A stretch of DNA of 64,000 nucleotides from an uncultured Erysipelotrichaceae bacterium. Lineage in GTDB: Bacteria; Bacillota_I; Bacilli_A; Erysipelotrichales; Erysipelotrichaceae. Of this stretch, positions 1-64,000 are shown in pieces. Under the pieces are notes generated by a model. It made no database searches and was not told where the DNA came from. It saw only the letters and a list, made by a program, of their open reading frames with translations. Position 1 is the first letter of the stretch; each line of letters opens with the position of its first letter. The translations under genes and the position numbers were made by a program. Where the stretch lies: assembly GCA_947036815.1 (NCBI GenBank), contig CAMQRS010000003.1, forward strand, positions 1 to 64,000. Direction: 5' to 3'.

Positions 1-26
1 TGAAGATAGCAAGTTGCCAGGTAATT

Positions 27-55
27 AGACTCACACATGTGTGAGTCTTTTTTTT
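27..55 (+). terminator. Rho-independent terminator of the gene upstream of the window
   Basis: A perfect 22-nt palindrome (AGACTCACACATGTGTGAGTCT) is followed by a run of eight T. A possible last codon stretch of the upstream gene ends with TAG at 26-28, but too little is present to identify that gene. Confidence 0.85.
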
Positions 56-113
56 AAGGTTTTTTAATATTCAAAAATATGATATATTATAATATAGTGA
101 AAAGAGGGAAAAT

Positions 114-1265
114 ATGAAAGTGTTATTAGGTTTATCTGGTGGAGTGGACTCTGCTGTAGCAGCACATTTATTAAAAGAGCAAGGACATGATGTAACTTGT
201 GCATTTATGCGTAATTGGGATGCATATGCAAATAATGATATCAAGGGAAATCCAACTATACAAAACGATGTTTGTCCTCAAGAAGTTGATTACGAGGATG
301 CAAAAGCAGTTGCTTACAAGCTGAACTTGCCTTTGGTTCGTATCGACTTTGTGCAAGAGTATTGGGACTATGTTTTCAGTGCATTCTTGGATGAATACAA
401 AAAAGGAAGAACTCCCAATCCTGATATCTTGTGTAATAAATATATTAAGTTTGATACATTCTTAAAATATGCAATGAATAATGGATTTGATATGGTAGCT
501 ACTGGACATTATAGTCAAGTGTTACACAATAATGACGAAAGTTTGTTGCTAAGAGGGTCAGATAATAATAAAGATCAAACTTATTTTTTATGTCAAATAA
601 GTCAATTTGCTTTGACAAAGACGCTGTTTCCTATAGGTCACTTAGATAAGACAGAAGTACGTGTCCTTGCTGATCAATTGGAGTTATCAATTGCTTCTAA
701 AAAAGATTCAACAGGTGTTTGTTTTATTGGAGAAAGAAATTTTAAAGAATTCCTTCAAAACTATTTGCCTTCAAAAGATGGGAAAATAGTTGATATAAAT
801 ACTTTACAAGAAGTAGGTAACCACATTGGAGTTTTATATTATACAGTGGGTCAGCGTAAAGGATTGGGAGTAGGTGGGAATAAAGGACCGTGGTTTGTTG
901 TTGGTAAGGATGTTACTAAAAATATTTTATATGTGTGTAACGCCGACGAAAACGATTGGTTATTTTCAACTTCTTCACTGATTACTGATGTGAACTGGTT
1001 TAGTTCAATTAAACCTAATGATAGTATGAAATGTAGTGCTAAGTTTAGATATAGACAAAACGATAATGATGTTGAAATTAAATTCATTGATGAAACTACG
1101 ATTTTAGTGAATCATTTAACACCAATTTCTTCTGTAACTTGTGGTCAAGAAGCTGTATTTTATCAAGGTGAAATTTGCCTAGGTGGAGGAGTAATTGATA
1201 AGGTGTATGTAGAAGGAGTAGATCAAAATGATAAAATTAGAAAGTATGTTAATTCAATCAAATAG
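114..1265 (+). CDS. mnmA: tRNA-specific 2-thiouridylase MnmA
   Basis: Cytoplasmic enzyme that adenylates and thiolates U34 of tRNA-Lys, tRNA-Glu and tRNA-Gln, taking sulfur from a cysteine desulfurase relay. The PP-loop SGGVDSAV lies at residues 8-15. The two redox/catalytic cysteines are C107 (ILCNKYIKF) and C203 (STGVCFIGER), and ATGHY is near residue 129. The 383-aa length is typical of the family. The start ATG is preceded by AGAGGG, and a TATAAT-like -10 lies near 88-93. The CPBP protease gene overlaps its 3' end by 38 nt, and recD2 follows, which is a common Bacillota arrangement. Confidence 0.97.
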   Translation: MKVLLGLSGGVDSAVAAHLLKEQGHDVTCAFMRNWDAYANNDIKGNPTIQNDVCPQEVDYEDAKAVAYKLNLPLVRIDFVQEYWDYVFSAFLDEYKKGRTPNPDILCNKYIKFDTFLKYAMNNGFDMVATGHYSQVLHNNDESLLLRGSDNNKDQTYFLCQISQFALTKTLFPIGHLDKTEVRVLADQLELSIASKKDSTGVCFIGERNFKEFLQNYLPSKDGKIVDINTLQEVGNHIGVLYYTVGQRKGLGVGGNKGPWFVVGKDVTKNILYVCNADENDWLFSTSSLITDVNWFSSIKPNDSMKCSAKFRYRQNDNDVEIKFIDETTILVNHLTPISSVTCGQEAVFYQGEICLGGGVIDKVYVEGVDQNDKIRKYVNSIK

Positions 1266-1956
1266 ATATGAAACTCAATCATACTCTTCTATAAAGAGTA
1301 TTTCTTTAGTTTTGTTTTACTTTATTTTTGTTATATATATATTTCCTTATATTGCATCTTACTTAGTGTACTTAAATAATCCTGAAGCATTAACTTTACC
1401 TTTGGTTTATCAATTTTATATATATTTTGTTAGTGCAATATGCATCAGCTTGTTTTCATATAAGATGCTAAAGAGCGAATTTCATTTATCATCAAATAAA
1501 ATGGCCATCACTGTTGTTAGTGCGATTTCAGTACTTGTAGTAATGAATCTAGCCTTTTCTATTATTTATGAGATACTAGGGTATAGTCAAGAAAGTGCAA
1601 ATCAAACAGGATTAGAAACTGTTGCTGTAGAAAATGTAGCTTTATTTGTGATTATGGTCTGTGTTCTCGCCCCTATTATTGAAGAAATAATATTTAGAGG
1701 CGTTTTATTTAGATGGATTCGATCTAAATTAGGGTTCGTAATTGCCATCTTTATTAGTTCTTTTGCTTTTGGGTTTATTCATATAATGAATTCATTCTTT
1801 GCAGGTGATTATATTGATTGCATCTATATCTTTTTATATGGAGGATTAGGAATAGTTTTTTGTTATGCATATGAATATAATAAATCAATTTATGCATGTA
1901 TATTATTACATGCGAGTTATAATTTTTTAGGATGCTTACCAATCATTTTAAGTTAG
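1228..1956 (+). CDS. CPBP family intramembrane glutamic endopeptidase
   Basis: Multi-pass membrane protein of the Abi/CPBP (CAAX protease and bacteriocin-processing) family, 242 aa. The hallmark EEIIFRG is near residue 151, the second motif FGFIHIMNSFF is near residue 178, and HASYN lies close to the C terminus; together these supply the Glu, Arg and His active-site residues. Hydrophobic segments cover most of the protein. The start at 1228 is supported by AAGGAG about 8 nt upstream, although it lies inside the end of mnmA, so the two are probably translationally coupled. The substrate is unknown; members of this family process peptides or confer bacteriocin self-immunity. Confidence 0.88.
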   Translation: MIKLESMLIQSNRYETQSYSSIKSISLVLFYFIFVIYIFPYIASYLVYLNNPEALTLPLVYQFYIYFVSAICISLFSYKMLKSEFHLSSNKMAITVVSAISVLVVMNLAFSIIYEILGYSQESANQTGLETVAVENVALFVIMVCVLAPIIEEIIFRGVLFRWIRSKLGFVIAIFISSFAFGFIHIMNSFFAGDYIDCIYIFLYGGLGIVFCYAYEYNKSIYACILLHASYNFLGCLPIILS

Positions 1957-1967
1957 AAAGGAGATCT

Positions 1968-4139
1968 ATGGAAATTCAACAAATAAAAGGCTTCTTTAAA
2001 GTGATAATCTTTGAAGGAAATAACAATTATAAAGTCGCTAAGTTTAAACTTGATGACGGTCTAGAAAAATCAATTACGGTAACTGGAATCATTACAGAAA
2101 TCTTTGAAGACTTAAAATATTGTTTGCATGGCATTTATAAAGAACATTCTAAATATGGAATGCAATTTGAAATTATAAACTATGAACCAGTGAGTAATGA
2201 TGATGAAGAATCTTTACTACGTTTTTTTTCTAGTTCTCTTTTTCCTAAAGTTGGTAAAAAAGCAGCTACCTTAATCGTTGAACAATTGGGTGTTAAGGCG
2301 TTTGAATTATTAAAAGAAGACTCTACTATAATTGAACAAATACATGGTTTAAGTTATGCTCAAATTGAAAGTATCAAAGCAGGTATACATTCAAGTGATG
2401 ATTTAAACGATTCGATATTGTTTCTTTCACAACACGGAATGACACAAAGAAATATTCAAAAAATAAGCGCAACCTATCAAAAGGATGCCATAGAAATCAT
2501 TAAGAAAAATCCATATAAACTAATTATAGATATTGATGGAATTGGTTTTAAAAGTGCTGATAAACTTGCATATTCATTAGGATTTGAACAACTACATCCG
2601 TATCGCTTAAAAGCTGGAGTAATTCATCTGATGAATGAGCATTCAGTGAGTACTGGTAACACCTATATTACTAGGCAGGATTTAAACTCACTATTTAATC
2701 GAAACTTTATATTTATGGAGGCTGATGAATTTAATATTTTACTTAATGAATTACACCAAGAACGATTAGTAATTTATGATGAGGATGTAATTTATTTAGC
2801 TGTACAATTTGATGCAGAACAAGGTATCGCAAATTATTTGTGTAATTTTTTATTAGATTCTAAGAAAACGAAATTGAGTGAGTCTATTGAAGATGATATA
2901 CTAGGAATCGGATTAGATATGAATATTACATATGAAGATAAACAAGTGGAAGCTATTAAAAAGGTATTGATGAATCACGTTTCAATTATTACTGGGGGAC
3001 CAGGTACGGGGAAGACAACAATTGTTAAAGGAGCTTTGGCAATGTTTGAAAAATTGTATCCCGATTTTGATATTACATTATGTGCGCCAACAGGTAGAGC
3101 TGCTAAAAGATTAACTCAACTAACAGCACACGGAGCAACAACAATTCATTCTATGTTGAAGTGGGATTTAGAAACTAATACATTTGGAATCAATGAATTA
3201 GAGCCGTTACAGACGAATGTCTTAATTATTGATGAGTTTTCCATGGTAGATGCTAATCTGTTTTATCATACGTTAAAAGCGGCTCAGTTTGTAGATAAAA
3301 TAATTTTAATTGGAGATGAACACCAATTACCTTCTGTAGGTCCAGGATTCGTGTTAAAAGACATTATTCAAAGCCAATGCTTTCCTTTAACTCGATTAGA
3401 AAAAATATATAGACAAGAAGAAGGTAGTGATATTGTTCAATTGGCTCATGAAATTAAACTAGGAAACTGCTTCAGCTTAGAATCAGCTAGCGATGTTAAA
3501 TTTATAAACGCTAATAATTATCACGTAAAAAGTGTAGTGTCACAAATTGTGCAAAACGCACTTGATAAAGATTATAGTATCAATGATATTCAAGTATTGG
3601 TACCCTTGTATAAAGGTATTGCAGGGATTGATGAGATAAATAGATCGTTACAAGAATTATGTAATCCACCTTCAGTTTCTAAAGGTGAAATTAAATTAGG
3701 ATATCGCATATTAAGAGAAAATGATAAAATTTTACAATTGAAAAATCAACCAGATGATGAAGTATACAATGGTGATATCGGAATAATTGCTGAAATCATA
3801 AATAAAGAAGAAGATTTCGAAAATAAGGATCGTGTTATTTGTAATTTTGATGGTACATATGTAGAGTATACTGCCGATAATTTTAATGTGATTACACATG
3901 CATATTGTATTTCTGTCCATAAATCTCAGGGGAGCGAATATCCCATTGTTATTATGCCACTAATTAAAGATTATCAATTCATGCTACAAAGACGCCTAAT
4001 CTACACCGGAATAACAAGAGCAAAAAAATCATTGATTCTAATTGGTAATAGTGAAGTACTATTGAAGGGAATCAATGAGGAAGACAGATATCCAAGAAAA
4101 ACTAAGTTAACTAAGCGAATTTTAAAAAACTTTGTATAA
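1968..4139 (+). CDS. recD2: SF1B 5'-3' DNA helicase RecD2
   Basis: RecD-like helicase of the stand-alone RecD2 type found in bacteria without RecBCD. The long N-terminal region carries OB and helix-hairpin-helix segments (SLFPKVGKKAA, IDGIGFKSADKLA). The motor follows, with Walker A GGPGTGKTT near residue 343, LIIDEFSMVD as Walker B, GDEHQLPSVGPG, and a C-terminal VHKSQGSEYP with GITRAKK. It has 723 aa. I place the start at the ATG at 1968, because AAAGGAG lies just upstream; a longer open frame reaches 1932 but overlaps the protease gene. Likely role is in mismatch repair and replication-fork maintenance, inferred from B. subtilis RecD2. Confidence 0.95.
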   Translation: MEIQQIKGFFKVIIFEGNNNYKVAKFKLDDGLEKSITVTGIITEIFEDLKYCLHGIYKEHSKYGMQFEIINYEPVSNDDEESLLRFFSSSLFPKVGKKAATLIVEQLGVKAFELLKEDSTIIEQIHGLSYAQIESIKAGIHSSDDLNDSILFLSQHGMTQRNIQKISATYQKDAIEIIKKNPYKLIIDIDGIGFKSADKLAYSLGFEQLHPYRLKAGVIHLMNEHSVSTGNTYITRQDLNSLFNRNFIFMEADEFNILLNELHQERLVIYDEDVIYLAVQFDAEQGIANYLCNFLLDSKKTKLSESIEDDILGIGLDMNITYEDKQVEAIKKVLMNHVSIITGGPGTGKTTIVKGALAMFEKLYPDFDITLCAPTGRAAKRLTQLTAHGATTIHSMLKWDLETNTFGINELEPLQTNVLIIDEFSMVDANLFYHTLKAAQFVDKIILIGDEHQLPSVGPGFVLKDIIQSQCFPLTRLEKIYRQEEGSDIVQLAHEIKLGNCFSLESASDVKFINANNYHVKSVVSQIVQNALDKDYSINDIQVLVPLYKGIAGIDEINRSLQELCNPPSVSKGEIKLGYRILRENDKILQLKNQPDDEVYNGDIGIIAEIINKEEDFENKDRVICNFDGTYVEYTADNFNVITHAYCISVHKSQGSEYPIVIMPLIKDYQFMLQRRLIYTGITRAKKSLILIGNSEVLLKGINEEDRYPRKTKLTKRILKNFV

Positions 4140-4190
4140 CTATATAAACTTACTTCATACTAGTATTATCATAGAAAAGGAGTGATATAT

Positions 4191-4361
4191 ATGTGCAACT
4201 TATGTAATAAAGCAGCTTGTTTAGCAGCAGGAATTATGATTGGTGTTTTGATTAGATATGAAAATGAAGACGTAATAGATGATTTTTCACAGATGGCAAA
4301 AAAAGAAAAGCGTAAATTAGAAAGAAAAATTACTCAATTAAGACACGAATACGACGTCTAA
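4191..4361 (+). CDS. Small Cys-rich membrane-anchored protein, unknown function
   Basis: A 56-aa reading frame with a strong ribosome-binding site (AAAGGAG, 4178-4184) and no overlap with other genes. The N terminus MCNLCNKAAC contains three cysteines in ten residues. A short hydrophobic stretch (LAAGIMIGVLI) follows, then a highly charged helical tail (KKEKRKLERKITQLRHEY) that could form a coiled coil. I do not recognise the family. It could be a YtxH-like small membrane protein, but the N-terminal CxxC is atypical for that group. It sits between recD2 and the alaS T-box. Confidence 0.6.
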   Translation: MCNLCNKAACLAAGIMIGVLIRYENEDVIDDFSQMAKKEKRKLERKITQLRHEYDV

Positions 4362-4363
4362 CA

Positions 4364-4392
4364 TTGTAAAAATTATTTTAATATGTTAATAT
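4364..4392 (+). promoter_or_regulatory. Likely sigma-A promoter of alaS leader
   Basis: TTGTAA at 4364-4369 and TAATAT at 4387-4392 are separated by 17 nt. They are placed just before the first structured part of the T-box leader. Confidence 0.5.
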
Positions 4393-4404
4393 AGAATACG
4401 TATT

Positions 4405-4605
4405 AAGCAATGAAGTTGATGAGTAATAATAACTAGTAATTTAGAGAAAAAGTGGATGGTGAAAACTTTTTATAACGTTATTATGAAGCTACAATCGAGC
4501 TTAGCGTACTCTTACGTATTAAGAGAATTAAGGTGCACAACTAAGGTTGTGAATCAGGATGGTACCGCGTTATTAAACGTTCCTGTTACAGGAGCGTTTT
4601 TTTAT
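4405..4605 (+). promoter_or_regulatory. T-box riboswitch (tRNA-Ala responsive) with terminator
   Basis: Classic T-box leader before alaS. The S-turn parts AGTA (4422-4425) and GAA (4485-4487) flank a stem I whose specifier reads GCT (4488-4490), an alanine codon followed by A. The T-box core ATGGTACCGCG is at 4559-4569. Its TGGT can pair with the ACCA end of tRNA-Ala. The terminator hairpin (AACGTTCCTG / CAGGAGCGTT plus T-run) spans about 4575-4603. Uncharged tRNA-Ala should stabilise the antiterminator and turn on alaS-ireB-ruvX. Confidence 0.9.
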
Positions 4606-4624
4606 TTGTTTGGAGGAAAAAGAG

Positions 4625-7255
4625 ATGAAACAAAGAACAGGGAATGAAATTAGACAGTTATTTTTAGATTTTTTTGCAAGTAAAGGACATATGATAGAAC
4701 CAGGAGCATCACTAGTTCCTCATAATGACCCTACTTTATTATGGATTAATGCAGGAGTTGCAGCACTTAAAAAATATTTTGACGGAAGTGAACAACCTCA
4801 ATGTAATCGTATTACGAATGCACAAAAATCAATACGTACAAACGATATTGAAAATGTAGGGAAGACCGCAAGACATCATACTTTTTTTGAAATGTTAGGG
4901 AACTTTTCAATTGGTGATTATTTCAAAGAAGAAGCGATCGAATTTGCATGGGAATTTTTAACTGATGAGAAATGGATTGGTTTTCCAAAAGATAAATTAT
5001 ACATTTCAGTATATTCGGATGATACAGTAGCATATGACACGTGGACAAAAAAACTAGGTGTTGATGCAAGTCACATCTTAAAAACAGATGGAAACTTTTG
5101 GGAAATAGGAGAAGGACCTGGGGGACCAGATAGTGAAATATTTTATGATCGTGGTGTCACTTATGATCCAGAAGGATTAGGAGAAAAACTGTTTTTTGAT
5201 GAAATCGATAATGATCGTTACATTGAAGTATGGAATGTTGTGTTCTCACAATATGATTGTAAGCCTAATCTAGATCGTAAAGACTATAAAGAATTACCTC
5301 AACGTAATATCGATACAGGGATGGGATTAGAAAGACTAGTTTCACTTGTACAAGGTGGAGAGACAAATTATGATACTGATTTATTCTTACCTATCATAAA
5401 AGAATGCGAAAAAATTGCTAAATATCCTTATGAAGGAGAATACAAAATGGCATATCGCGTGATTGCCGATCACATTAGAACAGTTACTTTTGCATTGTCT
5501 GATGGTGCTTTGTTTTCAAACAATGGCCGCGGTTATGTACTAAGACGTGTATTAAGAAGAGCGGTTCGTTTTGGTATTAAATTGGGAATCAATGAACCAT
5601 TTATGTTTAATCTAGTACAAACAGTTTCAGCTAATATGAAAGAGTTCTATCCTTATTTAATGGATAAAATTTCTTATAATGAAACTTTAATTAAAATAGA
5701 GGAAGAAACATTCCATAAGACTTTAAAAAATGGAGAACAGTTATTACATGAAGCAATGAAAGATGCAAAAGATAAGAACTTATCTGGAGCTATTGTTTTT
5801 AAATTATATGATACTTATGGATTCCCATTTGAATTAACTGCAGAAATTGCAATGGAATACGGATACAATGTCGATGAAGAAGCTTTTAAAAATGAAATGC
5901 ATCAACAAAAGCAAAGAGCTCGTGCTGCTAGAGATAACAATGAATCAATGAATTCACAATCAGAAGACTTAATAAACTTCAAGGATTCATCATCATTCAT
6001 CGGTTACGATGTATTAGAAACAAAAGCTAAAATTATCGGACTGTTTAAAGATGGTAAAAAAGTAAACACATTAGAACAAAGTGGATATGTATGTTTTGAT
6101 ACTACTTGTTTCTATGCTGAAAGTGGAGGAGAAGTAGCTGATAGTGGTATCATTATTAAAGATGGTATTGAAATAGTGGTAGAAGATGTTAAAAAAGCTC
6201 CACATGCACAGGCATTACATAAAGTAACATTAGAAGATATTGTTTTAAAAGAAAATGATGAAGTTGTATTGAAGGTTAATGTTTCATCAAGAAATAAAAT
6301 TAGCGCAAATCATTCAGCAACACATTTACTACAAAGTGCATTAAGAGAAGTAGTAGGAAACCATATTACCCAAGCGGGGTCGTATAATAATGACGAATAT
6401 TTACGTTTTGACTTTACTCATTTCGAAAAAATAAGTGCTGAAAAAATCAAGGAAGTTGAGTTCATAGTGAATTCGAAAATCCAAGAATCAATGACTGTAA
6501 ATAAAGAAGTGATGAGTATTGAAGAAGCAAAACAATCAGGAGCAACGGCATTATTCGATGAAAAATATGGCGATAGTGTTCGTGTTGTAAGTATGGGTGG
6601 ATATTCTAAAGAATTTTGTGGAGGATGTCATGTAACCACAACTTCAGAAATTGGTTTATTTAAAATTACTGCTGAAGAGAGTGTTGGATCTGGAATTCGC
6701 CGTATTAGTGCGAAAACAGGAATGATAGCATATCAAGAGTTTAAAGAAGAAGAAAATTTATTACTTAAAATTAAAGATATAATGAAAGCTAAATCAATCG
6801 TTGGATTAGATGAAAAAATGAGTGCTACTTTAGTAGAGTTAGCAAAAGCGAAAAAAGAAATCGAAGCACAACAAACCTTAGCAATTCTTGCACAAGCAGA
6901 TGCTCTAGTAAAAGAATTTATAGAAGTTGATTCGATACAAATCTTAGTAAAAGAAATGAATGAGTTAGATGGTGTTAAACTGAAAGAAATGGCTATTTCT
7001 TTAAAAGATAAGGTAGCAAATTCAGTTGTATTCTTATCAACTATGAAAGATGAAAAACTAGTATTTATTGCAGCAGCAGATAAATCTTTAGTTAAAAATC
7101 GAATTCATTGTGGTAAATTAGTAAGTAGTGCAGCTCAAATTTGTGATGGAAAAGGTGGAGGAAGACCAGATTTAGCACAAAGTGGAGGTAAGGATTTTAC
7201 CAAAATTAAAGAAGCGTTACAAGAAATTAAAAAAAACTTGGGAATTAAACTTTAA
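4625..7255 (+). CDS. alaS: Alanyl-tRNA synthetase
   Basis: Class II aminoacyl-tRNA synthetase that charges tRNA-Ala. Visible parts are the catalytic core (GNFSIGDYF, MGLERLVSLVQGG), the editing domain with the zinc-site residues NHSATHLL and CGGCHV, and the C-terminal C-Ala/DHHA1 domain ending in GKGGGRPDLAQSGG. Its length is 876 aa, full size for the family. The ATG at 4625 is chosen because GGAGG sits 9 nt upstream; a longer frame opening at a TTG at 4610 would start inside that ribosome-binding site. Expression is controlled by the tRNA-Ala T-box upstream. ireB and ruvX follow as in other Bacillota. Confidence 0.98.
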   Translation: MKQRTGNEIRQLFLDFFASKGHMIEPGASLVPHNDPTLLWINAGVAALKKYFDGSEQPQCNRITNAQKSIRTNDIENVGKTARHHTFFEMLGNFSIGDYFKEEAIEFAWEFLTDEKWIGFPKDKLYISVYSDDTVAYDTWTKKLGVDASHILKTDGNFWEIGEGPGGPDSEIFYDRGVTYDPEGLGEKLFFDEIDNDRYIEVWNVVFSQYDCKPNLDRKDYKELPQRNIDTGMGLERLVSLVQGGETNYDTDLFLPIIKECEKIAKYPYEGEYKMAYRVIADHIRTVTFALSDGALFSNNGRGYVLRRVLRRAVRFGIKLGINEPFMFNLVQTVSANMKEFYPYLMDKISYNETLIKIEEETFHKTLKNGEQLLHEAMKDAKDKNLSGAIVFKLYDTYGFPFELTAEIAMEYGYNVDEEAFKNEMHQQKQRARAARDNNESMNSQSEDLINFKDSSSFIGYDVLETKAKIIGLFKDGKKVNTLEQSGYVCFDTTCFYAESGGEVADSGIIIKDGIEIVVEDVKKAPHAQALHKVTLEDIVLKENDEVVLKVNVSSRNKISANHSATHLLQSALREVVGNHITQAGSYNNDEYLRFDFTHFEKISAEKIKEVEFIVNSKIQESMTVNKEVMSIEEAKQSGATALFDEKYGDSVRVVSMGGYSKEFCGGCHVTTTSEIGLFKITAEESVGSGIRRISAKTGMIAYQEFKEEENLLLKIKDIMKAKSIVGLDEKMSATLVELAKAKKEIEAQQTLAILAQADALVKEFIEVDSIQILVKEMNELDGVKLKEMAISLKDKVANSVVFLSTMKDEKLVFIAAADKSLVKNRIHCGKLVSSAAQICDGKGGGRPDLAQSGGKDFTKIKEALQEIKKNLGIKL

Positions 7256-7307
7256 AAATATTAGAAAATAAGATATGATAGTAGAAAGAAATAGGGAGGG
7301 ACATAGT

Positions 7308-7568
7308 ATGAAAGATATAACAGAAACAGTGGCCTTTAAAACAGAAGAAATAAAGCGTGATAATATTAAGAAAGTATTATTCTTGGTAGATGAAGCTTTA
7401 ACAGTGAGAGGGTATAATGTAGTGAATCAATTAGCAGGGTATTTAATTTCAAATGATCCCGCTTATATTTCAAGTCACAATAACGCGCGTACAATTATTC
7501 AAAGTGTAGACCATTACGATATAATTGAAGAATTAGTGCATTATTACTTAGAAGGTAATAAAAAATAA
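7308..7568 (+). CDS. ireB: IreB family regulatory phosphoprotein
   Basis: Small cytoplasmic protein (86 aa) of the former DUF965/YrzL family. In Enterococcus faecalis, IreB is phosphorylated on N-terminal threonines by the PASTA kinase IreK and modulates cephalosporin tolerance. Here the N terminus MKDITETVAF retains two candidate threonines (T5 and T7), followed by the conserved VDEALTVRGYN and GYLISNDPAYI segments. The start at 7308 has GGGAGGG 7 nt upstream. The stop overlaps the ruvX start by one base, giving the usual alaS-ireB-ruvX coupling. No PASTA kinase is visible in this window. Confidence 0.93.
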   Translation: MKDITETVAFKTEEIKRDNIKKVLFLVDEALTVRGYNVVNQLAGYLISNDPAYISSHNNARTIIQSVDHYDIIEELVHYYLEGNKK

Positions 7569-7984
7569 TGAAAAGAAAATTAGGACTTGATTTAGGTAGT
7601 GTTACTTGTGGTATAGCAGTTTCCGATTTAATGGGAATGATTGCTTCACCATTGACAACGCTACGTTTTGAAAGCGAGAATTACGAACAATGTATTAATT
7701 TATTAAAAGACGTTATTGAAGAAAAGCAAGTAGATACAGTTGTATTAGGTTTACCTAAACATATGAATGGCGATATCGGTATTCGTGGTAATGTATCTTT
7801 AGACTTTAAGATTTTGCTTGAAGATATTGGATTAAAAGTAATTTTATGGGATGAAAGGTTAACAACCGTATCAGCAGAAAGATTTTTAATCTCTGTTGAT
7901 GTCTCACGTAAAAAAAGAAAGAAAGTCATTGATAAAATGGCAGCTGTAACTATTTTACAAGATTATTTAAATAGTATTGCTTAG
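7568..7984 (+). CDS. ruvX: Putative pre-16S rRNA nuclease / Holliday junction resolvase-like RuvX (YqgF)
   Basis: RNase H-fold nuclease of the YqgF family, 138 aa. The first acidic residue lies in GLDLGSVTCGIAVSD, followed by VLGLPKHMNGD, the central WDERLTTVSAER, and a C-terminal DKMAAVTILQDYL. YqgF processes the 5' end of 16S rRNA in E. coli; a Holliday-junction role has also been proposed for the family. The start codon overlaps the ireB stop (TAATG). A strong terminator follows, so this ends the alaS operon. The yrzB-mltG genes that often come next lie some 24 kb away at 32.3 kb. Confidence 0.93.
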   Translation: MKRKLGLDLGSVTCGIAVSDLMGMIASPLTTLRFESENYEQCINLLKDVIEEKQVDTVVLGLPKHMNGDIGIRGNVSLDFKILLEDIGLKVILWDERLTTVSAERFLISVDVSRKKRKKVIDKMAAVTILQDYLNSIA

Positions 7985-8008
7985 AAACACTCAGGTGTTT
8001 CTTTTTTT
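7983..8008 (+). terminator. Terminator of alaS-ireB-ruvX
   Basis: The stem AGAAACAC / GTGTTTCT with a TCAG loop is followed by seven T and overlaps the ruvX stop codon. Confidence 0.88.
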
Positions 8009-8096
8009 ATTTATTTATGACAAAAAGATATTTCATTATACATGAAAAAGGACTATAATTAAATTTATGTAAGGCATCTGCCATGAAAGGAGTATT

Positions 8097-8939
8097 ATGT
8101 TTAAAATAGTTGAAAGAGAAGAATTAAATCCAACTGTAACAAAACTTGTTATTGAAGCGCCATTGATTGCTAAAAAAGCAAACCCTGGACAGTTTATTAT
8201 AGTTAGAACGCACGAACTTGGGGAAAGAATTCCATTAACCATTGCTGATTATGATCGTGAAAAAGGTACGATTACTATTATTTTCCAAATTGTAGGTAAA
8301 ACTACAAGACTTTTAAATGAATTAAAAGTGAATGAATGTGTATTGGATTTTGTAGGACCTTTAGGAGTTGCATCTCATATTACTGGAATGAAACGTGTTT
8401 GTGTAGTTGGAGGAGGAGTTGGTTGTGCGATAGCGTATCCAACTGCAAAAGGACTACATGATAATGGTGTAGAAGTAACGACAATCGCAGGTTTTAGAAA
8501 TAAAGATTTAGTAATTCTAGAAGATGAATTTAAAGCGGTTAGTACTAACTTTCATTTAATGAGTGATGATGGAAGTGCTGGAACAAAAGGATTAGTTACG
8601 AATGTATTAGAAGACTTATTATCTAATGGGGAACAATTTGATGAAGTAATTGCGATTGGACCTTTAGTAATGATGAAATTTGTATGTATGGTAACTAAGA
8701 AATATAATGTTAAAACTGTAGTAAGTATGAATCCAATTATGATTGATGGAACTGGTATGTGTGGTGGATGTCGATTAAGCGTGGGTGGTAAAACTAAGTT
8801 TGCTTGTGTAGATGGACCTGATTTTGATGGTCATTTAGTTGATTTTGATGAAGCTATGTCTAGAAGTAGACAATATGCAGATTTCGAACAACATGAAAGA
8901 GAAGATAATTGTAACTTATTACATAAGGAGGTAGCTTAA
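8097..8939 (+). CDS. nfnA: NADH-dependent ferredoxin:NADP+ oxidoreductase small subunit NfnA
   Basis: FAD- and [2Fe-2S]-containing subunit of NfnAB (also annotated sulfide dehydrogenase subunit SudB), 280 aa. It has a ferredoxin-NADP reductase fold: FAD-binding ERIPLTIADYD near residue 43, the nucleotide-binding VVGGGVGCAIAYP near 103, and a C-terminal 2Fe-2S cysteine cluster GMCGGCRLSV plus FACVDGPDFDGH. The RBS GAAAGGAG lies upstream. One base separates it from nfnB, so the two subunits are co-translated. The pair couples NADPH formation to reduced ferredoxin and NADH, which is typical of strict anaerobes. Confidence 0.93.
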   Translation: MFKIVEREELNPTVTKLVIEAPLIAKKANPGQFIIVRTHELGERIPLTIADYDREKGTITIIFQIVGKTTRLLNELKVNECVLDFVGPLGVASHITGMKRVCVVGGGVGCAIAYPTAKGLHDNGVEVTTIAGFRNKDLVILEDEFKAVSTNFHLMSDDGSAGTKGLVTNVLEDLLSNGEQFDEVIAIGPLVMMKFVCMVTKKYNVKTVVSMNPIMIDGTGMCGGCRLSVGGKTKFACVDGPDFDGHLVDFDEAMSRSRQYADFEQHEREDNCNLLHKEVA

Positions 8940-8940
8940 T

Positions 8941-10326
8941 ATGCCGAATATGAATCCTAAAAAAATGGATATGCCTTTACAAGATCCAAATGTTAGAAAT
9001 AAAAACTTTGATGAAGTTGCTTTAGGGTATACATTAGAACAAGCGATGGAAGAAGCTGATAGATGTTTACAATGTAAACATAAACCTTGTATGAATGGAT
9101 GTCCTGTAGCAGTAGATATTCCGGGTTTTATTGGAAAAGTAAAAGATGGAGACATGGAAGCTGCTTATAAAATAATTAAAGAAACAAGTTCTTTACCTGC
9201 AGTATGTGGACGTGTTTGTCCTCAAGAGTCACAGTGTGAAGAAAAATGTGTTCGTGGAATCAAACATGAATCTGTTGGAATTGGACGTTTAGAAAGATTT
9301 GTAGCCGATTATCACATAGCTAATGGAAGTACAGATGTTGTAATTCCTACGTCTAATGGTCATAAGGTAGCAATTGTTGGAGCGGGTCCTGCTGGATTAA
9401 CATGTGCAGGAGATATAGCAAATAAAGGATACGATGTAACTATATTTGAAGCGTTACATAAAGCCGGGGGAGTTCTTGTCTATGGAATTCCTGAATTCCG
9501 TTTACCGAAAGCTATTGTTCAAAAAGAAATTGATGGACTAAAAGCAATCGGTGTTAAAGTAGAAACGAATATGGTAATTGGTAAAGTATTAGAAATAGAT
9601 GAATTGTTTGAAATGGGATATGAAAGTATCTTTATCGGTAGTGGAGCTGGATTGCCTAACTTTATGAACCTTGAAGGTGAAAATTTAAAAGGAGTCTTTT
9701 CTGCTAATGAATATTTAACACGTTTTAATCTAATGAAAGCGTATGAAACAGGAGTAGATACTCCTATATTCAAAGCAAAACGTGCCGCTATTATTGGTGG
9801 TGGGAATGTCGCTATGGATGCAGCTCGTTGTGCTAAACGAGTTGGATGTGAAGAAGTATATATCGTTTATCGTAGAGGAATGGATGAACTTCCTGCAAGA
9901 AGAGAAGAAGTGGAACATGCGGAAGAAGAAGGAATTATCTTTAAAACATTAACAAACCCTGTTAGAATTCTTGGAGATGAAAACGGGAATTGTATTGGAA
10001 TGGAATGTGTAGAAATGGAATTAGGTGAGGCTGATGATTCTGGAAGAAGAAGACCAGTAATTAAAGAGGGAAGTAATTTTGTGATGGATATTGATTGCAT
10101 GATTATGTCAATTGGGACTTCTCCGAACCCTTTAATTCTTTCTACAACAGATGGACTTGATGCAAATAAATGGGGTTGTTTAATCGCTGATGAAGACGGT
10201 AAAACTTCTCGTGAAGGTGTATATGCTGGAGGAGATGCAGTAACAGGTGCGGCTACTGTAATTCTTGCAATGGGAGCTGGTAAAGATGCTGCTAAAGCAA
10301 TGGATGAATACATTCAATCAAAATAA
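8941..10326 (+). CDS. nfnB: NADH-dependent ferredoxin:NADP+ oxidoreductase large subunit NfnB (GltA-like)
   Basis: Bifurcating-FAD subunit (461 aa), homologous to glutamate synthase small subunit and often annotated gltA. The N terminus carries two [4Fe-4S] cysteine sets (CLQCKHKPCMNGCPV near residues 41-55, and CGRVCPQESQCEEKC near 90-104). The first dinucleotide fold is VAIVGAGPAGLTCAG near 143, the second is AAIIGGGNVAMDAARCA near 282, and the closing FAD motif is YAGGDAVTGAATVI. Because nfnA lies immediately upstream and no gltB is present, NfnB is preferred over glutamate synthase. Both subunits are intact, in contrast to the hydrogenase genes 8 kb downstream. Confidence 0.92.
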   Translation: MPNMNPKKMDMPLQDPNVRNKNFDEVALGYTLEQAMEEADRCLQCKHKPCMNGCPVAVDIPGFIGKVKDGDMEAAYKIIKETSSLPAVCGRVCPQESQCEEKCVRGIKHESVGIGRLERFVADYHIANGSTDVVIPTSNGHKVAIVGAGPAGLTCAGDIANKGYDVTIFEALHKAGGVLVYGIPEFRLPKAIVQKEIDGLKAIGVKVETNMVIGKVLEIDELFEMGYESIFIGSGAGLPNFMNLEGENLKGVFSANEYLTRFNLMKAYETGVDTPIFKAKRAAIIGGGNVAMDAARCAKRVGCEEVYIVYRRGMDELPARREEVEHAEEEGIIFKTLTNPVRILGDENGNCIGMECVEMELGEADDSGRRRPVIKEGSNFVMDIDCMIMSIGTSPNPLILSTTDGLDANKWGCLIADEDGKTSREGVYAGGDAVTGAATVILAMGAGKDAAKAMDEYIQSK

Positions 10327-10345
10327 TAAATAGATTCAAATAGTT

Positions 10346-10380
10346 AAAGGTGACTTCTGTATGATACAGAAGTCACCTTT
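10346..10380 (+). terminator. Long hairpin terminator after nfnAB
   Basis: A perfect 15-bp stem (AAAGGTGACTTCTGT with its complement) and a 5-nt loop, followed only by a mixed A/T stretch. The stem is very stable, but the short T-run makes it an imperfect intrinsic terminator. Confidence 0.7.
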
Positions 10381-10441
10381 AATATATTACTTAGTTAGAA
10401 TTTATAATAATAAGTTATATATATATTGTATCAGTCGCAAA

Positions 10442-10455
10442 TGAAAACGTTTTCT
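10442..10455 (+). promoter_or_regulatory. Candidate CcpA cre site (perfect consensus match)
   Basis: TGAAAACGTTTTCT matches the published cre consensus TGWAARCGYTWNCW at all 14 positions and contains a 12-nt perfect palindrome. It lies after the nfnB terminator and about 95 nt before the P-type ATPase start. A possible promoter overlaps it: TTTTCT at 10450-10455, a 17-nt spacer, then TATATG at 10473-10478. Repression by CcpA is inferred; no ccpA gene is in the window. Confidence 0.6.
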
Positions 10456-10548
10456 ATACAAAATTTCTAAACTATATGATGCAATTAATATAATCTTAAT
10501 AGGTATATTTGTGAAAAATATACTATAATAGTAATAGGTGATATAAAT

Positions 10549-12843
10549 ATGGAAGATAAATTATTTACAGGTTTGAATGATGAACAAGTAAAACAACGGA
10601 TACGAAATGAACAAACAAATAAAAATATAGAATCAATTAGTAAAACATATAAAGAAATTTTCAAAAGTAATCTTTATACTTTTTTTAATTTAATTAATAT
10701 AGTATTAGCAGCATTAGTATTTATTACCGGACATTATGAAAATATGTTATTTATGGGTGTTGTATTATCGAATCTATGTATTGGTGTAATTCAAGAGATT
10801 AGAGCAAAAAGAACATTAGATAAAATGGCATTAATAATAGCTTCAAAAGTAAAGTCGTTAAGAAGTGGCCAATTAGTTGAAATATACATAGAGGATATTG
10901 TGGTTGATGATATCTTGTTGTTAGCTAGTGGTCAACAAATTGTATGTGACTGTATATTGATTGAAGGGGAACTTGAAGTAGATGAATCTTTAATCAGTGG
11001 TGAAAGTGATACGGTGTTAAAACAAAAAAATGACAACTTGTATTCAGGAAGTTTTGTTGTATCTAATGAAGCTTATGTACAGGTGATGCATGTAGCGAGT
11101 GATAATTACTCTACAAAGTTAATGCATGAAGCTAAACTAATGAAACGATACCACTCACAATTAAAGAAAAATATGGATCAGATTATTAAAATAGTTACTT
11201 ATCTAATTGTTCCGTTTGGAATTTTTATGTTTTTAAAAACTTATTTTATACATGGTGTTGATTTTCATACTACTATTCTTAATACATGTGCTGCTATCAT
11301 TGGAATGATCCCGGAGGGATTAGTGATTTTGGTTAGTATAGCGTTAAGTGTATCAACGATTCACTTGGCTAAAAAAAGAGTATTAGTGCAAGAGTTATAC
11401 TGTTTAGATATGTTAGCGAGAGTGGATACCTTATGTTTTGATAAAACGGGAACACTGACAACTGGAGTCATGCAAGTAAGTAAAACTATTAGTGAAGATG
11501 AACAATCGTTAAATGAAATTATTGCGAATTTCATTGCCTATAGTAAAGATGCGAATGCGACTATGATTGCGATAAAAAAACAGTTTACAGGTAATGCAAC
11601 TTTTACCTTAACAAAATTTATACCATTTAGTAGTTCAAGAAAATACAGTGCACTTATTTGTGGTAATGAAACTTATTATATGGGAGCTTACTCATTTATT
11701 GTACCGAAACATAAAGAAGAAGATGTAGCGTTAATAGAAACATATGCAACACAAGGGTATCGTGTTATTTCAGTTGCGAAAGAAACAAATATCGGTTGTA
11801 CATTAGTAGGAATCATTTGCTTAGAAGAAGAAATAAGAAATAACGCAAAAGATACAATTACATATTTTAAGAAACAAGGCGTGAATATAAAAATAATATC
11901 TGGAGATGATCCTATTAGTGTGAAAGAATTAGCGAACAGGGTCGGTGTTGAAGATAGTCATTCATACATAGATTTAAGTACGGTTAATACGCCGTTGGAT
12001 AGTAGTATGCTTTCATATACGGTGTATGGAAGAGTCAATCCTCAACAAAAAAGAGAACTTATCCTATTGCTTAAAAAACATGGCCATTGTGTAGGAATGA
12101 GTGGAGATGGAATCAATGATGTGTTGGCTTTCAAAGAAGCTGATGTCAGTATCGCGATGGCTAGTGGAAGTGATATGGCGAGAAGAAGTGCCAATATGGT
12201 GTTACTAGATGATAACTTTGATGCACTGCCTGATGTATTATATGAGGGACGTCGTGTCATTAATAATATACAAAGAGTTGCGACACTATTCCTTGCTAAA
12301 ACATTACTTTCTTTCTTTCTTATCTTAATTGCGATGACAACTGCATACAACTACCCTTTTGAGCCGATACACTTAACTTTTATGTCTACTATATGTATTG
12401 GTGTACCAGGTTTCTTATTCGCCTTAGAAGGTAACAAGAAGCGTATAGAAAGTGGGTTCTTAGAAAACATAGTGATGGTTTCATTACCATCAGCACTAAG
12501 TGCTGTTGCATGTTTAGTCTACTTATTTATCACACAAAAGAATTATTCCATGACGAACGAATTAATCGTTCAACTATCATTGGTAGCAATATGTTTAAAT
12601 GGAATATTTGTATTGATAAGAGTGGCACGTCCATTTTCATTGTGGAGAATAGTAGTAACCAGCGTAATGAGTATAGGTATGCTAGTTGGATTTATATATT
12701 TCACTCCTTTTTTAGGCTTTGAAGTTCTTCAATGGGAGCAAGTAAATAGTTTTTTATTAGTCTTTATTGCCTTTTTAATTATTCTTTATTTTATCTTTAG
12801 ATACATAATAAAAATGATATATCCTTACATTATCAAGCAATAA
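10549..12843 (+). CDS. P-type cation-translocating ATPase, CtpE-like
   Basis: Integral membrane E1-E2 ATPase, 764 aa. The phosphorylation site DKTGTLT has its Asp near residue 298. The membrane motif IPEGLVILVSIALSVS precedes it, the actuator loop has LISGESDTV, and the hinge is SGDGINDVLAFKEADVSIAM near residue 518. There is no N-terminal metal-binding domain and no CPC/CPH motif, so a copper or cadmium pump is unlikely. The IPEGLVIL segment and compact size fit the CtpE branch (calcium transport in mycobacteria); the ion here is inferred. A perfect cre match upstream suggests carbon-source control. A TATAAT lies at 10524-10529. Confidence 0.88.
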   Translation: MEDKLFTGLNDEQVKQRIRNEQTNKNIESISKTYKEIFKSNLYTFFNLINIVLAALVFITGHYENMLFMGVVLSNLCIGVIQEIRAKRTLDKMALIIASKVKSLRSGQLVEIYIEDIVVDDILLLASGQQIVCDCILIEGELEVDESLISGESDTVLKQKNDNLYSGSFVVSNEAYVQVMHVASDNYSTKLMHEAKLMKRYHSQLKKNMDQIIKIVTYLIVPFGIFMFLKTYFIHGVDFHTTILNTCAAIIGMIPEGLVILVSIALSVSTIHLAKKRVLVQELYCLDMLARVDTLCFDKTGTLTTGVMQVSKTISEDEQSLNEIIANFIAYSKDANATMIAIKKQFTGNATFTLTKFIPFSSSRKYSALICGNETYYMGAYSFIVPKHKEEDVALIETYATQGYRVISVAKETNIGCTLVGIICLEEEIRNNAKDTITYFKKQGVNIKIISGDDPISVKELANRVGVEDSHSYIDLSTVNTPLDSSMLSYTVYGRVNPQQKRELILLLKKHGHCVGMSGDGINDVLAFKEADVSIAMASGSDMARRSANMVLLDDNFDALPDVLYEGRRVINNIQRVATLFLAKTLLSFFLILIAMTTAYNYPFEPIHLTFMSTICIGVPGFLFALEGNKKRIESGFLENIVMVSLPSALSAVACLVYLFITQKNYSMTNELIVQLSLVAICLNGIFVLIRVARPFSLWRIVVTSVMSIGMLVGFIYFTPFLGFEVLQWEQVNSFLLVFIAFLIILYFIFRYIIKMIYPYIIKQ

Positions 12844-12871
12844 ATATGGTATAATCTTAGCGAGGTGTTTT

Positions 12872-13315
12872 ATGAAAAAAATATGTATATTAATGGTTAT
12901 GATATTTTCATTAAGTGGATGCGATAGTACAAAAACTTTAGTTTGTAAATTAAATGTGCAAGAACAAGAATATACAACGCAAGTCACTTATGAATATAAT
13001 AAAGATGGAGAAATACTATCACTTATATCATATAGTGAATATTATCTAAATGAATCAGATTTAAAAGATTTTACATTAGATGAGTATTATAATGATTTTT
13101 CTGAAGGATACAAAAATGATGAGGGAATAGATGGTTTAGTCATAGAAATAACAAAAGATGAAAAAGACAATATGATTGGTGAGTCAATCACATTAGATAC
13201 ACAAACTTATGATTTTGAAAGTGATCTATTTGGTTTAGGAACAAAAGATGATTATAGCAGCATCGATGATGTATTAACGATGATGGAAGCGACAGATGCA
13301 TTTATTTGTGAATAA
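12872..13315 (+). CDS. Small secreted lipoprotein, unknown function
   Basis: A 147-aa protein with a lipoprotein signal peptide: charged MKK, a hydrophobic core, and lipobox LSGC with the lipidated Cys near residue 17. The mature part is acidic and rich in Tyr, Asp and Glu, resembling YehR/DUF1307-like lipoproteins; that link is only an impression. It has its own promoter: an extended -10 TGGTATAAT at 12847-12855, which leaves a leader of only about 10 nt before the ATG, with GAGGTG as RBS. A terminator follows, so it is a single-gene unit. Confidence 0.7.
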   Translation: MKKICILMVMIFSLSGCDSTKTLVCKLNVQEQEYTTQVTYEYNKDGEILSLISYSEYYLNESDLKDFTLDEYYNDFSEGYKNDEGIDGLVIEITKDEKDNMIGESITLDTQTYDFESDLFGLGTKDDYSSIDDVLTMMEATDAFICE

Positions 13316-13321
13316 AAGAAT

Positions 13322-13352
13322 AAAAAGTCTTAGGTAAGACTTTTTATTTTTT
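13322..13352 (+). terminator. Terminator of the lipoprotein gene
   Basis: AAAAAGTCTTA and TAAGACTTTTT form the stem, with the two G between them in the loop, followed by ATTTTTT. Confidence 0.85.
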
Positions 13353-13367
13353 AGAAAGGAATATAAC

Positions 13368-15137
13368 ATGTTAATAACAATAAATAAAATTACTAAGTTT
13401 CATAATGATAAATGTATTTTTGATGAGGCTAATTTAATCATCGAAGATAATGACAAAATGGGACTTGTTGGTGTAAATGGTACTGGAAAAAGTACATTAC
13501 TAAAGATTATTGCTGGAATTGAAAACTATCAAGGAGAAACAATAATCACAAAAAAAGGATTACGTATTTCATACTTACAACAAGAGACTGAATTTAAAGA
13601 AACAGATGTACTTTCTGTAATGAAGGCACATCATGCGAATGCAAAAGAATTTGAAATGAAAGCTATGTTGAATCAATTACAACTTAATGATTTAAATCAA
13701 AAAGTAAGTACAATGAGTGGTGGACAAAAAAAACGCTTAGCATTAGCTGTTGCGTTATTGCAAGAGTTTGATTTGTTGATTTTAGATGAGCCAACCAATC
13801 ATTTAGATATACAAATGATTGAATATTTAGAGAAGTATTTGATGAAATTGAATAAAGCATTACTTATGGTTACGCATGATCGATACTTTCTTGAACGTGT
13901 AGTAAATAAAATTGTTGAAGTAGATGCTACTAAGATATACACATATGATGCAAATTATAGTTTATATTTAGAGTTGAAAGAACAAAGAATGCAAACATTA
14001 TTATCGCAAGAACAAAAGCGAAATCGATTTTTACGCAAAGAAATAGAATGGGTAAGAGCCGGAGTGCAAGCAAGAAGTACAAAAAGTAAGGATCGATTAC
14101 AAAGATTTGAAAAAATGACCAATATTGACAAGGTACAAGTTCAAAAAAATGTAAATATGATTCAACAACAAACACGATTAGGGAACTTAATCCTAGAAGT
14201 AGAAAATATTAGTAAAGCATATGGTGATAAAGTATTATTTACTGACTTTAGTTATGTGGCAAAAAGATTCGAAAGAATCGGTATCTTAGGTGTGAACGGA
14301 TGTGGGAAAACTACATTATTAGCGGCACTTGCAAAACATGTAGAAATTGATAGCGGAAATATCATTCATGGAGAAACATTAAATATTGCTTATTATAAAC
14401 AAGAAAATAATGATTTGAATGATAATGAACGAGTAATCGATTATATTAAATCAAGTTCGCATTCACTAAAAACGCAAGAAGGCGAGTTAAGTGCGAGTGT
14501 AATGTGTGAGCGATTTTTATTTGACAAACAAGATCAATATAAAAAGATTGGACAATTGTCAGGTGGAGAAAAACGACGCCTATACTTATTGAAAATTTTG
14601 ATGCAAGCACCCAATATGCTGTTTTTAGATGAGCCCACAAATGATTTAGATATTGAAACATTAGCCATACTTGAAAGTTATTTAGATGATTTTATGGGGA
14701 ATGTTATTTGTGTTTCTCATGATCGTTATTTCATCGATCGAGTATGTGATAGCTTACTTGTATTTGAAGGTGAAACCATTCAATTAAAAAACAGTTCATA
14801 TGAGATGTATATAAATGAAGGAAATGATAAAAATAGTAAAGATGCAAGTCGTTATGAAGCGTATAAGAAACAAAAAGAACACTTGAAGAAAACGCAAATT
14901 AAATTAACTAGTAAAGAAAAAAATCTATTAGAAACATTGCCGAATACAATTGAAGAACAAGAACAGTTATTACATCACTTAGATGAGCAAATGAATGAGT
15001 TAAGTATTTTTGAAGAAATTCAACAATTATCGCAAGAACGTAACAAAGTAGACGCTTTATTGGAAGAAAATAACGAATTGTATTTTAACTTACTTGAAAA
15101 AGAGGAACAAATACAGTTAGAAAAAGGACTAAATTAA
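13368..15137 (+). CDS. ABC-F family ATPase (Uup/YdiF-like)
   Basis: Soluble protein of 589 aa with two ABC cassettes and no membrane domain. First Walker A GVNGTGKST is near residue 36, with signature MSGGQKKRLA and Walker B LLILDEPTNHLD. Second Walker A GVNGCGKTT is near 308, with LSGGEKRRLYLL and LFLDEPTNDLD. The inter-domain linker contains EIEWVRAGVQARSTKSKDR, a sequence style typical of Uup-type ABC-F proteins, and the C-terminal 80 residues form a charged coiled coil. ABC-F proteins act on the ribosome. Uup also affects transposon excision and branched-DNA handling, so the role here is inferred. Confidence 0.9.
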   Translation: MLITINKITKFHNDKCIFDEANLIIEDNDKMGLVGVNGTGKSTLLKIIAGIENYQGETIITKKGLRISYLQQETEFKETDVLSVMKAHHANAKEFEMKAMLNQLQLNDLNQKVSTMSGGQKKRLALAVALLQEFDLLILDEPTNHLDIQMIEYLEKYLMKLNKALLMVTHDRYFLERVVNKIVEVDATKIYTYDANYSLYLELKEQRMQTLLSQEQKRNRFLRKEIEWVRAGVQARSTKSKDRLQRFEKMTNIDKVQVQKNVNMIQQQTRLGNLILEVENISKAYGDKVLFTDFSYVAKRFERIGILGVNGCGKTTLLAALAKHVEIDSGNIIHGETLNIAYYKQENNDLNDNERVIDYIKSSSHSLKTQEGELSASVMCERFLFDKQDQYKKIGQLSGGEKRRLYLLKILMQAPNMLFLDEPTNDLDIETLAILESYLDDFMGNVICVSHDRYFIDRVCDSLLVFEGETIQLKNSSYEMYINEGNDKNSKDASRYEAYKKQKEHLKKTQIKLTSKEKNLLETLPNTIEEQEQLLHHLDEQMNELSIFEEIQQLSQERNKVDALLEENNELYFNLLEKEEQIQLEKGLN

Positions 15138-15165
15138 GCTATTGATTTATATTTTATGGAAATTA

Positions 15166-15174
15166 TGGTAAAAT
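15166..15174 (+). promoter_or_regulatory. Extended -10 promoter of lspA
   Basis: TGGTAAAAT is an extended -10 element (TGn plus TAAAAT), 26 nt before the lspA start. The -35 region is poor, which is common for extended -10 promoters. Confidence 0.55.
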
Positions 15175-15199
15175 ACATATCGTAGCGTTAGGAGTATAT

Positions 15200-15691
15200 A
15201 TGAAAAGCAAAAATAAAATTTTAATTTTACTATTTAGTTTTGGTTTAATAGTGGATCAATTAACTAAGTACTATATATCTAATTACATGGAGTTATATGA
15301 GAGTATTCCCATTATTCCTGACTTCTTTAATATTACATACGTGCAGAATACTGGGGCAGCGTTTAGTATCTTAGAAGGAAGAATGATGTTCTTTTACATC
15401 GTTAGTATCATCGGATTAGTAGTATTGAGTTTCTTTTATAAAACATTACATGAATATCAATTTATCGCTAAGATAGGTGTGGTATTAATGTTTGTTGGTA
15501 CAATAGGTAATTTTATAGATCGTCTAGTCTTTCAATACGTCATTGACTTCTTAGACTTTATTATATTTGGTTTTGACTTTGCTGTCTTTAATGTAGCGGA
15601 TAGTTGTTTAGTATTAGGAATTATTATCGTATTTGTTGATGAACTATTAACAGAATTTGGAGTAACATATGGAAAAAAAATACACGATTAG
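15200..15691 (+). CDS. lspA: Lipoprotein signal peptidase (signal peptidase II)
   Basis: Membrane aspartic protease that removes signal peptides from diacylglyceryl-modified prolipoproteins. Of 163 aa, four hydrophobic segments are visible. Conserved motifs are DQLTKYYI near residue 19, YVQNTGAAFS near 49, the first catalytic Asp in FIDRL (D107), and the second in FNVADSCL (D134). The RBS AGGAG lies upstream. The last 23 nt overlap rluD, the classic lspA-rluD pairing. Candidate substrate in the window: the lipoprotein at 12.9 kb. Confidence 0.96.
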   Translation: MKSKNKILILLFSFGLIVDQLTKYYISNYMELYESIPIIPDFFNITYVQNTGAAFSILEGRMMFFYIVSIIGLVVLSFFYKTLHEYQFIAKIGVVLMFVGTIGNFIDRLVFQYVIDFLDFIIFGFDFAVFNVADSCLVLGIIIVFVDELLTEFGVTYGKKIHD

Positions 15692-16574
15692 TAAAGAGTT
15701 TGAGTTTATAAGAATAGATAAATTTTTAGATGAGCACGAAGAATTTTCAAGAAGTAGAATACAAAACTTGATTAAAGATGGGAAAATTTTAGTGAATGGC
15801 GCATCTACAAAAGCAAATTATAAAATAAAAGTTGATGACATCATTGAAATCGCTAAAATTGAAATGGAAGAAACGGTTGCTAAAGCAGAAGAAATGGATT
15901 TGAATATCGTATATGAAGATGAAGATGTCATTGTCATTAATAAAGATAAAGGTATTGTAGTACATCCAGCACCTGGAAGTATGCATCATACTTTAGTAAA
16001 TGGATTGCTACATCATTGTAAAGACTTAAGTGGAATCAATGGGGTATTACGTCCTGGAATAGTGCATAGAATAGATAAAGATACGACAGGGTTATTAATC
16101 GTAGCTAAAAATGATGTTGCTCATATTTCATTGAGTGAACAGTTACAAAAGAAAAGTGTCTCTAGAAAATATTATGCATTAGTGCATGGTGTTATTGAAC
16201 ATGAATTTGCAACTATTGATGCACCTATTGGTAGAGATGTAAAAGATAGACAAAAAATGGGTGTTACAGCTAAAAATTCAAGAGATGCAATTACTCACTT
16301 TAAAGTTGTAGAAAGATTTCATGATTATACATTGGTAGAATGTCGCTTGGAAACAGGAAGAACTCACCAAATTAGAGTGCATATGCAATATATTAAACAT
16401 CCAGTAGTGGGAGATGAAAAATATTCATATCGTAAAACAATGCAACTTAATGGGCAACTATTACATGCACACGAACTAATCTTCATTCATCCAAGAACGG
16501 GTGAAGAGATTGTTGTGAATGCGCCTTTACCAGAGTTGTTTCAAAAAGTATTAAAAGAATTAAGAGATAAATAA
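15669..16574 (+). CDS. rluD: RluA/RluD-family 23S rRNA pseudouridine synthase
   Basis: 301 aa with an N-terminal S4 RNA-binding domain (RIDKFLDEHEEFSRSRIQNLI) and a RluA catalytic domain. The active-site motif HRIDKDTTGLL has its catalytic Asp near residue 135, followed by LETGRTHQIRVHM near 220. In B. subtilis the equivalent next to lspA is YlyB. It modifies uridines in 23S rRNA; the exact positions cannot be read from sequence alone. The start overlaps the lspA end, and TTGGAG provides the ribosome-binding site. Confidence 0.93.
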   Translation: MEKKYTISKEFEFIRIDKFLDEHEEFSRSRIQNLIKDGKILVNGASTKANYKIKVDDIIEIAKIEMEETVAKAEEMDLNIVYEDEDVIVINKDKGIVVHPAPGSMHHTLVNGLLHHCKDLSGINGVLRPGIVHRIDKDTTGLLIVAKNDVAHISLSEQLQKKSVSRKYYALVHGVIEHEFATIDAPIGRDVKDRQKMGVTAKNSRDAITHFKVVERFHDYTLVECRLETGRTHQIRVHMQYIKHPVVGDEKYSYRKTMQLNGQLLHAHELIFIHPRTGEEIVVNAPLPELFQKVLKELRDK

Positions 16575-16593
16575 GAGAAAAATAGGTGATAAA

Positions 16594-17829
16594 ATGGAGT
16601 ATACAAATGCGGATGTATTTGTTTATCAAATAATAAATTGTTTGGTAGGTAATTACGATTATAAAATTGTGAATGTTGCTACTGCAAAAAAAGATTTGTG
16701 GCTTGCAAATCCTAAAAATGAAGCGTTTCCTATAATACGCTTGAATGCACAAGCTAGTACAAGCGCAATGTTTGAAACTGAGTATTTAACAAATATACAA
16801 AGTGCACTGAATAAAGCTATTGCTAAAGAGGGTAAAGTATTCATTATAAATACAAATGAAACTAGTACTCCATTTAATGAAGTAAGCTTCATCCAAATGG
16901 TCTTAACTCAAGATACATGTAGTGACGAAAGCATCTATACTCACTTTCCAAAACTAGCAAATGTATTACACACAGTAAACGATAACCAGCAGGAATGTGC
17001 CAAATTAACAAAGCAATTAGAATTAATACAAATGGCGAAACTTAGAAAAGAAAACAGGTTTTCTTTTAAAAAACTACCTGTTGTGTCTAGTTCAATCGCA
17101 TTTGTTATGGCAATCACATTTTTATTGTCTTCATACTTTGTATTACAACACGCTGAACATTTGTCAGTAGGACTAGTAGCCTCTGGAGCATATTATAAAT
17201 CGTTAGTACTAGAAGCGAATGAGTATTGGAGATTCATTACTATGACCTTCATTCATTCTGATTTGATTACAATTATGTTCTTCGGATTTATGTTAGTTCA
17301 AATAGGTCAACTATGTGAAAAAGAATATGGAAAACTGAAATATTTCTTAATATTTGCGAGTGCCGCATTATTTGGTAATGTGTTCCCATTTATTTTTGAT
17401 TCAAATACTTTATTTATGGGTATGGGGGCAGGAATATTTGGACTATTAGGAGCATTAATAGTATATATATTTAAAAAGAAATTATATTTAAATAAGTTGA
17501 TTGCATTACGTTTAAGTAATATTTATATATGGGTATTCGTTTGTTTCTTTATGGAGGGAATTAGTACGATTTCATTGCTTGCAGGTTTCATTTGGGGATT
17601 GTTTATGGCTGTTGTCTTATTTCCTAACAATGAATTCAAAGAGGTATCTAAGCATTTTATTTTTGGTTGTTTTGCCTTAATTGTTAGCATTCTTTATGGA
17701 GCTAGTCAAATTGACACAGCGTTGCCTAATCCTGAGTTCGATACGTATTTAATTGAACAGTATGAAACGTTAGGATTAGATGATTATGCAGAACATATAA
17801 AAAAAGCATTACATGTAGGGGAGGAATAA
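16594..17829 (+). CDS. Rhomboid-fold membrane protein lacking the catalytic dyad (YqgP-like pseudoprotease)
   Basis: 411 aa: a cytosolic N-terminal domain of about 150 residues, then about six or seven membrane segments with a rhomboid layout. Fold residues remain: the L1-loop WR (W212-R213), FIHS, and [10 protein letters not shown]. The catalytic positions do not. The GxSG motif reads GMGAGIFG, with Gly278 where Ser belongs. The TM6 His position reads Ser327 ([12 protein letters not shown]), and the HxxxN oxyanion motif is LITIMFFG. The architecture matches B. subtilis YqgP/GluP, which also works as a non-proteolytic adaptor for FtsH. The frame is intact and the RBS good, so it looks maintained rather than decaying. 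Confidence 0.8.
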
Positions 17830-17833
17830 ACGA

Positions 17834-18319
17834 ATGAAGCGTAGCGATGTATTAAGTTGGAATGAATATTTCATGGGGCTGGCTCACTTAAGTGCGCTAC
17901 GTTCCAAAGATCCTTCTACTCAAGTAGGGGCATGTATTGTTTCGCAAACAAACAGAGTAGTCGGTATTGGCTACAATGGGTTACCTAGAGGATGTGAAGA
18001 TGATACATATCCTTGGGGTAGAGATGGAGATTTTTTGGATACCAAATACCCATTTGTTGTTCATGCCGAATTGAATGCAATTTTAAATTCACATAGTGAT
18101 TTAAGAGGGTGTAGCATTTATGTTTCTTTATTTCCATGTAATGAATGTGCAAAAGCAATTATTCAATCTGGTATTAGTAAAATAGTATATGAATCAGATA
18201 AATATAAAGATCAAGATAATGTTATCGCAAGTAAAAAAATGCTGGTAAGTGCTGGAGTAGAACTAGTACAGCTAGAATATGCATTAACAATTCAAGTATC
18301 TAAAAAGGACGCTAAATAA
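17834..18319 (+). CDS. comEB: dCMP deaminase (ComEB-type)
   Basis: Zinc-dependent deaminase converting dCMP to dUMP for thymidylate synthesis, 161 aa. The zinc site is formed by HAELNAIL (His plus catalytic Glu) and PCNECAKAI (two Cys). The N-terminal motif [13 protein letters not shown] and the [11 protein letters not shown] loop are typical. GGGGAGG lies upstream, 4 nt after the rhomboid gene, suggesting one transcript. In Bacillus this gene sits in the comE locus but is dispensable for competence. The family assignment is firm. Confidence 0.94.
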
Positions 18320-18334
18320 TAGTGTCCTTTTTTT
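18303..18334 (+). terminator. Terminator after comEB
   Basis: The stem AAAGGACGCTA / TAGTGTCCTTT encloses an AATAA loop, then a T-run. It overlaps the comEB stop region. Confidence 0.85.
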
Positions 18335-18356
18335 ATGCCAAGAAAACAAAAAAAGT

Positions 18357-18370
18357 TGTAAGCGGCTACA
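18357..18370 (+). promoter_or_regulatory. Candidate cre site over the hydrogenase-operon promoter
   Basis: TGTAAGCGGCTACA fits the cre consensus TGWAARCGYTWNCW at 12 of 14 positions and the looser TGNAARCGNWWWCA at 13 of 14. It covers the -35 region of a promoter whose -10 TATAAT is at 18386-18391, an ideal position for CcpA repression. If real, it is a fossil control site, because the operon it serves is broken. Confidence 0.5.
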
Positions 18371-18410
18371 TAAAAATGGTGAAATTATAATAACTTAAAG
18401 GAGATATTAT

Positions 18411-18914
18411 ATGGAAAAAGAATGTTTATGCAATTTAGTGAAAGAATCAGAAGATAGAATAATTGAGATTTGTAACAAGTAAGCAGATAAACCTGGTTCA
18501 TTAATTAGTATTTTGAATGATGTATAAGATGATTTTAGATTTCTTCCTATTCAAGTGCAAGAACTTATTGCTCGACAAACAGGAATTTCCTTATCTGAAA
18601 TTTATGGAGTAGCAACCTTTTATTCGAAGTTTAGCTTAACTCCAACAGGTAAACATAAAGTTAGTGTTTGCATGGGAACAGCATGCTACGTTAAAGGAGT
18701 ACAATCATTAGTAGACGGTTTTGAAAGAGCGTTAGATATTAAAGTAGGAGAAACAACAGAGGATAATGAAGTTACGTTAGAATCTACTAGATGTATAGGA
18801 GCTTGTGGATTAGCGCCAGTAGTTACTGTGGATGTAGATGTATACGGAAGTGTTAAACCAGAAAATATTGCGAACATATTATCTCATTATGTAGATAAGG
18901 ATGGAGTCGAGTAA
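18411..18914 (+). pseudogene. hydC: Broken hydC: [2Fe-2S] NuoE-like subunit of bifurcating [FeFe]-hydrogenase
   Basis: The ATG at 18411 has a good RBS (AAAGGAG) and begins a NuoE/HydC-type protein. The reading frame contains TAA at 18480-18482 and again at 18525-18527. Sequence on both sides and between the stops still reads as the family (ADKPGSLISILNDV, then DDFRFLPIQVQELIARQTG). The second stop falls where homologues have Gln, so CAA to TAA is likely. The C-terminal thioredoxin-fold [2Fe-2S] domain is intact, with cysteines in VCMGTACYVKG and TRCIGACGLAP. The product would have passed electrons between HydB and HydA. Only a fragment from about 18555 could be made. Confidence 0.85.
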
Positions 18915-20801
18915 TGAATCAACAAGAACTGAAAAAGTTAAAAGAAGAACGGTATGAACAAATTAAATTAAGACTCGATAAACAAGCTTTTAACTGTAAG
19001 CATGTTATGGTTTATGGTGGTTCAGGATGTCATTCTGCTAAGTCTAAAGATATTATCGATGAATTACGTAAAATGATTCACGATGAAAAGTTAGACAATG
19101 TTGAAATAATACAAACAGGATGTTTTGGACTATGTACGAAAGGTCCTATTGTATTAGTACAACCAGATGATACGTTCTATAGTCACGTGAAGATAAAAGA
19201 TGTACATGATATTGTATCTTTACATTTAAAAGAAAATAGAATTGTTGAAAGGTTATTAGTGACAGAACCAGATGGTAAAGTGGTTGAGAAATTAGCCGAT
19301 TTATCATTCAATAAGAAACAAAAAATAGTTGTGTTAAAAAATTATGGAATCATAGATCCCGAACAAATTGATGATTATATCGCTTTAGATGGATATAAAG
19401 CATTGGAAAAATGTTTGTTTACTATACAACCTGAAGGAGTTATGAAAAACGATAAAAGATTCAGGATTAAGAGGTCGTGGTGGTGCAGGTTTCTCTACTG
19501 GATTAAAGTGGGAAATATGTGCGAAGGTCAGTGGTGATGTTAACTATGTTGCTTGTAATGCAGATGAGGGAGATCCAGGAGCATTTATGGATTGTTCATT
19601 ATTAGAAGATGATCCACATAGCGTTATTGAAGCCATGTCTATTGCAGCATATGCGACGAATTCTCAATATGGATATGTGTATGTACGTGCAGAATATCCG
19701 ATGGGAATTCATCGATTAGTTATCGCTATTGAACAAGCAAGAGAATATGGATTGTTAGGAAATCAAATTTTAGGAACTACATTTAATTTCGATTTAGAAA
19801 TTAGATACGGAGCCGGAGCCTTTGTATGTGGAGAGGAAACTGCGTTATTAAACTCAGTAGAAGGAAAGCGTGGAGAACCTAGACCAAGACCGCCATATCC
19901 TGCAGAAAAAGGATTATTCCAAAAGTCAACTCTATTAAATAATGTTGAAACTTATGGGAATATTGCTCAAATTATATTGTATGGAGCGGACTGGTATAAA
20001 GGAATGGGAACTAAACGATCTAGTGGAACTAAAGTATTTGCACTAGGTGGTAAAATAAACAATGTAGGATTACTTGAAGTACCAATGGAAATTACTTTAA
20101 AAGAAATCATATATGATATCGGAGGTGGTATTCCCGATAATAAAAAGTTTAAAGCAGTACAGACTGGGGGGCCTTCAGGATGTTGTATCCCAGAGTCTTT
20201 ATTGGATGTATCTGTCGAATATGATGAATTAATTAAAATTGGATCGATGATGGGTTCAGGTGGTTTAATTGTTATGGATGAAGATAATTGCATGATTGAT
20301 ATTGCGAAATTTTATTTAGATTTTACAGTTGATGAATCATGTGGTAAATGTTCACCATGTATGATAGGAACCAAACGATTACACCAAATTCTAGAAAAAA
20401 TCACAAAAGGCAAGGGTACAAAAGAAGTCTTAACAACGTTACACGATTTAAGTATTGCAATTAAAGATATGTCGATGTGTGGATTAGGTCAAACAGCACC
20501 TGACCCAATGTTAAGTACCTTACACTACTTTAGAGATGAATATTTAGCTCATATAGAAGTACATCATTGTCCGGTGGGAGTTTGTAAAGAATTATTGGAA
20601 TACACAATAATCGCTGACAAATGTAAAGGCTATATGTTATGTTCACGTCATTGTCCTGTTGGAGCGATTAAAGGAGCAATTAAACAGCCACACATCATTG
20701 AATTAGAAGAATGTATCAAGTGTTGGCGGTGTGTTAGTAAGTGTAAATTTAATTCGATTGTTTTAAATAAGGCAACACTTAAAGGGATCCATAATGAGTG
20801 A
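18914..20801 (+). pseudogene. hydB: Broken hydB: NuoF-like flavin/Fe-S subunit of bifurcating hydrogenase
   Basis: The start overlaps the hydC stop. The frame is coherent to about 19453, then shifts by one extra base within an A4 run (19454-19457). It resumes as DSGLRGRGGAGF, the NuoF FMN/NADH-binding motif, and stays open to 20801. The N terminus carries a [2Fe-2S] domain (SGCHSAK, TGCFGLCTKG). Further on are FVCGEETALLNS and the [4Fe-4S] motif CGKCSPCMIGTKRL. A C-terminal 2x[4Fe-4S] ferredoxin is present, but its first set reads CKGYMLCSRHCP: the second Cys has become Tyr (TAT at 20631-20633). Frameshift plus ligand loss indicates decay. Confidence 0.87.
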
Positions 20802-22555
20802 AAAAGTATCGATTACCATTAATGGTAATGTGTATGCAGTAGATAAAGAGCTTACGGTATTACAAACTGCAAAGAGTGCAAATATTAATATACCTACCTT
20901 ATGCTATTTAAAAGATATCAATGAAATTGGAGCTTGTCGTATGTGCTTAGTAGAAGTAGAGGGAATGAGAACTTTACAAGCAGCTTGTGTATTTCCTATT
21001 AGAGAAGGAATGGTTGTCTATACTAGTTCTCCAAGAGTGAGAGAAGCTAGACGTATGAATTTAGAATTAATATTATCTAATCATGAAAGAAGTTGCTTCA
21101 AGTGTACAAAAAAATCATTGTGAACTAAGAAAATTATCTGGTGAACTAGGTGTTGATGATATCCGTTTTGATATTGATGCGCCATTCGGTGAAAAAGATG
21201 ATTCAAATACTTCGATTGTTAGAAATAATGCGAAATGTATTCTATGTAGAAGGTGTGTTGTAGTATGTAAACACATTCAAAAAGTAGAAGCTATTGATGC
21301 AACTATGCGAGGAATAAATACTACGATAACGAATGCATTTAATCGTCCTACTGAAGATAACGAATGTGTTTTATGTGGACAATGTGTTAGTGTTTGTCCT
21401 ACGGGAGCATTGCGTGAAAAAAGATGTATTGATCAAGTATTTGATGAAATCTATAACCCGAAAAAACATGTTGTTGTTCAAATAGATCCAGCAGTAAGAG
21501 CGGGATTAGGAGAAGAATTTGGATTACCTATAGGAACGAATGTAACTCCTAAAATTGCAAGTGTAGCAAGAAAACTAGGATTTGATCGTGTATTTGATAC
21601 GAATACAGCTGCGGATTTAACAATTATGGAAGAAGGTAGTGAATTATTAGATAGAGTAAGTAATGGTGGGGTGTTACCGATGATTACATCTTGTAGTCCA
21701 GGTTGGATTAAATATTGAGAACATTTCTATCCAGATTTCATTCCTAATTTATCAAGTTGTAAATCACCTCATATGATGTTTGGTGCAATGTTGAAATCTT
21801 ACTATGCACAAAAAGAGGGGATTGATCCTAAGGATATTGTAGTTGTCTCAGTGATGCCATGTGTTGCTAAGAAATATGAAATTTCTCGTCCTGAGTTTGA
21901 GGTGGATGGATTACGTGATGTAGATTACGTAATTACCACTAGAGAATTCGCAGCGATGGTTAAATTTGCAAGTATCAACTTTAACTTTTTACCTGATGAA
22001 GAATTCGATGCTCCATTTGCACATGCAAATTCTGGATCAGGAGTTATTTTCGGAGTTACTGGTGGTGTAATGGAAGCTGCGATTCGTACCGTTGCAGAAA
22101 AATTAATCGGTCATGAGTTGGATTCAGTTGAATTTAGACAAGCAAGAGGTCCAAAAGGAAGTAAAGAAATCAGTGTGAATGCAGGTGAAATCACAGTAAA
22201 AGGGCTAGTAGTTAGTGGTGTGGGTAATGCCAAAGAAGTATTAGAAGTGATTAAACAAAACAAGGGAGTTTCTAAATATCATTTTATTGAAATAATGGGA
22301 TGTCCTGGTGGATGTATCATGGGTGGAGGTCAACCTATTTATGATTCTGTAGTGAGAGAACACGTTGATGTTTTTAAACTTAGATCACAAGTGTTATATA
22401 AAGCTGATGAAGCCGCACCGATTAGAAAATCACATGAAAATCCAGATGTTAAGGCATTGTATGAAGATTTCTTAGTAGAGCCGAATTCTCATAAAGCGCA
22501 TAAATATTTACATACTAGTTATGCTTCTAAAGGTCGTTTTGGGAAAATGAAATAA
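20794..22555 (+). pseudogene. hydA: Broken hydA: catalytic subunit of [FeFe]-hydrogenase
   Basis: N-terminal [2Fe-2S] domain (PTLCYLKDINEIGACRMCLV) starts at 20794. The frame is lost by one surplus A in an A7 run (21108-21114), inside the His/Cys [4Fe-4S] segment HERSCFKCTKK-NHCELRKL. A second frame runs on with two ferredoxin clusters (CILCRRCVVVC, CVLCGQCVSVCP) to an in-frame TGA at 21716-21718, where homologues commonly have Cys before EHFYPDF. The frame then continues to 22555. All four H-cluster cysteine motifs survive: TSCSPGW, LSSCKSP, VMPCVAKK and MGCPGGCIMGG. No maturation genes (hydE, hydF, hydG) are in the window. Confidence 0.9.
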
Positions 22556-22557
22556 TA

Positions 22558-22590
22558 ATAGTCGTGGCGCAATGCTGCGACTATCCTTTT
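22558..22590 (+). terminator. Terminator of the hydrogenase operon
   Basis: The stem ATAGTCGTGGC / GCTGCGACTAT (two G-T pairs) with a 5-nt loop is followed by CCTTTT. It remains well formed although the operon is broken. Confidence 0.75.
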
Positions 22591-22604
22591 GAAGGAGAAA
22601 AATA

Positions 22605-23489
22605 ATGAAAAAAAAATTTAGTATACTTGTATTATGTTGTCTAAGTATTGAGTTGTTTTCCTGTTCTTTAGATAAAATAAATGAAGGACTACATGTGTTA
22701 GTACCAGCGGGTGCCCCATCATTGGCATTTGCGAGTGTATATGAAGAAATCAATGAAACAGGTACACTGGATGTGGTAGATGGCTCAGATGTGCTGATTG
22801 CAGAGTTATCTAAAAAGGATAGTGAATACGATCTCATTGTAGCACCAATAAATTTAGGTGCAACATTAATAAATAAAGATCCATGCGACTATAAAATGAT
22901 AGGTGCGATTACTTGGGGTAACCTATATCTAGTGGGACAATAAGGAGTCAAGATAAGTGCTGTTGATGAAATTGCAATGTTTGATCAACATAGTGTTCCT
23001 CAACGAGTATTTGAGGAATCAAATTTAAATACTAATGCTAGCCTGACTTACTATAGTTCAGCAACGTTGGTACAACAACAATTATTAGCTGAAAAAGTAG
23101 AGGTAGGATTACTAGCAGAACCTTTAGCTAGCGCTACTATCGCAAAGGCAAAATCGAGTGGAGTTGAATTAACTATAATTGCAGATTTACAAGAAGCATA
23201 TGGAGAAAAAGTATATCCACAAGCTGCTATTTTTGTTAAAGAAGATAGTGATTACACACCTTTGATAAAAGAAATAGACGAATTCACAAATAATGGTTAT
23301 CCCAAAATGGAGCAATATCTAAATGATATAGGCGTGGAAGCACTAGGTTTAGCGAGTGTTGAAATTGCAATGGTATCACTAGAAAGACAAAATATTTCAT
23401 TTTCTTATGCATCTAATATAGAAGAGGAAATAAGATCTTTTTTAGATCTATTTGATATCCACTATGATGAAGCGATGATTATTTTATGA
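22605..23489 (+). pseudogene. Broken ABC-transporter substrate-binding lipoprotein
   Basis: The RBS GAAGGAG and a lipoprotein signal peptide (lipobox LFSC) open a frame that hits TAA at 22941-22943 just after NLYLVGQ. The same frame is open again from the next codon to 23489. Text such as VLVPAGAPSLAFA and DLIVAPINLGATLI resembles the nitrate/sulfonate/thiamine-precursor binding-protein superfamily (NMT1/SsuA-like). Only the stop breaks it; RNA or population data could show whether the stop is fixed. It overlaps the permease start by 4 nt, so it was an operon. Confidence 0.78.
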
Positions 23490-24199
23490 AATATAAATTA
23501 AGTAGTATAGGAATGCTGCTACTTACTTGGTATGTGTTAGCACTGATTGTGAATCGTGAAGTAATTTTACCTATGCCAAATGTTGTTTTTTTAAGAATGA
23601 TTACAATCATTCAAGAACCAATGTTTTATGAAAGTATAATATATACATGTATTAGAGTCATCACTATTTTTTGTATAGTTTTATTTTTGGGAGTGATAAC
23701 TGGTATTGTTGCAGGATTACATAATCCTTTAAAACTATTTCTAGAGTCTTTTTTTATGCTTATTCAATCCATTCCACAAGTAGTATATATTTTATTACTT
23801 ATCGTATAATTAGAAGGAAATAGTGCTATTCTGGTAATGATATTTATTATGATATTCCCAATTTTTTACCACAATAGTGTACAAGGAATTCTACATATAG
23901 ATGACGACTTGGAAGATGTTATTAAGTTTCATAATTATCGTATTTATTACTTAATTACTCGAGTGTATTTACCATTAATAAAATCACAAATTAAGAGTGC
24001 AATACAAACATGTCTACCATTAAGTTTTAAAGTAGGTATTATGGCAGAAGTTTTTATTCAAAGTGAAAAAGGGATAGGAAGTACTATTTATTTTTATCGT
24101 ACAAGTATTGATATGGTTTCTATCTTCGCTTGTGTATTGTGGTCTGTATGCTTGATACTTATCTGTACAAGGGTAATAAAACAATTAGTAAAAGAATAA
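23486..24199 (+). pseudogene. Broken ABC-transporter permease
   Basis: The first frame (ATG 23486, overlapping the binding-protein gene) contains membrane segments and stops with TAA at 23807-23809 after QVVYILLLIV. The frame then continues without another stop to 24199, including FKVGIMAEVFIQSEKGIGS, where SsuC/TauC-type permeases have their cytoplasmic EAA-like loop. No ATPase gene accompanies the pair, and a terminator follows directly. The third component is either encoded elsewhere or already deleted. Confidence 0.78.
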
Positions 24200-24224
24200 A
24201 TCCACTTCATTTAGAAGTGGATTT
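24198..24224. terminator. Bidirectional terminator between convergent genes
   Basis: AAATCCACTTC / GAAGTGGATTT stem with A-rich and T-rich flanks on both sides. It serves the permease remnant and the minus-strand metallophosphoesterase-like gene. Confidence 0.8.
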
Positions 24225-25071
24225 ATTTGCTTTCTATTAAGAATACATGGTATTGAGGATCGGTAAACATTCTGAAATCTGAGCCGGTGGTACCCAATCC
24301 ATTAGAGATATAATATTTGCTATTTCCGACTAAGTATAATCCTTTGGTATACTGTGATGCACCTTCTATTTTTTGGAGGTTACCTAGTAAAGGAAGTGAA
24401 ATTTGACCTCCTAAGGTATGTCCAGCTAGTGCAACATCTACACTGTTTTGACCAAGTAAAGATAAACTATCTGGGGTATGCGTGAATAACAAATTGAAAT
24501 TTTTACTACTTGTACCTTCAAAAGCAGTTTCTATATTTGGAGTGGAGTTAATAGTATTGTCTAACCCTATTAGTGTAATGCTTGATGAATCATTGTTGTG
24601 TATTTTAATATTGCTATTACTTAATAATTCAAAATCGGCGTTATATAATATACTGTTCACTAAATCAGGATTCAAATTATCTTTGTCACCTAATACATAA
24701 TATTTTCCAAGGTTCGCATTTAAACCATTTAATTGTTCAGTAATAAATGCAATTTGTGTTTCACTAATGGTTTCATCATTTGGGTTTGAAAATAAGTCTC
24801 CCCCAAATAGTAGGACATCAACATCACTAGAATTTATGGTGTCAAACATTTCGCTTACTCTTTCTTCATCCATAAATTCTAAAAAGTATACATCTGAGAA
24901 ATAACCTATTTTTATATCATTCATAGAGGGTGGTACTTTATCAGAGTTGATAGTTTTAAATTCAGTGTCTAGATTTGTAGGAGCGAAGTATAATCCATAA
25001 AAAACAAAACCAGCAATTACTAAAAAAACCATAATTAACCCCAATAATAATTTGAAAATCATATGTTTCAT
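24223..25071 (-). CDS. YkuE-like metallophosphoesterase-fold membrane protein with missing metal ligands
   Basis: 282 aa: an N-terminal membrane anchor (residues 5-28), then a calcineurin-like fold aligning by motif with YkuE-type phosphoesterases. Of the ligand motifs, DxH reads D60-V-Y62, GD is kept (G91-D92), GNHD reads G128-D-K-D131, the following His is kept (H198 in FTHTPD), and GHxH reads G217-H-T-L220. Several metal ligands are therefore gone, while surrounding family sequence (GGQISLPLLG, ISNGLGTTG) is well kept. The start at 25071 is chosen for AAAGGAG upstream; a longer frame to 25152 has no RBS. It may be a pseudo-enzyme. Confidence 0.8.
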   Translation of the reverse strand: MKHMIFKLLLGLIMVFLVIAGFVFYGLYFAPTNLDTEFKTINSDKVPPSMNDIKIGYFSDVYFLEFMDEERVSEMFDTINSSDVDVLLFGGDLFSNPNDETISETQIAFITEQLNGLNANLGKYYVLGDKDNLNPDLVNSILYNADFELLSNSNIKIHNNDSSSITLIGLDNTINSTPNIETAFEGTSSKNFNLLFTHTPDSLSLLGQNSVDVALAGHTLGGQISLPLLGNLQKIEGASQYTKGLYLVGNSKYYISNGLGTTGSDFRMFTDPQYHVFLIESK

Positions 25072-25320
25072 ACTGTTCTCCTTTTGTTTATACATTTTAA
25101 CACAAGCTGATGAATAAATACATAAGGTGACCTTCAAAATTGGGAGACTCATTAAATAAAAAATATTGTAGAGATGTAAAACCCTTGTGTTTTATAGATA
25201 TTATTGTTATTTACGATGATTAATAGGGATGTTTCTTCCAAAAATCAAACTTTTGAAATTAAAACGATAATAAATTAAATTTATCATCCATTGTATAGTA
25301 TAATAACGGATGAGGTATAT

Positions 25321-28300
25321 ATGAAAAATTTAAATCAACTAAAGCAAAGTACACATCCGATAATATTGAAGAAGGGACATAACTTATTTAAAGAAGGTTA
25401 CGTTTTTTCTTTTTCTTCATATCATATATTTAATGAAACGGTTATAGAAGCGAGTGTTAGAGGAAGCGATAGTAATTTCTATGACGTCTCTTTCACTCTT
25501 GAAAAGAATTCTGGAATTGTATTGAAATCTGAATGTTCGTGTAATGCATTTCATACGTATTCAGGTTTTTGTAAGCATTGTGTTGCAGTTACTTTATATT
25601 ATGAATCAAAAAGCAATATTCGCAATGAAGAAGCAGATACTAATTATATGCTTAAAGATTTATTGGATAAAAATAACAACAGATTGTTAACTCTAATTCC
25701 TTATGAGTATATTGGTAAAGTCAAAATTGAACCAATTTTAGTTTACGACAATCATAAGGCATATATGGAATTTAAAATTGGAATACAACAAATGTATGTG
25801 ATTAAAGATGTGTTTCAATTAGTTGATAATTTCAAATTTAATAAAGAGCATACATATGGAAAAAGTTTAAGTTTTTTACATATCATAGATGTATTAGATA
25901 AACAGTCACTGATGTATTTTTCTCTGATAGAGAAATGGTGTAATGAACATGAAGATCAATACTATAATTTTTCAGCAACGAAATCAATAGAAAAAAGAGT
26001 ACCATTAAATGCTGAATATATGGAACACTTCTTATTGAGTAATAAAAATAATTCTATATTAGTAGAAATGAATTATACGAATCGTACGTATTGGAATATT
26101 AAACATGATGCATATAAACCAACGATAGCTATTCATGAGGTTAATGGTGGGATTGAACTAACCACAACAGATGTAATCGGTGGGGTTAAAGGGATGGATT
26201 CTTATATTTTGTTAAAAGAAGGATGTGTTTATTTCTTGAGTAAACAAACGTTAGATCCAGTATATGAATTTATAGATTGCATCTTACACGCAACTAAGTC
26301 AACAATGTTTATTTCAACAACTGATATCAAAAAATTTGTGAATTATTTATTAGATGATTTAAAACGTGTATTCAATGTAGAAATGAATAATTTTGATACT
26401 CAACCATATATCTTTAATAATCCTGATTTTAAAGTGTATTTAGATTTAATTGATAATAATAAAATTAAACTAAGTGCCATTGCACAATATGAAAATATTA
26501 GTTATTCAATTTTTAGTGAAGAAGATGAGAGTAAACGAAATTTCATTAAAGAAAATGAATTTATCAAAACAATTCAACCGTATATAAATTCATATGATGA
26601 AGACTATGCAGCATTGTGTATTTATGAAGTAGATACCATTTTTGAATTCATGAATGAAGGGTTGTTATTACTTCACGAGAAGTCACAAGTATATGTGTCA
26701 GAGGCATTTAAAGGGATTCGTATTAGAAAGCCTAGTAAAACAAATGTAGGAGTTTCTATTACAAATGACTTATTAAGTATGAATGTAGAAATAGAAAATA
26801 TCACTAGAGATGAAATGTATGAAATCCTTTGTAAATACGAAACAAAAAAACGATATTACAAACTGAAAAATGGAAGTTTTGTTGATATCGAAAACAGTGG
26901 TTTTGAACAATTGATTCAAATGAAAAACGCGCTTAAAATCAATGATAAACAATTTCTTAAAGATGAAATTGTTTTGCCTAAGTTTAGATCATTATTTTTA
27001 GAGGCTACATTTGATATGTATGAGAACTTGAATGTACATAGAGATGGATATTATATGGATTTGATAGAAGGAATGCAGGTAAGTAAAAAGGGTACTTTTG
27101 AAGTGTCAAACTTGTTGAATGCGAGCTTGAAAAAATATCAAAAAACAGGATATTCATGGCTTAAAACACTTCAAAAAAATGGATTTGGTGCAATTTTAGC
27201 TGATGATATGGGATTGGGAAAAACAATCCAAGTAATCGCCTTGTTGTGTAGTGAATATGACAATGCGTTATTGAATAGAAACACATTGATTGTTACACCT
27301 GCATCACTTACGTATAACTGGAAAAATGAATTAACTAAGTTCGCGCCTGCATTACAGGTAGTGCTAGTCGAAGGTGATCAAAAAGAGCGTATGGATTTAA
27401 TTAAAAACCATACAAACAATACGATATTAATTACTTCTTATGATTTATTAAAAAGAGATATAGAACATTATGAGAATGAAGTATTTGCGATTCAGGTAAT
27501 CGATGAGGCGCAATATATTAAAAATGCAAACACGATTGTATCAAAAGCTGCAAAAGCTATTCATGCAAACTTTAAAATCGCATTAACGGGAACTCCGGTT
27601 GAAAATAAATTAAGTGAAATATGGAGTATCTTTGATTATTTGATGCCTGATTATTTACATAGTTCAGCATCGTTTAAGCAGTTGTTTGAAATACCGATAA
27701 TTAAAGAAGAAGATCCTTATGCGTTAAAGCAACTACAAAAAATGGTTACGCCATTCATTTTAAGAAGAAAGAAAAAAGATGTATTGAAGCAATTGCCTGA
27801 TAAAATAGAGGAAAACAAAATTATTCCTTTAGAGTTAGAACAAGAAAAAATATATAGAGCACATGTACAAAAACTAAGAGAGACGATTGAGTCTAGTGAT
27901 GAGATACAATTCAAATCAACGAAAATACAGGTGTTATCTCAATTAACTAAACTTAGACAAATTTGTTGTGATCCTAGTTTATTGCTTGAAGGATATGCTA
28001 AAGAATCTGGGAAAATGGAGTTATGTATGCAGTTGATACATACAGCTATTGAAGGAGGACATAAAGTATTGTTGTTTTCTCAATTTACATCTATGTTAGA
28101 TATTATTCAAAAGAGACTATCACATGAACAAATATCGTATTATAGTTTAACGGGAAGTACAAGTAAGCAAAAAAGAGCTCAACTTGTAGATGACTTTAAT
28201 GGGAATGACACATCTGTGTTTTGTATATCTTTAAAAGCAGGTGGGACTGGATTAAATCTTACGAGTGCAGATATTGTCATACACTTTGATCCGTGGTGGA

Positions 28301-28518
28301 ATAGTGCGGTACAGGAACAAGCAACAGATAGAGCTCATCGTATTGGTCAAAAAAGAGTAGTTAGTGTATATAAATTAATTATGCAAAATACAATAGAAGA
28401 AAAAATAATGGAATTACAACAACAGAAACAGCATTTAGCTGATCAAATTTTAGAAGGCGATGGCATTAGTAGCAGTTCTTTCTCGAAAGAGGAATTACTA
28501 GATCTATTGACATATTAA
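25321..28518 (+). CDS. SWIM zinc-finger SNF2-family DEAD/DEAH ATPase
   Basis: 1065 aa. The N terminus has a SWIM zinc-binding motif (CSCNAF...CKHC near residues 77-92). A long middle region matches the bacterial SNF2 helicase-associated domain. The C-terminal half is a Swi2/Snf2 motor: ILADDMGLGKTIQ near residue 630, the DEAQ box (IDEAQYIKNA), LTGTPVENKLSE, LRQICCDP, and AHRIGQ near residue 1010. Members translocate on double-stranded DNA or remodel DNA-bound complexes such as RNA polymerase; the specific role is unknown. The ATG at 25321 follows GATGAGG; a -10 TATAAT at 25299-25304 rules out the TTG at 25291. Confidence 0.92.
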   Translation: MKNLNQLKQSTHPIILKKGHNLFKEGYVFSFSSYHIFNETVIEASVRGSDSNFYDVSFTLEKNSGIVLKSECSCNAFHTYSGFCKHCVAVTLYYESKSNIRNEEADTNYMLKDLLDKNNNRLLTLIPYEYIGKVKIEPILVYDNHKAYMEFKIGIQQMYVIKDVFQLVDNFKFNKEHTYGKSLSFLHIIDVLDKQSLMYFSLIEKWCNEHEDQYYNFSATKSIEKRVPLNAEYMEHFLLSNKNNSILVEMNYTNRTYWNIKHDAYKPTIAIHEVNGGIELTTTDVIGGVKGMDSYILLKEGCVYFLSKQTLDPVYEFIDCILHATKSTMFISTTDIKKFVNYLLDDLKRVFNVEMNNFDTQPYIFNNPDFKVYLDLIDNNKIKLSAIAQYENISYSIFSEEDESKRNFIKENEFIKTIQPYINSYDEDYAALCIYEVDTIFEFMNEGLLLLHEKSQVYVSEAFKGIRIRKPSKTNVGVSITNDLLSMNVEIENITRDEMYEILCKYETKKRYYKLKNGSFVDIENSGFEQLIQMKNALKINDKQFLKDEIVLPKFRSLFLEATFDMYENLNVHRDGYYMDLIEGMQVSKKGTFEVSNLLNASLKKYQKTGYSWLKTLQKNGFGAILADDMGLGKTIQVIALLCSEYDNALLNRNTLIVTPASLTYNWKNELTKFAPALQVVLVEGDQKERMDLIKNHTNNTILITSYDLLKRDIEHYENEVFAIQVIDEAQYIKNANTIVSKAAKAIHANFKIALTGTPVENKLSEIWSIFDYLMPDYLHSSASFKQLFEIPIIKEEDPYALKQLQKMVTPFILRRKKKDVLKQLPDKIEENKIIPLELEQEKIYRAHVQKLRETIESSDEIQFKSTKIQVLSQLTKLRQICCDPSLLLEGYAKESGKMELCMQLIHTAIEGGHKVLLFSQFTSMLDIIQKRLSHEQISYYSLTGSTSKQKRAQLVDDFNGNDTSVFCISLKAGGTGLNLTSADIVIHFDPWWNSAVQEQATDRAHRIGQKRVVSVYKLIMQNTIEEKIMELQQQKQHLADQILEGDGISSSSFSKEELLDLLTY

Positions 28519-28552
28519 TTAATACTTACTATGGATAGTTGATAATAATGAG

Positions 28553-28577
28553 AAAGTGGAGCAATCCACTTTTTTAT
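28553..28577 (+). terminator. Terminator of the SNF2 gene
   Basis: AAAGTGGA / TCCACTTT stem with a GCAA tetraloop and T-run. Confidence 0.85.
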
Positions 28578-28660
28578 TATATGTAAGACAATTCAAAGAA
28601 GATATTGAATGTGGTAGAAATGCCATTAGTAGTTATTCATATTTTACTATTATACTTCAT

Positions 28661-28685
28661 AAAAAAAAGAGGTCTTATTGACCTC
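28661..28685 (-). terminator. Terminator of the MATE transporter gene
   Basis: On the minus strand, GAGGTC / GACCTC forms the stem with an AATAA loop region, followed by eight T. Confidence 0.82.
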
Positions 28686-28707
28686 AGAGTGATACTTACC
28701 TATACGT

Positions 28708-30090
28708 CTACTTTGTTGTTTTATTGTGAATGTCTAGTAGTGTTAATTCACGATTAATAAATATAAAGAAAATAAATGTAGAGATAGTTGCAGCTATATC
28801 GGCAACTGGTTCAGATACAAACACGGCAAATAAATGATCTTCAAATATCATTGGTAAGATAAAGATTAAAGGAATTAATATAATGATTTTTCTAAGACAA
28901 GCTAAGAATAAAGATATTTTTGATTTTCCTAACGCAACAAATACTTGCTGACATCCGATTTGGATTCCTAGTGCGAAGAATCCAGCAGTATAGATATGAA
29001 TAGCCCAAGTCGTGATTTGCGTTAATTCTGGATTTTGAGAGAATATTGAAATAAGCATTTGAGGATTCGTTTGGACTAATACAAAGAAACATAAGGTGAA
29101 TACGAAACAAGTTCCAATTTGAAGATAGATGGCTTGGCGGACACGATCTATTTTATTTGCTCCGTAGTTATATGAAATAATAGGTTGAGCACCCTGAGTA
29201 ATACCAATTAGAGGCATCATACAAAGTTGCATGATACTTGTAAGGATGGTCATTGCACCCACTGCTAAATCACCTCCATATTTCAGTAATGAAGTGTTAA
29301 AACATATGCTTAGTACACTCTCTGTTGATTGCATTACGAATGGAGAAATACCAAGTGCCATGATAGGAAGTAATATCTTAGGATCTATTTTCAAGTTTTT
29401 CTTTTTGATTTTCAATACAGATTTTTTAGAAGTTAAGAATTTAAGCACCCATAATGCTGAAACACCTTGTGAAATAATCGTAGCTAGAGCAGCACCTTGT
29501 ACGCCCATATCAAATACAAAGATGAATATAGGGTCTAATATAATGTTTAATATAGCTCCTATTAATACTGTACACATGCTATATTTAGAGAAACCTTGAG
29601 TGGTAATAAACATGTTTAATCCAAGTGATATTTGGACAAATATAGTTCCTATTGCGTAAATGTTTAAGTAGTCTAAAGCGTAGGGAATTGTATTTTCACT
29701 TGCACCAAATAACAATAGTAGGTCTTCTCCCCATAATAATAAGATAGAAGTTAAACAGATAGCAGTAATAATTAGGGCACTTACACAGTTTCCTAAGATT
29801 TGTTCTGCCTTATCATTGTTCTTCTTACCCATTTCAATAGCTGCTTTAGGAGCTCCGCCCATTCCGAATAGAGAACTAAATGCAGTTACTAGAATAATGA
29901 TAGGGAAACATAAACCAAGCCCTGTAAGAGCTTGTACTCCTACTTCAGGGATATGACCGATGTACATACGATCGATAATATTGTAAAGCATATTTACGAT
30001 TTGTGATATAACTGCGGGAAATGCTAATGCGAATAATAGTTTAGGGATACTGCCACTTCCTAAATCTTTCTTTTTAATAGTTTGACTCAA
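28708..30090 (-). CDS. MATE family efflux transporter
   Basis: 460 aa with about twelve hydrophobic segments in two similar halves, the multidrug/Na+-antiport MATE layout. The typical N terminus GSIPKLLFALAFPAVISQ is followed by MLYNIIDRMYIG near residue 40, and the second half contains QGAQPIISYNYGA near 280. It belongs to the DinF/NorM superfamily; the substrate is unknown. The start codon is TTG at 30088-30090 with GAGG 9 nt upstream; no nearby ATG fits. It is transcribed alone, divergent from the nitroreductase gene. Confidence 0.93.
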   Translation of the reverse strand: MSQTIKKKDLGSGSIPKLLFALAFPAVISQIVNMLYNIIDRMYIGHIPEVGVQALTGLGLCFPIIILVTAFSSLFGMGGAPKAAIEMGKKNNDKAEQILGNCVSALIITAICLTSILLLWGEDLLLLFGASENTIPYALDYLNIYAIGTIFVQISLGLNMFITTQGFSKYSMCTVLIGAILNIILDPIFIFVFDMGVQGAALATIISQGVSALWVLKFLTSKKSVLKIKKKNLKIDPKILLPIMALGISPFVMQSTESVLSICFNTSLLKYGGDLAVGAMTILTSIMQLCMMPLIGITQGAQPIISYNYGANKIDRVRQAIYLQIGTCFVFTLCFFVLVQTNPQMLISIFSQNPELTQITTWAIHIYTAGFFALGIQIGCQQVFVALGKSKISLFLACLRKIIILIPLIFILPMIFEDHLFAVFVSEPVADIAATISTFIFFIFINRELTLLDIHNKTTK

Positions 30091-30209
30091 TTTTTTATTC
30101 CTCGTTTTCTTTTAATACATAGAGTATTCTATGGTACATAAATGTATTTGTCAACTATGATTTCACTTGTAACTTTGGTATAATTATAAAGAAAACAGGA
30201 GACTTTATT

Positions 30210-30818
30210 ATGTCGATAGAAAGTAAAGCATTATTAAAAAAAGCATTAACAAGAAGAAGTACACGTGAATATATAACTCACGAAATTGATATGGAAGAAG
30301 TGAAAGATTGTATTATGATTGCATCTAGTGCACCCAATGGAGCAAATAAGCAACCTTGGTTTTATAGTGTTGTAGTTAATGAAACAATGAAACAAGAAAT
30401 TCGAAAACAAGCAGAGCAGGTAGAACAAAAATTTTATGATTCTATTATCACGAAAGATTGGCAAAAAGATTTAGATAAATTAAATGTCGATTGTCAAAAA
30501 CCATTCTTAACGCAAGCATCGTGCTTAATCGTTGTATTTAAAAAAATGTATACAGAGAAGAATGGGATTATTGATAAAAATTATTATGTGAATGAATCAA
30601 GTGGTATATCTATTGGCTTTTTAATACGGTCATTACATGAATTAGGATATCAAAGTCTTACGTATACACCAGCTCCAACAAAGTTCTTGACTAGCTTATT
30701 GAATCGTCCAAATGGAGAAGAGGCAGTAATGATTCTTGCGATAGGGAAGGGAAGTCCAAACTATCAATACCCAGATATTACGAAAAAAAGTTTTGATGAG
30801 GTTGCAGAAATAAAATAA
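30210..30818 (+). CDS. Nitroreductase family FMN-dependent oxidoreductase
   Basis: 202 aa. The N-terminal RRSTREYITHEIDMEEV and the SSAPNGANKQPWFYSVV segment are the FMN-binding signature, and the C-terminal half carries LTYTPAPTKFLTSLLNRP. Members reduce nitro groups, quinones or flavins with NAD(P)H; the physiological substrate cannot be read here. An extended -10 TGGTATAAT (30176-30184) and the RBS AGGAG lie upstream. It is a monocistronic unit ending at a bidirectional hairpin. Confidence 0.88.
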   Translation: MSIESKALLKKALTRRSTREYITHEIDMEEVKDCIMIASSAPNGANKQPWFYSVVVNETMKQEIRKQAEQVEQKFYDSIITKDWQKDLDKLNVDCQKPFLTQASCLIVVFKKMYTEKNGIIDKNYYVNESSGISIGFLIRSLHELGYQSLTYTPAPTKFLTSLLNRPNGEEAVMILAIGKGSPNYQYPDITKKSFDEVAEIK

Positions 30819-30841
30819 AAGACGCGTCAGCGTCTTTTATT
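30817..30841. terminator. Bidirectional terminator, nitroreductase / capA
   Basis: AAAAGACGC / GCGTCTTTT stem with a GTCA loop, flanked by AT-rich sequence on both sides. It overlaps the ends of both convergent genes. Confidence 0.82.
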
Positions 30842-32054
30842 TATCGGCTAGGATGAAATCTTCAGGTAGATATTCTTCATCAATTACATTGCTTATCATT
30901 TCATATATATAAGACATAGAAAATGTAGGGGTGTATTCAATTACTCCATGTGTAGATGCTAACTCTGGTGTGTAATCTGAATACATATAGTTAGTAACAT
31001 TAAATGAACCTTGTGTGTAATGAGTAATAATTGGTTTTAATTTACAAGAAACAATATCAATTTTATCTCCAGTCTTTTCTACAATAATATCCAACAAACC
31101 ACCTAACATACGATTTCCTTCATCTTGAGTTGATAGGAAGTTTCCAAGTGAATAGGCAACAATAGCCTCTTCTCCTTCAAGGTTAGTCAGTGTTTCAATA
31201 GGTTGTATAATATGAGGGTGATGTCCAATGATGATATCTGCACCGGCATCTACTAACGCTTGGGCATAACTTGTTTGAAATTCATTAGGTATCGTATTAT
31301 ATTCATCTCCCCAATGAATATTCACAACTACAACATCACTTATTTGATTCGCGGTAGTTACTTGATTTAAAAGAGCTTGTTGATTTTCTTCGGTATCAAT
31401 GACTTTAACAATGACTCCATAATTAGGGTCGATGGAAAATCCATTGACAAGTTGAGTAGCAGCCAAGAAAGAAAATGTAATGTCATTGCTTTCTATGATT
31501 GGGATATCATCATAGGCTTCTTCATTTAAGTAGGCACCCACAACGGTGAAATCATCATAACTTTGCAATAATTCAAGAGAGTTTTTTAATCCATTTGTAC
31601 CCTTATCAAACATATGGTTATTTGCGACAGAAATGACATCAAATCCAATCTCATTTAATTCATAAGCCAATTCAATTGGAGAATTAAACATGGGGTAATG
31701 CGATGGTTCTTGAGTGTTGTCCATGACGGTTTCTTGATTAATACTAGCGATATCAGCATCGAGTATATAAGGTGCAATATTTTGATAAGCTTCACTAAAG
31801 TCATAACTTCCATCAGTCGTATCTTGTTGAGCTTCCCAATAAATCCTTCCGTGTATCAGATTATCTCCCACTGCAATCATATGCGAACTAGTCGTTTTTT
31901 CAGGAGGAATAGTGTTATCTTTATTTATATTATCTAATGTTTCGCTGTCTTCATCACTTTTGTTTGTGAATAATTCAATGATTGAATCTGTATAGAAAAA
32001 GGTAAGGCAGAAGATGATAGTAAGTAAGAATGCAAGTATTTTCTTTTTTAACAT
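30837..32054 (-). CDS. CapA family protein (poly-gamma-glutamate capsule type, metallophosphatase-like)
   Basis: 405 aa with an N-terminal membrane anchor (LAFLLTIIFCLTFFY) and an extracellular CapA/PgsA domain. Conserved motifs are MIAVGDNLIHGR, INQETVM, VISVANNHMFDKG, VNIHWGDEY and GADIIIGHHPHIIQP, so the metal-binding set looks complete. In capsule-forming Bacillus, CapA belongs to poly-gamma-glutamate synthesis or transport, but many Bacillota have lone copies of unknown role. No capB or capC is nearby. The start at 32054 is set by CGAGG upstream; a longer open frame to 32246 has no RBS and would cross the next promoter. Confidence 0.88.
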   Translation of the reverse strand: MLKKKILAFLLTIIFCLTFFYTDSIIELFTNKSDEDSETLDNINKDNTIPPEKTTSSHMIAVGDNLIHGRIYWEAQQDTTDGSYDFSEAYQNIAPYILDADIASINQETVMDNTQEPSHYPMFNSPIELAYELNEIGFDVISVANNHMFDKGTNGLKNSLELLQSYDDFTVVGAYLNEEAYDDIPIIESNDITFSFLAATQLVNGFSIDPNYGVIVKVIDTEENQQALLNQVTTANQISDVVVVNIHWGDEYNTIPNEFQTSYAQALVDAGADIIIGHHPHIIQPIETLTNLEGEEAIVAYSLGNFLSTQDEGNRMLGGLLDIIVEKTGDKIDIVSCKLKPIITHYTQGSFNVTNYMYSDYTPELASTHGVIEYTPTFSMSYIYEMISNVIDEEYLPEDFILADK

Positions 32055-32210
32055 AAAAGAACCTCGTTTCGTTTTTATAATTATAACATAAGGATAAATG
32101 AATAAATTGAGAGATACGCATATATTCGCTGAGATAAAGGAAGAGAAATAAGGAAGAAGCATGAATAATAGCTGAATTTGTATGTATCTACTATAAAATG
32201 ATACGATGTA

Positions 32211-32240
32211 TTGAAAATACAAAGAAAATAATGGTATAAT
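32211..32240 (+). promoter_or_regulatory. Sigma-A promoter of yrzB-mltG
   Basis: TTGAAA at 32211-32216 and TATAAT at 32235-32240 with an 18-nt spacer, plus TGG for an extended -10. A strong match. Confidence 0.75.
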
Positions 32241-32268
32241 ACTCATGCTGTATGGAGGGCGTATTACA

Positions 32269-32514
32269 ATGGAAAATAAATTAATGTATGTAGAAGATCA
32301 AGATGGAAAAGAAGTAGAAATGGAAATTCTATTCACATTTGATAAAGAAGAAAAAAAATATGTAGTATTTAGAAAAAACGAAGACGAAAGTGAAGAAATA
32401 TTTGCTAGTTGTTACGATGACGAAGGAAATTTATCTCCGATTGATTCTGGTGAAGAATGGGCAATGATTGAAGAAGTATTAGGTGCGTTTATTGAGGATG
32501 GCGAAAGTGAATAA
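32269..32514 (+). CDS. yrzB: DUF1292 family protein (YrzB-like)
   Basis: Small acidic cytoplasmic protein of 81 aa with the DUF1292 pattern: VEMEILFTFDKEEKKYVVF followed by acidic residues and EEWAMIEEVLGAFIE. Its function is unknown in all Bacillota. The start at 32269 follows GGAGGG. In Bacillus it lies directly after ruvX and before mltG. Here the yrzB-mltG pair is kept together but separated from alaS-ireB-ruvX by about 24 kb, so the locus has been split. Confidence 0.85.
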   Translation: MENKLMYVEDQDGKEVEMEILFTFDKEEKKYVVFRKNEDESEEIFASCYDDEGNLSPIDSGEEWAMIEEVLGAFIEDGESE

Positions 32515-33586
32515 CTTGAGCAAAAACTCAATTCAACTAACAAAAAAAAGAATGATTATCGCAAGTATACTTGTGGCAATCATAATAGGGCTTTCGGGTT
32601 CCTATTTTTTATATAAAGGACAAATAGGGCCGATTAGTGAAACTAGTGAAATCTATATGTTTGAAGTTGTTGAAGGAGACACATTATCATCTATTGCAGT
32701 TCGATTAGAAGATGCTGAGGTAATAAAAAGTGCAACATTTACAGAAATTAGTGCGAAAATAAATGGCGTTGAAGGGTTTATTGTAGGATTGTATAAACTT
32801 GATAAAAGTTGGGACTCACTAGATGTGTTAACGTATTTATGTAACCAAGAAAATGTGGAATCAACATCAGTCATGCTTACCTTTAGAGAAGGTATGTGGG
32901 CAAAAGACATTGCTGCACAATTAGATCCCTATTTTGATTATACAACGCAAGAAATCATTGATTTTTGGAATGATAACACGTTTTTAACAACGGTAATTGC
33001 CAAATATGATTTCTTGGATGAAAGTATTTTGGATGAGCGTTATGAAGTGAAACTAGAAGGGTACTTATTCCCTGAAACATATATGTTTGACTACGATATG
33101 ACATTAGAAGAAATAACATATGTATTCTTAGACCAATTTGAAGTGGTGTATGAAGAACTTGCTAGCCAAGTAGAAGAAAGTCAATTTAGCATCCATGAAT
33201 GGGTGAACTTAGCATCTATTGTACAATATGAATCAGCATCTACAACAGATATGCAAAATATTTCAAAAGTATTTTTAAATAGACTAGATATCGATATGAA
33301 ATTACAATCTAGTGTTACCGTATGTTATGCTTTATATGAATTTGATTCATGGGAGCAATGTGAAAGTGAATACGATTATGTTTCACCTTACAATACATAT
33401 CTATATAATGGGTTGCCAATAGGACCGATATTAAATCCTGGATTTGAGGCATTAAATGCGGTATTAAATCCTATTGATAATGATTACTTATTCTTCCTAG
33501 CAGATGTATATGGAGATGGTGCAGTTTACTATTCATATACATTTGAAGAACATTTGGAAAAACAAAAACAATATTTAGGCTATTAA
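32498..33586 (+). CDS. mltG: Endolytic murein transglycosylase MltG
   Basis: 362 aa. One transmembrane helix near the N terminus (MIIASILVAIIIGLSGSYFL), a LysM-like segment (VEGDTLSSIAVRLEDAEVI), and the YceG catalytic domain. Near residue 245 ASIVQYES contains the catalytic Glu, and a C-terminal YNTYLYNGLPIGPILNPG motif follows. It cleaves nascent peptidoglycan strands and helps set glycan length. The start is uncertain. ATG 32498 overlaps the yrzB end, with AGGTG rather far upstream; GTG 32507 is better spaced from GAGG (32494-32497). Confidence 0.93.
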   Translation: MAKVNNLSKNSIQLTKKRMIIASILVAIIIGLSGSYFLYKGQIGPISETSEIYMFEVVEGDTLSSIAVRLEDAEVIKSATFTEISAKINGVEGFIVGLYKLDKSWDSLDVLTYLCNQENVESTSVMLTFREGMWAKDIAAQLDPYFDYTTQEIIDFWNDNTFLTTVIAKYDFLDESILDERYEVKLEGYLFPETYMFDYDMTLEEITYVFLDQFEVVYEELASQVEESQFSIHEWVNLASIVQYESASTTDMQNISKVFLNRLDIDMKLQSSVTVCYALYEFDSWEQCESEYDYVSPYNTYLYNGLPIGPILNPGFEALNAVLNPIDNDYLFFLADVYGDGAVYYSYTFEEHLEKQKQYLGY

Positions 33587-33608
33587 GATAGTATAGTGGC
33601 GTTTATTA

Positions 33609-33617
33609 TGCTATAAT
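33609..33617 (+). promoter_or_regulatory. Extended -10 promoter of greA
   Basis: TGCTATAAT, 27 nt before the greA start, with no clear -35. Confidence 0.6.
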
Positions 33618-33643
33618 ACAAACACAAAAAAGGAGTGACTAAA

Positions 33644-34120
33644 ATGAGCGAAAAAGTATATGTAACTCAAGAGGGTTTAGAGGAAATTAAAAAAGAACTA
33701 CATCGTTTAGTGCATGAAGAAAGAAGTGTCTATATTGTTGAACTTCAAGAAGCAAGAGCACAAGGGGATTTAAGTGAAAATGCAGATTATGATGCAGCTA
33801 GAGACCACCAAGCGAGAGTGGAAGCTAGAATTACTGAATTAGAAAATATGATTATGCAAGCTGAAATAATCACAACTTCAGCAGCAAAAGGGAATAGCAA
33901 AGTTGTATTCTTAGGAAGTACAGTTGAAATATTAGATATCGATAGTAATGAAACTGAAACTTATACAATTGTAGGTTCAGTTGAATCGGATCCATTTAAT
34001 GGAAAATTATCGAATGCAACACCTTTAGCGCAAGCTATTTTAGATGAAAAAGTTGGTACTACTGTAAAAGTAACTGGTATAAAACTTCCTTACGAAGTAA
34101 AAATAATGTCTATAAAATAA
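33644..34120 (+). CDS. greA: Transcription elongation factor GreA
   Basis: 158 aa. The N-terminal coiled coil carries the acidic tip ARAQGDLSENADYDAARDHQ near residues 38-57, and the C-terminal FKBP-like domain contains TYTIVGSVESDPFNGKLSN. It rescues backtracked RNA polymerase by stimulating transcript cleavage. The ATG at 33644 is spaced 8 nt from AAAGGAG; a GTG at 33635 lies within the RBS and is rejected. The gene has its own promoter and terminator and follows mltG, as in many Bacillota. Confidence 0.97.
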   Translation: MSEKVYVTQEGLEEIKKELHRLVHEERSVYIVELQEARAQGDLSENADYDAARDHQARVEARITELENMIMQAEIITTSAAKGNSKVVFLGSTVEILDIDSNETETYTIVGSVESDPFNGKLSNATPLAQAILDEKVGTTVKVTGIKLPYEVKIMSIK

Positions 34121-34140
34121 GCTCTTAGGAGCTTTTTTTT
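34119..34140 (+). terminator. Terminator of greA
   Basis: AAGCTC / GAGCTT stem with a TTAG loop and eight T. Confidence 0.82.
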
Positions 34141-34204
34141 GTATTTATATGCTATCCTACTTTATTTAAAAGAAAATTATGCTAAAATGACTAGAGGTGA
34201 TTAT

Positions 34205-34960
34205 ATGAAATTAGTATCTTGGAATGTAAACGGAATAAGAGCTTGTGTAAATAAAGGATTTTATGAATATTTTGAGCGAGTGGATGCAGATGTGTTTTGT
34301 ATTCAAGAATCAAAAATGCAAGAAGGTCAATTAGAACTGATAACGCCGTATCATTATCAGTATTTCAATAGTGCAGAAAAAAAAGGATATTCTGGTGTTA
34401 TCATTTTTAGTAAAGTGAAACCGATGAATGTGATATATGATATTGAGGTAGAAGCGCATTCTCATGAAGGTAGAGTAGTTACGTTGGAGTTTGAACAATA
34501 TTACTTTGTTGGTGTATATACGCCAAATGCTCAAGAAAAATTAAAACGAATTGAATATCGTTTGCAATGGGAACAGGACTTCAATACCTATGTTGCAAAT
34601 TTAAAAACAAAAAAACCAGTCGTGATATGTGGTGATTTAAATGTAGCGCATACAGCGATAGATTTGAAAAATCCGAGTTCAAATAAAAATAACCCCGGGT
34701 TTTCTCAACAAGAACGTGATGCATTCACAAGTTTGTTAGAAAGTGGATTTATTGATACTTATCGATATTTATATCCTGATCAAATTGGTTCGTATAGTTG
34801 GTGGAGTTATCGCTTTAATGCAAGAACCAATAATACAGGTTGGAGAATTGATTACTTTTTAGTATCAAATGAACTTGAAGATAACATTGTTGCTGCAAGT
34901 ATTGATAGTGAAATCTTAGGTAGTGATCATTGTCCGGTCGTATTGGAGTTAAGTCTATGA
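34205..34960 (+). CDS. exoA: Exodeoxyribonuclease III / AP endonuclease (ExoA/Xth)
   Basis: 251 aa of the endonuclease/exonuclease/phosphatase fold. Motifs in order: KLVSWNVNGIRACV, CIQESKMQ (metal-binding Glu), GVYTPNAQ, VVICGDLNVAHTAIDL (catalytic Asp/Asn), YSWWSYRFNARTNNTGWRID, and the terminal GSDHCPVVLEL. It acts on abasic sites in base excision repair, complementing the class II endonuclease IV at 57.4 kb. The start at 34205 follows AGAGGTGA; TGCTAAAAT at 34180-34188 is a likely extended -10. The stop overlaps the next gene's ATG. Confidence 0.96.
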   Translation: MKLVSWNVNGIRACVNKGFYEYFERVDADVFCIQESKMQEGQLELITPYHYQYFNSAEKKGYSGVIIFSKVKPMNVIYDIEVEAHSHEGRVVTLEFEQYYFVGVYTPNAQEKLKRIEYRLQWEQDFNTYVANLKTKKPVVICGDLNVAHTAIDLKNPSSNKNNPGFSQQERDAFTSLLESGFIDTYRYLYPDQIGSYSWWSYRFNARTNNTGWRIDYFLVSNELEDNIVAASIDSEILGSDHCPVVLELSL

Positions 34961-35622
34961 GGTTTATCCAACACTTAGATAATATAAAAGGATGTATTTT
35001 TGATTTAGATGGTACACTACTAGATTCGATGAGTGTCTGGCAAGAAGTGGATCGTAAATATTTAAAAAAATTCAGCATTGAATTTAAACCTGAATATTCT
35101 GATGAAATAAAAAAAATAACTTTTGATGAAAATGCCACATACTTTATTAATAAATTTAATCTTGATTTAAGTGAAGAACAAATAAAAGCGGACTGGTACA
35201 CGATGGTTGAAGAGGAATATGCACAACATATCCCAATGAAAAAGGGAGCATTAGCATTGCTAGAGCATATGCATTCGTTACAAATACCGATGTGTATAGC
35301 AACGAGTTGTCATAAACCTCATGCGCTACTAGCGTTGAAACGATTAGGTATTGATAAGTACTTTGATTTTATATTCACATGTAAAGAATTAAATACCAAT
35401 AAACATTGCTCGGATATCTTTTTAACTTGTGCAGAAAAGTTTGAGATTCTTCCAACAGAGTGTATGGTTGTTGAAGATTTATTTGTTGCATTACAAGTAT
35501 GTCATAAAGAAGGATTTGTCTGTGTAGGAGTTCATGACCAATTAAGTGCTCATGAACGAGAAGATATCAGGGAAGTAGTCGATTATTATATAGAAGATTT
35601 TGAAACATTATTACATGATTAG
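34957..35622 (+). CDS. HAD-superfamily phosphatase (beta-phosphoglucomutase-like subfamily)
   Basis: 221 aa. Motif I DLDGTLLDSM has the nucleophile Asp near residue 15, the helical cap spans roughly residues 25-85, motif II is CIATSC, and motif III/IV is VVEDLFVAL. The usual IV motif EDSxxG reads EDLFVAL, slightly unusual. Possible activities are sugar-phosphate phosphatase or mutase; the sequence does not decide. ATG 34957 overlaps the exoA stop (ATGA), and GGAG is 8 nt upstream, so it is co-translated with exoA. Confidence 0.85.
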   Translation: MRFIQHLDNIKGCIFDLDGTLLDSMSVWQEVDRKYLKKFSIEFKPEYSDEIKKITFDENATYFINKFNLDLSEEQIKADWYTMVEEEYAQHIPMKKGALALLEHMHSLQIPMCIATSCHKPHALLALKRLGIDKYFDFIFTCKELNTNKHCSDIFLTCAEKFEILPTECMVVEDLFVALQVCHKEGFVCVGVHDQLSAHEREDIREVVDYYIEDFETLLHD

Positions 35623-35668
35623 GGATATGCATGTAGTGTGTAAATATATGGATAGAGAGGAGTAATCT

Positions 35669-36247
35669 ATGATTGCTTATATAAAAGGAAAAGTTCATTC
35701 ATACAGTAAAAATAGTGCGATTGTTGATAATCACGGCATTGGATATCGAATTCATATGTCTAACCCTTCATGTTTAATATTAAATGAAGAAATCACAATC
35801 TACACCTATCAACAAATTAGAGAAGACGCGCATACCTTATATGGATTTGTGAATATGGAAGATCATGATTTGTTTTTGCGCTTAATCAGTGTAAAAGGAA
35901 TAGGTGCTAAAATTGCAATGCAAGCATTAAGCGCAAGTAGTAGTGCGAATATTATTAACGCCATTGAAAACAACAATGCAACTGAATTAAAAAAATTACC
36001 TGGAATAGGACCTAAAGCAGCTTCACAGATAGTGCTTGATTTAAAAGGTAAATTAGTAGAAAGTGACACTATAGATAATACAATGGATATGGAGTTACAA
36101 GATGCATTAGAAGCGCTTAAATCACTTGGATATAAAAATAATGAAGTATTGAGTGTAAAAAAAGAACTGCAATCTCAAACAGGTAAAACATGTGATGAAT
36201 ATGTACGATTAGGGTTGTCATTATTAATTAAAAGGAAAGGACTGTAA
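35669..36247 (+). CDS. ruvA: Holliday junction branch migration protein RuvA
   Basis: 192 aa. The N-terminal OB domain is MIAYIKGKVHSYSKNSAIV. Two helix-hairpin-helix motifs follow, LISVKGIGAKIAMQAL and LKKLPGIGPKAASQIVLDLK. The C-terminal three-helix domain (LQDALEALKSLGYKNNEVL) contacts RuvB. It binds four-way junctions as a tetramer and loads RuvB. A GAGAGGAG ribosome-binding site lies upstream, and ruvB begins 6 nt after the stop. A resolvase gene ruvC is absent, as expected for Bacillota, which use RecU. Confidence 0.97.
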   Translation: MIAYIKGKVHSYSKNSAIVDNHGIGYRIHMSNPSCLILNEEITIYTYQQIREDAHTLYGFVNMEDHDLFLRLISVKGIGAKIAMQALSASSSANIINAIENNNATELKKLPGIGPKAASQIVLDLKGKLVESDTIDNTMDMELQDALEALKSLGYKNNEVLSVKKELQSQTGKTCDEYVRLGLSLLIKRKGL

Positions 36248-36253
36248 TCAGCT

Positions 36254-37267
36254 ATGGAACGAATTGTAGATCAAGAAGTTTTTGAAACGGATGACGAGGA
36301 ATCGTTACGTCCGAGTAGTTTGAAAGAATATATAGGGCAAAAAGATTTAAAAGAAAACCTAGATATATTTTTAAGAGCAGCAAAACAAAGAAATGAATCA
36401 TTAGATCATGTATTGTTGTATGGTCCTCCAGGATTAGGAAAAACGACTTTATCTTATATCTTGGCCAATGAAATGGGAACCAATGTTAAAACAGCAAGTG
36501 GTCCATCTATTGAAAAAGGGGGAGACTTAGCTGCGATACTTTCTCAATTAGAACCAGGAGATGTTTTTTTCATTGATGAAATTCATCGTTTGTCTAAATC
36601 GGTAGAAGAAATACTGTACCCAGCAATGGAAGATTTTTGCATTGATATTGTTGTTGGTAAAGATTCTAGTGTTCGTAGTATTCGCTTAGATTTACCACCG
36701 TTCACACTTGTGGGTGCAACTACACGTGCTGGAGATTTAAGTGCTCCCTTACGTGATCGTTTTGGAATCGTATCCCAACTAAGTTATTACGAGTTAGATG
36801 ATTTATGTAAAATAGTCTCTAGAACCTCTAGAGTGATGGAAAATGAAATACATGAATCTGCTATCATTGAAATTGCAAGAAGAAGTAGAGGGACTCCACG
36901 TATAGCGAATCGCTTATATCGTCGTGTTCGTGATTTTGCCCAAGTAATGAATGATGGAGTTATTTCGTTAGAAATAACTCAAATGGCTTTAAATCGTTTA
37001 AAGGTAGATCATTTAGGACTTGATGATGTAGATCACAAGTATTTAAAAGGAATGATAGAACGATTTAAAGGTGGTCCTGTTGGACTTGAAGCACTAGCAA
37101 GTTCGATAGGAGAAGAAAGTACTACGCTTGAAGATGTATATGAACCTTATTTACTACAAATAGGTTTTATTAATCGTACACCAAGGGGAAGAATAGTTAC
37201 TCCTAAAGCATACGAACATTTAAAAATCGCGTATAATGGAGAATTATCGACGCATAATGAATATTAA
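36254..37267 (+). CDS. ruvB: Holliday junction branch migration ATPase RuvB
   Basis: 337 aa AAA+ motor. [12 protein letters not shown] leads in, then Walker [10 protein letters not shown] near residue 57, Walker B FIDEIHRL, sensor [15 protein letters not shown], the arginine finger region, and a C-terminal winged helix ([21 protein letters not shown], with RTPRGR). Forms hexameric rings that pump DNA through the RuvA-junction complex. Its 3' end overlaps the convergent YrzE-like gene by 24 nt, and its terminator lies inside that gene. Confidence 0.98.
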
Positions 37268-37588
37268 AGAAGTCATAAAACTAATTCCAGCTTTTGTGAA
37301 TGATCTTAATAGATGTGATAATTCAAAGTTTGATGTGATAAAAGCACCTATTAAAAAAATAAATAAATAAATTGAAAGATGCAAAAGCATCTTTTTTTCT
37401 ATGCCTTTTATAAATAATAGGCATGTGAAAACTAGTAAAATACTAGAAGTTATAAAACTAACTAGTTCAATTGTAGTTAAAGAACATAGTTCGAAATACA
37501 CGAATAAACTAAAAAGCAAAGTGCATACTAAACATAGGCATAAGTATAATCCAAAATGCTTTATATAAGTAAGTGTTAACTCTTTCAT
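37244..37588 (-). CDS. Four-helix membrane protein, YrzE/TIGR04086-like
   Basis: 114 aa consisting of four hydrophobic segments with short polar loops. The start at 37588 has the ribosome-binding site AGGTGA. In B. subtilis the small membrane gene yrzE lies between yajC and yrbG (DUF421), downstream of ruvB. Here the same neighbours (ruvB, DUF421) flank this gene, but it is on the opposite strand. That position plus size and topology suggest the family; the sequence match is only qualitative. The ruvB terminator and a candidate sigma-G promoter for the next operon both lie inside it. Confidence 0.55.
37375..37398 (+). terminator. Terminator of ruvA-ruvB, inside the antisense gene
   Basis: AAAGATGC / GCATCTTT stem, AAAA loop, seven T. 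It reads on the + strand, about 110 nt past the ruvB stop, within the minus-strand membrane-protein gene. Confidence 0.75.
37502..37530 (+). promoter_or_regulatory. Candidate forespore sigma-G promoter for the DUF421-spoVA operon
   Basis: GAATA at 37502-37506 and CATACTA at 37524-37530 with a 17-nt spacer match the known sigma-G/sigma-F pattern (GNATR, 17-18 nt, CATNNTA). It lies about 92 nt before the DUF421 open frame and inside the minus-strand gene. spoVA operons are sigma-G-dependent in Bacillus. Confidence 0.5.
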
Positions 37589-37622
37589 TGTTTCACCTCA
37601 CTTTAATATATGGTAATAACTT

Positions 37623-38288
37623 ATGAATTATGATAGGAGGGGTACTATTTATTTAACATTAGTATTTCGTAGCGTACTTTTTTACTTTTTATTAATTATT
37701 TCTTTACGAGTTATGGGTAAGCGAGAAGTCGGAGAATTATCAATCTTTGACTTAGCTATATTTATTGTAATGTCAGAACTATTGGCAATAGCGATATCAG
37801 ATTCTGAAGAAGCGTTGCTTAGAGCACTGATACCTATGATAACACTGACTATTCTTCAAATTAGTTTATCTTATGTTATTTTGAAGAGTAGGCTATTGAG
37901 AGGAATGTTAGATGGAAAGCCAGTGTTTATTATTTATGACGGAGTGCTTCAACAAGCAGAAATGAGAAAACAACGATATAGTATCGATGATTTATGTTCT
38001 CAGTTAAGAAATTGCGGAATCACAGATATTAGAGAAATACTGCATGCGATGCTTGAAAATAATGGGTCGTTAAGCATTATTCGAAAGAATCAAAAACTAC
38101 TGTATCCAGATCCTTTGATTCAAGATGGAGAAATTAATAATGATGCGCTACAGCGACTAAATATAACGTCGGAATGGTTGAAGGATCAAGTACAAAGAAG
38201 AGGAATTAATCAAATAGAATCAATTTTTATATGTATGTTATTTGTGGATGAATTATATATAGTAAAAAAAGGAGATACACATGAATAA
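37623..38288 (+). CDS. DUF421 (YetF/YrbG-like) membrane protein
   Basis: 221 aa. Three N-terminal membrane helices with the conserved RVMGKREVGELSIFDLAIFI, then a cytoplasmic DUF421 domain (GKPVFIIYDGVL, RKQRYSIDDLCSQLRNCGI). Such proteins occur with spoVA operons in spore formers, including mobile spoVA elements linked to spore heat resistance; the molecular function is not settled. The ATG at 37623 has no ribosome-binding site. A strong AGGAGG (37635-37640) lies inside the frame, 6 nt before an ATT at 37647, raising the possibility of a non-canonical start. It overlaps spoVAC by 8 nt. Confidence 0.88.
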   Translation: MNYDRRGTIYLTLVFRSVLFYFLLIISLRVMGKREVGELSIFDLAIFIVMSELLAIAISDSEEALLRALIPMITLTILQISLSYVILKSRLLRGMLDGKPVFIIYDGVLQQAEMRKQRYSIDDLCSQLRNCGITDIREILHAMLENNGSLSIIRKNQKLLYPDPLIQDGEINNDALQRLNITSEWLKDQVQRRGINQIESIFICMLFVDELYIVKKGDTHE

Positions 38289-38721
38289 AAAAGCAATGTA
38301 TACAAAAGTGAGTGAGCGTCATGAGCCTACTACACATAAGATTAAAAATTGTTGTTGCGCATTTATAAGTGGTGGTACATTAGCTGTACTCGCACAACTT
38401 GTCTTTGTGATGTTTAATGAAAACTTAGGGATGCCTAAAGATGAATCAGTTAGTGCGGTTGTTATTTTGGTAATTGCGATTACTGCTTTATTTACCGGAC
38501 TAGGGGTTTATGATAAGGCTGCTAAAATTTGTGGTGCTGGCTTATTCATTCCAATTTCAGGATTTGCGAATGCATTGACTAGTTGTGCACTAGAGAGTAA
38601 GAATGAGGGATTAATCTTTGGAATTGGAAGCAATATGTTTAAACTTGCAGGATCAGTAATAACATATGGAATAGTAAGTGCGTATATACTTGGATTTGTA
38701 CGCTATTTTATAGGTGTATGA
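38281..38721 (+). CDS. spoVAC: Stage V sporulation protein AC (SpoVAC)
   Basis: 146-aa membrane protein of the SpoVAC/SpoVAE family with four hydrophobic helices and the family text FISGGTLAVLAQ, GLGVYDKAAKICGAG and PISGFANALTS. In Bacillus, SpoVAC is a membrane channel component that moves Ca-dipicolinate into the forespore and out on germination. The RBS AAAGGAG sits within the end of the DUF421 gene; the stop overlaps spoVAD (ATGATG). Its presence is strong evidence for endospore formation or recent ancestry. Confidence 0.93.
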   Translation: MNKKAMYTKVSERHEPTTHKIKNCCCAFISGGTLAVLAQLVFVMFNENLGMPKDESVSAVVILVIAITALFTGLGVYDKAAKICGAGLFIPISGFANALTSCALESKNEGLIFGIGSNMFKLAGSVITYGIVSAYILGFVRYFIGV

Positions 38722-39710
38722 TGAACGTAAAATTTAATAATGTGTATGTACAATCAAGTGCAACTAGTGTGGGACCAATGGAAGCAGCAGGGCCACTGAA
38801 AAACAAATTTGATCAAACGTATCCTGACCTATATTGTGGAGAAACAAGTTTTGAAAAAGCTGAACAACAAATGATTAAAGACGCTTGTGATATTGCGTTA
38901 CGTAAAAAAGAATTAACTCCTAAAGATATAGCGTTATCAATCGGTGGAGACTTAATGAATCAATTAGGATCGTCTATTTATGGAATGCGTCACCTAGACA
39001 CTGCTTTTATAGGTATGTATGGAGCGTGTGCTACCTCTTCGTTAGTGATTGGACAAGGGGCGTTATGGGTTGAAAAATTAAACAAACCAGTATTGTGTTT
39101 TACTTCTTCTCATAATGCGGTAGCTGAAAAGCAATTTAGATATCCCAATGAATATGGAGTCCAAAAGAAAGAAACGACTACCTTTACTGTAACTGGAGCA
39201 GGTGCAATAGTACTGGGAAATGAAAAAAGTGAAATTCAAGTACGCTCTTTCACAGTGGGGTCTATTGTTGATTGGAACTTTAAAAATGTAAATGACATGG
39301 GAAAAGCGATGGCTCCTGCTGCATATGAAACAATCTTATCTCATTTTGAGAAAAGAAACCAAAGTGCTAAGGATTACGACTTAATAGTAAGTGGAGATTT
39401 ATCGAGTGTAGGATTTTCTTTCTTGTGTGATTTATTAATAAAAAATGATGTTGAAATAGATAATAAATTTTTTGACTGTGGAATGATGATATATGATATA
39501 CATAAACAAGAAGTATTTGCTGGAGGTAGTGGATGTGCCTGTAGTATGTGTGTAAGTATTGCTCATGTTTTTGAACTTATCAAAAAACAACAACTTAAAA
39601 GAGTGTTGGTTGTTGCAACGGGAGCTTTATTATCTCCGATACTAGTGCAACAAAAAGATAGTATTCCCTGTATTGCTCATGCAATAGAGTATGTAGGAGG
39701 TAACATATGA
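38718..39710 (+). CDS. spoVAD: Stage V sporulation protein AD (SpoVAD)
   Basis: 330 aa, thiolase-like fold without thiolase chemistry, facing the intermembrane space of the forespore; it binds dipicolinic acid in Bacillus. Characteristic segments are VGPMEAAGPL, DLYCGETSFEKAEQ, IGGDLMNQL, FIGMYGACATSSL, the SSHNAVAEKQFRYP stretch and GGSGCACSM. The gene overlaps spoVAC by 4 nt and spoVAEb by 4 nt. The length matches the family (about 335 aa), so it appears intact. Confidence 0.95.
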   Translation: MMNVKFNNVYVQSSATSVGPMEAAGPLKNKFDQTYPDLYCGETSFEKAEQQMIKDACDIALRKKELTPKDIALSIGGDLMNQLGSSIYGMRHLDTAFIGMYGACATSSLVIGQGALWVEKLNKPVLCFTSSHNAVAEKQFRYPNEYGVQKKETTTFTVTGAGAIVLGNEKSEIQVRSFTVGSIVDWNFKNVNDMGKAMAPAAYETILSHFEKRNQSAKDYDLIVSGDLSSVGFSFLCDLLIKNDVEIDNKFFDCGMMIYDIHKQEVFAGGSGCACSMCVSIAHVFELIKKQQLKRVLVVATGALLSPILVQQKDSIPCIAHAIEYVGGNI

Positions 39711-40057
39711 TATATATAAATGCATTTGTTGTTTGTGGAAGTATTTGTTTGTTAGGTCAAATTATATATGATAATACAAACATGACTCCAGGTCACATCA
39801 CGAGTATGTTTGTGGTAATAGGTTGTTTATTAGATGTTTTTCAACTATACGATGTATTATTGAATTTTGCTGGGATGGGAGCATCAATACCTATTACTAG
39901 TTTTGGACATTCTTTAATGCATGCAGCCATGGAGGCAACTACACAATCTGGAATACTAGGGTTAGCGATAGGTATGTTTGATATGGTAGCACCAGGAATA
40001 ACTGCGGGTATCTTTTTTGCATTCATTACTGCTATCTTCTGTAAGAGTAAGTCATGA
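39707..40057 (+). CDS. spoVAEb: Stage V sporulation protein AEb (SpoVAEb)
   Basis: 116 aa, membrane protein related to SpoVAC: LLGQIIYDNTNMTPGHITSMFV, then GASIPITSFGHSLMHAAMEA near residue 65, then GITAGIFFAFITAIF. It is part of the same dipicolinate channel. ATGA-type overlaps occur at both ends. The operon lacks recognisable spoVAA, spoVAB and spoVAEa, the reduced AC-AD-AEb core seen in many non-Bacillus spore formers. Confidence 0.93.
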   Translation: MIYINAFVVCGSICLLGQIIYDNTNMTPGHITSMFVVIGCLLDVFQLYDVLLNFAGMGASIPITSFGHSLMHAAMEATTQSGILGLAIGMFDMVAPGITAGIFFAFITAIFCKSKS

Positions 40058-41391
40058 GTTATCAAGAGAATGTTGCCTACCTAACGAGTACGTATAAAGA
40101 TGGTTTTGATATTTCCCATCAGGAAATTAAGATTCAAGGAAAATCTTGTTACTTATGCTTTATTAATAGTTTAAATAGCATGGCATTTATTATAGAAGTC
40201 ATTAAAGGGATATATTTCAGTGATGATGAAATGATGCTTTTTAATGGTTCAATAACAAAAATCAACAAAATAGAAGAATCAAATAGATTTTTCTTCAGTG
40301 GTCAATGTATTGTGTTATATCAAGATTTAATGTATGCCATAGAGACAAGGAATTATCCGAATCAGTCAACTAATGAAGCATCTAATGAACAGAGTATACG
40401 AGGAAGTCACGATAGTTTTACTGAAAATATTATATTAAATGTAGGACTCATAAGACGTAGGATAAGAAATAAGAATCTGGTGGTTAAATTAGAGTGTATT
40501 GGTTTGAATACATCAACGGATATTGCGCTATTATATGTGGATGATAAAGTGGATAAAGAACTATTGACGCTAGTAACCAAACGATTAGAATCGATGAACG
40601 ATGTCGATATTATGTATGATCGTACCTTGGTTGATCATCTGTTCACAAACTCGTTTAATCCATATCCTAGAATACGATATTGTGAGCGACCTGATTTATG
40701 CAGTATTCATTTATTACAGGGATATATTGTATTGATTATTGATAATAGTTTTAATGCAATTATTTTGCCTACTACTTTTTTTGAATTAAGTAAACAAATA
40801 GAAGAGTATACACAAGGAAATAGTATTGCGTTATCGATCCGATTGATTCGATTGTTAGCTGTGTTTATCTCGCTCTATTTATTACCGATATTTCTATTGT
40901 TTGATGCAGGGGTGCATTGGCAGATTACGTTTGATTTAGAAGCGTGGTTCTCGTTATTTTTTCAGGTTATTGTAATTGAGGTAGTCATAGAATGGATCCG
41001 TTTAAGCTATATTCATACCCCAACTTCGTTGACTGGAATCATGGGATTCCTTGTGATATTTTTACTTGGTGATATTGCGCTTAGTTTCAAATTATATTCG
41101 GAAATCATTCTACTTATTGTAGTCTTGTGTAATGTTTGTAACTTTGTGACTCCCAATTATGAATTATCGTTAGCGAATAAGTTAAGTCGAATCTTTTTTA
41201 GTGTAGCTACCATCTGTTTTAGTTGGCTTGGATTTATTATATCTATTGGGGTACATTTAGTTATGTTGTTCAAAATGAATAGCTTTACTACTTCGTATAT
41301 GTATCCACTGTATCCGTTTAATAAAGAGGAATGTAAACGAATATTACTTGGAACTTTAGTACATGATAAAAAAAGAAGTAGTGTCAAGTAA
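40054..41391 (+). CDS. spoVAF: SpoVAF / GerA-family spore membrane protein
   Basis: 445 aa, homologous to the A subunit of germinant receptors. The family signature RGSHDSFTENIILNVGLIRRRIRN lies near residues 111-134, with DLCSIHLLQGYIVLIID further on. Five C-terminal hydrophobic segments include the VVIEWIRLSYIHTPTSLTG stretch that matches the GerA EAxxRxP region. In Bacillus, SpoVAF ends the spoVA operon and modulates germination receptor signalling. The final codons form half of a perfect hairpin that includes the -35 box of the rpsP promoter. Confidence 0.92.
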   Translation: MSYQENVAYLTSTYKDGFDISHQEIKIQGKSCYLCFINSLNSMAFIIEVIKGIYFSDDEMMLFNGSITKINKIEESNRFFFSGQCIVLYQDLMYAIETRNYPNQSTNEASNEQSIRGSHDSFTENIILNVGLIRRRIRNKNLVVKLECIGLNTSTDIALLYVDDKVDKELLTLVTKRLESMNDVDIMYDRTLVDHLFTNSFNPYPRIRYCERPDLCSIHLLQGYIVLIIDNSFNAIILPTTFFELSKQIEEYTQGNSIALSIRLIRLLAVFISLYLLPIFLLFDAGVHWQITFDLEAWFSLFFQVIVIEVVIEWIRLSYIHTPTSLTGIMGFLVIFLLGDIALSFKLYSEIILLIVVLCNVCNFVTPNYELSLANKLSRIFFSVATICFSWLGFIISIGVHLVMLFKMNSFTTSYMYPLYPFNKEECKRILLGTLVHDKKRSSVK

Positions 41392-41425
41392 AAGTACTTG
41401 ACACCTATGTGTTTTATGATATACT
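41381..41425 (+). promoter_or_regulatory. Strong rpsP promoter with -35 embedded in a perfect dyad
   Basis: TTGACA (41398-41403), 16-nt spacer, TATACT (41420-41425) with TGA before it. The -35 lies in the right arm of a perfect 10-bp inverted repeat, GTGTCAAGTA (41381-41390) and TACTTGACAC (41395-41404), which also spans the spoVAF stop codon. The dyad may be an operator, or a hairpin ending spoVAF mRNA; no T-run follows. Confidence 0.7.
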
Positions 41426-41459
41426 AGTTAAGTACTAAAGATAGTAGGAGGAATAAATT

Positions 41460-41732
41460 ATGGCAGTAAAATTAAGATTGAAAAGAATGGGAAGAAAAGG
41501 ACGTCCTTTTTATAGAATTGTAGCAGCTGATTCAAGAAGTCCAAGAGATGGAAGAATTATTGAAGCATTAGGAACTTATGATCCAACAGCTAACCCAGCA
41601 ATTATTTCAGTAAATGAAGAATTAGCAATCAAATGGATTAAAAATGGAGCTCAACCTTCAGATACAGTAAGAACATTATTATCTAGTGAAGGAATTCTTA
41701 AAAAATTACACGACGAAAAATTCGCTAAATAA
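41460..41732 (+). CDS. rpsP: 30S ribosomal protein bS16
   Basis: 90 aa. The N terminus [21 protein letters not shown] and the following [20 protein letters not shown] are diagnostic of bS16. It begins the rpsP-khpA-rimM-trmD-rplS block, with the ribosome-binding site AGGAGGA and a strong sigma-A promoter. It binds 16S rRNA and is needed for 30S assembly. Confidence 0.99.
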
Positions 41733-41737
41733 TCTGA

Positions 41738-41986
41738 ATGATTAATTACGAACAAGTTGTATTAGATCTTGTTACGCCGATGGTGGATGATAAAAAAAAT
41801 GTATCTGTACAAACTTTATCTTCATTAAATGAAAACGAGATTTTATTACACGTATATGCAAACTCTGATGATGTTGCTCGTTTAATTGGTCGTCGTGGTA
41901 TTATGGCTAGTAGCATTCGTCAAATGATGTCAGTAGCTTCAAGAAGTGAAGGCAAGATTATAACAATTAAGTTTGAATCGTACTAG
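41738..41986 (+). CDS. khpA: KH-domain RNA-binding protein KhpA
   Basis: 82 aa, single KH domain with the GxxG loop in RLIGRRGIMASSIRQMM. In streptococci KhpA pairs with KhpB (EloR/Jag) and influences cell elongation through RNA binding. The start lies 5 nt after rpsP without a recognisable ribosome-binding site, so translation is probably coupled to rpsP. A hairpin terminator directly after the stop separates it from rimM. Confidence 0.92.
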   Translation: MINYEQVVLDLVTPMVDDKKNVSVQTLSSLNENEILLHVYANSDDVARLIGRRGIMASSIRQMMSVASRSEGKIITIKFESY

Positions 41987-42010
41987 GATGCAGTTGCATC
42001 CTTTTATTTT
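41986..42010 (+). terminator. Terminator or attenuator between khpA and rimM
   Basis: GGATGCA / TGCATCC stem with a GT loop, followed by TTTTATTTT. It overlaps the khpA stop and would reduce read-through into rimM-trmD. Confidence 0.75.
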
Positions 42011-42025
42011 GTGAGGTAATGAAAT

Positions 42026-42514
42026 ATGATAAAAATTGGAGCGATTGCGAATACCCACGCATTAAAAGGGGAAATAAAAGTAAAGTCATTTAGTGAATTT
42101 AATGATGTCCGTTTTAAAAAAGGAAACACGATGTTTATCGAGTTTCGCGAAAATATGATTGAAGTTGTTATTCAAGAGTATCGTGAAGCAAATGATATGG
42201 TTTTTTTGAAATTAAATGGATTTGATTCTATAAACGAAGTTGAACTATATAAAGGGTGCGCTCTTTATATTAATGACGGGGACTTACATGAATTAGAAGA
42301 AGAAGAGTTCTATTATTTTGATTTAATGGGATGTGTTGTATATGATGAAGAAAACACATGTTTAGGAGAAGTTGAAGATGTGCTTGAAACCGGGGCTAAC
42401 GCTGTATTAAGAGTAAACAGAACAATTCTAATCCCATATGTAAAAGAATTTATCATCAGTACAGACATTGTTAATAAGAAGATTGTGATTCAAAAAATGG
42501 CCGGATTATTATGA
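42026..42514 (+). CDS. rimM: 16S rRNA processing / ribosome maturation factor RimM
   Basis: 162 aa. The N-terminal domain IKIGAIANTHALKGEIKVKSF is followed by the PRC-barrel (YYFDLMGCVVYDEENTCLGEV, then GANAVLRV and LIPYVKEFI). Binds uS19 during 30S head maturation. The stop overlaps trmD by 4 nt (ATGA), the conserved rimM-trmD coupling. GTGAGGTAATG provides the ribosome-binding site. Confidence 0.97.
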   Translation: MIKIGAIANTHALKGEIKVKSFSEFNDVRFKKGNTMFIEFRENMIEVVIQEYREANDMVFLKLNGFDSINEVELYKGCALYINDGDLHELEEEEFYYFDLMGCVVYDEENTCLGEVEDVLETGANAVLRVNRTILIPYVKEFIISTDIVNKKIVIQKMAGLL

Positions 42515-43233
42515 AAATAAGTGTATTAACGCTGTTTCCTGAATTTTTCGACTCATTCACATCGACTTCAATTATAAAAAGAGCAATTGAACAAGAGCGA
42601 GTTACTTTTGAATGTATTGATTTTAGAGCGTATACAAAAGATAAACACAATAATGTCGATGACACTATTTGTGGCGGTGGAGCTGGTATGCTATTGGCTT
42701 GTCAACCCATTGTTGATTGTTTACGAGCGATTAAAACAGACAGTAGTGTTGTCGTTATGATGTCTCCGCAAGGAGAAACGTTGCAACAAGCAAAAGTAAG
42801 AGAAATGATATCGTATGATCACATTATTTTATTGTGTGGTCATTATGAAGGGTTTGATGAGAGAATTCGTGATTATGTAGATATGGAAATTTCAATCGGT
42901 GATTACGTGTTGACTGGTGGAGAGGTAGCGGCCTTGACACTAAGCGATGCACTAATCCGTTTATATGATGGAGTGATTGCAAAACAATCGCACGAAGATG
43001 ATTCATTCGAAAATGGATTGTTGGAGTATCCACAATATACACGCCCAATTGATTTTGAAGGAAAGAAAGTGCCTGATGTATTACTTAGTGGGCATCATGA
43101 AAACATACGTCAATGGCGTTTAAAAGAGTCGTTACGTAAAACATATTTACGTCGTAAAGACTTGTTGGTTAATAGACAACTAACAAAAGAAGAAAGCAAA
43201 TTTTTAATAGAGATAAAGAACGAAGATAATTAA
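42511..43233 (+). CDS. trmD: tRNA (guanine-N1)-methyltransferase TrmD
   Basis: 240 aa SPOUT methyltransferase making m1G37 in tRNAs that read CNN codons, preventing +1 frameshifting. The trefoil-knot motifs are all present: GGGAGMLLACQPI, LLCGHYEGFDERIRDY, ISIGDYVLTGGEVAAL, and the C-terminal VPDVLLSGHHENIRQWR. Length is standard. The start overlaps the rimM stop. Confidence 0.98.
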   Translation: MKISVLTLFPEFFDSFTSTSIIKRAIEQERVTFECIDFRAYTKDKHNNVDDTICGGGAGMLLACQPIVDCLRAIKTDSSVVVMMSPQGETLQQAKVREMISYDHIILLCGHYEGFDERIRDYVDMEISIGDYVLTGGEVAALTLSDALIRLYDGVIAKQSHEDDSFENGLLEYPQYTRPIDFEGKKVPDVLLSGHHENIRQWRLKESLRKTYLRRKDLLVNRQLTKEESKFLIEIKNEDN

Positions 43234-43269
43234 AATAAAGATAGACATGTAGTTATTTATTTGGTATTA

Positions 43270-43345
43270 TTATATAGCCTATTGGCCGTGTAGTTCCGCT
43301 AAGTAATCTTAAGAGCTATTATGAACGTTACGAAACAAGGAGAAA
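43270..43345 (+). ncRNA. Putative L19-type ribosomal-protein leader RNA
   Basis: The 117-nt gap before rplS contains nested pairing. GCC-TATT-GGC forms a small hairpin. TAGTTC (43291-43296) pairs with GAGCTA (43313-43318) around an inner TAAG-TAAT-CTTA hairpin. Bacillota often carry an autoregulatory L19 leader here. I have not matched it to that model, so this is a position-based call. Confidence 0.4.
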
Positions 43346-43350
43346 AAAAG

Positions 43351-43698
43351 ATGAATTTAAATTTAGTAAATGAAGTGACTCAGTCACAATTAAGATCTGA
43401 TATCCCAAACTTCAGAAGTGGATGTACTGTAAAAGTACACGTTAGAATTAAAGAGGGTGACAAATCTAGAATCCAGGTATTCGAAGGTGTTGTTGTTGCT
43501 GTACAAGGTGGAGGAATTAGCAAAAACTTTACAGTTCGTAAAGTGTCTAACCAAATTGGGGTAGAAAGAACATTCCCAATTAACTCACCAATTATCGACA
43601 AAATCGAAGTAATTCGTGTTGGTAAAGTTAGAAGAAATAAATTACGTTACTTACGTGGTCTTTCAGGAAAAGCTGCAAGAATTAAAGAAATTAGATAA
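43351..43698 (+). CDS. rplS: 50S ribosomal protein bL19
   Basis: 115 aa. [20 protein letters not shown], the following [21 protein letters not shown], and the C-terminal [21 protein letters not shown] identify bL19, which sits at the 30S-50S interface. The ATG at 43351 is chosen over an in-frame ATG at 43321 because AAGGAG lies 9 nt upstream of it. A structured leader precedes it and a terminator follows. Confidence 0.98.
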
Positions 43699-43704
43699 TT
43701 TTAA

Positions 43705-43735
43705 GAAAAGGTCGGAAAAACCGACTTTTTCTTTT
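43705..43735 (+). terminator. Terminator of rplS
   Basis: AAGGTCGG / CCGACTTT stem with an A5 loop and T-rich tail. Confidence 0.83.
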
Positions 43736-43745
43736 TATATAAAAA

Positions 43746-43754
43746 TGCTATAAT
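43746..43754 (+). promoter_or_regulatory. Extended -10 promoter placing +1 at the lepB ATG
   Basis: TGCTATAAT; the last T of the hexamer is 7 nt before the A of the lepB ATG at 43761. The predicted transcript would start at or within a base or two of the start codon, and there is no Shine-Dalgarno sequence. Confidence 0.6.
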
Positions 43755-43760
43755 GACTCT

Positions 43761-44333
43761 ATGCAATTTAATGATAAAGTAACAGAAATACTGAAAGAAA
43801 TAATTTATGTCTTAAGAACAATCGTCGTATGCTCGGTTGCTGTTTTTATATGGACTAGTTTATTGTTTTCGCCAGTATATATTGAAGGTTCAAGCATGTA
43901 TCCCTCTTTAGAGGATAATGATTTCGGATTTTCGTTTGTGTTGGGTTCATTATTAGATCGATATGAGCGATTTGATGTCGTAGTTACTTTGTACGAAAAA
44001 TCGAAACAATTATGGGTAAAACGAATTATTGGATTACCTGGAGAGACTCTTGAATATGATGATGATACATTATATATTAATGGAAAAGCAGTAGATGAAT
44101 ATTTCTTAAATGATGATTATGTAAATAATCAAACATTTGGTGGTACATTGAACTTTACTACTAATTTTGGACCTATTGTATTAGGAGAAGATGAATTTTT
44201 TTTAATGGGAGATAATCGACTTGTATCTCAGGACTCAAGAACGTCTGGAGCATTTAATTCGAGTGATTTCATCAGTAAAAATGTATTTGTATTATATCCG
44301 TTTAAAAATTTAGGAATGACAAAAAATAACTAG
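43761..44333 (+). CDS. lepB: Signal peptidase I (first of two tandem copies)
   Basis: 190 aa type I signal peptidase: an N-terminal membrane helix (TIVVCSVAVFIWTSLLF), the catalytic Ser in IEGSSMYPS, the catalytic Lys in LWVKRIIGLPGE, and GDNRLVSQDSR near the end. It removes secretory signal peptides on the outer membrane face. It sits between rplS and rbgA, as in other Bacillota. The promoter predicts a leaderless mRNA. The next gene is a paralogue of similar length, about half identical by eye. Confidence 0.95.
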   Translation: MQFNDKVTEILKEIIYVLRTIVVCSVAVFIWTSLLFSPVYIEGSSMYPSLEDNDFGFSFVLGSLLDRYERFDVVVTLYEKSKQLWVKRIIGLPGETLEYDDDTLYINGKAVDEYFLNDDYVNNQTFGGTLNFTTNFGPIVLGEDEFFLMGDNRLVSQDSRTSGAFNSSDFISKNVFVLYPFKNLGMTKNN

Positions 44334-44342
44334 GAGGCAGAA

Positions 44343-44921
44343 ATGTTCAAACTCAAAGAAAAATTAAATTTAAATAATTTCATTATAGAAACACTAGATT
44401 TAGCTAGAACTGTTTTAATTTGTATTCTTGTTGTATTTGCATTCACAACGTTCTTATTAAAACCAGTTAAAGTAGATGGAAGTAGCATGTATCCAACATT
44501 AGAAGATGGAGAATATGGATTTTCTTATGTATTGGGTGCATTATTAGGGCAGATAGAACGTTTTGATGTGGTTATTGTTGAATCGGTAGATGAGAAATTA
44601 CTTGTAAAAAGAGTGATTGCGTTGCCTGGAGAAACAATAGAATACTTAGACGATGAATTGTATATTAATAATGAAATTGTGGAAGAGCCGTTTTTAGATG
44701 AAACTTATGTTTTATCGCAAATTAAAGAAGAAAATAGTGAATATTTTACTGAAAATTTTGGACCTTATGAATTAGGGGAAGATGAATTTTTTGTAATGGG
44801 TGACAATCGTCTCCGATCGTATGATTCACGTAATTTAGGTTTCTTTAATCAAGATCGTATAGTAAGTAAGTCTGTTTTTGTACTATATCCATTTGACAAA
44901 ATAGGCGTAGTTAGTAACTGA
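44343..44921 (+). CDS. lepB: Signal peptidase I (second tandem copy)
   Basis: 192 aa. Catalytic Ser in VDGSSMYPT, Lys in LVKRVIALPGE, and GDNRLRSYDSR near the C terminus; one N-terminal transmembrane helix (VLICILVVFAFTTFLL). Starts 9 nt after the first copy with the ribosome-binding site AGGAGG, so it is in the same operon but normally translated. The pair most likely arose by tandem duplication; the active-site residues are intact in both, implying both are used. Confidence 0.95.
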   Translation: MFKLKEKLNLNNFIIETLDLARTVLICILVVFAFTTFLLKPVKVDGSSMYPTLEDGEYGFSYVLGALLGQIERFDVVIVESVDEKLLVKRVIALPGETIEYLDDELYINNEIVEEPFLDETYVLSQIKEENSEYFTENFGPYELGEDEFFVMGDNRLRSYDSRNLGFFNQDRIVSKSVFVLYPFDKIGVVSN

Positions 44922-44946
44922 TGAATCATTAGAAAAGAGGTATTTT

Positions 44947-45834
44947 ATGAATGATGAAAATAACGAGATAAAATCGAAAATAAATATTCATTGGTTTCCT
45001 GGTCATATGACCAAGGCAAAGCGAGGAATGCAAGATAAATTAAAGATGGTAGATATGGTTATTGAACTAAGAGATGCACGTATTCCTTATGCGAGTCGTA
45101 ATCCCTTAATCGATGAATTAACGCAGCAAAAGCCACGTTTAATTATACTTACTAAAACTGATAAGGCAGAACCGAATGAAACGAATCTTTGGATTCAAGA
45201 ACTTCAAAATGAATATACTTATATAATCACTTTGAATATACTAAAAGACAATGTAAAAAAAGCAATTCTTAGTGCGTCTAAAGTCTTGATGAAAGAGAAA
45301 ATAGATCGTCAAATTCGTAAAGGAATGAAACCGAGAGCAATTCGTGCAATGGTTTGTGGAGTGCCTAATGTTGGTAAATCTACATTAATTAATCGATTGG
45401 CGAATAAAAAAGCTACAATTACTGGGGATAAACCTGGAGTAACTAGAGCGTTACAATGGGTGAAGATGAGCTCTGAATTAGAGTTGTTAGACACGCCTGG
45501 TGTATTATGGCCAAAGTTTGAAGATGAACACGTAGGAATGATGTTAGCTGTTACAGGTGCCATCAATGATAAAATACTACCACTAGATGAAATTGCATAC
45601 TTTGCTTTAAAGTATTTGAAAGAAAACTATCCAGAACGTTTAATTGCGCATTATGGTGTAGAGCTAATAGATAATAACTATAAGTTATTTCAGTCTTTTG
45701 GAATTAAAAAAGGTTATATGATCAGAGGAAATGAAGTTGATATGAAACGAGTTATTGATACTTTTATGAAAGAAGTACGTTCTGATAATTTTGGTAAAGT
45801 CACATGGGAGAAAACAAGTGAAATGCCTGAATAA
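44947..45834 (+). CDS. rbgA: Ribosome biogenesis GTPase RbgA (YlqF)
   Basis: 295 aa circularly permuted GTPase. The N terminus INIHWFPGHMTKAKRGMQDK is diagnostic. The G4 motif TKTDKAE comes first, then G1 GVPNVGKSTLINRL near residue 137, then G3 LLDTPGVLWP. Acts late in 50S assembly (incorporation of uL16 and others in B. subtilis). The RBS AAGAGG lies upstream. The last 17 nt overlap rnhB. Confidence 0.97.
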   Translation: MNDENNEIKSKINIHWFPGHMTKAKRGMQDKLKMVDMVIELRDARIPYASRNPLIDELTQQKPRLIILTKTDKAEPNETNLWIQELQNEYTYIITLNILKDNVKKAILSASKVLMKEKIDRQIRKGMKPRAIRAMVCGVPNVGKSTLINRLANKKATITGDKPGVTRALQWVKMSSELELLDTPGVLWPKFEDEHVGMMLAVTGAINDKILPLDEIAYFALKYLKENYPERLIAHYGVELIDNNYKLFQSFGIKKGYMIRGNEVDMKRVIDTFMKEVRSDNFGKVTWEKTSEMPE

Positions 45835-46444
45835 GCATGAACAAGAAATGTACGAACTGAATAAATCTTTTATTATTGGATTGGATGAAGCTGGTAGAGG
45901 TCCTATTGCTGGACCGTTAGTAGTAGCAGGAGTTGTCTTTCCTAAAGGTTATGAGCATAACGAAATTTATGATTCTAAAAAAATAAGTGAAAAAAAACGA
46001 ATTCAATTGTATGATGAAATAATTAAAGATGCATTATATTTTGAAATTGAAGTCGTTGATATTGAATACATAGATATCCATAATATATATCGCGCAACTC
46101 AAAACACAATGGAAAAAATTGTGCTTGATTGTTCGATGTGTGATGCGGTATTATCTGATGCAATGCCATTGCCTAATATTACACTGTGTATACAAGCTTT
46201 AGTAAAAGGTGATACAAAAAGTGTTAGTATTGCAGCTGCAAGTATTTTAGCAAAAGTAACAAGAGATAATATTATGTATGAATATGATACGCAATATCCT
46301 ATGTACGGATTTAAGAACCACAAAGGATATCCTACTAAAATGCATTTGGAAATGCTTGAAAAACATGGCGTGATTGAGATACATCGAAGAAGTTATGGAC
46401 CTGTGGCAAAACAAATTCAAAAACAATTAACTTTAGAGTTATAA
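45818..46444 (+). CDS. rnhB: Ribonuclease HII
   Basis: 208 aa. The acidic catalytic residues lie in IIGLDEAGRGPIAGPLV (near residue 24) and in the SDAMPLPNI region, with KGDTKSVSIAAASILAKVTRD and HKGYPTKMH following. It removes ribonucleotides from DNA. I choose the GTG at 45818, inside the end of rbgA, because GGGAG is 7 nt upstream; the open frame to 45791 and the ATG at 45848 lack a ribosome-binding site. Confidence 0.95.
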   Translation: MKCLNKHEQEMYELNKSFIIGLDEAGRGPIAGPLVVAGVVFPKGYEHNEIYDSKKISEKKRIQLYDEIIKDALYFEIEVVDIEYIDIHNIYRATQNTMEKIVLDCSMCDAVLSDAMPLPNITLCIQALVKGDTKSVSIAAASILAKVTRDNIMYEYDTQYPMYGFKNHKGYPTKMHLEMLEKHGVIEIHRRSYGPVAKQIQKQLTLEL

Positions 46445-46470
46445 AAGTCATTCATGGAATGACTTTTTTC
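46443..46470 (+). terminator. Terminator of lepB-rbgA-rnhB
   Basis: AAAGTCATTC / GAATGACTTT stem with an ATG loop and T-run. Confidence 0.85.
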
Positions 46471-46558
46471 TTTGCTGATTGAATTTGGATATATCATATA
46501 TAAAAGCCTTTTAACTCATATCCAAATCATGTATAATACAACAAGAAGAGGTGATTGT

Positions 46559-47290
46559 ATGGAATTTAAAGTAAATGTAGAAAATAAGTTTGAAGGTCCT
46601 TTAGATTTGATGCTTCACTTAATAAAAGAAAATAAGTTAGATTTATTCGACCTAGATGTGAGTGTGCTATGTGATCAATATTTAGTGTACCTAAATACTA
46701 TGAAATCAATGCACCTAGAGGTGGCAAGTGAATTTTTAAGTGAGTTGGCAGGTCTTATTGAATATAAGAGTAAAAAACTATTACCTAAAGAAGTGCTTGT
46801 TATTGAAGAAGTCTATGAAGAAGATCAAAGAGAAAAATTAGTAGAGAGATTGATTGAATATCAACGATTTAAACAAGTGAGTGAACAATTTCAAGTAAAA
46901 TATGAAGAACGTCAAAAATTGATGAGTAAGCCCGTAAGTGATGAAACGAATAAGTGGGTCAATGCAGTAAATGAAGAAGAATTTGTAGGGAATCCCTATG
47001 ATTTAATAAAAGCGATGAATCGCGTTATACGTAGAGTCTCTTTAGAACATGTGCCAGAAGTAAATATGCAAGTGAACGAAATATCTTTAGATAACCGTTT
47101 GTTGCAAATTAAATCAAGAATACATAAGTTAACAAATAAGATCACATTCGAAGAATTGTGTGACGATTGTGAGAGTGTTCATATGGTTATTGTAACTTTT
47201 TTATCTATATTAGATTTAATTAAACAAGGAATGCTTAATTTTTATATTGATGAAAATGAAATTATATGGATGAATAAAGGGGGAGAATAA
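46559..47290 (+). CDS. scpA: Segregation and condensation protein A
   Basis: 243 aa kleisin of the SMC-ScpAB condensin complex. FEGPLDLMLHLIKENKLDLFD at the N terminus and the KSKKLLPKEV segment are typical, and the C-terminal winged helix contains LSILDLIKQGMLNFYI. I use the ATG at 46559 (AGAGGTGA upstream, -10 TATAAT at 46532-46537). An in-frame opening to 46472 would start before that promoter. It is followed 1 nt later by scpB. Confidence 0.95.
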   Translation: MEFKVNVENKFEGPLDLMLHLIKENKLDLFDLDVSVLCDQYLVYLNTMKSMHLEVASEFLSELAGLIEYKSKKLLPKEVLVIEEVYEEDQREKLVERLIEYQRFKQVSEQFQVKYEERQKLMSKPVSDETNKWVNAVNEEEFVGNPYDLIKAMNRVIRRVSLEHVPEVNMQVNEISLDNRLLQIKSRIHKLTNKITFEELCDDCESVHMVIVTFLSILDLIKQGMLNFYIDENEIIWMNKGGE

Positions 47291-47291
47291 T

Positions 47292-47831
47292 TTGCGCAAA
47301 ATTTTAGAAGGACTGCTTTTTTTAAGCGGTGACGAAGGATTAAGTCCTCAACAGCTATGTGAAACATTAGAAATAAGTGAAGTAAGTTTAGAAAAAAACA
47401 TCAACCAAATGATGAACGAATTTTTAGAAGAAGATCATGGAATCGAATTGGTTCATTTTGGTGGGAAATATAAATTTGTAACAAAAGAGTTTATTTATCC
47501 GTATGCAGAACGTTTGTTTTCTTCAAACAAAATTGCAACGTTATCGGCAGCAGCGCTAGAAACATTAGCGATAATTGCTTATAAACAACCAATTACGCGT
47601 GTTGAAATTGAAGAAATACGTGGTGTAGGATGTGACATGATGATGCGTAAACTCATAGCACGCTCGTTAATTAAAGAAACTGGACGCAGTGATGCACCTG
47701 GAAGACCTTTTTTATACGAAGTGACGACAGAATTTATGGATTCATTTAAGTTAGAGAGTTTAAAAGAATTACCAGAAATTAAAGAAATTAAGCAAGAATC
47801 TATGCAAGATTTATTTAGTAACGAGATATAA
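47292..47831 (+). CDS. scpB: Segregation and condensation protein B
   Basis: 179 aa with two winged-helix domains: ILEGLLFLSGDEGLSPQQLCE at the N terminus, then LSAAALETLAIIAYKQPITR with EIRGV near residue 98, and DAPGRPFLYEVT. It dimerises and binds ScpA. The start codon is TTG, preceded by GGGGGAG; no ATG is available nearby. Downstream the order dacB-spmA-spmB-rluB matches B. subtilis, except for the ackA relic and hisJ inserted here. Confidence 0.94.
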   Translation: MRKILEGLLFLSGDEGLSPQQLCETLEISEVSLEKNINQMMNEFLEEDHGIELVHFGGKYKFVTKEFIYPYAERLFSSNKIATLSAAALETLAIIAYKQPITRVEIEEIRGVGCDMMMRKLIARSLIKETGRSDAPGRPFLYEVTTEFMDSFKLESLKELPEIKEIKQESMQDLFSNEI

Positions 47832-47856
47832 AATTAACAACAAGTAGAGTAAAAGA

Positions 47857-47886
47857 AGATATTAATTATTTAGTATCTCCTTTTTT
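47857..47886 (+). terminator. Terminator of scpA-scpB
   Basis: AGATATTAA / TTAGTATCT stem (one G-T pair), TTAT loop, then CC and six T. Confidence 0.82.
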
Positions 47887-47915
47887 ATTGAATCGGGTAA
47901 AGTAACAACGTATAA

Positions 47916-48044
47916 ATAGATGAAGTAATGATGGGAAGATCAGATATACTTATATTTACAGGTGGAATAGGGGAAAACTCTGCTCTGTTGTGTAATGAAT
48001 TAGTAAATACACAAGATAGTGTAGCTGAATTATCTATACATTAA
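47916..48044 (+). pseudogene. ackA: Relic of acetate kinase (ackA), C-terminal fragment
   Basis: An otherwise empty gap holds a short frame reading DILIFTGGIGENSALLCNEL, which matches the acetate kinase signature (FTxGIGENS, part of the nucleotide-binding site near the C terminus). Stops lie immediately upstream (TAA at 47913) and about 28 codons after the motif, so only about 40 residues of a roughly 400-residue enzyme remain. There is no ribosome-binding site. The match is short but very specific. A functional ackA elsewhere in the genome is possible. Confidence 0.72.
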
Positions 48045-48087
48045 TGTAATAATAAAATTAAAAAGTGTTATTATAATTATATAAACA

Positions 48088-48861
48088 ATGATATACGGAG
48101 GAAATTATGAAAAAAATTATCATACACATACTGCTCGTTGTATGCATGCAAAAGATAGCGATGAGGAATATGTAATTAGTGCGATTAAAGGTGGAATTCA
48201 AGAATTAGGTTTTAGTGACCATAGTCCATGGGACTATGCGAGTGATTATGTATCTAGTATACGGATGAAATTAAGTGAGTTTGATGAATACTATGAAAGT
48301 GTTTCTTATTTGAAAGAAAAATATAAAGATCAAATCTCGATTAAAATAGGACTAGAGTGTGAATATTTTCCTAAATATATGAGTTGGTTGACTTCGTTTA
48401 TTAAAGAAAAGAAAATAGATTATATTATATTAGGAATGCATTTCGATAAAACGGATGAAGATGGAGTCTATTATGCAAAAGTGGGAAATGATAATAATCA
48501 TGTAGATCAGTATATTGAACATTGCAAAGAAGGAATTAAGACAGGCTTGTTTTCTTATGTTGCACATCCTGATCTATTTATGAGAGCAAGAGATAATTTT
48601 GATGAGCGCGTGGCAATTAAATCAAGAGAGCTTTGTGAGTTTTGCAAAGAGTATAATATGCCTGTTGAATATAACTTAGAAGGTATTCTTGTGAATGTAA
48701 CTAAAAATATTAATGGGTATCCAAATCCTGATTTTTGGGAAATTGCTTGTGAAGTGGGAAATGAGGTAATTATAGGGTATGATGCTCATGCGGCTAATTC
48801 GCTAGAAAGAGTAGATATCTATGATGATGCGATCATTTATTTGACTAATTTAGGAATTTAG
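48088..48861 (+). CDS. hisJ: HisJ-like histidinol-phosphatase of the PHP family, start disrupted
   Basis: PHP-domain phosphoesterase with the metal-binding set NYHTHTARCMHA, GFSDHSPW, GLECEYF, LGMHFD, YVAHPDLF, YNLEG and GYDAHAAN, all intact; about 255 aa. The good ribosome-binding site GGAGG points to ATG 48107, but that ATG enters the wrong frame because the following A-run (48110-48116) has seven A. Eight would give MKKNYHTHT, the usual family start. As it stands, only ATG 48088, without an RBS, is in frame. Histidinol-phosphate phosphatase is the nearest named activity; there is no his operon here, so the substrate may differ. Confidence 0.75.
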   Translation: MIYGGNYEKNYHTHTARCMHAKDSDEEYVISAIKGGIQELGFSDHSPWDYASDYVSSIRMKLSEFDEYYESVSYLKEKYKDQISIKIGLECEYFPKYMSWLTSFIKEKKIDYIILGMHFDKTDEDGVYYAKVGNDNNHVDQYIEHCKEGIKTGLFSYVAHPDLFMRARDNFDERVAIKSRELCEFCKEYNMPVEYNLEGILVNVTKNINGYPNPDFWEIACEVGNEVIIGYDAHAANSLERVDIYDDAIIYLTNLGI

Positions 48862-48900
48862 ATTATTTACGATTTACCATATCGTTTTTAAATAAAATGA

Positions 48901-48931
48901 AAACTAACTATATTTAATAGTTAGTTTTTTT
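48901..48931 (+). terminator. Terminator after hisJ-like gene
   Basis: AAACTAACTAT / ATAGTTAGTTT stem with an ATTTA loop and T-run. Confidence 0.85.
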
Positions 48932-49202
48932 AACCAATTATAAATAAAATGTTAGAAGTGTGGAGGTATATTTAAATTAAATGGGTTAGCTTCAATATGT
49001 ATTTATAGGGTTGACAGAAACTTGGATACCATTTTTTTACTTATTTAATACGGTTGAATCCTGAAACAGAATCAATTGATTAAGATACAATTGTTAGGTC
49101 AATGTTTAATGGTTTTAGGTACTTCTACTGAGTATATTAAAAATATAATACTTACCATGCATAATCTATTAATTTTCATCATAATTTATGATAGGTGGAA
49201 AT
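48932..49202. other. Gene-free stretch before dacB-like gene
   Basis: About 340 nt separate the hisJ-like gene from the D-Ala-D-Ala carboxypeptidase gene. Apart from the terminator I see only broken frames, for example one reading RLNPETESID then stop. This could be a decayed gene, but I cannot identify it. A weak sigma-E-like pattern (GCATAAT at 49159, 14 nt, CATAATTT at 49180) lies upstream of the carboxypeptidase gene. Confidence 0.4.
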
Positions 49203-50168
49203 ATGAAAAAAATTGTATGTGTGGCTTTAGTGTTGTGTAGTATTATACAAACTCAAAGGGTAGAGATAGATGCTCAAGTAGCGTCTAGTTATTGTGTGTT
49301 AAGTACGAGTGATAATTATATTATTGATAGTGAGAATGATGAACATACACAAAGTGTTGCTTCTATTTCCAAAGTGATGACAGCGATTGTGGTATTAGAA
49401 AACATTGATATTACTACAGAAGTAACGATTGATGATATTGTGTTACAAGCGTATGGGTCTAGTGTGTATTTGCAAGTGGGTGACGTGTACACAGTGGAAG
49501 AGTTACTCTATGGATTAATGCTACGAAGTGGAAATGATGCAGCTATTCAATTGGCAAGTATAGTAGCGAAAGATGTAGAAACGTTTGTTGGTATGATGAA
49601 TGATAAAGCGAAGGAGTTAGGGCTTGAAACCACTGTTTTCAGCAACCCTAGCGGACTTGATGAAGAAGACGGAGGAAATATATCAACTAGTTGTGAAATG
49701 GCTCTTATCATGTCCTATGCGATGAATAATGAAACATTCAAACAAATAACATCAACAACGATGTACCATCCTAGAGCTGAAATTGCATGGTCTAATAAAA
49801 ATCGTTTTCTAGGTCAATATGAATTCGCAACAGGCGGAAAGACAGGATATACGAAACTAGCGAAAAGAACTCTTGTTACAAGTAGTGAAAAAGAGGGGAT
49901 GGAAGTTGTTGTAGTTACACTAAATTCTTCTGATGACTTTGTAATTCATGAACAATTGCATGAATATGCCCATGAAAATTATGAAGTAATTCCCATACTG
50001 AAGGAAGGGAAGTATACTATTGAAGGAAAAGAATATGAACTTAATGCATTTGGCATGACGATAAATAAAGGGACTGCTGACTCAATTCACATCGAAAGTG
50101 AAATCCAAGATTATCTAGAAATATTAATTACGTATGGAGATAGAAAAGAGACGTTGATGTATGAATAA
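49203..50168 (+). CDS. dacB: D-alanyl-D-alanine carboxypeptidase (DacB/DacF-like, spore cortex type)
   Basis: 321 aa serine peptidase (S11). An N-terminal signal peptide is followed by SxxK in SISKVMTA (Ser54, Lys57), SxN in LRSGNDAA, and KTG in GGKTGYTKLAKRT. It trims D-Ala from peptidoglycan stem peptides. Location directly before spmA-spmB matches the B. subtilis dacB-spmA-spmB sporulation operon, so a role in cortex cross-linking is likely. The start at 49203 follows AGGTGG. The end overlaps spmA by 8 nt. Confidence 0.92.
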   Translation: MKKIVCVALVLCSIIQTQRVEIDAQVASSYCVLSTSDNYIIDSENDEHTQSVASISKVMTAIVVLENIDITTEVTIDDIVLQAYGSSVYLQVGDVYTVEELLYGLMLRSGNDAAIQLASIVAKDVETFVGMMNDKAKELGLETTVFSNPSGLDEEDGGNISTSCEMALIMSYAMNNETFKQITSTTMYHPRAEIAWSNKNRFLGQYEFATGGKTGYTKLAKRTLVTSSEKEGMEVVVVTLNSSDDFVIHEQLHEYAHENYEVIPILKEGKYTIEGKEYELNAFGMTINKGTADSIHIESEIQDYLEILITYGDRKETLMYE

Positions 50169-50733
50169 AATTTGGTCCTCAATAATTGTAGTGTCTTTAT
50201 TGTATGCATTATGTAATCAAAAAATGGAAGCAATCAACGCAAGTGTATTAAGCGTAGCAGAAGATACTTTTATGTTTGTCGTTCCCTTGCTTTTACTTAC
50301 GGCATTTTGGAATGGAATTTTATATATAGCAAATGATACTGGGTTAATGAAAAAGATGGAACACCTATTACATCCGTTATTGAAGAAATTACTTCCTGAT
50401 ATCAAACACGATCATCAAACCCTTGCTTACGTTGCTGGTAATGTAGTGGCAAATATGTTCGGGTTGGGTAGTGCAGCAACTCCGATGGGATTAAAAGCAA
50501 TGGAAGGGATGCAGGCCAACAATAAGAATAAAAATAAAGCCAGTCGAAGTATGGTCACTTTTTTGGTATTGAATACGGCAGGTGTTACCATTATTCCAAC
50601 AACGATTATTGCACTGAGACACAATGCAATGAGTGTTGATCCCATGGGATTTGTTGGCTGTGCTATCATCGCAACTACGTGTGCATCTGTAGCTGGATTA
50701 CTGTTAGATAGGATTGTGAATTATCGTGAGTAG
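50161..50733 (+). CDS. spmA: Spore maturation protein A
   Basis: 190-aa membrane protein with the nucleoside-recognition (Gate) domain: FVVPLLLLTAFWNGILYIANDTG and VVANMFGLGSAATPMGLKAME near residue 97. In B. subtilis SpmA and SpmB are needed for full spore-core dehydration. The start overlaps the dacB-like stop and has no clear ribosome-binding site, so coupled translation is probable. It overlaps spmB by 8 nt. Confidence 0.94.
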   Translation: MNKIWSSIIVVSLLYALCNQKMEAINASVLSVAEDTFMFVVPLLLLTAFWNGILYIANDTGLMKKMEHLLHPLLKKLLPDIKHDHQTLAYVAGNVVANMFGLGSAATPMGLKAMEGMQANNKNKNKASRSMVTFLVLNTAGVTIIPTTIIALRHNAMSVDPMGFVGCAIIATTCASVAGLLLDRIVNYRE

Positions 50734-51235
50734 TCAACTAATACTACCCTTACTTATTTTAGGTATATTTATCTATTCGTTAACTAAAAAAGTGGACATA
50801 TATGCATCCTTTATTCGAGGAGTAAAAGATGGGCTAGGACTCTTTATAGATATCTATCCTAGTTTGCTAGCCATGTCTTTTGCGATCGCTTTACTAAAAG
50901 AGAGTGGTCTACTTATATTTATATCTGATCTACTAACTCATGGATTACCTATGATTCCTAGTGAAGTAATTCCGATGTGTTTATTTCGATCTTTTTCAGG
51001 AAGTACGACCTTAGTTATCCTTGTAGATATCTTTCAAACTAGTGGTGTAGACTCTTTTGCAGGGATTATGGCAAGCATAATTGAAGGAAGTACAGACACT
51101 ACATTCTATGTAATTAGCCTGTATTTTTCATATGTTAAAATAAAAGATATCTCAAATTCGTTGTGGATTGGTTTATTTGCTGATTTAATTGGCATAATTT
51201 GCGCTATTCTATTAACATATACTTTCTTTTCTTAA
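50726..51235 (+). CDS. spmB: Spore maturation protein B
   Basis: 169-aa membrane protein, second Gate-domain partner of SpmA. GLGLFIDIYPSLLAMSFAIALL and CLFRSFSGSTTLVILVDIF near residue 85 are characteristic. It starts at GTG within the spmA end and lacks its own RBS. rluB follows after 39 nt, exactly as in B. subtilis. Confidence 0.94.
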   Translation: MSSQLILPLLILGIFIYSLTKKVDIYASFIRGVKDGLGLFIDIYPSLLAMSFAIALLKESGLLIFISDLLTHGLPMIPSEVIPMCLFRSFSGSTTLVILVDIFQTSGVDSFAGIMASIIEGSTDTTFYVISLYFSYVKIKDISNSLWIGLFADLIGIICAILLTYTFFS

Positions 51236-51274
51236 TAAGATAAGTTAAAATAATACTACGAAAGTGGTGATTAT

Positions 51275-52015
51275 ATGGAAAGAATACAAAAAGTAATAGC
51301 GCAGGCAGGTGTTGCCTCAAGAAGAAAAGTAGAAGAATTAATCCAACAAGGTAGAGTTAGTGTAAATGGAGACATATTGCGCGAACTAGGATATAAAGTA
51401 AAAAAAGGAGATTTCATTACAGTCGACGGTAAAGCGATTGAAAAAGAAAACAAAGTTTACTATATAATGAACAAGCCTAAAAAATCAATGTGTACTAGTG
51501 ATGATGAGTTTGAACGTACAACAGTAGTATCAATGATTCCTTGTAGAGAAAGACTGTTTACAGTTGGTCGTTTAGATTATGATACGAGTGGAGTTATCAT
51601 ACTTACAAATGATGGAGAGTTTGCGAACATGATGATGCATCCAAACTATCATTTACCTAAAAAATATAACTTAACTATTAATGGGTTATTAAGTGTAGAT
51701 CATATGAAGCAATTAACAACTGGAGTTGTATTAGATGATGGTGCTAAAACATTACCAGCAAAATATAAACTAAGAGAAAAAGATGATAAAAAAAATCAAA
51801 TGTCGTTAGATTTAACTATTACTGAAGGAAGAAATAGACAAATCAAACGTATGATGGAAGCATTTGGATTTAAAGTAACACGTTTACACCGTAGACAATT
51901 TGGAATGATTACAGTTGACGATTTACCTCAAGGAGCATATAGAGTAATGAAACCTTATGAAGTGAAATTGATGAAACAATTTGCTACAACAGGAAAATTA
52001 GAAACAAACAGATAA
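51275..52015 (+). CDS. rluB: 23S rRNA pseudouridine synthase RluB
   Basis: 246 aa of the RsuA/RluB family: S4 domain (MERIQKVIAQAGVASRRKVEE), then GRLDYDTSGVIILTNDGEFAN with the catalytic Asp near residue 99, and ITEGRNRQIKRMMEAFG. Modifies position 2605-type uridines in helix 93 of 23S rRNA in E. coli and B. subtilis. The ribosome-binding site is GTGGTGA, and a terminator follows. Confidence 0.94.
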   Translation: MERIQKVIAQAGVASRRKVEELIQQGRVSVNGDILRELGYKVKKGDFITVDGKAIEKENKVYYIMNKPKKSMCTSDDEFERTTVVSMIPCRERLFTVGRLDYDTSGVIILTNDGEFANMMMHPNYHLPKKYNLTINGLLSVDHMKQLTTGVVLDDGAKTLPAKYKLREKDDKKNQMSLDLTITEGRNRQIKRMMEAFGFKVTRLHRRQFGMITVDDLPQGAYRVMKPYEVKLMKQFATTGKLETNR

Positions 52016-52023
52016 TAGATATA

Positions 52024-52052
52024 AAGCTGATTTCATGTGAAATCGGTTTTTT
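52024..52052 (+). terminator. Terminator of rluB
   Basis: AAGCTGATTTCA / TGAAATCGGTTT stem (G-T pairs) with a TG loop and eight T. Confidence 0.8.
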
Positions 52053-52119
52053 TTATTTCTGCTTATTTACAAAAATCATGAATTCCATTAAAATAGAACA
52101 GACAAATAGGAGATATAAT

Positions 52120-52851
52120 ATGCAACAATATTTTATTGATAAGCCATTAAGATTAAATGATACGATATGTTTTGATAAGGAGCAATCTCATCATATTTTA
52201 AGAGTACTACGAATGAAAGAAAATAGTGTGGTTAAAATAGTAGATAGTAATCAAGAGGGGTTTCTTTCTCATATCATCTATGATAATAGTGAAGTGAGAG
52301 CTAATCTTGTAGAGTCCTTAGAAACACATGGATCAAATGTTTCGATTACATTGATTCAAGGAATGATAAAAAAAGACAAGTGGGATTTTTTAATTCAGAA
52401 GTGTTGTGAATTAGGAGTTACACGAATTATTCCTATGTCTAGTTCTAGAACAATAGTAAAAGTAGACAAAGAGGATACGAAAAAAATAGAACGTTATAAT
52501 AAAATTGCCTTAGAAGCTTGTGAACAATGTAAAAGAAATGATTTGGTAGTTGTGGAAGCTCCAATTAAGTTTAAAGAAATCATTCATTATAAATCAGAGT
52601 TGAATATGATAGCTTATGAAGATGCGCAAGTAGAATCATTACATATAAAGAAAACACTAGAAGCAAACCCTTCTGTATCGTCAATTACTTTTATTGTCGG
52701 TAGTGAAGGTGGATTCGCTGCCAATGAGGTAGATTATTTAATAGAGAATGATTTCACTTGTGTATCCTTAGGACATCGTATTTTAAGAGCTGAAACGGCA
52801 GCGATGATGGTAGTCAATGTGGCTAACTATCATTATGAAAATATAGATTAA
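52120..52851 (+). CDS. rsmE: 16S rRNA (uracil1498-N3)-methyltransferase RsmE
   Basis: 243 aa SPOUT methyltransferase. SHHILRVLRMKENSVVKIVD near residue 24, WDFLIQKCCELGVTRIIPM near 91, the SAM-binding knot FIVGSEGGFAANEVDYL near 200, and SLGHRILRAETAAMMV. The ATG at 52120 follows AGGAGA; an earlier in-frame ATG (52078) overlaps the promoter region. In many Bacillota mtaB follows, but here only a gene-free stretch does. Confidence 0.94.
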   Translation: MQQYFIDKPLRLNDTICFDKEQSHHILRVLRMKENSVVKIVDSNQEGFLSHIIYDNSEVRANLVESLETHGSNVSITLIQGMIKKDKWDFLIQKCCELGVTRIIPMSSSRTIVKVDKEDTKKIERYNKIALEACEQCKRNDLVVVEAPIKFKEIIHYKSELNMIAYEDAQVESLHIKKTLEANPSVSSITFIVGSEGGFAANEVDYLIENDFTCVSLGHRILRAETAAMMVVNVANYHYENID

Positions 52852-53136
52852 AGATACTCGTTAGAATTATCATGACCAAACAAACAGGAATGAAGCCCGT
52901 ACTCATAAAAGGGGTGTACAATTAAATTGCGGTTATGAAACGTATAAAACGACCCGGATAGGGAAATATGTAGAATAGTTATTTTACATGTTAAAGAGAG
53001 ATTATTAGTTTATTCATTTGGGTGAATACCAAGAGAGATAACCCAAAATAGATATATCTTTATTAAATCGAGTTGTTTGTGTTACTATATGTATAATAAT
53101 AGATAACTGCTTATATAGCGAATAGAGGAGAAAATT
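52852..53136. other. Gene-free stretch between rsmE and murE
   Basis: 285 nt with stops in all frames. One frame reads GVQLNCGYETYKTTRIGKYVE between stops, which could be a scrap of a lost gene, but I cannot name it. The last part (about 53085-53120) is a plausible murE promoter region, followed by the RBS AGAGGAG. Confidence 0.4.
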
Positions 53137-54588
53137 ATGAAATTATCGCAAATTTTTAATACAAATATCACAATTGATATCAAAAATCTATGTATAGACT
53201 CAAGAAAATGTACAAAAGGAACTATGTTTTTTTGTATGGATGGATTGAATTATGATGGTCATGCTTTTATTGAACAAGCGATAGAATCAGGTGCTACTTG
53301 TATTGTACATAGTAAACACATAGAAGAATATGATGAAAGCGTTGTATATATAAAAGTTGATGATGTGGTAGATGTGTTAAATCAAGTTGTTAAAAAGTTT
53401 TACAAAAATCCAACTGAAGATATGCTAGTATTTGGAGTGACAGGAACAAATGGGAAAACGACAATCACAAATATAATCTATGATTTATTGAATCATTATT
53501 CTACTTGTGGGTATATTGGAACCATTGGGATTAAATATAAAGATCAAACGTTCGAACCAAGTCTTACTACTCCTGATGCAATTACTTTACATCATTATAT
53601 AAAAAAAATGAAAGATGCTAATGTGAAAGCACTGGCGTTAGAAGTGAGTTCACATGGGTTGGAATTAAGAAGAGGAAATGCCATTGATTTTGATGTTGCA
53701 ATCTTTTCTAATTTCACACATGACCATATTGATTTTCATGGTTCTTTAGAAGCTTATTTTAATGCGAAAACCAAATTGTTTAAGACATTAAAAAAAGAGG
53801 GAATTGCTATATTGAATGCGGATGATGAAAAATATGAGCAACTACGTTCTATATGTAATGCTGAAACAGTTAGTTACGGTATTGAAAATGAAGCTGATTA
53901 TAGGGCTGATAATATCAAATTGTATCCTAAAAAAACTTGTTTTACTTTGATCCATAATGAAAAGTCATACGATGTATGTACTAATCTCTCTGCCTTATAT
54001 AATGTATATAATTTATTAGCGGCAATCGCTGCGTTAGTAGAAACAGGAGCTGATCTTGAGAGTTTATTAACTCATATAAATCATATTGAACAAGTAGAGG
54101 GACGTTTGGAAATCATAGATGAAGGACAACCGTTCAATGTTGTAGTGGATTTTGCACATACACCAGATGGATTAGAAAAAATATTTGAGTATGCAAAAGA
54201 AATCACTCCTCAAGATGGAGAAATTATTACTGTCTTTGGTTCTGCTGGTAAGAGAGATCGATCTAAACGAAAAACATTTGGAGAAATTGCAGATAAATAC
54301 TGCGATTATATTATTTTAACTGAAGATGATCCGAGAACAGAAAATGCAAAAGATATTGCGAATGAAATCAAAGAAGGAATCAAAGAAACTCGTACTATTT
54401 TTATTGAAAATAGATACAATGCCATTCGTTTAGCGATTGAAAGTGCGAATGTTAATGATAGTGTATTCATTTTAGGTAAGGGAAATGAAGTGTTTATGTA
54501 TACAGCCGACGGAAAAACTCCATGGCAAGGTGATCATGTAGCAGCAAAAGAAATTATACACAAATATTATTTTAGTGATGAAAATTGA
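53137..54588 (+). CDS. murE: UDP-N-acetylmuramyl-tripeptide synthetase MurE
   Basis: 483 aa Mur ligase adding the third amino acid to UDP-MurNAc-L-Ala-D-Glu. N-terminal substrate domain, P-loop GVTGTNGKTTITNI near residue 105, LEVSSHGLELRRG with the carbamylated-Lys region following, and the C-terminal FGSAGKRDRSKR. The residue-specificity loop reads D397-D-P-R400. Meso-DAP enzymes usually have DNPR and many L-Lys enzymes DNPA or DDPA, so this motif is intermediate and the third residue cannot be assigned confidently. It has its own upstream region and no division-cluster neighbours. Confidence 0.93.
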   Translation: MKLSQIFNTNITIDIKNLCIDSRKCTKGTMFFCMDGLNYDGHAFIEQAIESGATCIVHSKHIEEYDESVVYIKVDDVVDVLNQVVKKFYKNPTEDMLVFGVTGTNGKTTITNIIYDLLNHYSTCGYIGTIGIKYKDQTFEPSLTTPDAITLHHYIKKMKDANVKALALEVSSHGLELRRGNAIDFDVAIFSNFTHDHIDFHGSLEAYFNAKTKLFKTLKKEGIAILNADDEKYEQLRSICNAETVSYGIENEADYRADNIKLYPKKTCFTLIHNEKSYDVCTNLSALYNVYNLLAAIAALVETGADLESLLTHINHIEQVEGRLEIIDEGQPFNVVVDFAHTPDGLEKIFEYAKEITPQDGEIITVFGSAGKRDRSKRKTFGEIADKYCDYIILTEDDPRTENAKDIANEIKEGIKETRTIFIENRYNAIRLAIESANVNDSVFILGKGNEVFMYTADGKTPWQGDHVAAKEIIHKYYFSDEN

Positions 54589-54723
54589 CTGAAAATATAG
54601 AATTTGAGGAATATTACATATCGTTAATTTTGTAATAGTTTACAACTTTTACACATAATTGGCAGGAAAAATACTAATAATTGCATATTTATCACATTAT
54701 TTTCACTAATGTAAGATAAACTA

Positions 54724-54752
54724 TTGCATTATATGTAAATATTTTATATAAT
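54724..54752 (+). promoter_or_regulatory. Sigma-A promoter of rpsU
   Basis: TTGCAT (54724-54729), 17-nt spacer, TATAAT (54747-54752), 33 nt before the rpsU ATG. Confidence 0.75.
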
Positions 54753-54784
54753 GACAATGCAAAATTCAGAAGGGAGGGTATGTG

Positions 54785-54964
54785 ATGCCTAAAATAGTTC
54801 TAAAAGACAACGAAGTATTAGATGATGCACTTCGTCGTTTCAAACGTCAAGTTTCTAGAAATGGAACCCTTGCTGAAGCTCGTAAAAGAGAATATTACGT
54901 GAAGCCAGGGATTAAGAAAAAACTGAAACAAGAAGCAGCTCGTAAAGTTAAAAGAGGAAAATAA
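54785..54964 (+). CDS. rpsU: 30S ribosomal protein bS21
   Basis: 59 aa, very basic. [20 protein letters not shown], then [20 protein letters not shown] identifies bS21. The ATG at 54785 is preferred to the adjacent GTG at 54782, with GGGAGGG upstream. It is a single-gene unit, flanked by its promoter and a terminator; no yqeY follows as in some relatives. Confidence 0.97.
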
Positions 54965-54974
54965 AAAATCCATA

Positions 54975-55003
54975 AAAGATAGGTTCAATGACCTATCTTT
55001 TTT
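54975..55003 (+). terminator. Terminator of rpsU
   Basis: AAAGATAGGT / ACCTATCTTT stem with a TCAATG loop and T-run. Confidence 0.87.
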
Positions 55004-55008
55004 AATGC

Positions 55009-55030
55009 AAAAAGCTCCTGTACGGAGCTT
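55009..55030 (-). terminator. Terminator of ispH
   Basis: On the minus strand AAGCTCC / GGAGCTT forms the stem, followed by TTTT. It is separate from the rpsU terminator and overlaps the ispH stop. Confidence 0.82.
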
Positions 55031-55925
55031 AAAGTATTTTTTTAATGTCTATTTCTTGGTGTGTAGAATCATTTGTTTCTAATGCGTGAATTACCTGATT
55101 AATTAAATATGTTGGAGTAGAAGCTCCAGCAGTGATGGCAACTCTATCCAATTGTTTGATGGATTCAATGGATAAATCATTTACATCATCTATTAAATAC
55201 ACTTGCTTAATATTATTTTCTGCTGCAATTTGAGCTAAGCGATTTGCATTATTGCTTGATGAATCACCAACTACGATAAATGCATCTATGTTTTCTAATT
55301 GACGAATTGCTTGTTGGCGTGTTGATGTAGCGTTGCATATTTCGTCGCTGATAATGGAATTGGGGTATTTATTTTTAGTAATGTTGAATAATTCATATAC
55401 ATCAGAAGCGGACATGGTCGTTTGATTTGTTACAAATACTTTGTCATAGTGAGGAAGTTCATGAATGTCCGTTTCTTTTTCAATTAAGTGTATATTTGAG
55501 TTGTAGTCGCATACGGCACTGGCTTCTGGATGATTCTTTTTCCCTATGTATAATATTTTATATCCTTGCTGTATATGTTTTTTTACCATGTCTTGCGTAC
55601 GTAGGACATCTAAGCAACTAGCATCAACACAAATGAGTCCTTTACTCAATGCTTTTTCTTTTACTAGTTCATGAATTCCGTGAGCCGTAAATATAACTAC
55701 TCCATCGGGAATGTCATCCAATAATTCCAATCGACTCTTTGCTTTGTTTTCTATTGTTTTGATTCCATATTGTTCAAGTGCTTCAATAACATATTTGTTA
55801 TGTACTAACATACCTAGTATATAGATGTTTTTTTCAGGATATTCATCTCTTGTTTGCTTAGCAATATTGATGGCTCTGACGACGCCTTTACAAAATCCTC
55901 TTGGAATTACTTTGATTATTTCCAT
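55029..55925 (-). CDS. ispH: 4-hydroxy-3-methylbut-2-enyl diphosphate reductase IspH
   Basis: 298 aa [4Fe-4S] enzyme, last step of the MEP isoprenoid pathway, making IPP and DMAPP. Cluster cysteines lie in PRGFCKGVVRAI, VDASCLDVLR and EICNATSTRQQ. VHNKYV, FTAHGIH, NQTTMS, GDSSSNNANRL and AGASTPTYLI complete the active site. The second cysteine context (ASCLDV rather than ATCPxV) is slightly unusual. The start at 55925 follows GAGG. ispG at 59.3 kb on the same strand supplies the preceding step. Confidence 0.94.
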   Translation of the reverse strand: MEIIKVIPRGFCKGVVRAINIAKQTRDEYPEKNIYILGMLVHNKYVIEALEQYGIKTIENKAKSRLELLDDIPDGVVIFTAHGIHELVKEKALSKGLICVDASCLDVLRTQDMVKKHIQQGYKILYIGKKNHPEASAVCDYNSNIHLIEKETDIHELPHYDKVFVTNQTTMSASDVYELFNITKNKYPNSIISDEICNATSTRQQAIRQLENIDAFIVVGDSSSNNANRLAQIAAENNIKQVYLIDDVNDLSIESIKQLDRVAITAGASTPTYLINQVIHALETNDSTHQEIDIKKIL

Positions 55926-56007
55926 GTGAAACCTCATTTCTTTAACTTCTCTTTGTAAATTATACTAATTTAATATATAATACTCAAGTAGAAAGCGAGG
56001 TATACTT

Positions 56008-57369
56008 ATGAATAAATATAGTGATTATCATTTTAATGAGTACACGACTGCTCTAATTGAGCTAAATAAGTTTACAACACCAACCCAAATTCAAAAGGAA
56101 GTTATTCCTTCAGCGATTAAAGGTAGAGATATAATTGGTATTAGTGCCACAGGAACTGGGAAGACACATTCTTTCTTGATTCCAGTTATGGAAAGAATAG
56201 ATTTAGAGTTAAATAGCGTACAAGTAGTTATTAGTGCCCCTACAAGAGAGTTAGCACATCAACTATACATGAGAACATTAGAAATGAATAAAGCATGTAA
56301 ACAATTAAGAATTAAATTGATTACAGGTGGAGTAGATAAACAAAGAATGAGTGATAGTTTAAAAATACAACCTCATATCGTTATCGGTACACCAGGACGT
56401 ATGAAAGATATGTTTTTAAATGAAAGAACATTACGTTTAGATTCTGCAAAGATGTTAATTGTCGATGAAGCAGATATGACATTAGAGTTTGGATTCTTAG
56501 AAGATATTGATTTAATGTGTTCTAGAATGAGTTCAAGCTTACAAATGATGAGTTTTAGTGCGACGATACCTGAAGGATTAAAACCGTTTTTAAAGAAATA
56601 TATGAATAATCCAATCACAGTTCAAATAGAAGAAGACAAACAGTTCAAACCACAAATAGATCATGTGTTAGTAAATTGTAAACATTATTCTTATCAAGAT
56701 ATGTTAGTTCAAATATTGCCGACATTTACGCCTTATATTTGTTTGATATTCGCTAACACAAGAGTAGAATGTAGTGAAACAGCGAAATTATTGCGTGAAA
56801 AAGGGTACGGAGTGTTAGAATTGCATGGAGATTTAACGAGCCGTGCAAGAAAAAATGCAATGAAATCATTAGGCGATTTAAAAGAACGTTATATTGTAGC
56901 AAGTGATGTTGCTTCAAGAGGAATTGATATTGATGGAGTAAGTCATGTAATATCATTAGGATTCCCTAATGAATTAGAATTTTATATTCACCGTGCAGGA
57001 AGAACTGGACGTGCAGGAAAAACTGGTGTTTGTTATGCATTATACCAACATAGTGATCAAAATGTAATTCAACAATTACAAGTGCGTGGAATTGGATTCA
57101 AACATAAATCATTAAGAAAAGATGAATTGGTAGATGTAACTCCCGTATTTGAAAAAAGAAAAAGAAAAGAAGATCCGTTAGAAAAAGAAATAGCTAAAAA
57201 AGTACAGCGTAAAAATGTAAAAGTTAAACCGGGTTATAAAAAAAGAAGAAATGAACAAATAAGTGATCTTAAACGTAAAGCAAAACGTCAAATGATTCAT
57301 GATGATATTAAGAAACAAGTTAAAGATAGAGCGGTTGCTAAGCAAAGAGCGAAAAGAGACGACGAGTAA
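56008..57369 (+). CDS. DEAD-box RNA helicase (CshB-like)
   Basis: 453 aa. Q-motif region FTTPTQIQKEVIPSAIKGRD, Walker A SATGTGKTHS, PTRELAHQLY, TPGRMKDM, the DEAD box VDEADMTLEFGF, SFSATIP, ASDVASRGIDIDGV and HRAGRTGRAGKTG. The C-terminal 70 residues are a strongly basic, Lys/Arg-rich tail, common in cold-shock RNA helicases that act on ribosomes or in the degradosome. The ribosome-binding site is GCGAGG. The stop overlaps the nfo ATG by one base. Confidence 0.93.
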   Translation: MNKYSDYHFNEYTTALIELNKFTTPTQIQKEVIPSAIKGRDIIGISATGTGKTHSFLIPVMERIDLELNSVQVVISAPTRELAHQLYMRTLEMNKACKQLRIKLITGGVDKQRMSDSLKIQPHIVIGTPGRMKDMFLNERTLRLDSAKMLIVDEADMTLEFGFLEDIDLMCSRMSSSLQMMSFSATIPEGLKPFLKKYMNNPITVQIEEDKQFKPQIDHVLVNCKHYSYQDMLVQILPTFTPYICLIFANTRVECSETAKLLREKGYGVLELHGDLTSRARKNAMKSLGDLKERYIVASDVASRGIDIDGVSHVISLGFPNELEFYIHRAGRTGRAGKTGVCYALYQHSDQNVIQQLQVRGIGFKHKSLRKDELVDVTPVFEKRKRKEDPLEKEIAKKVQRKNVKVKPGYKKRRNEQISDLKRKAKRQMIHDDIKKQVKDRAVAKQRAKRDDE

Positions 57370-58205
57370 TGTTGATTGGTTCTCATGTATCAATGAGTGC
57401 GCCTAATTTTGTGTTAGGTGCAGTTAAAGAAGCTCTTTCGTATAATGCGAATGCTTTTATGTTATATAGTGGTGCGCCACAAAATACAAGAAGAAGAGCA
57501 ATGGAAGAATTAAAAATTGAAGAGGCTCATGCCTTGATGCAAGAACATCATATTCCTTTGGAACATATGATTGTTCATGCACCTTATATTATCAATTTGG
57601 CAAATACAGTGAATCCAAGCACGTATGAGTTAGCCGTTTCTTTTTTAAGAGAAGAAATAAAAAGAGTGAATGTATTACAAGCTAAATATTTAGTGTTGCA
57701 TCCAGGTAGTCATGTAAAAGCTGGAGAAGAGCTAGGGTTAGCCTCTATTATTAAAGGTCTAGATGAAGCAATGCAAGACATGGGACATGTTGAAATTGCA
57801 TTAGAAACGATGGCTGGTAAAGGTAGCGAAATTGGATATACATTTGAACAATTAGCTTATATTATAGAACATGCTAAATATGGAAATCATATAAAAGTTT
57901 GTTTAGACACTTGTCATATACATGATGCAGGTTATGATGTCTCTAACTTTGATTACATATTAGATGAATTTGATCGCATTATTGGATTGGATAAATTGGC
58001 TTGTATCCATTTAAATGATTCAAAGAATATAAATGGTGCTAGAAAAGATCGTCACGCCAACATTGGCGATGGTGAAATAGGGTTTGACAGCTTGTATAAG
58101 ATAGCTAACAATGTTAGGGTAAAGCATGTTGTTAAAATCCTGGAAACTCCTTATATAGACGGGAACGCTCCTTATAAGGAAGAAATAGAAAAATTAAACA
58201 AGTAA
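57369..58205 (+). CDS. nfo: Endonuclease IV (AP endonuclease Nfo)
   Basis: 278 aa TIM-barrel enzyme with three zinc ions. MLIGSHVSMSAPNFVLGAV carries the first His, followed by MIVHAPYIINLAN, LHPGSHVKAGEE, IALETMAGKGSEIG, VCLDTCHIHDAGYD, HLNDSKN and DRHANIGDGEIG, giving the complete metal-ligand set. It incises abasic sites and oxidised bases in base excision repair. In Bacillota it commonly follows the cshB-type helicase, as here. Confidence 0.97.
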   Translation: MLIGSHVSMSAPNFVLGAVKEALSYNANAFMLYSGAPQNTRRRAMEELKIEEAHALMQEHHIPLEHMIVHAPYIINLANTVNPSTYELAVSFLREEIKRVNVLQAKYLVLHPGSHVKAGEELGLASIIKGLDEAMQDMGHVEIALETMAGKGSEIGYTFEQLAYIIEHAKYGNHIKVCLDTCHIHDAGYDVSNFDYILDEFDRIIGLDKLACIHLNDSKNINGARKDRHANIGDGEIGFDSLYKIANNVRVKHVVKILETPYIDGNAPYKEEIEKLNK

Positions 58206-58212
58206 TATATTT

Positions 58213-58240
58213 AGATGAGTGTAAAAACTCATCTTTTTTT
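58213..58240 (+). terminator. Terminator of cshB-like gene and nfo
   Basis: AGATGAGT / ACTCATCT stem with a GTAAAA loop and T-run. Confidence 0.86.
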
Positions 58241-58387
58241 ATGTATTCAGCAGTTGTATGCTTTTTTCGATAGAAATATAACAGTTTTTCTGTTTGTTAA
58301 ACATATATTACCTTCAAAAATAATTGCTCCGTTATTACTAGAGTTGTAAGATGAAAGTTACAAATAAACAAACAAAGGGGAATTATA

Positions 58388-59117
58388 ATGAAGAAGCAAA
58401 TTATGTTAGGATTAGTTTTTTTGTGTAGTTCATCATTCGTTCAATTAATTGATGTATCAGCAGAGTCGAAAACGACGATGCACGATGAATCATCAGAAAT
58501 TGCAACGATTATTAGGAAACAAGCTGAAATTGTTGAATCTATGTTTTCTAATTTAGAAGAAACAGATAAGGTGTTAGAATTGCCGGATGGTGGTTATCTT
58601 CATGGAAAGGCTATGTTTTATGACTCTAATTCGGTTATTATTAGTGAGGAAAATTCAATAGTTTATAATAGTGATACAGACCCAAATTCTAAAACAGTTG
58701 CTGAAGTTAAGGCTTCTCTTATTGAAAATGGGAAAAAAACCTATGAATATATTTGAAGTATTTAAAAGTGTATCGTAGGGGTCTGTGTTACCAATATTTG
58801 TGTATAACCTGAATCCAGGAGCTTGCTATATATCAAATCAATATAATGCATTATGATGGAGATTCAGTTCTCGACTATTCAGGACGGAAAATGATTATGG
58901 CACATCATTGAGCTGGAACGTTTTTGGTGATTCTGGTATTGTAGGTACGACATCACAAGGACTTAGTAGTGCAAACAATGTTGCTGAAGGAACTTGGATT
59001 CATCCTGAGCATTCTCAATCAATTGACTTAGGTGGGCATTATCAAATTTTTTATACAAATGATTCTATCAAAGGATTAAGATATAGTGTAGAAAATGTTG
59101 AACTTGTGTATAATTAA
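58388..59117 (+). pseudogene. Broken secreted-protein gene, unknown family
   Basis: The ATG at 58388 (RBS AAAGGGG) starts a 122-aa frame with a clear signal peptide (MKKQIMLGLVFLCSSSFVQL, cleavage near VSA-ES), ending at TGA 58754. A second frame continues the apparent protein: GSVLPIFVYNLNPGACYISN, stop TGA at 58854, then WRFSSRLFRTENDYGTSLSW and on to 59117. A further stop (TAG 58776) lies at the junction. At least one frameshift and one nonsense mutation therefore split a roughly 240-residue secreted protein. The mature part is Ser/Gly/Asn/Tyr-rich and could be a bacteriocin-like or surface protein; I do not recognise it. Confidence 0.6.
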
Positions 59118-59177
59118 AATGAATGAATTTAGCATGTAGTCGTGGTGTAGTGAAGTTTATTACTAATTAGGCTGCAA

Positions 59178-59217
59178 CAAAGATATGAAAACAGAAGTGT
59201 TTTCATATCTTTTTATT
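59178..59217 (+). terminator. Terminator after the broken secreted-protein gene
   Basis: AAAGATATGAAAAC / GTTTTCATATCTTT stem (14 bp), AGAAGT loop, T-rich tail. Confidence 0.85.
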
Positions 59218-59233
59218 ATGGGATCTAGATAAT

Positions 59234-59264
59234 AAAAAGAAGCACACCGTTACGGTGTGCTTCT
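59234..59264 (-). terminator. Terminator of ispG
   Basis: Minus-strand stem AGAAGCACACCG / CGGTGTGCTTCT with a TAA loop and TTTTT after it. It lies about 40 nt past the ispG stop. Confidence 0.83.
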
Positions 59265-59304
59265 CAATTGATTTCAGTATTTATTATTGGTAGTAATAGA
59301 TGTA

Positions 59305-60381
59305 TTATCTGTTACTATTCTCTTGCTTCATAAATAGTTGTATTTCTTCTTTTAGTCTTTCTACCATATGTTCTTGTGGTATCTTTTCAATTACTTTCCC
59401 TTTTTTAATTAAAAGCCCTTCGTTTACACCACCTGCAATAGCGATATCAGCATGTTTCGCTTCTCCAGGTCCATTGACAACACAACCCATAATAGCTACG
59501 TTGACATCACTTTCAATGGTTGTTAAATAAGTTTCTATTTCATCAACGATTGGTTGCATGTTCCATGCAGTTCTTCCGCATGTTGGACAAGCAATTAGAT
59601 TGGGAACATTATTTATTAAGTTGTTACATTTTAATAATTTTTTTACTATTTGCAGTTCGTTGATTGGATCACCATTTACACTGATACGGATGGTATCTCC
59701 AATGCCTTCATATAATAGAGTACCTAATGCAAAACTACTTTTAATGGAACTAGAAATAAAGGTTCCAGCTTCCGTCACACCTAAGTGTAGTGGGTAGTCA
59801 AATGTTTTTGCAGCTAAACGATAGGCATCGATACATAGGGTAGGATCACTTGATTTAAAAGATAGACAAGTATTATAAAAGTCTAAACTCTCTAGTATTT
59901 CTATATGTCCTTGAGCACTTTCAATCATTCCTTGAGCTGTTGGTTTTCCATATTTATCATGGATTTCTTTTTCTAAAGAACCTGCGTTGATTCCAATACG
60001 AATAGGAACGTTATGAGATTTACAAGCATTGACTACTGCTTCGACATTTTCTCTTTTTCCTATATTACCTGGGTTCAATCTAATTTTATCAATTCCGTGT
60101 TCAATAGCACTTAATGCTAAACGATAATCAAAGTGGATATCACCAACGATTGGAATGTGTATTTGTGGTTTAATTAATGCGATTGCTTTTGCATCGTCTT
60201 GATCCATAATAGAAACTCGGATGATTTGACATCCAGCTTTCTCTAATTCATTGATTTGTTTAACGATGGCATCCACATTACTTGTTTTGATATTACACAT
60301 AGATTGAATAATAACTTTGTTTTGACCACCAATTAACAGATCCTTTACTTTTATTTGTCTTGTTTTTGTTCTTGTTTTCAT
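59305..60381 (-). CDS. ispG: 4-hydroxy-3-methylbut-2-en-1-yl diphosphate synthase IspG (GcpE)
   Basis: 358 aa. TIM-barrel N terminus (IIQSMCNIKTSNVDAIVKQI, ADIHFDYRLAL-type VGDIHFDYRLAL, KIRLNPGNIG, GINAGSLEKEI) and a C-terminal [4Fe-4S] domain with cysteines in ACPTCGRTAWNM and MGCVVNGPGEAKHADI. It converts ME-cPP to HMBPP in the MEP pathway, the substrate of IspH (55.0 kb). The start at 60381 is supported by GGTG six nt upstream; a longer frame to 60417 is less likely. Confidence 0.95.
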   Translation of the reverse strand: MKTRTKTRQIKVKDLLIGGQNKVIIQSMCNIKTSNVDAIVKQINELEKAGCQIIRVSIMDQDDAKAIALIKPQIHIPIVGDIHFDYRLALSAIEHGIDKIRLNPGNIGKRENVEAVVNACKSHNVPIRIGINAGSLEKEIHDKYGKPTAQGMIESAQGHIEILESLDFYNTCLSFKSSDPTLCIDAYRLAAKTFDYPLHLGVTEAGTFISSSIKSSFALGTLLYEGIGDTIRISVNGDPINELQIVKKLLKCNNLINNVPNLIACPTCGRTAWNMQPIVDEIETYLTTIESDVNVAIMGCVVNGPGEAKHADIAIAGGVNEGLLIKKGKVIEKIPQEHMVERLKEEIQLFMKQENSNR

Positions 60382-60469
60382 TTTTATCACCATCCTTATT
60401 ATACTATAAATTTTCACATAAACAATTCATATTTTTTTATGTTATAATATTCATATTGGAGTGATGTAA

Positions 60470-62557
60470 ATGATTGTGAATCCATTCAAAAGAATAGACT
60501 TAGCAGAAAAAAGAAGAGAAAGTAGCGCACTGAGAAGAGCCCCAGAAATGAGCAAAGAAATAAATGCAAGAATTACGACGGTAATGGTAGTGATAGCTAT
60601 CCTATTCTTTACTATTATAATTCGTCTTTTTTATCTGCAAATATATGCACAAGAAGAATATCAAGAAAAATTAACTGCGTATACGATGCAACAATATACG
60701 CAATCGAGTCCACGAGGCACGATATATGATAGCAATGGAAATATCTTGGTAGAAAGCGTAAGTTCATTAACAATTAGTTATTATCCACCAGAAAACAGTA
60801 GTGATTTGGAAGAGTGGGAACTAGCAGAAAAATTGGTGGTGGATTTAGGATTAGATAACCCAACTATTTATGATCGTAATATTAGAGAACTACATATACA
60901 ATACTTAAAAGAAATTGAAGATGATGATGCATCGAATTTATTAAGGGATGATGAAAATGAAGATTATGCTAATGGAAATCTTAAACTTGATGACTATAGC
61001 GAATTAAAAATAGCCGCAGTAGATATATCAGCAATTGATGATGAGACTCGAATGATTTATCAAGTAAAGATGAATATGGATGCATTACCAAACAATACGT
61101 ATAAAGTAATTGCGGAAGACGTAAGCGAAGAACAATTGGCTATTGTTTCTGAAAACTCATCAAAATATCCAGGAGTACGATGTACTTTTGACTGGAAACG
61201 GTCGTATTCAGATGAAGGGCTTAGTGTGAAGTCACTGTTAGGAAGTGTTTCTAGTCCTACACAAGGAGTTCCAAGTGAAGAACAAGACTATTATTTAGCG
61301 CTTGGATATGATTTAAATCAAAGAGTTGGAATATCGGGATTAGAAGAACAATATGAACAATATTTATCAGGGACAGAATCTGTATACAATATTAACTTTG
61401 ACGAAGATGATCAAGTGTATTTGACACAAACAAGTGCTGGTAAAAACGGATATGATTTAACTTTAACCTTGGATATAGAGTATCAAAATCATATGCAAGA
61501 ATTGTTGAATAAAGCATTGGAAGAAGGAAAGAGTAATCAGTATAGAGCATATTTTGATAACGCCTACTTAGTTGCACTGAATCCTCAAACTGGTGAAATA
61601 TACTGTATGGTAGGAAGTGCAATGTATGAAGATGAAGTTGTTGCAAATCCAAATGGAACTTATTTGAATTCCTACTTAATGGGAAGTGCAATCAAACCTG
61701 CAATGTTGTATATGGGACAAAATGAAGGGGTAGTATATCCTGGACAAATAATATTGGATGCACCTATGTTTGTGAAGGGTACAGCGAAATTTGCTTCTTA
61801 TAAAAATTATGGTCTTATTAATGATGTAGAAGCCATTAAAGATTCTAGTAATGTGTACATGGCTATGATTGCGATTGCCTTAGGTGGGGCAGAATACGTA
61901 GAAAATGAATCGTTAGACATAGAGGATGGAACATTTGATTTAATGCGTAATTATTTCAATATGTTTGGACTGGGAGTAGCAACGGGAATTGATTTACCGA
62001 ATGAACAAGTAGGTGCGATTGGTTCGGATACAGAACCAGGTAAAATAATGCCGTATTCTATCGGACAATATGATACTTATACGACAATGCAGTTGGCACA
62101 GTATGTAGCAACTCTTGCGAATGGTGGAACTCGTGTACAACCACATTTATTAAATGAAGTCAGTGAAGTTAATGATTTAGATACCATTATTTACGCATAC
62201 AAAACAAGTATATTAGGTGTAGTGATGGGAGATTTAACACTGTTGAAAAATTCAGAACAAGGTATGATTGAATGTGTAAATAGCGGATCTTGCGGAAGTG
62301 TTTTATCAGCGTCAAATGTAGGGTTACAATTGGCTGCGAAGACTGGAACAGCTGAGGTAATTTACATTGATGAGAATACTGGGGCAGCGGTTGATATTAT
62401 GAATTCTACTCTGATTGCTTACGAAGTAAGTGATGATCCAACGTTTGCAGTTGCATGTTCTGCGCCTAATTCAAGCAACGGATACGGAAGTAATTTACAA
62501 TCGAATATATGTGCAGGATTAGTTGCAGAAGCAACGAAAGAATTTTTTGGTAATTAA
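60470..62557 (+). CDS. Class B penicillin-binding protein (PBP2-like transpeptidase)
   Basis: 695 aa. Cytoplasmic basic tail, one transmembrane helix (TVMVVIAILFFTIIIRLFYL), the PBP dimerisation domain starting with SSPRGTIYDSNGNILVES, and the transpeptidase domain. SxxK lies in MGSAIKPAML (near Ser406), SxN in DSSNVYMAM, and KTGTAE near residue 625. Cross-links peptidoglycan at the outer membrane face. It lacks PASTA domains, so it resembles elongation-type PBP2 more than FtsI; no rod or division genes adjoin it. The promoter is an extended -10 TGTTATAAT at 60440-60448, with RBS TTGGAG. Confidence 0.93.
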   Translation: MIVNPFKRIDLAEKRRESSALRRAPEMSKEINARITTVMVVIAILFFTIIIRLFYLQIYAQEEYQEKLTAYTMQQYTQSSPRGTIYDSNGNILVESVSSLTISYYPPENSSDLEEWELAEKLVVDLGLDNPTIYDRNIRELHIQYLKEIEDDDASNLLRDDENEDYANGNLKLDDYSELKIAAVDISAIDDETRMIYQVKMNMDALPNNTYKVIAEDVSEEQLAIVSENSSKYPGVRCTFDWKRSYSDEGLSVKSLLGSVSSPTQGVPSEEQDYYLALGYDLNQRVGISGLEEQYEQYLSGTESVYNINFDEDDQVYLTQTSAGKNGYDLTLTLDIEYQNHMQELLNKALEEGKSNQYRAYFDNAYLVALNPQTGEIYCMVGSAMYEDEVVANPNGTYLNSYLMGSAIKPAMLYMGQNEGVVYPGQIILDAPMFVKGTAKFASYKNYGLINDVEAIKDSSNVYMAMIAIALGGAEYVENESLDIEDGTFDLMRNYFNMFGLGVATGIDLPNEQVGAIGSDTEPGKIMPYSIGQYDTYTTMQLAQYVATLANGGTRVQPHLLNEVSEVNDLDTIIYAYKTSILGVVMGDLTLLKNSEQGMIECVNSGSCGSVLSASNVGLQLAAKTGTAEVIYIDENTGAAVDIMNSTLIAYEVSDDPTFAVACSAPNSSNGYGSNLQSNICAGLVAEATKEFFGN

Positions 62558-62616
62558 GCATAGATTTATGTAAAAATATGTGCTATAATGAGCTAGCAAA
62601 ATAAGGAGGTTTTATC

Positions 62617-62766
62617 ATGAGAGATCGTATCACATTTAAATGTGCTGACTGTGGTGAAGAAAACTACATCGGGACACGTAACAAAAAGAAACAAACTGAG
62701 CGTATGACAATTAGCAAATATTGTTCTCGTTGTAATAAACAAACAGACCACAAGGAGAAAAAATAA
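62617..62766 (+). CDS. rpmG: 50S ribosomal protein bL33 (zinc-ribbon type)
   Basis: 49 aa, basic. Two CxxC pairs are kept (CADC at residues 9-12 and CSRC at 36-39), so this is the zinc-containing C+ form. The text RDRITFKCADCGEENYIGT and TRNKKKQTERMTISKYC is typical. AAGGAGG precedes the ATG, and TGCTATAAT (62581-62589) is an extended -10. A terminator directly follows. The gene is short and easily missed by automated ORF calling. Confidence 0.95.
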   Translation: MRDRITFKCADCGEENYIGTRNKKKQTERMTISKYCSRCNKQTDHKEKK

Positions 62767-62790
62767 GAAAAGCCACTTCGGCTTTTTTTA
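62767..62790 (+). terminator. Terminator of rpmG
   Basis: AAAGCC / GGCTTT stem with a short loop and seven T. Confidence 0.83.
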
Positions 62791-62804
62791 TTTTAGTGAA
62801 ACTA

Positions 62805-63413
62805 ATGTACCAAATCAAGAGATATCCGTTAGGGGTATATATGGCAAATGCATATTTAATAATTAAAGATAATCATGCTTTATTAATTGATCCAGGAGGA
62901 AGTGGAGCTAAAGTTGTTTCTTATTTAGAAGATAACAATATTGAACTAAAAGCAATTTTATTAACACATGGCCACTTTGATCATATTGCTGGAGTAGACA
63001 AATTTGTTAAAAAATTTGGATGCCCTGTATATATTGACGAAGAAGATGAAAAACTGGTGAAAAGTCAAGCGTTGAATTGTTCAACCATGACTCAAAAACC
63101 ATTTGTATTGAAGACACCTTTTATACATTACCAAATTGGAGAAAACAACATTGATGAATTCACTTTTGAAGTCATTGATGCACCTGGACACACGAGTGGA
63201 AGTGTATTATTAGGATTTGAAGAACATTTGTTTACAGGAGATGTTGTATTCAAACAAGGAATTGGACGATGTGATTTACCTAGTGGATCTAATTCACAAA
63301 TGCATCAATCAATTCAAAAAATAAAACAGTTAAATGCATCGTATATAGTGTACCCAGGACATGGAGATACAACTACATTACAAGATGAATTAAACTATAA
63401 TCCATACTTTTAG
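62805..63413 (+). CDS. MBL-fold metallo-hydrolase (glyoxalase II-like, YqgX type)
   Basis: 202 aa. LLIDPGGSG opens the beta-lactamase fold, and the metal-binding motif THGHFDHIAG is near residue 55, with DAPGHTSGSVLLGFEEHLFTGDVV and YPGHGDTTTL completing the ligands. Relatives hydrolyse S-lactoylglutathione-like or persulfide thioesters; no specific substrate can be given. The ATG at 62805 gives the normal family N terminus but has no RBS. The ATG at 62841 has AGGGG six nt upstream but would cut off the first strand. In B. subtilis, yqgX also lies near comGA. Confidence 0.88.
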   Translation: MYQIKRYPLGVYMANAYLIIKDNHALLIDPGGSGAKVVSYLEDNNIELKAILLTHGHFDHIAGVDKFVKKFGCPVYIDEEDEKLVKSQALNCSTMTQKPFVLKTPFIHYQIGENNIDEFTFEVIDAPGHTSGSVLLGFEEHLFTGDVVFKQGIGRCDLPSGSNSQMHQSIQKIKQLNASYIVYPGHGDTTTLQDELNYNPYF

Positions 63414-63435
63414 ACAGCAATGCTGTCTTTTTTTT
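63412..63435 (+). terminator. Terminator of the MBL-fold gene
   Basis: AGACAG / CTGTCT stem around CAATG, followed by eight T. It overlaps the stop codon. Confidence 0.82.
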
Positions 63436-63485
63436 AGGTTAAACACAAGTTTACTCATATAAAGGGAGTAGAGGGAAGTGAACTG

Positions 63486-64000
63486 ATGGAAAGAATGTTT
63501 GAATTATTATTGTTAGATATTATGAAACATAAAGCGAGTGATATCCATTTTACGTTTAAGCAAGGTAAGTTAAATGTTTCGTTTCGTAATGCTCATGGAA
63601 TGCTTCATTCAAAACAGATATATGATTCTCAATTGTTTCATTACTTAAAGTATATTAGTCATTTGGACTTGGGAAATGTATTGGGAGCACAAAGCGGAAA
63701 TTTCACTTATTTGTATCGTAGTAAAAAATTGTATTTTCGCTTTGCTTGTATTCAAACACAACAACTGCAATCTGGTGTTTTACGAGTGTTGAACAATCAT
63801 GATACGATTCAATTAAATATGCTAAGTAGAAGTAAGGAACAAAATGCAATATTTAAGCAATGGTGTCAAGTTAGAGGTGGATTAACTATTGTTAGTGGAC
63901 CTACAGGAAGTGGTAAAACGACGACGTTGCATGCGTTGTTAGAGGAGATTGCATGCAGTAGTAAGTTGAAAGTAATTACATTAGAGGATCCTATTGAAAT
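63486..64000 (+). CDS. comGA: ComGA-like type II secretion / competence ATPase, N-terminal part
   Basis: The frame opens at ATG 63486 (AGAGGGAAGTG upstream) and runs off the window edge after 171 codons. The N terminus ASDIHFTFKQGKLNVSFR matches the GspE/PilT N-terminal domain, and Walker A is VSGPTGSGKTTTLHAL near residue 140. The last residues ITLEDPIE are the Asp-box lead-in of secretion ATPases. The N-terminal domain is short, as in ComGA of Gram-positive DNA-uptake pili. Together with comEB this hints at competence genes, but the rest of comG is not visible. Confidence 0.88.
   Translation, partial: MERMFELLLLDIMKHKASDIHFTFKQGKLNVSFRNAHGMLHSKQIYDSQLFHYLKYISHLDLGNVLGAQSGNFTYLYRSKKLYFRFACIQTQQLQSGVLRVLNNHDTIQLNMLSRSKEQNAIFKQWCQVRGGLTIVSGPTGSGKTTTLHALLEEIACSSKLKVITLEDPIE

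Follow-up and report, generated by a model that had tools for sequence, protein, structure and literature searches.

The locus and its genes

The window, by which we mean the whole 64,000-nucleotide stretch of DNA analysed, comes from a gut-type bacterium of the family Erysipelotrichaceae, among whose named relatives are Longicatena, Dielma, Breznakia, Traorella, and Erysipelothrix; its genus is represented by this single genome, and the window copy of the gene described here has no close relative. The ORF at 16594-17829 on the plus strand starts with ATG and encodes a real, full-length rhomboid of 411 residues, placed in the superfamily by a match of residues 209 to 344 to the Pfam Rhomboid model (PF01694; 69.1 bits, E value of 6e-19, cut-off of 22.6). 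The gene row is tight: rluD stops at 16574, the rhomboid gene begins 20 bases later, and comEB starts at 17834, 4 bases past the rhomboid end. The good ribosome-binding site claimed in an earlier note on this DNA is indeed there. The features are as follows.

15200-15691, plus strand: lspA (signal peptidase II), conserved neighbour (TIGR00077; synteny)
15669-16574, plus strand: rluD-like pseudouridine synthase, conserved neighbour (TIGR00005; synteny)
16584-16589, plus strand: ribosome-binding site AGGTGA, 4 nt upstream of the ATG (sequence)
16594-17829, plus strand: putative pseudo-rhomboid gene, 411 aa, cytosolic N-terminal domain and 6+1 TM helices (ORF, Pfam, model)
16594-17073, plus strand: N-terminal soluble domain (NTD), residues 1-160, YqgP-NTD fold, slow-evolving (Foldseek match to 6r0j; branch rates)
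17080-17619, plus strand: six-helix rhomboid core, residues 163-342 (model helices; GlpG match)
17254-17283, plus strand: eroded HxxxHxxxN, with H221 kept, the second His now T226 and the Asn now F230 (alignment)
17419-17442, plus strand: GMGAGIFG, residues 276-283, replacing GxSGxxxG, with Gly278 at the catalytic Ser (alignment)
17575-17577, plus strand: Leu328, replacing the catalytic TM6 His (alignment)
17731-17811, plus strand: short C-terminal helices, residues 380-406, with conserved Y398-A399 inside (alignment, model)
17834-18319, plus strand: comEB-like dCMP deaminase, conserved neighbour (TIGR02571, E value of 4e-22, below the curated cut-off; synteny)

This gene is the only rhomboid above the Pfam cut-off in the window genome, so control of a second, active rhomboid was rejected as its role there; each of the other genomes with a recognisable dead copy (one lacking catalytic residues) likewise has a single rhomboid over the cut-off. 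The adjoining operon, at 18555-22555, encodes an NADH-dependent [FeFe] hydrogenase of group A6 (hydC/hydB/hydA) and is not intact: the N-terminal part of hydC is missing in frame, hydB and hydA are each interrupted by a frame break, and hydA also carries a TGA in frame at 21716-21718. These defects may reflect true decay, errors in the sequence, or recoding.

Catalytic residues are lost and structural residues kept

We aligned 135 distinct homologs from Erysipelotrichaceae, the window copy included; Ser and His are both present in 125. A rhomboid serine protease is recognised by a TM4 Ser within GxSG together with a TM6 His, and by HxxxHxxxN in TM2, and the window protein has neither. Gly278 occupies the Ser column, which bears out the earlier reading of GMGAGIFG in place of GxSGxxxG. 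The Ser that had been placed at the TM6 His position is in fact Ser327, one residue earlier; the position itself is Leu328. The HxxxN motif is absent, as had been noted: only the first His of HxxxHxxxN, H221, is kept, the second His being Thr226 and the Asn Phe230. A local double frameshift behind these altered motifs was rejected, since the motif segments are free of gaps and the flanking conserved residues are in frame.

Twelve columns are invariant (at least 99% identical) among 117 full-length dyad-keeping relatives, a term defined by sequence and not by activity. The window protein keeps seven of them (G198, R213, H221, E242, G276, G331, and G335) and has lost five (H226, N230, S278, H328, and N314); the complete conservation of Ser and His in the set of 117 is by construction, the set having been chosen on the dyad, whereas the invariance of H226, N230, and N314 is unselected. 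Judged from the alignment, this pattern of loss is selective and not due to chance.

No shifted dyad is visible in the window protein, TM4 to TM6 being without His and TM4 without Ser; a Ser/His pair elsewhere in the membrane core was the finding that the earlier note had named as counting against its reading. Thr226 and Ser327 do adjoin the former active-site positions, as they might in a protease whose catalytic residue is displaced or unconventional, but the dead members of the family share no conserved substitute residue, and with the bare TM4 to TM6 this makes continued proteolysis very improbable indeed. The residues present lead us to predict that the window protein does not cut.

The predicted structure combines a rhomboid core with a YqgP-type NTD

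An AlphaFold2 model of the window protein, built with 23 relatives, has a mean pLDDT of 88.7. A Foldseek search of the PDB with the model matched iRhom1/2, GlpG, and the YqgP N-terminal domain (6r0j). GlpG matches gave target-normalised TM-scores mostly of 0.69 to 0.78; 6r0j matched with a probability of 1.00, an E value of 6e-4, and a target-normalised TM-score of 0.51, and its match by sequence alone was weak. By the Foldseek match the protein carries a YqgP-type NTD, and the two comparisons together support the YqgP-like architecture proposed earlier. At the position aligned with the Mn-sensing Asp50 of YqgP the window protein has A54; the Asp is unconserved in dyad-keeping relatives too.

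A sequence profile search of the PDB placed iRhoms first and GlpG next. iRhoms are defined by an iRhom homology domain between TM1 and TM2 and by a GPx proline before the Ser position (PMC3149277). Both are absent from the window protein; membership was rejected, and the resemblance to iRhoms that the earlier note had drawn does not extend to kinship. On its sequence, we assign the window protein to the YqgP-type rhomboid pseudoproteases and not to the iRhoms.

Catalytic loss recurs at a conserved locus

A plain protein scan of the genome contigs returned no relatives; an alignment-based scan recovered them. The rhomboid profile is unmatched in 35 of the 273 family genomes. Most orthologs in the lspA-rluD-[rhomboid]-comEB slot have retained the dyad, those of Breznakia and Dielma among them. 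Copies without the catalytic residues are those of the window; of G006, G042 (Longicatena caecimuris), G013 (Longicatena sp.), G051, and G054; of G037; and of the Erysipelothrix genomes G082, G182, G188, and G173. The copy of Longicatena caecimuris DSM 29481 has Ser in place but Asn for His. In genus g40 (L290, L292, and L294; genomes G081, G039, and G106) an NTD of YqgP type is still encoded by the syntenic gene, whose membrane part the Pfam rhomboid model now fails to recognise; this looks like the end state of core loss. In each of the 14 loci with a dead or core-less copy, lspA, rluD, and comEB all lie next to the gene.

In an RpoB tree the window groups with dyad-keeping Breznakia (100/100) and G037 with dyad-keeping G026 (97/97), and the Erysipelothrix losses are nested in a genus with dyad-keeping members. 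A rhomboid tree computed under a mixture model with the catalytic columns removed agrees, with moderate support for the placement of the window (87/71). A single loss had been suggested by a first quick tree, built without a mixture model, which clustered the window with the dead copies and carried a long-branch warning; neither the mixture-model tree nor the RpoB tree supports it. Most simply read, the dyad was lost independently at least four times: in the window lineage, in the clade containing Longicatena, in G037, and in part of Erysipelothrix. Final inactivation differs even between sisters, since L016 kept Ser and lost His, while L019 kept His and lost Ser. On whether relatives share the window's substitutions, a check that the earlier note had proposed, the outcome is that some relatives are inactive too, but through different substitutions and separate losses.

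Selection has shifted from the membrane core to the NTD

Pairwise dN/dS values between genera are saturated and were set aside, leaving a single unsaturated dead pair, L090/L095 from Erysipelothrix (G182 and G188), on which the following estimate rests. Over 373 codons the pair, which carries natural Ser-to-Ala and His-to-Met replacements, shows 43.5 synonymous changes and a single amino-acid change, a dN/dS of 0.009, which is lower than that of rluD, comEB, and lspA at the same loci (0.016 to 0.033) and of 15 dyad-keeping rhomboid pairs (0.026 to 0.11).

Rates in core and NTD were compared on a fixed topology, with branch lengths fitted separately to the columns of each and the catalytic columns excluded. 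The core/NTD ratio is 0.58 (0.48-0.75) on dyad-keeping branches, 1.16 (0.74-1.90) for G037, 1.25 (1.03-1.63) for the Longicatena clade, 1.34 (0.93-1.94) for the dead Erysipelothrix lineage, and 3.07 (2.0-5.2) for the window, the most extreme case; misalignment of a fast-evolving core would bias the ratio in the same direction. Throughout 60 column bootstraps, each of the four dead lineages stayed above the ratio of the dyad-keeping branches in the same replicate; since the shift had first been noticed in pairwise figures from these very sequences, the bootstraps are not independent confirmation. Individual tips vary: five dead tips have a ratio below 1 (L016, L024, G039, L090, and L068), and among the 25 dyad-keeping tips five have a ratio of at least 0.9, with L013 (1.75) and L018 (1.40) well above 1. 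In the dead lineages, constraint has moved from the membrane core to the NTD. Together with the dN/dS of L090/L095 this points to a maintained pseudoprotease, with the window lineage represented by one genome.

Such a shift is also what would be seen if the NTD bound or sensed something cytosolic and the membrane part were a mere anchor, not a client receptor. The window branch is slow in the NTD (0.47) and fast in the core (1.44), and g40 retains the NTD with its recognisable rhomboid core gone. Yet the window protein retains the structural core residues R213, E242, G276, G331, and G335, the core dN/dS of the dead Erysipelothrix pair is also low (0.02), and the YqgP NTD works together with the membrane domain (PMC7231995). 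We regard a function of the NTD alone as rather unlikely.

The fast core, the 35 genomes without a profile match, and the visibly broken hydrogenase operon directly downstream would also suit a gene heading slowly for loss after its protease role ended. Against this, a random 411-codon frame at the composition of the window stays open with a probability of about 3e-16, and the window frame is intact after a very long branch; its NTD is slower than in most dyad-keeping lineages; and both the synteny of the dead or core-less loci and the dN/dS of L090/L095 argue the same way, so that slow decay is distinctly unlikely. The intact frame and the slow NTD argue for maintenance of the window copy itself. 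Among the relatives, the trees, the dN/dS of the dead pair, and the rate ratios depart from the random decay that the earlier note would have taken as refuting it.

A candidate role in handing clients to FtsH

In Bacillus subtilis, the catalytically dead mutant YqgP-S288A continues to present MgtE to FtsH, for which the NTD is required (PMC7231995). Our leading reading, to which we give an even chance, is that the window protein is a YqgP-type rhomboid that lost catalysis naturally and is retained for a role other than proteolysis, most likely the hand-over of clients to FtsH. The cytosolic NTD and the rhomboid membrane bundle would capture particular membrane-protein clients, which would then be passed to the membrane AAA protease FtsH, as YqgP-S288A does in B. 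subtilis. Both the FtsH link and the existence of a client are proposed here by analogy with that mutant. FtsH turned up in every one of the 15 genomes that we checked, of which 14 carry dead or core-less copies; the other is G087, where a contig end truncates the copy. This is weak evidence for an adaptor, because FtsH is nearly universal.

The client appears not to be the Mg/Mn transporter suggested earlier. MgtE was not found in G051, G087, or G054 and was marginal in G042 (E value of 8e-4), and no Erysipelothrix genome was among the matches listed. MgtE was therefore rejected as a general client; since several dead-copy genomes are without it and Asp50 is unconserved, both the client and the signal must differ from those of YqgP.

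The adaptor role of YqgP requires an unobstructed active site, and its NTD acts jointly with the membrane domain (PMC7231995); against the first requirement stand the fast window core and the barely kept g40 core, which an NTD held by an anchor would explain equally well. A Staphylococcus aureus YqgP homolog is, as cited in PMC7231995, a regulatory component of LytH whose dependence on proteolysis is unknown. The active-site requirement and the regulation of LytH keep the anchor-only and partner-activation models as candidates. Under the latter, the dead rhomboid would stably bind and activate another membrane enzyme instead of feeding FtsH, as iRhom2 does for ADAM17 and as is reported for ActH/Rbd of S. 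aureus and the amidase LytH; iRhoms are moreover the top PDB matches by both profile and fold. The neighbours of the gene are, however, housekeeping genes with no candidate partner enzyme among them, and we consider partner activation quite improbable.

Significance and comparison with known rhomboids

Derlins and iRhoms are central in eukaryotes, and their rise from proteases is an open question. A protease-independent adaptor function in bacteria has been proposed as a precursor of pseudoproteases, on the basis of the laboratory S288A mutant (PMC7231995). The literature that we searched, which covers derlins, iRhoms, the dual role of YqgP, and bacterial rhomboid proteases and takes in little of the subscription journals, yielded no account of a bacterial lineage of rhomboid pseudoproteases. 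We tentatively propose, at a little under an even chance, that a class of such proteins has evolved repeatedly in Erysipelotrichaceae, with at least four losses in one YqgP-type ortholog and selection shifted to the NTD each time. If true, the adaptor function that YqgP has without proteolysis would be sufficient alone, and bacteria would offer a parallel to how derlins and iRhoms arose. Nature would have separated protease from adaptor several times and kept the proteins, including the Ser-to-Ala, His-to-Met copy of Erysipelothrix. Separate losses within one bacterial family suggest that the useful job of the protein is not cutting, and what the non-cutting role of a rhomboid is, and which part of the protein carries it, become directly testable questions.

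The likeness to derlins, the rhomboid pseudoproteases of ERAD, is one of concept only, that of a dead rhomboid passing membrane proteins to an AAA machine; the window protein is bacterial, its partner would be FtsH and not p97, and no derlin was among its sequence-profile or fold matches. With iRhom1 and iRhom2, the metazoan inactive rhomboids, it shares a dead rhomboid fold, but it has a short loop in the model in place of the iRhom homology domain, GMG in place of the GPx proline, an unrelated N-terminal domain, and a separate bacterial origin. GlpG, a bacterial rhomboid protease, has the same six-helix core, whereas in the window protein the dyad and HxxxN are replaced and the N-terminal domain is different. 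YqgP of B. subtilis has the rhomboid core, the same NTD fold, and the 6+1 TM layout. Its C-terminal domain is larger and of TPR type. Unlike YqgP, a competent protease, the window protein lacks Ser, His, HxxxN, and the Mn-hotspot Asp50, ends in short helices, and is encoded between rluD and comEB.
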